NCBI GenBank assembly: GCA_046759145.1
Contig: JBHIBR010000035.1
Span: 1-10,368, forward strand
DNA from: JBHIBR01 sp046759145 [NCBI: Nitrospinota bacterium]
Lineage (GTDB): Bacteria; UBA8248
Length of the DNA stretch: 10,368 nucleotides
Direction of reading: 5' to 3'
Of the stretch, positions 1 through 10,368 are shown piece by piece. Below the pieces are notes generated by a model that did not search any database, had not been told where the DNA came from, and saw only the letters and a program-made list of their open reading frames with translations. Numbering within the stretch: the first letter of the stretch is position 1; every line of letters starts with the position of its first letter. The position numbers were made by a program, and so were the translations under genes.

Positions 1-102
1 CAACTGGCCCGGGAACGCCCCTCCGACGGCTCCCTGACCCCGCGGCCATCCCCCAGGAGCTTGGATGAAACGAGACGCAGAGCCTTGGAAGGTGCTAGCT
101 AG
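1..102 (+). CDS. Possible C-terminal tail of a gene cut by the window edge
   Basis: Reading frame 1 is open from the first base to a TAG at 100-102 and gives 33 residues. The tail reads like a normal protein C-terminus: a Ser/Pro/Arg-rich stretch, then SLDETRRRALEGAS. Tails of the form LDE-T-R-x-L are common at the ends of sulfatase-type proteins, but that resemblance is weak and I do not assign a family. No other evidence is available inside the window. It could equally be a chance open frame, since high G+C DNA has few stops. If real, this gene converges on the sphingolipid operon that ends at 678. Confidence 0.25.
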   Translation, partial: QLARERPSDGSLTPRPSPRSLDETRRRALEGAS

Positions 103-677
103 CGGAGTGCGGCGCGATGGGCCTCGGGGCATCCTCTCGGGGGTTTTCCTTCAAAGATCCCAAAAACCCGGCCACAGTATATCTCCACTTTGTGAAAAAA
201 CCCAAACTCTGCGCCCCTCGCCCTCCCTTCGCTCTTGGCTCTCCTCCGTCACATCGCGGAGAGTGCGGGGATGGCTGTGCAGACACATCCCTCCCAAGAT
301 TTTTCTAAGCCTACCGTATCACTTTGTTGCCAAAAGGGAAACCCGGAAACGGGCCTTTGGCATCTGGCCCCGATCTCGTTGCGGAGGTGGGCCTCCCTCA
401 CTAGGATTTGGTGTTGGTTCAACCCTCCGGCGTGGGCGCGTGGGGCCCTGTGACCATCGTCTCCGGGGAGGAGAGGGTCCGGGTGCGCTCTTCTCTGTCC
501 TTTTCGGAGGAGGCAACGATGGAGCAGGCCGTTGCGGCCGAGGGCGGGGCGCTCTCGGTCCGGCTCAACCCCGGGGTCCTTCGCGTCGAGGTCTGATCCC
601 CAACGCCCTGCCCCCAAAAACCTTCGGCGAGTTGCTTGGTCATCCTTCTGCGTGGCGCACGGGCCCGGAGGGCTCCT
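103..677. other. Long intergenic region, no intact gene recognised
   Basis: About 575 bases separate the possible gene end at 102 from the stop codon of the PAP2 gene at 678. The first 300 bases are visibly richer in A+T than the rest of the window, especially around 140-200 and 295-350, which is typical of non-coding DNA here. Open frames in this stretch give low-complexity Arg/Pro/Ser-rich translations with no motif. A GGGTTTT/AAAACCC inverted repeat (141-147 with 163-169) has no T-run on either strand, so I do not call it a terminator. The stretch 408-596 is listed separately as a possible gene remnant. Confidence 0.6.
408..596 (+). pseudogene. Possible gene remnant or small ORF of unknown function
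   Basis: A frame opens just after a TAG at 402-404 and runs to TGA at 594-596 (62 codons from a TTG). From about 441 on, third positions are almost all G or C. The translation alternates hydrophobic and polar residues (VTIVSGEERVRVRSS, then GGALSVRLNPGVLRVEV), as in a beta-sandwich C-terminal domain. There is no ATG start with a convincing Shine-Dalgarno, and an upstream in-frame stop precedes it closely. It therefore looks more like the surviving 3' end of a decayed gene than a complete small protein. I do not recognise the family. A chance open frame in G+C-rich DNA remains possible. Confidence 0.25.
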
Positions 678-1547
678 CTATCCTCGCCCTAGCCCGCGGC
701 CCAAAGCCCGGGCCCAGGCGGGCCCCAGGATGGCCCCGGCCACCCCGAGCGGCACCCCCGCCAGGACGTCCACCACGTAGTGGTAGCGCGTGTAGACGGT
801 GGAGAGGAGCAGGCCCGTCACCGCGGGGATGAGCCAAGGGAGCTCCCGCCGGTCCACTCTCGCCGCGAGCCCCACCACCGCCACCGCGATGGCCGCATGG
901 CCCGAAGGGAAGGCATCTCGCTTGATCCCCTCCAGGTAGGTGATCGTGGAGCGGATCCAGGGGGTGAGCCAACCCTCCAGCGGAAGGCTCTGGAAGGAGG
1001 TCAGGGTGTGGGAGGGTCCGATGGCGGGGACCAGGAAGTAGCCCGCGTAGGAGGCGAAGAAGACCAGCACCAGGCTGAAGGCCGCCTGGTCGAAGGCCGC
1101 CTGGTCACCCCGCCGCCAGAGGCGGATGGCGAGGAGGAGCGGCATCGGGTAGTAGGTCACATAAGCCAGGTGCATGAGGTCGGTCAGGAAGGGCGTGGTG
1201 AGCCGCTCCAGCCACACGGTGGGGTGGACCCCGAAAAGCCACAGGTCCGCCCGGATGAGGAGTGGGTCCAGGTCGCGGGGGTTCACGTGGGGGATGAGGG
1301 ACTTCAGGCTGTCGAACACCAGGAGGACGACGGGGACGGGGTAGAAGGCGTGAAAGAGGCGGAGGAGTCGGCCCCGGGGGTCCAGCGCGATGAGGGCGAC
1401 CAGGCCGGCCAGCAGCGCCGCGTACTCGAAGGGAAGCCACGGGGCCCCGGGCGGAGGGGGGAGGGCCAGGACCAGGAGCGCCAGGAGGAAGGCGCCGCAG
1501 AGCAGGTCGGCAGGTCGGATGCGGGCGAGCCAGGGGGGAGATGACAT
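678..1547 (-). CDS. PAP2_3 / inositol-phosphorylceramide-synthase-like membrane phosphotransferase
   Basis: This 289-residue integral membrane protein has about six hydrophobic segments (roughly residues 14-30, 41-55, 67-80, 126-143, 156-177 and 235-280). Catalytic motifs of the PAP2 superfamily are present: FPSGHA at 213-218 (His217) and YTRYHYVVD at 252-260 (His256, Asp260). GYFLVPAIGP at 169-178 is typical of the PAP2_3 branch, which contains fungal Aur1 and bacterial inositol-phosphorylceramide synthases. Family members move a phospho-head group onto ceramide or hydrolyse lipid phosphates at the membrane. Its place as last gene of a sphingolipid operon supports a head-group transferase, or a phosphatase acting on a sphingoid phosphate. 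The start is the ATG at 1547, 11 nt after the stop of the preceding gene. An upstream extension in the same frame would overlap that gene and encodes Arg/Pro-rich shadow sequence. No clear Shine-Dalgarno is seen, so translation may depend on the upstream gene. The donor head group is unknown. Confidence 0.85.
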   Translation of the reverse strand: MSSPPWLARIRPADLLCGAFLLALLVLALPPPPGAPWLPFEYAALLAGLVALIALDPRGRLLRLFHAFYPVPVVLLVFDSLKSLIPHVNPRDLDPLLIRADLWLFGVHPTVWLERLTTPFLTDLMHLAYVTYYPMPLLLAIRLWRRGDQAAFDQAAFSLVLVFFASYAGYFLVPAIGPSHTLTSFQSLPLEGWLTPWIRSTITYLEGIKRDAFPSGHAAIAVAVVGLAARVDRRELPWLIPAVTGLLLSTVYTRYHYVVDVLAGVPLGVAGAILGPAWARALGRGLGRG

Positions 1548-1558
1548 CGAGGGCCGCT

Positions 1559-2680
1559 TCAGCAGGCGCGCTCGTAGAGCCGGTGCCTTTTGACCAGGGC
1601 GCCGCCGAGGCCCTCGGCGACACGGATGACCTCGGCGTTGTCCTCCAGCATCCAGGAAGCCTCCGCCTGCCGGAAGCCCCGGGCGCGGGCTGCCCTCCAC
1701 AGCTCAAGCAGGAGGCGGACCTCCACGCCCCGTCGGCGCCAGGGCGCGACGACGCCCAGGGCCAAGAGCCGGAGGCCGTCCACGCGCCGCCGGTAGTAGA
1801 GGAATTTCAGGAGTCCAAGGGGGCCCATACGCCCGCCGAGCCTGGCCAACACCTGGTTGTAGTCCGGCAGCGCCAGGGCGAAGGCCACAGGTTCCCCCTC
1901 CGCCTCTGCGAACAAGGTGAGCTCCGGGTCGATGAGGGGCCTGAGCCGCCTGGCCATCCAGCGGATCTCCTCCTCGGTCATGGGGACGAAACCCCAGTTG
2001 GCCTCCCAGGCCCGGTTGTAGACCTTCCGGATCAGGGAGACCTCTCGGTCGAAACGCCCGAGCTCCACCGGGCGGATGGAGAGCGCCGGGTGCCGCTTGC
2101 TCAGGACCGCCTCCAGCCGGGCCAGGCGCGGGGGCGCCTCGGCAGACACGGGCGCCCGGAAGCTCAGGAGGTCCATCGCCTTGGCGAAACCCGCCCCCTC
2201 GAGCAGGGCGGGGTAGTAGGGGAGGGTGTAGGGCATCATGAAGGTGGGCGGCGAGTCGTGTCCCTCCACCAGGATCCCGCACTCCTCGTTCATCGACGGA
2301 TTCACGGGCCCCCGGATGCGCCCCATCCCGCGCGCCCGCAGCCACCGGGCGGCCCGGTCCAGGAGCCCGTTGGCCTCCCCTTGCCTGTTTGCGCATTCGA
2401 AGAAGCCGAAAAAGCCCGTCGCGTCCTGGTGGCGCTCCAGGTGGAGACGGTCGATGAAGGCCGCGATCCTCCCCACCGCCTCGCCCCGCCGGCGGGCGAG
2501 GAAAAGCGCCCGCTCCGCGTGGCGGAAGAAAGGGTTCTCGTCGGAGAGGACCCGGCGCACCTCCGCCCGCAGGGGGGGGATCCAATGGGGGTGCCCCCGG
2601 TAGAGCCGCTCGGGCAGGAGGGTGAACTCCCGGAGGTCCCGCCGGCTTGTGACCTCCTGGACGGCCGACTCACCGGTCAC
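1559..2680 (-). CDS. GNAT-fold N-acyltransferase, candidate bacterial ceramide synthase
   Basis: This 373-residue protein belongs to a large two-part GNAT-type family. N-terminal landmarks are LYRGHPHWIPPL (26-37), the near-invariant GPVNPSMNEECG (124-135) and MMPYTLPYYPALLEGAGF (148-165). The C-terminal GNAT core has an acyl-CoA/ACP pyrophosphate-loop-like PWRRRGVE (313-320) and LEDN (345-348) ahead of the last strand. The ceramide synthase identified in Caulobacter is also a GNAT-like protein unrelated to eukaryotic CerS. Position directly after the Spt-like gene makes N-acylation of the sphingoid base the best guess, but similar GNAT proteins exist outside sphingolipid loci. The start is inferred as GTG at 2680, which overlaps the Spt stop by 11 nt. 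The much longer open frame upstream lies wholly inside spt and translates to Ser/Arg/Pro-rich nonsense. There is no strong Shine-Dalgarno, which fits translational coupling. Family fold is fairly sure; the substrate is inference. Confidence 0.82.
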   Translation of the reverse strand: MTGESAVQEVTSRRDLREFTLLPERLYRGHPHWIPPLRAEVRRVLSDENPFFRHAERALFLARRRGEAVGRIAAFIDRLHLERHQDATGFFGFFECANRQGEANGLLDRAARWLRARGMGRIRGPVNPSMNEECGILVEGHDSPPTFMMPYTLPYYPALLEGAGFAKAMDLLSFRAPVSAEAPPRLARLEAVLSKRHPALSIRPVELGRFDREVSLIRKVYNRAWEANWGFVPMTEEEIRWMARRLRPLIDPELTLFAEAEGEPVAFALALPDYNQVLARLGGRMGPLGLLKFLYYRRRVDGLRLLALGVVAPWRRRGVEVRLLLELWRAARARGFRQAEASWMLEDNAEVIRVAEGLGGALVKRHRLYERAC

Positions 2681-3857
2681 GGCCCGGGTGCCAGTCGGAG
2701 AGGATCTCCTCGAAGGCCCCGAGGACGCAATCCAGCTGGGCCTCGGTGTGGGTGGACATGTAGCTCGTGCGCAACCGGACGGCTCCGGTCGGGGCCGCCG
2801 AGCCCAGGATGGCGTTGGCGAAGACCCCCTTGCGGTGCAGCATGCGCCAGAACTGGAGGACCTCGGCGTCACTATCGAAGATGACCGGGATGATGGGCGT
2901 CTCGCTCTTCCCCGTGTTGAGCCCCAGGCGGTCGAACCCCTCTTTCATCTTCCGGGTGTGCTCCCAGAGGCGGGCCCGCCGCTCCGGCTCCCGCTCGACG
3001 ATGTCCACGGCCGCCGATGCGGCCCCCACGCAGGCAGGCACGAGGCTCGCGGAGAAGATGAAAGGGCGGGCGTGGTGCCGGATGTAGTGGGCGACCGACT
3101 CCGAGGTGGCGATGAAGCCGCCGATGGCCGCCAGGCTCTTGGAGTAGGTCCCCATGATGATGTCCACCTCGGCCTCCAGGCCGAAGTGCTCGGCCGTCCC
3201 GCGGCCGCCGGCCCCCAGGACGCCGATGCCGTGGGCGTCGTCCACCATGAGGCGGGCTCCGTAGCGCTGGCACAGGCGCATGATGTTGGGCAGGTCCGTG
3301 ATGTCTCCCTCCATGGAGAAGACCCCGTCCACCACCACCAGCTTCCCCTGGGTCCCGCAGGTCCGGAGGGTCGACTCCAGGTGGTCCATGTCGTTGTGGC
3401 GGAAGCGCTTGACCTGGCCGTACGAGAGGCGGCAGCCGTCCACGATGGAGGCGTGGTCCATCTTGTCCACGATGACGGTGTCGCCCCGGCCCACCAGGGC
3501 GGAGATCGCCCCCAGGTTGGTCAGGAAGCCGGTGGGGAAGATGACGGCCGCCTCCTTGCGGAAGAAGGAGGCGAGCTTCCGCTCCAGTTCCTCGTGGATG
3601 GCCAGGGTTCCGTTAAGAGGGCGGGCGCCGGCGCAGCTGGTGCCGTACTTTTCCACGGCCGCCATCGCCGCCTCCTTGACCTGGGGATGGCTGGCGAGGC
3701 CCAGGTAGTTGTTGGAGCCGATCATGATCATCCGCCTGCCATCGACGATCACTTCCGGTTCCTGGGCCGAGGTGAGGACTCGGTAGTACGGGTAAAGGCC
3801 TGCCGCGATCAGGTCCCGCGCACTGGTGAACTCTTGGCACTTGGAGAAGAGGTCCAT
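2670..3857 (-). CDS. spt: Serine palmitoyltransferase-like PLP enzyme (alpha-oxoamine synthase family)
   Basis: This 395-residue fold-type I PLP enzyme belongs to the family of serine palmitoyltransferase, 8-amino-7-oxononanoate synthase (BioF), glycine C-acetyltransferase (Kbl) and 5-aminolevulinate synthase. Visible motifs are SNNYLGL (48-54), GTSCAGARPLNGT (72-84), DHASIVDG with the PLP-stacking His135, VDDAHGIG (205-212; Asp206 and His209), and TYSKSLAAIGG, in which Lys240 forms the internal aldimine. The tail region RLRTSYMSTHT (361-371) resembles the substrate-carboxylate-binding segment. Motifs alone do not separate SPT from BioF or Kbl, but neighbouring reductase, acyltransferase and PAP2 genes strongly favour SPT: serine + long-chain acyl donor -> 3-ketosphinganine, first step of sphingolipid synthesis, in the cytosol or at the inner membrane. 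ATG at 3857 is chosen because GAGGAG (3864-3869) lies 6 nt upstream; an in-frame ATG at 3884 falls inside the preceding gene. Length suits a soluble bacterial SPT of about 400 residues. Confidence 0.88.
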   Translation of the reverse strand: MDLFSKCQEFTSARDLIAAGLYPYYRVLTSAQEPEVIVDGRRMIMIGSNNYLGLASHPQVKEAAMAAVEKYGTSCAGARPLNGTLAIHEELERKLASFFRKEAAVIFPTGFLTNLGAISALVGRGDTVIVDKMDHASIVDGCRLSYGQVKRFRHNDMDHLESTLRTCGTQGKLVVVDGVFSMEGDITDLPNIMRLCQRYGARLMVDDAHGIGVLGAGGRGTAEHFGLEAEVDIIMGTYSKSLAAIGGFIATSESVAHYIRHHARPFIFSASLVPACVGAASAAVDIVEREPERRARLWEHTRKMKEGFDRLGLNTGKSETPIIPVIFDSDAEVLQFWRMLHRKGVFANAILGSAAPTGAVRLRTSYMSTHTEAQLDCVLGAFEEILSDWHPGRDR

Positions 3858-3863
3858 GGCTCT

Positions 3864-3869
3864 CTCCTC
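3864..3869 (-). promoter_or_regulatory. Shine-Dalgarno site of the spt-like gene
   Basis: On the minus strand the bases read GAGGAG, 6 nt before the ATG at 3857 and just after the TGA of the reductase gene (3875-3877). It is the clearest ribosome binding site inside the operon and fixes the start of the serine palmitoyltransferase-like protein. Confidence 0.7.
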
Positions 3870-3874
3870 GGAAC

Positions 3875-4858
3875 CTAGATCCATCCGTGCTGCCGGTACC
3901 ACCCCACTGTCTCTCGAAAGCCATCGGCGAGGGTCCGCGTGACGCGGAAGCCCAGCTCCCGGATGGCTTTGGAAACGTCGCACACCCAGTCTCGACAGAG
4001 TATCTCCTCGGCCTTCTGACGGCTCAGGTGGAAGGCGCGCCCTGTGAGTCGGCCGACTCCCTCGCTCAATGCCCCTGCCAGTCGGAGGAGGGGGGGAGGG
4101 ATGGGCACGGCCACACCCCCACCGAGAGCCGTCCGGGTGGCCTCCACGATGTCGGCCTCGGCATAGGGCGCGGGGTCGGCCACGTGGAAGACCTCCCCGC
4201 TCGCACCGGGGTGTTCGGCCATCAGGACGAGTGCGCGGGCCAGGTCCGCCGCGTAGATGAGGCTCAGGTGGCCGCCGCGCCGGAAGACCGGAATGACCCC
4301 TCGGGCGGCGCAGGCGAAGTAGAGTCGAGTGGCCCGGTCCCGGGGACCGTAGACGGTGGGGGGGCGGACGATAGCGGTGGGGAGCGCGTCGCTGGCGGCC
4401 AGGACGGCCGCCTCGGCCTCGGCCTTGGAGCGGCCGTAGGCGCTGACCGGGCGCAGGGGCTCCTCCTCCTTGAGCGGGTGGCCGTCCTGACTCGGCCCGA
4501 GGGCGGCCAGGCTCGAGACGTGGACAAACCGCCGGAGGCCGCTTCCCGCGCGCCGGGCCCCTCCCAGCATATTCACGGTCCCCCCCACGTTCACCCGGTG
4601 AAACTCCTCTGGTTCCCAGCCTCTGACCCTTCCGGCGAGGTGGATGATGACCTCCACCCCGGCCGCCGCCCTCTCGAGGCTCGCCGGGTCCAGGCAGTCG
4701 CCGTAGGCGGCTTCGACCGGCAGGCCGTCCAGCCAGGGGCTTCCCCCCCGAGGACGGAACAGGCAGCGGACGCGGTATCCACGGGCCAGAAACGCCTCCG
4801 CGACATGGCTCCCCACAAAGCCTGTTGCTCCTGTCACAAGGGCGGTGGGTGCGCCCAC
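3875..4858 (-). CDS. cerR: NAD(P)-dependent epimerase/dehydratase-type reductase, candidate CerR
   Basis: This 327-residue extended short-chain dehydrogenase starts with the Rossmann glycine motif TGATGFVGSH (9-18). It has the catalytic Ser115/Ser116 region (FVHVSSLAAL), the YxxxK pair Tyr141/Lys145 (SAYGRSK), and IVRPPTVYGPRD (163-174) typical of NAD-dependent epimerases and 3-beta-HSD-like reductases. Caulobacter CerR, which reduces the 3-keto group of the bacterial ceramide intermediate, is in this extended SDR class and neighbours spt. The immediate adjacency to an Spt-like gene here (17-nt gap) supports the same job. It is probably cytosolic, though the 3-beta-HSD-like C-terminal half may associate with membrane. 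The start is inferred as GTG at 4858 with a weak GGGGA about 8 nt upstream; it puts the glycine motif eight residues in, as usual. An in-frame TTG at 5023 would add 55 residues of Pro/Gly-rich sequence and is less likely. The reductase class is certain; the keto-ceramide substrate is inferred. Confidence 0.82.
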   Translation of the reverse strand: MGAPTALVTGATGFVGSHVAEAFLARGYRVRCLFRPRGGSPWLDGLPVEAAYGDCLDPASLERAAAGVEVIIHLAGRVRGWEPEEFHRVNVGGTVNMLGGARRAGSGLRRFVHVSSLAALGPSQDGHPLKEEEPLRPVSAYGRSKAEAEAAVLAASDALPTAIVRPPTVYGPRDRATRLYFACAARGVIPVFRRGGHLSLIYAADLARALVLMAEHPGASGEVFHVADPAPYAEADIVEATRTALGGGVAVPIPPPLLRLAGALSEGVGRLTGRAFHLSRQKAEEILCRDWVCDVSKAIRELGFRVTRTLADGFRETVGWYRQHGWI

Positions 4859-5022
4859 GAGGCTATCCCCATTCGGCTGGGGCGGGTTTCCCAACCTTGG
4901 CTCGGCTTCTGCGGGGATGGGGATCGAAGCTGGCGTCCACAGAAGTCCCCTCTCACCTCCGGGAGGTACCCCAAAGGCCGCCCCGCCGCTGCCTCCTTGG
5001 CACAAGGCCAATTTGCCCTGCA

Positions 5023-5050
5023 ATTTAACATCTGCCGCGTCCCATTGGAA
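5023..5050 (-). promoter_or_regulatory. Weak candidate promoter for the sphingolipid operon
   Basis: On the minus strand TTCCAA (5050-5045) and TTAAAT (5028-5023) are 16 nt apart, matching the sigma70 -35 and -10 consensus at 3 and 4 of 6 positions. It would give a leader of about 155 nt before the GTG at 4858. It sits in the most A+T-rich part of the leader. The match is weak and other sigma factors are possible. Confidence 0.2.
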
Positions 5051-5065
5051 CGCTTAGTTTCACGG

Positions 5066-5113
5066 AAAAAGGGCCGGGAGAGGCTGGGGGGGCTTTCTGC
5101 CCTCAGGCCGGCC
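5066..5113 (-). terminator. Terminator-like hairpin in the operon leader
   Basis: On the minus strand CCGGCC-type arms pair (5108-5113 with 5072-5077), enclosing an inner GGGC-AGAAA-GCCC hairpin (5102-5090). They are followed by a CTTTTTCC run (5071-5064). This has the shape of an intrinsic terminator pointing toward the reductase gene. If the real promoter lies upstream of it (5114-5206) it could be an attenuator; if the promoter is at 5023-5050 it would only block read-through from the insertion element. The long inner bulges make the fold uncertain. Confidence 0.3.
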
Positions 5114-5206
5114 GGTTTGCCCAGGCCATGAGATGCGGGCGCTCGCGGCGAATGCAATCGCCCCCGGAAGGGGAAGGAGAGTTCGGGACTCGGGCTAGCC
5201 GCCTTC

Positions 5207-5233
5207 TGAACAGGTCCAGATACATGTGAGACG
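5207..5233 (+). repeat. Left terminal inverted repeat of the IS481 element
   Basis: Twenty-seven bases starting TGAACAGGTCC and ending ACATGTGAGACG. The inner 12 bases are identical to the reverse complement of the right end, and 9 of the outer 15 also match, with a one-base gap. The exact outer boundary is inferred from where similarity stops. Confidence 0.8.
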
Positions 5234-5255
5234 CCCCCGGTAGGGGGGTAGAGTG

Positions 5256-5284
5256 CGAGGGGCCCAAGGAGAGGAGGCCCCTCG
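5256..5284 (+). promoter_or_regulatory. Hairpin enclosing the transposase ribosome binding site
   Basis: A perfect 9-bp stem, CGAGGGGCC (5256-5264) with GGCCCCTCG (5276-5284), directly abuts the ATG at 5285. The 11-nt loop plus the start of the 3' arm carry the purine-rich Shine-Dalgarno region AAGGAGAGGAGG (5266-5277). In RNA this would partly hide the initiation site. In other insertion sequences such structures lower transposase translation from impinging transcripts; the function here is inference. Confidence 0.65.
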
Positions 5285-6289
5285 ATGCGGGTGAGAGGAT
5301 GGGAGGGAGCCCTCCTGCGGGCAGGAGGGCTGGGGGTGGAGCTCTCCCCCCGGGCGAGAGAGCGGCTTCAGGCCTTGAGCCTGTGGAGGGAGACGGGGGA
5401 CGTGGGGTTGGTCTCGCGCACCTTCGGGCTGAGCCGGGCGACGCTCTATCGCTGGCGGGCGCGGTTTGAGCCGATGGACCTCAGCACGCTGGAAGAGCGC
5501 TCCCGGCGTCCCCGACGGGTGCGGAGGCCCCAGTGGAGCCCCGAGCTCGCGGAGGGGGTGTTGCGCCTTCGGCGGCAGTACCCCCGCTGGGGGAAGATGA
5601 AGCTGGCTGTGCTGCTGGAGCGCGAGGGGCTCGCCGCCTCGCCCTCCACGGTGGGCCGCATCCTGCGCTATCTCAAAGGCCGGGGGCGCCTCGGGGAGCC
5701 CAGGCTCCGTCGCGTGAGCGCCCAGAGGCGGCGCCCCCCGCGCCCCTACGCCACCCGCAAGCCCCGCGACTACCAGCCGGCCCGACCGGGCGACCTGGTC
5801 CAGGTGGACACCCTCGACCTCAGGCCCCTGCCAGGGGTCACCCTCAAGCAGTTCACCGCCCGCGATGTGGCCTCGCGCTGGGACGTGCTGGAGGCCTTCG
5901 GCCGGGCCTCGGCGCACTGCGCCCGCAAGTTCCTCGACACCCTCCAGGCCCGCGCCCCTTTCCCCATCCGGGCCATCCAGGTGGATGGAGGTGGGGAGTT
6001 CCGGGCCGAGTTCGAGGCCGAGTGCGCCCGCAAGGGGATCCGCCTCTTCGAGCTCCCGCCCCGCTCGCCCAAGCTCAACGGGGCCGTCGAGCGCGCCCAG
6101 CGGACCCACGCCGAGGAGTTCTACGAGGTCGAGGACCTCCCCTGGACCCTTCGCGAGCTCAACGCCCGGCTGCGCCAGTGGGAGCATACCTACAACCATC
6201 ACCGCCCCCACCAGGCCCTGGGCTACCTGACACCGGCCGAGGCCCTTGCTAAACTCCAAGCACAGGCCTCTCCGTCTCACATGTCATGA
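5285..6289 (+). CDS. IS481-family DDE transposase
   Basis: This 334-residue transposase appears intact. The N-terminal helix-turn-helix spans about residues 38-60 (GDVGLVSRTFGLSRATLYRW). A second helical DNA-binding region follows, with QYPRWGKMKLAVLL (98-111). The rve-type catalytic core has Asp175 (DLVQVDTLDL), Asp234 (IQVDGGGEF) and Glu269 (LNGAVERAQRTH), the full DDE triad. The tail YNHHRPHQALGYLTPAE (303-319) is characteristic of IS481/IS3-like integrases. It cuts and joins DNA at the element's ends. The ATG at 5285 is preceded by a purine-rich site held in a hairpin. A GTG at 5336 (residue 18, ahead of ELSPRARERL where homologues often begin) has an AGGAGG 7 nt upstream and is an alternative start. 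The stop codon lies inside the right inverted repeat. Composition resembles that of the surrounding genes, so there is no base-use sign of recent foreign origin. Confidence 0.93.
   Translation: MRVRGWEGALLRAGGLGVELSPRARERLQALSLWRETGDVGLVSRTFGLSRATLYRWRARFEPMDLSTLEERSRRPRRVRRPQWSPELAEGVLRLRRQYPRWGKMKLAVLLEREGLAASPSTVGRILRYLKGRGRLGEPRLRRVSAQRRRPPRPYATRKPRDYQPARPGDLVQVDTLDLRPLPGVTLKQFTARDVASRWDVLEAFGRASAHCARKFLDTLQARAPFPIRAIQVDGGGEFRAEFEAECARKGIRLFELPPRSPKLNGAVERAQRTHAEEFYEVEDLPWTLRELNARLRQWEHTYNHHRPHQALGYLTPAEALAKLQAQASPSHMS
5308..5331 (+). promoter_or_regulatory. Perfect hairpin within the 5' coding end of the transposase
   Basis: AGCCCTCCTGC (5308-5318) and GCAGGAGGGCT (5321-5331) are perfect reverse complements separated by two bases, so RNA would form at least a 10-bp stem with a tetraloop. 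Its 3' arm holds AGGAGG (5323-5328), the best-spaced Shine-Dalgarno for the alternative GTG start at 5336. There is no T-run, so it is not an intrinsic terminator. Confidence 0.6.
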
Positions 6290-6298
6290 ACCAGTACA
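6273..6298 (-). repeat. Right terminal inverted repeat of the IS481 element
   Basis: Read on the minus strand it begins TGTACTGGTTCA and ends ACATGTGAGACG, matching the left end. The last codons and the TGA stop (6287-6289) of the transposase are embedded in it. Confidence 0.8.
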
Positions 6299-6303
6299 GG
6301 GGC

Positions 6304-6332
6304 TTGACAAGGGCGGGGCGATCCCGTTCAAT
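6304..6332 (+). promoter_or_regulatory. Sigma70-type promoter of the cold-shock gene
   Basis: A perfect -35 hexamer TTGACA (6304-6309) and TTCAAT (6327-6332, 4 of 6 to TATAAT) are separated by exactly 17 nt. Transcription would start near 6339 and give a leader of about 70 nt before the TTG start at 6409. The -35 begins six bases after the right end of the insertion element, so the element stops just short of disrupting it but replaces everything further upstream. Confidence 0.65.
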
Positions 6333-6335
6333 GCC

Positions 6336-6359
6336 CCCGCCAGCACTGGCATTGGCGGG
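6336..6359 (+). promoter_or_regulatory. Hairpin in the cold-shock mRNA leader
   Basis: CCCGCCA (6336-6342) and TGGCGGG (6353-6359) form a 7-bp stem near the predicted 5' end of the transcript. A competing smaller hairpin uses the same left arm: GCCA (6339-6342) with TGGC (6347-6350). Structured leaders are common in cspA-type mRNAs, but any switch here is inference. Confidence 0.4.
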
Positions 6360-6393
6360 CCGGTGCGGAGGCCTCAGTTGGTGTGCAGTAGAG

Positions 6394-6399
6394 AGGAGG
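6394..6399 (+). promoter_or_regulatory. Shine-Dalgarno site of the cold-shock gene
   Basis: AGGAGG lies 9 nt before the TTG at 6409, and a second GAGAGGAG directly abuts the start. This supports initiation at the unusual TTG codon, which is where the conserved cold-shock N-terminus begins. Confidence 0.65.
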
Positions 6400-6408
6400 T
6401 GAGAGGAG

Positions 6409-6609
6409 TTGCCAGAAGGTGTCGTGAAGTGGTTCAACGATGCGAAAGGGTTCGGATTCATCGTGCAGGAAGCAGGTGAGGATGTCTTTGTGCATTTCTC
6501 TGCTATCCAGGGCGATGGGTTCAAGTCGCTGGACGAGGGTCAGCGGGTGCGCTTCGACATCGTCCGCGGACCCAAGGGCCTGCAAGCGGCAAACGTTGTG
6601 AAGATCTGA
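6409..6609 (+). CDS. CspA-family cold-shock protein
   Basis: This 66-residue single cold-shock domain has the nearly complete family pattern: [17 protein letters not shown] at the N-terminus, RNP1 KGFGFI (13-18), RNP2 VFVHFSAI (26-33), then [26 protein letters not shown]. These small OB-fold proteins bind single-stranded RNA and DNA in the cytoplasm and act as RNA chaperones, in cold shock or constitutively depending on the paralogue. The start is TTG, with a good Shine-Dalgarno 9 nt upstream. The gene is monocistronic, with its own strong promoter at 6304-6332 and a terminator at 6614-6665. It is unrelated in function to the flanking lipid genes, and its orientation is divergent from the sphingolipid operon and convergent with the squalene operon. 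Length and key aromatic residues (Trp8, Phe9, Phe15, Phe17, Phe27, His29, Phe30) are normal. Confidence 0.95.
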
Positions 6610-6613
6610 ATAG

Positions 6614-6665
6614 GGCCAAAAGGAGGAGGGCGGGGAGGTGTATCCCTCCCCTGGCCTTTCTCTTT
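6614..6665 (+). terminator. Intrinsic terminator, probably bidirectional
   Basis: GGGGAGG (6632-6638) pairs with CCTCCCC (6645-6651) around a 6-nt loop. An outer GGCCA/TGGCC pair (6614-6618 with 6652-6656) extends the stem across a 13-nt bulge. TTTCTCTTT follows on the plus strand. On the minus strand the same region ends in TTTTGGCCC, so it may also stop the squalene operon, whose last gene ends at 6683. Confidence 0.6.
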
Positions 6666-6682
6666 GACGGCGCCCTATGCCA

Positions 6683-8014
6683 CTAGACCCCCTCTAGGAG
6701 AACCTTTGCGGCCCGGTGGCCGCTCCGGGCCGCACTCTCGAGGGTGGCGGGGAGCCGAGTGTCCGTCCAGTCGCCCGCGAGGAAAAGCCCTCGCAGCGGC
6801 GTGACCGGCCCCGGCCGGAAGCGCCCCTCCCCCACCGCGTTGCCCCAGGTAGCCTCCCGCTCACGGACCACGCAGGCCCCCTCCAGTGAGAACGGCACGG
6901 CGAGGCCGAGCGCCCGGGCCAGCTCTCTCCGTGCCTCTTCGGCCAGCTCCTCGTTGCCCCGGGCGAGGTGTCCCGCGGCCGTGCTGGCAAGGAGCGCCCA
7001 AGGGCCGCTCCCCCGCCCGCCCAACCTTCCCGCGTCGAAGAGCCAGTGGAACTGACCCCCCACGAGGGCGGTGAAGGGGGGTGCTTCCAGCCTCTCTTTC
7101 GGCCAGAGGTAGACGCTCACGATGGGAGAGGGGCTGAGGCGGGAGAGACCCGCAAAGAAGGGCTCCCCACCGCGGGCCCCTCCGGGAAGGAGAGAGAAGA
7201 GAGCAGGAGGGGGAAGGGCGGCAAGCGTCGCCCCCGCCTCCGCGCGGGAGCCATCCCCGAGGATGGCCCCCCGGACCTCCCCCCCCTCCAGCCAGAGCGT
7301 CCGGGCGGCCGCCCCTGTCCGTACCCTTCCCCCTCCCCCCCGCGACTCCACGAAACGCCGCGCCCGCTCGCCCAGCAGCTCTCCCAGGGGCGCCCGGGCG
7401 AAACCAAGCGCCGCCCCCCTTCCCCCTTCCCGAAACGCCTCCTGGAGCGTCCGGGCGAGGAGCTTCCCATCCGCCCGCTCGGGCGTCTCGTTCAAGACGG
7501 CCTGAACGAGGGGATCCCAAAACCACCGGCGGGGGCCTCCTCCCTGGCCAAGTCGCGCGAGCAGAGCCCCGGCGCTCTCCCCCTCGGGGAGGGCGGGATC
7601 CCTCAGCAGACGGCGAAGCCCGCGCACCAGCCGCCAACGGTCCACAAGAGAGGGCCCCGCCCAGCGCAGCACTCTCCAGGCGAGGTCCAGGGGATTGGCC
7701 GAAGGGCCGAACTCCAGCAGAGAGCTCCTCCCGCCCGCCTCCAGGAAGGGGACCCGCAAGGCGGGCTGGAACTCTACCTCCCCCTCCGCACCCACGCGGG
7801 AGAGGAAGCGGCGGAGCTCGCGGTAGCAGGCCATCAGGAGATGGGGGCCGTTGTCCACGGGCTCCCCCATCCCGCGATGGAAGAAGGAGCTCGCGCGGCC
7901 CCCCAACCGGGGCCTCTTCTCCACCACCGTGACGGGGACGCCCGCCTCGGCCAGAGCGGCCGCGGCGGAGAGGCCGGCTACCCCTCCGCCCAGGATGAGG
8001 ACGCTCTTCCTCAC
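6683..8014 (-). CDS. hpnE: Squalene-associated FAD-dependent desaturase HpnE
   Basis: This 443-residue flavoprotein opens with an FAD-binding Rossmann motif, SVLILGGGVAGLSAAAALAE (4-23), and the ribose-binding Glu32 in VVEKRPRLGGRA. It ends with the typical amine-oxidase/phytoene-desaturase C-terminal FAD motif, GLFLAGDWTDTRLPATLESA (409-428). NGPHLLMACYRELRRFL (55-71) is typical of HpnE. HpnE reduces hydroxysqualene to squalene, the last step of the three-enzyme bacterial route, at the inner membrane. Immediate linkage to HpnC/HpnD supports this assignment over carotenoid desaturase. The start is inferred as GTG at 8014, 11 nt after the preceding stop, because the nucleotide-binding strand begins there; a start further upstream would overlap the preceding gene and add 20 unrelated residues. 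The ribosome site is weak (a G-rich run), suggesting coupling to the upstream gene. Length is normal for the family. Confidence 0.9.
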   Translation of the reverse strand: MRKSVLILGGGVAGLSAAAALAEAGVPVTVVEKRPRLGGRASSFFHRGMGEPVDNGPHLLMACYRELRRFLSRVGAEGEVEFQPALRVPFLEAGGRSSLLEFGPSANPLDLAWRVLRWAGPSLVDRWRLVRGLRRLLRDPALPEGESAGALLARLGQGGGPRRWFWDPLVQAVLNETPERADGKLLARTLQEAFREGGRGAALGFARAPLGELLGERARRFVESRGGGGRVRTGAAARTLWLEGGEVRGAILGDGSRAEAGATLAALPPPALFSLLPGGARGGEPFFAGLSRLSPSPIVSVYLWPKERLEAPPFTALVGGQFHWLFDAGRLGGRGSGPWALLASTAAGHLARGNEELAEEARRELARALGLAVPFSLEGACVVREREATWGNAVGEGRFRPGPVTPLRGLFLAGDWTDTRLPATLESAARSGHRAAKVLLEGV

Positions 8015-8025
8015 GGGGGCCCCGG

Positions 8026-9870
8026 TCAGCGCCCCTCGGCGGCTTCGCCCCGGGCGAAGCGACAGCGCGCCCACGCACCCAGGGCGAGGGAGAGCTTCCG
8101 GAGGGGCGAGAGGGAGAGCCTCTTCTCACCGCAGCGGAAGCCCTCCCTCTCCATCCGGCGCAGCAGCTCGCGATAGATGGCGGCCATGACTTCCGCCGGG
8201 AAGAGGGCGCGCCGCGCTTCGGGGGGCAGAAGCTCCCGCGCCCTGTCGTAGAAGGAATGGGCGCGTGCGGCCTCGAAGGCCAGGAGCTCCCGGAGGGGGC
8301 CCCCCGGGAGGCTCACCCGGACCTCCTCTTCCTGAACACCGAACTGCTCCAGGTCCTCGAGGGGGAGGTAGAGGCGGCCCCGGAGGGCATCCGCCCGGAG
8401 GTCGCGCAGGATGTTGGTGAGCTGGAGGGCCACGCCCAGGTAGAGGGCGTAGCTCTTGGCCCGCGGAGTCGGGCAGCCGAAGACGTGCACGCAGATGAGG
8501 CCCACCGCGGAGCCCACCTGGTGGCAGTAGGTCTGCAGTTCCTCGAACGTGGGGAAGCGGCGGGCCTCCAGGTCGCTTGTGACGCCCTCGCAGAGATCGA
8601 GGAAGTAGCGGAGCGGGATGCTGAATGCCCCCGCCGCCCAGGCGAGTTCCCGGAGGACGGGGTCACGCTGCTCCACTTCCAGCAGGCTCTCGAGGGCGGC
8701 ACGCCAGCTCTCCAGCCGCCCCCGCCGCTCCTCCAGGGGGCCCGCCCCATCCGCCAGGTCATCCACCCGCCGACAGAAGGCGTAGACCGCGTAGAGCCCC
8801 CGCCGCTGCCGGGGGCGGAGGGCCGGAAAGGCGGCGAGGAAGTTGGACCCGCTGGCCCGGGTGAGGCGCCGGCAGAACTGGCGGGCCGAGTGGTGGGGGT
8901 CACGCAGGTCGGGATGCCGCGCGAGGCGCCCAGGCGGCAGCAACGCCGCACCCAGCATGCGCACTCGGTCCCAGCCCCTCAAGCGCGGCCGCCCGCGGAA
9001 CACCTCGTAGCCCGACCCCTCCACCCGGTCCAGAGCAGCCATCCCCCCGCGCCAGATGGCCCGCACTTCGCAGCCCAGGCGTCCCCGCAGCTTGGCCAGC
9101 AGGGGGAGTCCACGGGCGAAGAACGTCCGCGTGCGGGCCACTTCCCAGCACATGAGCGCGCGGAACTCCTCCGTCGCGCGCCCGGCTTGGAGCTGGGCCT
9201 CCTCCACGCCGAAGCGCTCCAGGTCTTCCTGGGGGAGGTAGATGCGCCCCCTTCGGAGGTCGGACGCCACGTCCTGCCAGAGGTTCGCCAGCTGGAGGGC
9301 GGTGCAGATGGCGTCCGAGGTGCGGTGGCACTCGGGGTCGCGCACCCCGTGCAGGAGGAGGACGAGACGCCCCACCGGGTTGGCCGAACGCCGGCAGTAG
9401 TCCAGGAGCTCCTCGAAGCTCGCATAGCGGCCCTTGGTCACGTCCTGGCGGAAGGCGGAGAGGAGGTCGCGGAAGAGTTCAGGGGGGAGGACAAAGCGGC
9501 GGATGGTGTCGCCCAGGGCGAGGAAAACAGGGTGGTCCGCCTCCCCCATCAGGCACCGCTCCAGGCGGGCGCCCCACTGCGCAAGGCGTTCGAGACGCGC
9601 GCGCTCGGGCGAGGTCGGGCCTGCCGAGGGGGGGCCGAGCTCGTCCCCCGCCAGTGCGGAGAGCCCCTCGTCCGCGAAATCGTCCGCCGCGCGAGCGAAG
9701 GCGTAGATAGCCCACATGTGGGGGCGGAGTTTGCGGGGCAGCAACCAGGAGCCTACGGGGAAGTTCTCGTAGTGGCGGGAGGCCACCCGGCGACAGCGCT
9801 CGTAGGCGGCGGCCAGGCTCTCCCCTGCGGCCCGGTTTTGCACGATGGAGACAGGTCCCCCCGGGATCAC
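8026..9870 (-). CDS. hpnCD: HpnC-HpnD fusion: bifunctional squalene-pathway prenyl synthase
   Basis: One uninterrupted 614-residue frame holds two complete trans-isoprenyl-diphosphate head-to-head synthase domains. Residues about 18-300 are HpnC-like: RHYENFPVGSWLLPRKLRPHM (32-52), Asp-rich ADDFADE (62-68) and NLWQDVASDLRRGRIYLP (196-213; Asp200, Asp204). Residues about 328-605 are HpnD-like: SNFLAAF (342-348), Asp-rich VDDLAD (369-374) and NILRDLRADALRGRLYLP (486-503; Asp490, Asp494). HpnD condenses two farnesyl diphosphates to presqualene diphosphate; HpnC converts it to hydroxysqualene. These are normally two separate adjacent genes of about 280-300 residues. Both domains keep all Mg/diphosphate-binding aspartates, so both should be active. 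A linker of about 25 residues (300-327) joins them. The GTG start at 9870 overlaps the upstream stop as GTGA and has GGAGGAG 5 nt upstream. A GTG at 9843 is an alternative. The product probably associates with the inner membrane. Confidence 0.92.
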   Translation of the reverse strand: MIPGGPVSIVQNRAAGESLAAAYERCRRVASRHYENFPVGSWLLPRKLRPHMWAIYAFARAADDFADEGLSALAGDELGPPSAGPTSPERARLERLAQWGARLERCLMGEADHPVFLALGDTIRRFVLPPELFRDLLSAFRQDVTKGRYASFEELLDYCRRSANPVGRLVLLLHGVRDPECHRTSDAICTALQLANLWQDVASDLRRGRIYLPQEDLERFGVEEAQLQAGRATEEFRALMCWEVARTRTFFARGLPLLAKLRGRLGCEVRAIWRGGMAALDRVEGSGYEVFRGRPRLRGWDRVRMLGAALLPPGRLARHPDLRDPHHSARQFCRRLTRASGSNFLAAFPALRPRQRRGLYAVYAFCRRVDDLADGAGPLEERRGRLESWRAALESLLEVEQRDPVLRELAWAAGAFSIPLRYFLDLCEGVTSDLEARRFPTFEELQTYCHQVGSAVGLICVHVFGCPTPRAKSYALYLGVALQLTNILRDLRADALRGRLYLPLEDLEQFGVQEEEVRVSLPGGPLRELLAFEAARAHSFYDRARELLPPEARRALFPAEVMAAIYRELLRRMEREGFRCGEKRLSLSPLRKLSLALGAWARCRFARGEAAEGR

Positions 9871-10334
9871 GCCCGCTCCTCCGCCGCCAGGGCGCGCACC
9901 AGGGGGGCGTCCGCAGGGAGGAAGGAAAACCCCAACAGCTCCCCCGGCCGCGCCCAGCGGTGGGCTGCAACTCCAAGGTCGCGGGCCTGACCCCGGCGGA
10001 GAGCGCATTCATAGAAGGAGAGCTGGACACTCAGGTGGAGATAGGCGTGCTCGGTCTGCCAGAGGAGGGGCCCCACCTCCACCTCAAGGCCGAGCTCCTC
10101 GCGGACCTCTCGCCGCAGGCAGCGCTCGGGCTCCTCCCCGGGCTCCACCTTGCCGCCCGGGAATTCCCACAGGCCCCCGAAGGGGCCTCCGGGCGGCCGC
10201 TGGCAGATGAGGATCCGACCCCCTCGGCGGACGATGGCTGCCACCACGTGGACCCTCTCTTCCGCCCCCGAGGTGTGCTTCCGGGCGCGCATACGGCACC
10301 CTCTTCTCCCGGGCCTCGTTCCGGGCGGCGGCAT
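9867..10334 (-). CDS. mutT: MutT-like NUDIX hydrolase
   Basis: This 155-residue protein has an intact NUDIX box, Gx5Ex7REUxEExGU: Gly61, Glu67, Arg75-Glu76, Glu79-Glu80, Gly82, in the context LWEFPGGKVEPGEEPE. The N-terminal VHVVAAIVRRGGRILICQRP and C-terminal FLPADAPLVRAL match small MutT/8-oxo-dGTP or CTP pyrophosphohydrolase enzymes, which cleave damaged or excess nucleoside triphosphates to monophosphates. Position 142 carries Asp where E. coli MutT has the base-recognising Asn in its PANEP motif, so specificity may differ. The ATG at 10334 has GGGGAG 5 nt upstream. The ATG at 10292 (141 residues, with AGAGGG upstream) is equally plausible and removes a Pro/Arg-rich leader. The stop overlaps the hpnCD start by 4 nt, so the two are translationally coupled. 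Whether this is housekeeping or acts on an isoprenoid diphosphate cannot be told from sequence. Confidence 0.88.
   Translation of the reverse strand: MPPPGTRPGRRGCRMRARKHTSGAEERVHVVAAIVRRGGRILICQRPPGGPFGGLWEFPGGKVEPGEEPERCLRREVREELGLEVEVGPLLWQTEHAYLHLSVQLSFYECALRRGQARDLGVAAHRWARPGELLGFSFLPADAPLVRALAAEERA
9876..9882 (-). promoter_or_regulatory. Shine-Dalgarno site of the hpnCD fusion gene
   Basis: The minus strand reads GGAGGAG, 5 nt before the GTG at 9870 and inside the last codons of the NUDIX gene. It supports the GTGA overlap as the true start and reinitiation or coupled translation from the upstream gene. Confidence 0.7.
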
Positions 10335-10368
10335 CTTATCTCCCCGCGGCGCTCCGGCGCAAGGGGTT

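Follow-up and report, generated by a model that had tools for sequence, protein, structure and literature searches.

A fused HpnC-HpnD gene overlapping a NUDIX gene, and a NUDIX-HpnC-HpnD frame in a sister candidate phylum

The window, by which we mean the whole 10,368-nucleotide stretch of DNA analysed here, contains one open frame in which the two squalene-pathway synthases HpnC and HpnD are joined, and it raises the question of whether this is a functional two-domain enzyme and, if so, how such a protein came to be assembled. Since HpnC-HpnD fusions are already known, the fusion to which a preliminary description had drawn attention is on its own a modest finding. That description did not include the overlapping NUDIX gene directly upstream, the relatives of which were found fused in frame to HpnC-HpnD in a sister candidate phylum.

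The fused frame and its neighbours

The HpnC-HpnD gene runs on the minus strand from a predicted GTG start at 9870, which lies 7 bases after a Shine-Dalgarno-like GGAGG (9878..9882, minus), to a stop ending at 8026, and encodes 614 residues with no internal stops. The span 8026..9870 and the length given in the preliminary description were retained and the strand was corrected to minus (9870 to 8026), the plus-strand reading of 8026-9870 being a mechanical open frame only, the reverse of the real gene. Within the protein, the HpnC domain occupies residues 30-310 (8941..9783, minus) and the HpnD domain residues 337-601 (8068..8862, minus), separated by an interdomain linker at residues 311-336 (8863..8940, minus). 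As whole-fusion scores sum over both halves, the halves were scored apart with NCBIfam models. Residues 1-320 alone scored 339.5 bits against the HpnC model (TIGR03464, cut-off 250.45) and 183.6 bits against the HpnD model, below its cut-off of 278.6, and residues 321-614 alone scored 282.1 bits against the HpnD model (TIGR03465), a narrow pass with a margin of 3.5 bits over the same 278.6, and 155.7 bits against the HpnC model, below 250.45. Each half passing its own cut-off and missing that of the other bears out the earlier description of two complete domains, as does the state of the Asp-rich motifs it had reported to be intact: D63xxxD67 and D200xxxD204 in the HpnC half, and D370xxxD374 and D490xxxD494 in the HpnD half, were all invariant when aligned with 14 fused relatives, comprising one Omnitrophota fusion and 13 of the 16 triple fusions considered below. 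Third-position GC peaked in a single unchanged frame from 9494 to 8774, including the interval 8900-8970 where a frameshift had been feared, which gives no hint of a shift of frame from one domain to the other; the join itself is common to 16 other genomes.

The AlphaFold2 prediction for the window protein was a confident two-domain model (mean pLDDT 87.6, pTM 0.85) in which the linker is partly helical, with block pLDDT of 83-90. By structure comparison with VIA-align, the N half matched the solved HpnC structure PDB 4hd1 (Z 31.3, 44% identity) and also CrtM-like enzymes, in a match list of which nearly all rows fell inside residues 8-410, such that the HpnD fold was scarcely covered. The C half matches CrtM-like enzymes by sequence.

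The gene order in the window is NUDIX - hpnC-hpnD - hpnE, all on the minus strand. The upstream gene (9867..10334, minus) encodes a MutT-like NUDIX protein of 155 aa, identified by NCBIfam, Pfam and tree placement, with the NUDIX box GKVEPGEEPERCLRREVREEL. Its stop and the start of the fusion form a GTGA overlap (9867..9870, minus), TGA and GTG being read in different frames, and near this junction the third-position GC signal passes from the frame of NUDIX to that of HpnC. Translation of the fusion is probably coupled to that of the NUDIX gene through the overlap. Downstream, the hydroxysqualene dehydroxylase HpnE (6683..8014, minus) scored 354.8 bits against NCBIfam TIGR03467 over the stretch 6683-8020 (cut-off 283.05). 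For hpnE we propose a GTG start at 8014, 11 bases beyond the stop of the fusion, within an open frame that is itself longer.

Further along, the window carries minus-strand genes at 678-5023 for a PAP2 protein, a GNAT acyltransferase, a serine-palmitoyltransferase-like enzyme (495.5 bits, below the cut-off of 640) and an NAD epimerase, which resemble a bacterial ceramide (sphingolipid) cluster. At E 1e-10, none of the 18 sister-phylum genomes gave a match to the PAP2 protein. An IS481 family transposase (5285-6289, plus; 227.3 bits, cut-off 224) lies between hpnE and these sphingolipid-like genes, and no inverted repeats flanking it were found within 5024-6600.

A three-domain frame in a sister candidate phylum

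The best locus in a scan of genome contigs, labelled Candidatus Tectomicrobia bacterium (L004), has an open frame that starts with NUDIX and continues into HpnC-HpnD. Among 146 relatives of the L004 genome, 50 gave matches, and NUDIX-HpnC-HpnD was present in one stop-free frame of 719-809 residues in 16 of the 18 genomes searched from the candidate phylum, L004's own included; in the remaining two, the copy is cut by a contig end (G009) or there was no match (G010). Outside the candidate phylum, the same search gave no row with both halves in one uninterrupted frame, and two long frames that had seemed to contain part of both halves (G134 and G051) encode HpnD alone (L105, L107). HpnE follows next after the triple fusion at all 16 loci, in one case cut by a contig end (L090). 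For one such protein (L089), AlphaFold2 gave a mean pLDDT of 87.3 and a pTM of 0.76, with stretches under pLDDT 50 at residues 1-5, 134-147 (between NUDIX and HpnC) and 167-172. No description of a NUDIX-HpnC-HpnD fusion was found in the open-licence literature, where it seems to be undescribed; subscription papers and database annotation may differ. Of 17 genomes searched from the phylum (G001, G006-G009, G011-G022), which may be incomplete, just three showed a squalene-hopene cyclase domain, although 16 keep hpnC-hpnD-hpnE; two of the three cyclase matches were frames of more than 1,100 residues with modest scores.

The triple-fusion proteins of this phylum are the closest relatives of the window protein, which is 47-52% identical to them over HpnC-HpnD (13 of the 16 compared). 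The window NUDIX is 51-62% identical to all 16 fused NUDIX domains and is a probable orthologue of them. The principal difference is that NUDIX is fused in frame in the sister phylum, whereas the window has no triple fusion: its NUDIX is a separate gene ending at the TGA that overlaps the HpnC-HpnD start. In a tree of joined HpnC and HpnD (41 rows, of which the window's and those of three triple fusions were flagged for unusual letter make-up), the triple fusions formed one clade (100/100) with the window as its sister (100/99), and a 100-row quick tree agreed (window sister 99, triple-fusion clade 100). In a tree of the NUDIX domain, which is short, the 16 fused domains formed one group (90/89) with the window beside it, and the window, the 16 and two stand-alone rows fell within a supported group (95/84). 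Together with the adjoining NUDIX gene, these trees fit a common ancestor with a NUDIX gene beside an hpnC-hpnD fusion, NUDIX having been fused later. The most likely history, and the simplest, is that HpnC and HpnD were joined first, which would have required the loss of an intervening stop in the common ancestor, and that NUDIX would have joined them later in the sister clade.

A possible but less probable alternative is that the window lineage was once triple-fused and that a change of frame in the linker, either a sequencing error or a recent split, freed NUDIX, in which case the window would be no intermediate. In its favour, every one of the 16 uncut copies from the sister phylum has NUDIX fused, the linker varies both in length and in sequence, and one frame step parts the two genes; moreover, the window is one sequence, in which a one-base error in this variable linker could have split a real triple fusion. 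Against this, stop and start meet in a clean GTGA overlap, with GGAGG placed before the GTG as in ordinary coupled genes, and the window branches outside the 16, so that an unfused ancestor requires no extra event. We therefore favour the stepwise history over a split.

Fused and separate pairs elsewhere

The scan of genome contigs was made with a three-row alignment and the best 80 loci were picked by match score. Both domains were present in 77 of these loci, with three (L073, L076, L081) showing one domain only. The two domains were separate genes in 74 of the 77 and fused in three (L004, L007, L058), in line with the earlier statement that HpnC and HpnD are usually separate, and not to be read as an unbiased rate because the loci were chosen by match score. 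The observation that 59 of the 74 unfused pairs lie in the same frame was likewise set aside as biased, since ranking by match score favours one-frame pairs. Whether fused or not, hpnC preceded hpnD on one strand in all 77 two-domain loci. The order HpnC then HpnD, which had been put forward as favouring channelling, is therefore the ordinary operon order and no evidence for channelling, which is a guess. When the window protein was the sole query, the genome contigs gave zero matches, as did a scan of viral sequences.

Other fusions do exist, as had been anticipated. According to PMC5462960 (2017), HpnC-HpnD fusions occur in subdivision 2 Acidobacteria, some Actinobacteria and Rhodospirillum centenum; the HpnCD proteins it describes (subdivision 2 Acidobacteria, Actinopolyspora, Blastococcus saxobsidens, Rhodospirillum centenum) have HpnC then HpnD, as in the window, and are about twice the size of each, and the word Nudix is absent from the main text of that paper. 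A fusion on a Microvirga ossetica plasmid (WP_162299269.1, L003), annotated merely as a squalene/phytoene synthase family protein, similarly has HpnC-HpnD in one open frame with a FAD-dependent oxidoreductase gene next, but differs in its distant long branch in the tree and in having no such NUDIX in the 6.3 kb of sequence covered. Among 145 Omnitrophota genomes drawn evenly, 19 matched and only one (G002) had both halves in one frame. An Omnitrophota MAG carries an HpnC-HpnD fusion without NUDIX, followed by HpnE (L007, 5977-7704); some 4 kb further along the contig lies a match to squalene-hopene cyclase (G002:C22:33155-34012). The third fused locus among the best 80 that were surveyed (L058, 5938-7593) is on a contig labelled Cytophagales and was placed among Burkholderiales in the 100-row quick tree; the label or binning of this MAG may be wrong.

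Several candidates proved to be unfused. Those in Azospirillum (a single tblastn piece) and Cupriavidus are two separate genes each. An even sample of 247 Acidobacteriota genomes yielded 90 with a match at E 1e-40; the published subdivision 2 fusions were not found in this sample, which may include few subdivision 2 members, and at a limit that could miss divergent halves. Three Acidobacteriota rows spanning both halves (L157-L159) each contained an internal stop and are separate genes, as are five further loci (L160-L164); none of ten more stretches with long frames was fused, the remaining matching genomes being judged by match rows alone.

The fused proteins did not group together. A single clade of all fused rows (the window, the 16, L007 and L058) was rejected in the 41-row tree with a p-AU of 4e-10, a value that is flattering because the group was named after the first tree had been seen. 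As the fused proteins are not one clade, repeated origins of the HpnC-HpnD fusion, in operon order, are probable on these trees, in which the fused rows are the window, the 16, L007, L058 and, in the 100-row tree, the Microvirga fusion. What the test rejects is a single clade; one fusion origin with several later splits is a less likely history that it does not address formally.

Proposed roles of the synthase halves and of NUDIX

The roles of HpnD, HpnC and HpnE were assigned by Pan et al. 2015, as told in PMC5462960. Applied to the window, the C-terminal HpnD half would condense two farnesyl diphosphates (FPP) to presqualene diphosphate, the N-terminal HpnC half would convert presqualene diphosphate to hydroxysqualene, and HpnE, from the next gene, would reduce hydroxysqualene to squalene. 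The three activities expected and the gene order are those of separate hpnC, hpnD, hpnE operons, from which the window differs in having HpnC and HpnD fused instead of as separate polypeptides. We consider it likely, from sequence, that the product of the window gene is bifunctional and would catalyse the first two steps on the way from FPP to squalene, with the NUDIX fusion of the sister clade coming later.

It is improbable that either half has degenerated to the role of a scaffold or dimer partner only: nothing speaks for this directly beyond the HpnD half scoring near its cut-off, and all four Asp motifs are intact and invariant. In addition, both synthase domains showed a median dN/dS of 0.11-0.39 in the triple-fusion relatives (the window itself not being part of this comparison), calculated over three groups of close relatives with 21, 3 and 3-6 pairs, in the last of which dS is nearly saturated. 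Still less probable is another C30 or C40 product, as from a dehydrosqualene or phytoene synthase pair, because although the C half also bears a resemblance to models of phytoene synthase and to CrtM structures, no phytoene synthase model comes near its cut-off (best 158.4 against 550), the HpnC and HpnD models pass, and the next gene is HpnE. An error of assembly or sequencing that joined two neighbouring genes is hardly credible as the source of the fusion, even if hpnC and hpnD usually adjoin in the same order, because 16 other genomes have the same HpnC-HpnD join in one stop-free frame and third-position GC gives no frame change across it. A bifunctional HpnC-HpnD enzyme thus continues to be the preferred reading.

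The part that NUDIX plays beside these synthases is less evident. The window NUDIX scored 87.9 bits against PF14815 and 73 bits against PF00293, placing it within the NUDIX superfamily, and 79.2 bits against the MutT model TIGR00586, below the cut-off of 97.9, as did three fused relatives (85.7, 89.1 and 88.2 bits). The NUDIX box with its catalytic Glu is intact in the window and in all 16 fused relatives, which also all keep an FLPAD stretch that we take to lie at the base-recognising site of MutT-type enzymes. Median dN/dS for NUDIX in the triple-fusion relatives was 0.10-0.19, over the same groups, and therefore indicates purifying selection. No second NUDIX relative was found in 17 genomes of the phylum at E 1e-15, the next best NUDIX reaching 53.8 bits (E 3e-14) where the fused domain scores 136-169 bits; outside the phylum, 14 of 22 genomes have a relative at E 1e-15 or better and 8 lack one. 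Among loci L001-L083, within reach of the flanks, such a NUDIX was near hpnC only in L004, and L042 has a more distant one (97 bits) near hpnC on the opposite strand.

Chrysanthemyl diphosphate and presqualene diphosphate have a common cyclopropylcarbinyl skeleton. A plant NUDIX, TcNudix1, hydrolyses chrysanthemyl diphosphate with high specificity according to PMC7194074, and is similarly tied to an irregular prenyl diphosphate formed by condensing two allylic diphosphates. By analogy, the candidate phylum might make squalene with a three-domain enzyme in which NUDIX hydrolyses FPP or presqualene diphosphate as a valve for excess or leaked intermediate, with the window representing the stage of the two-synthase fusion. 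This is a speculative proposal that we regard as rather unlikely, as the window NUDIX is in sequence nearer BdRppH, CTP pyrophosphohydrolase and MutT than plant NUDX1, and is by that measure nearest to nucleotide-type (MutT/NudG/RppH-like) hydrolases. With BdRppH, MutT2 and CTP pyrophosphohydrolases as the nearest structures, FLPAD kept and no second relative in the 17 phylum genomes, a housekeeping nucleotide role appears at least as likely as a prenyl role.

What these results add to the known HpnC-HpnD fusions is that the fused proteins are not one clade, making repeated fusion in operon order probable, that a NUDIX-HpnC-HpnD frame is present in 16 of 18 genomes of one candidate phylum, and that the window lineage has the two-domain state with NUDIX separate but overlapping. 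They raise the question of whether this NUDIX has prenyl diphosphates as its substrates or is simply a passenger with nucleotide hydrolase activity, and, taken together, the window and its sister clade make a stepwise history of gene fusion readable.
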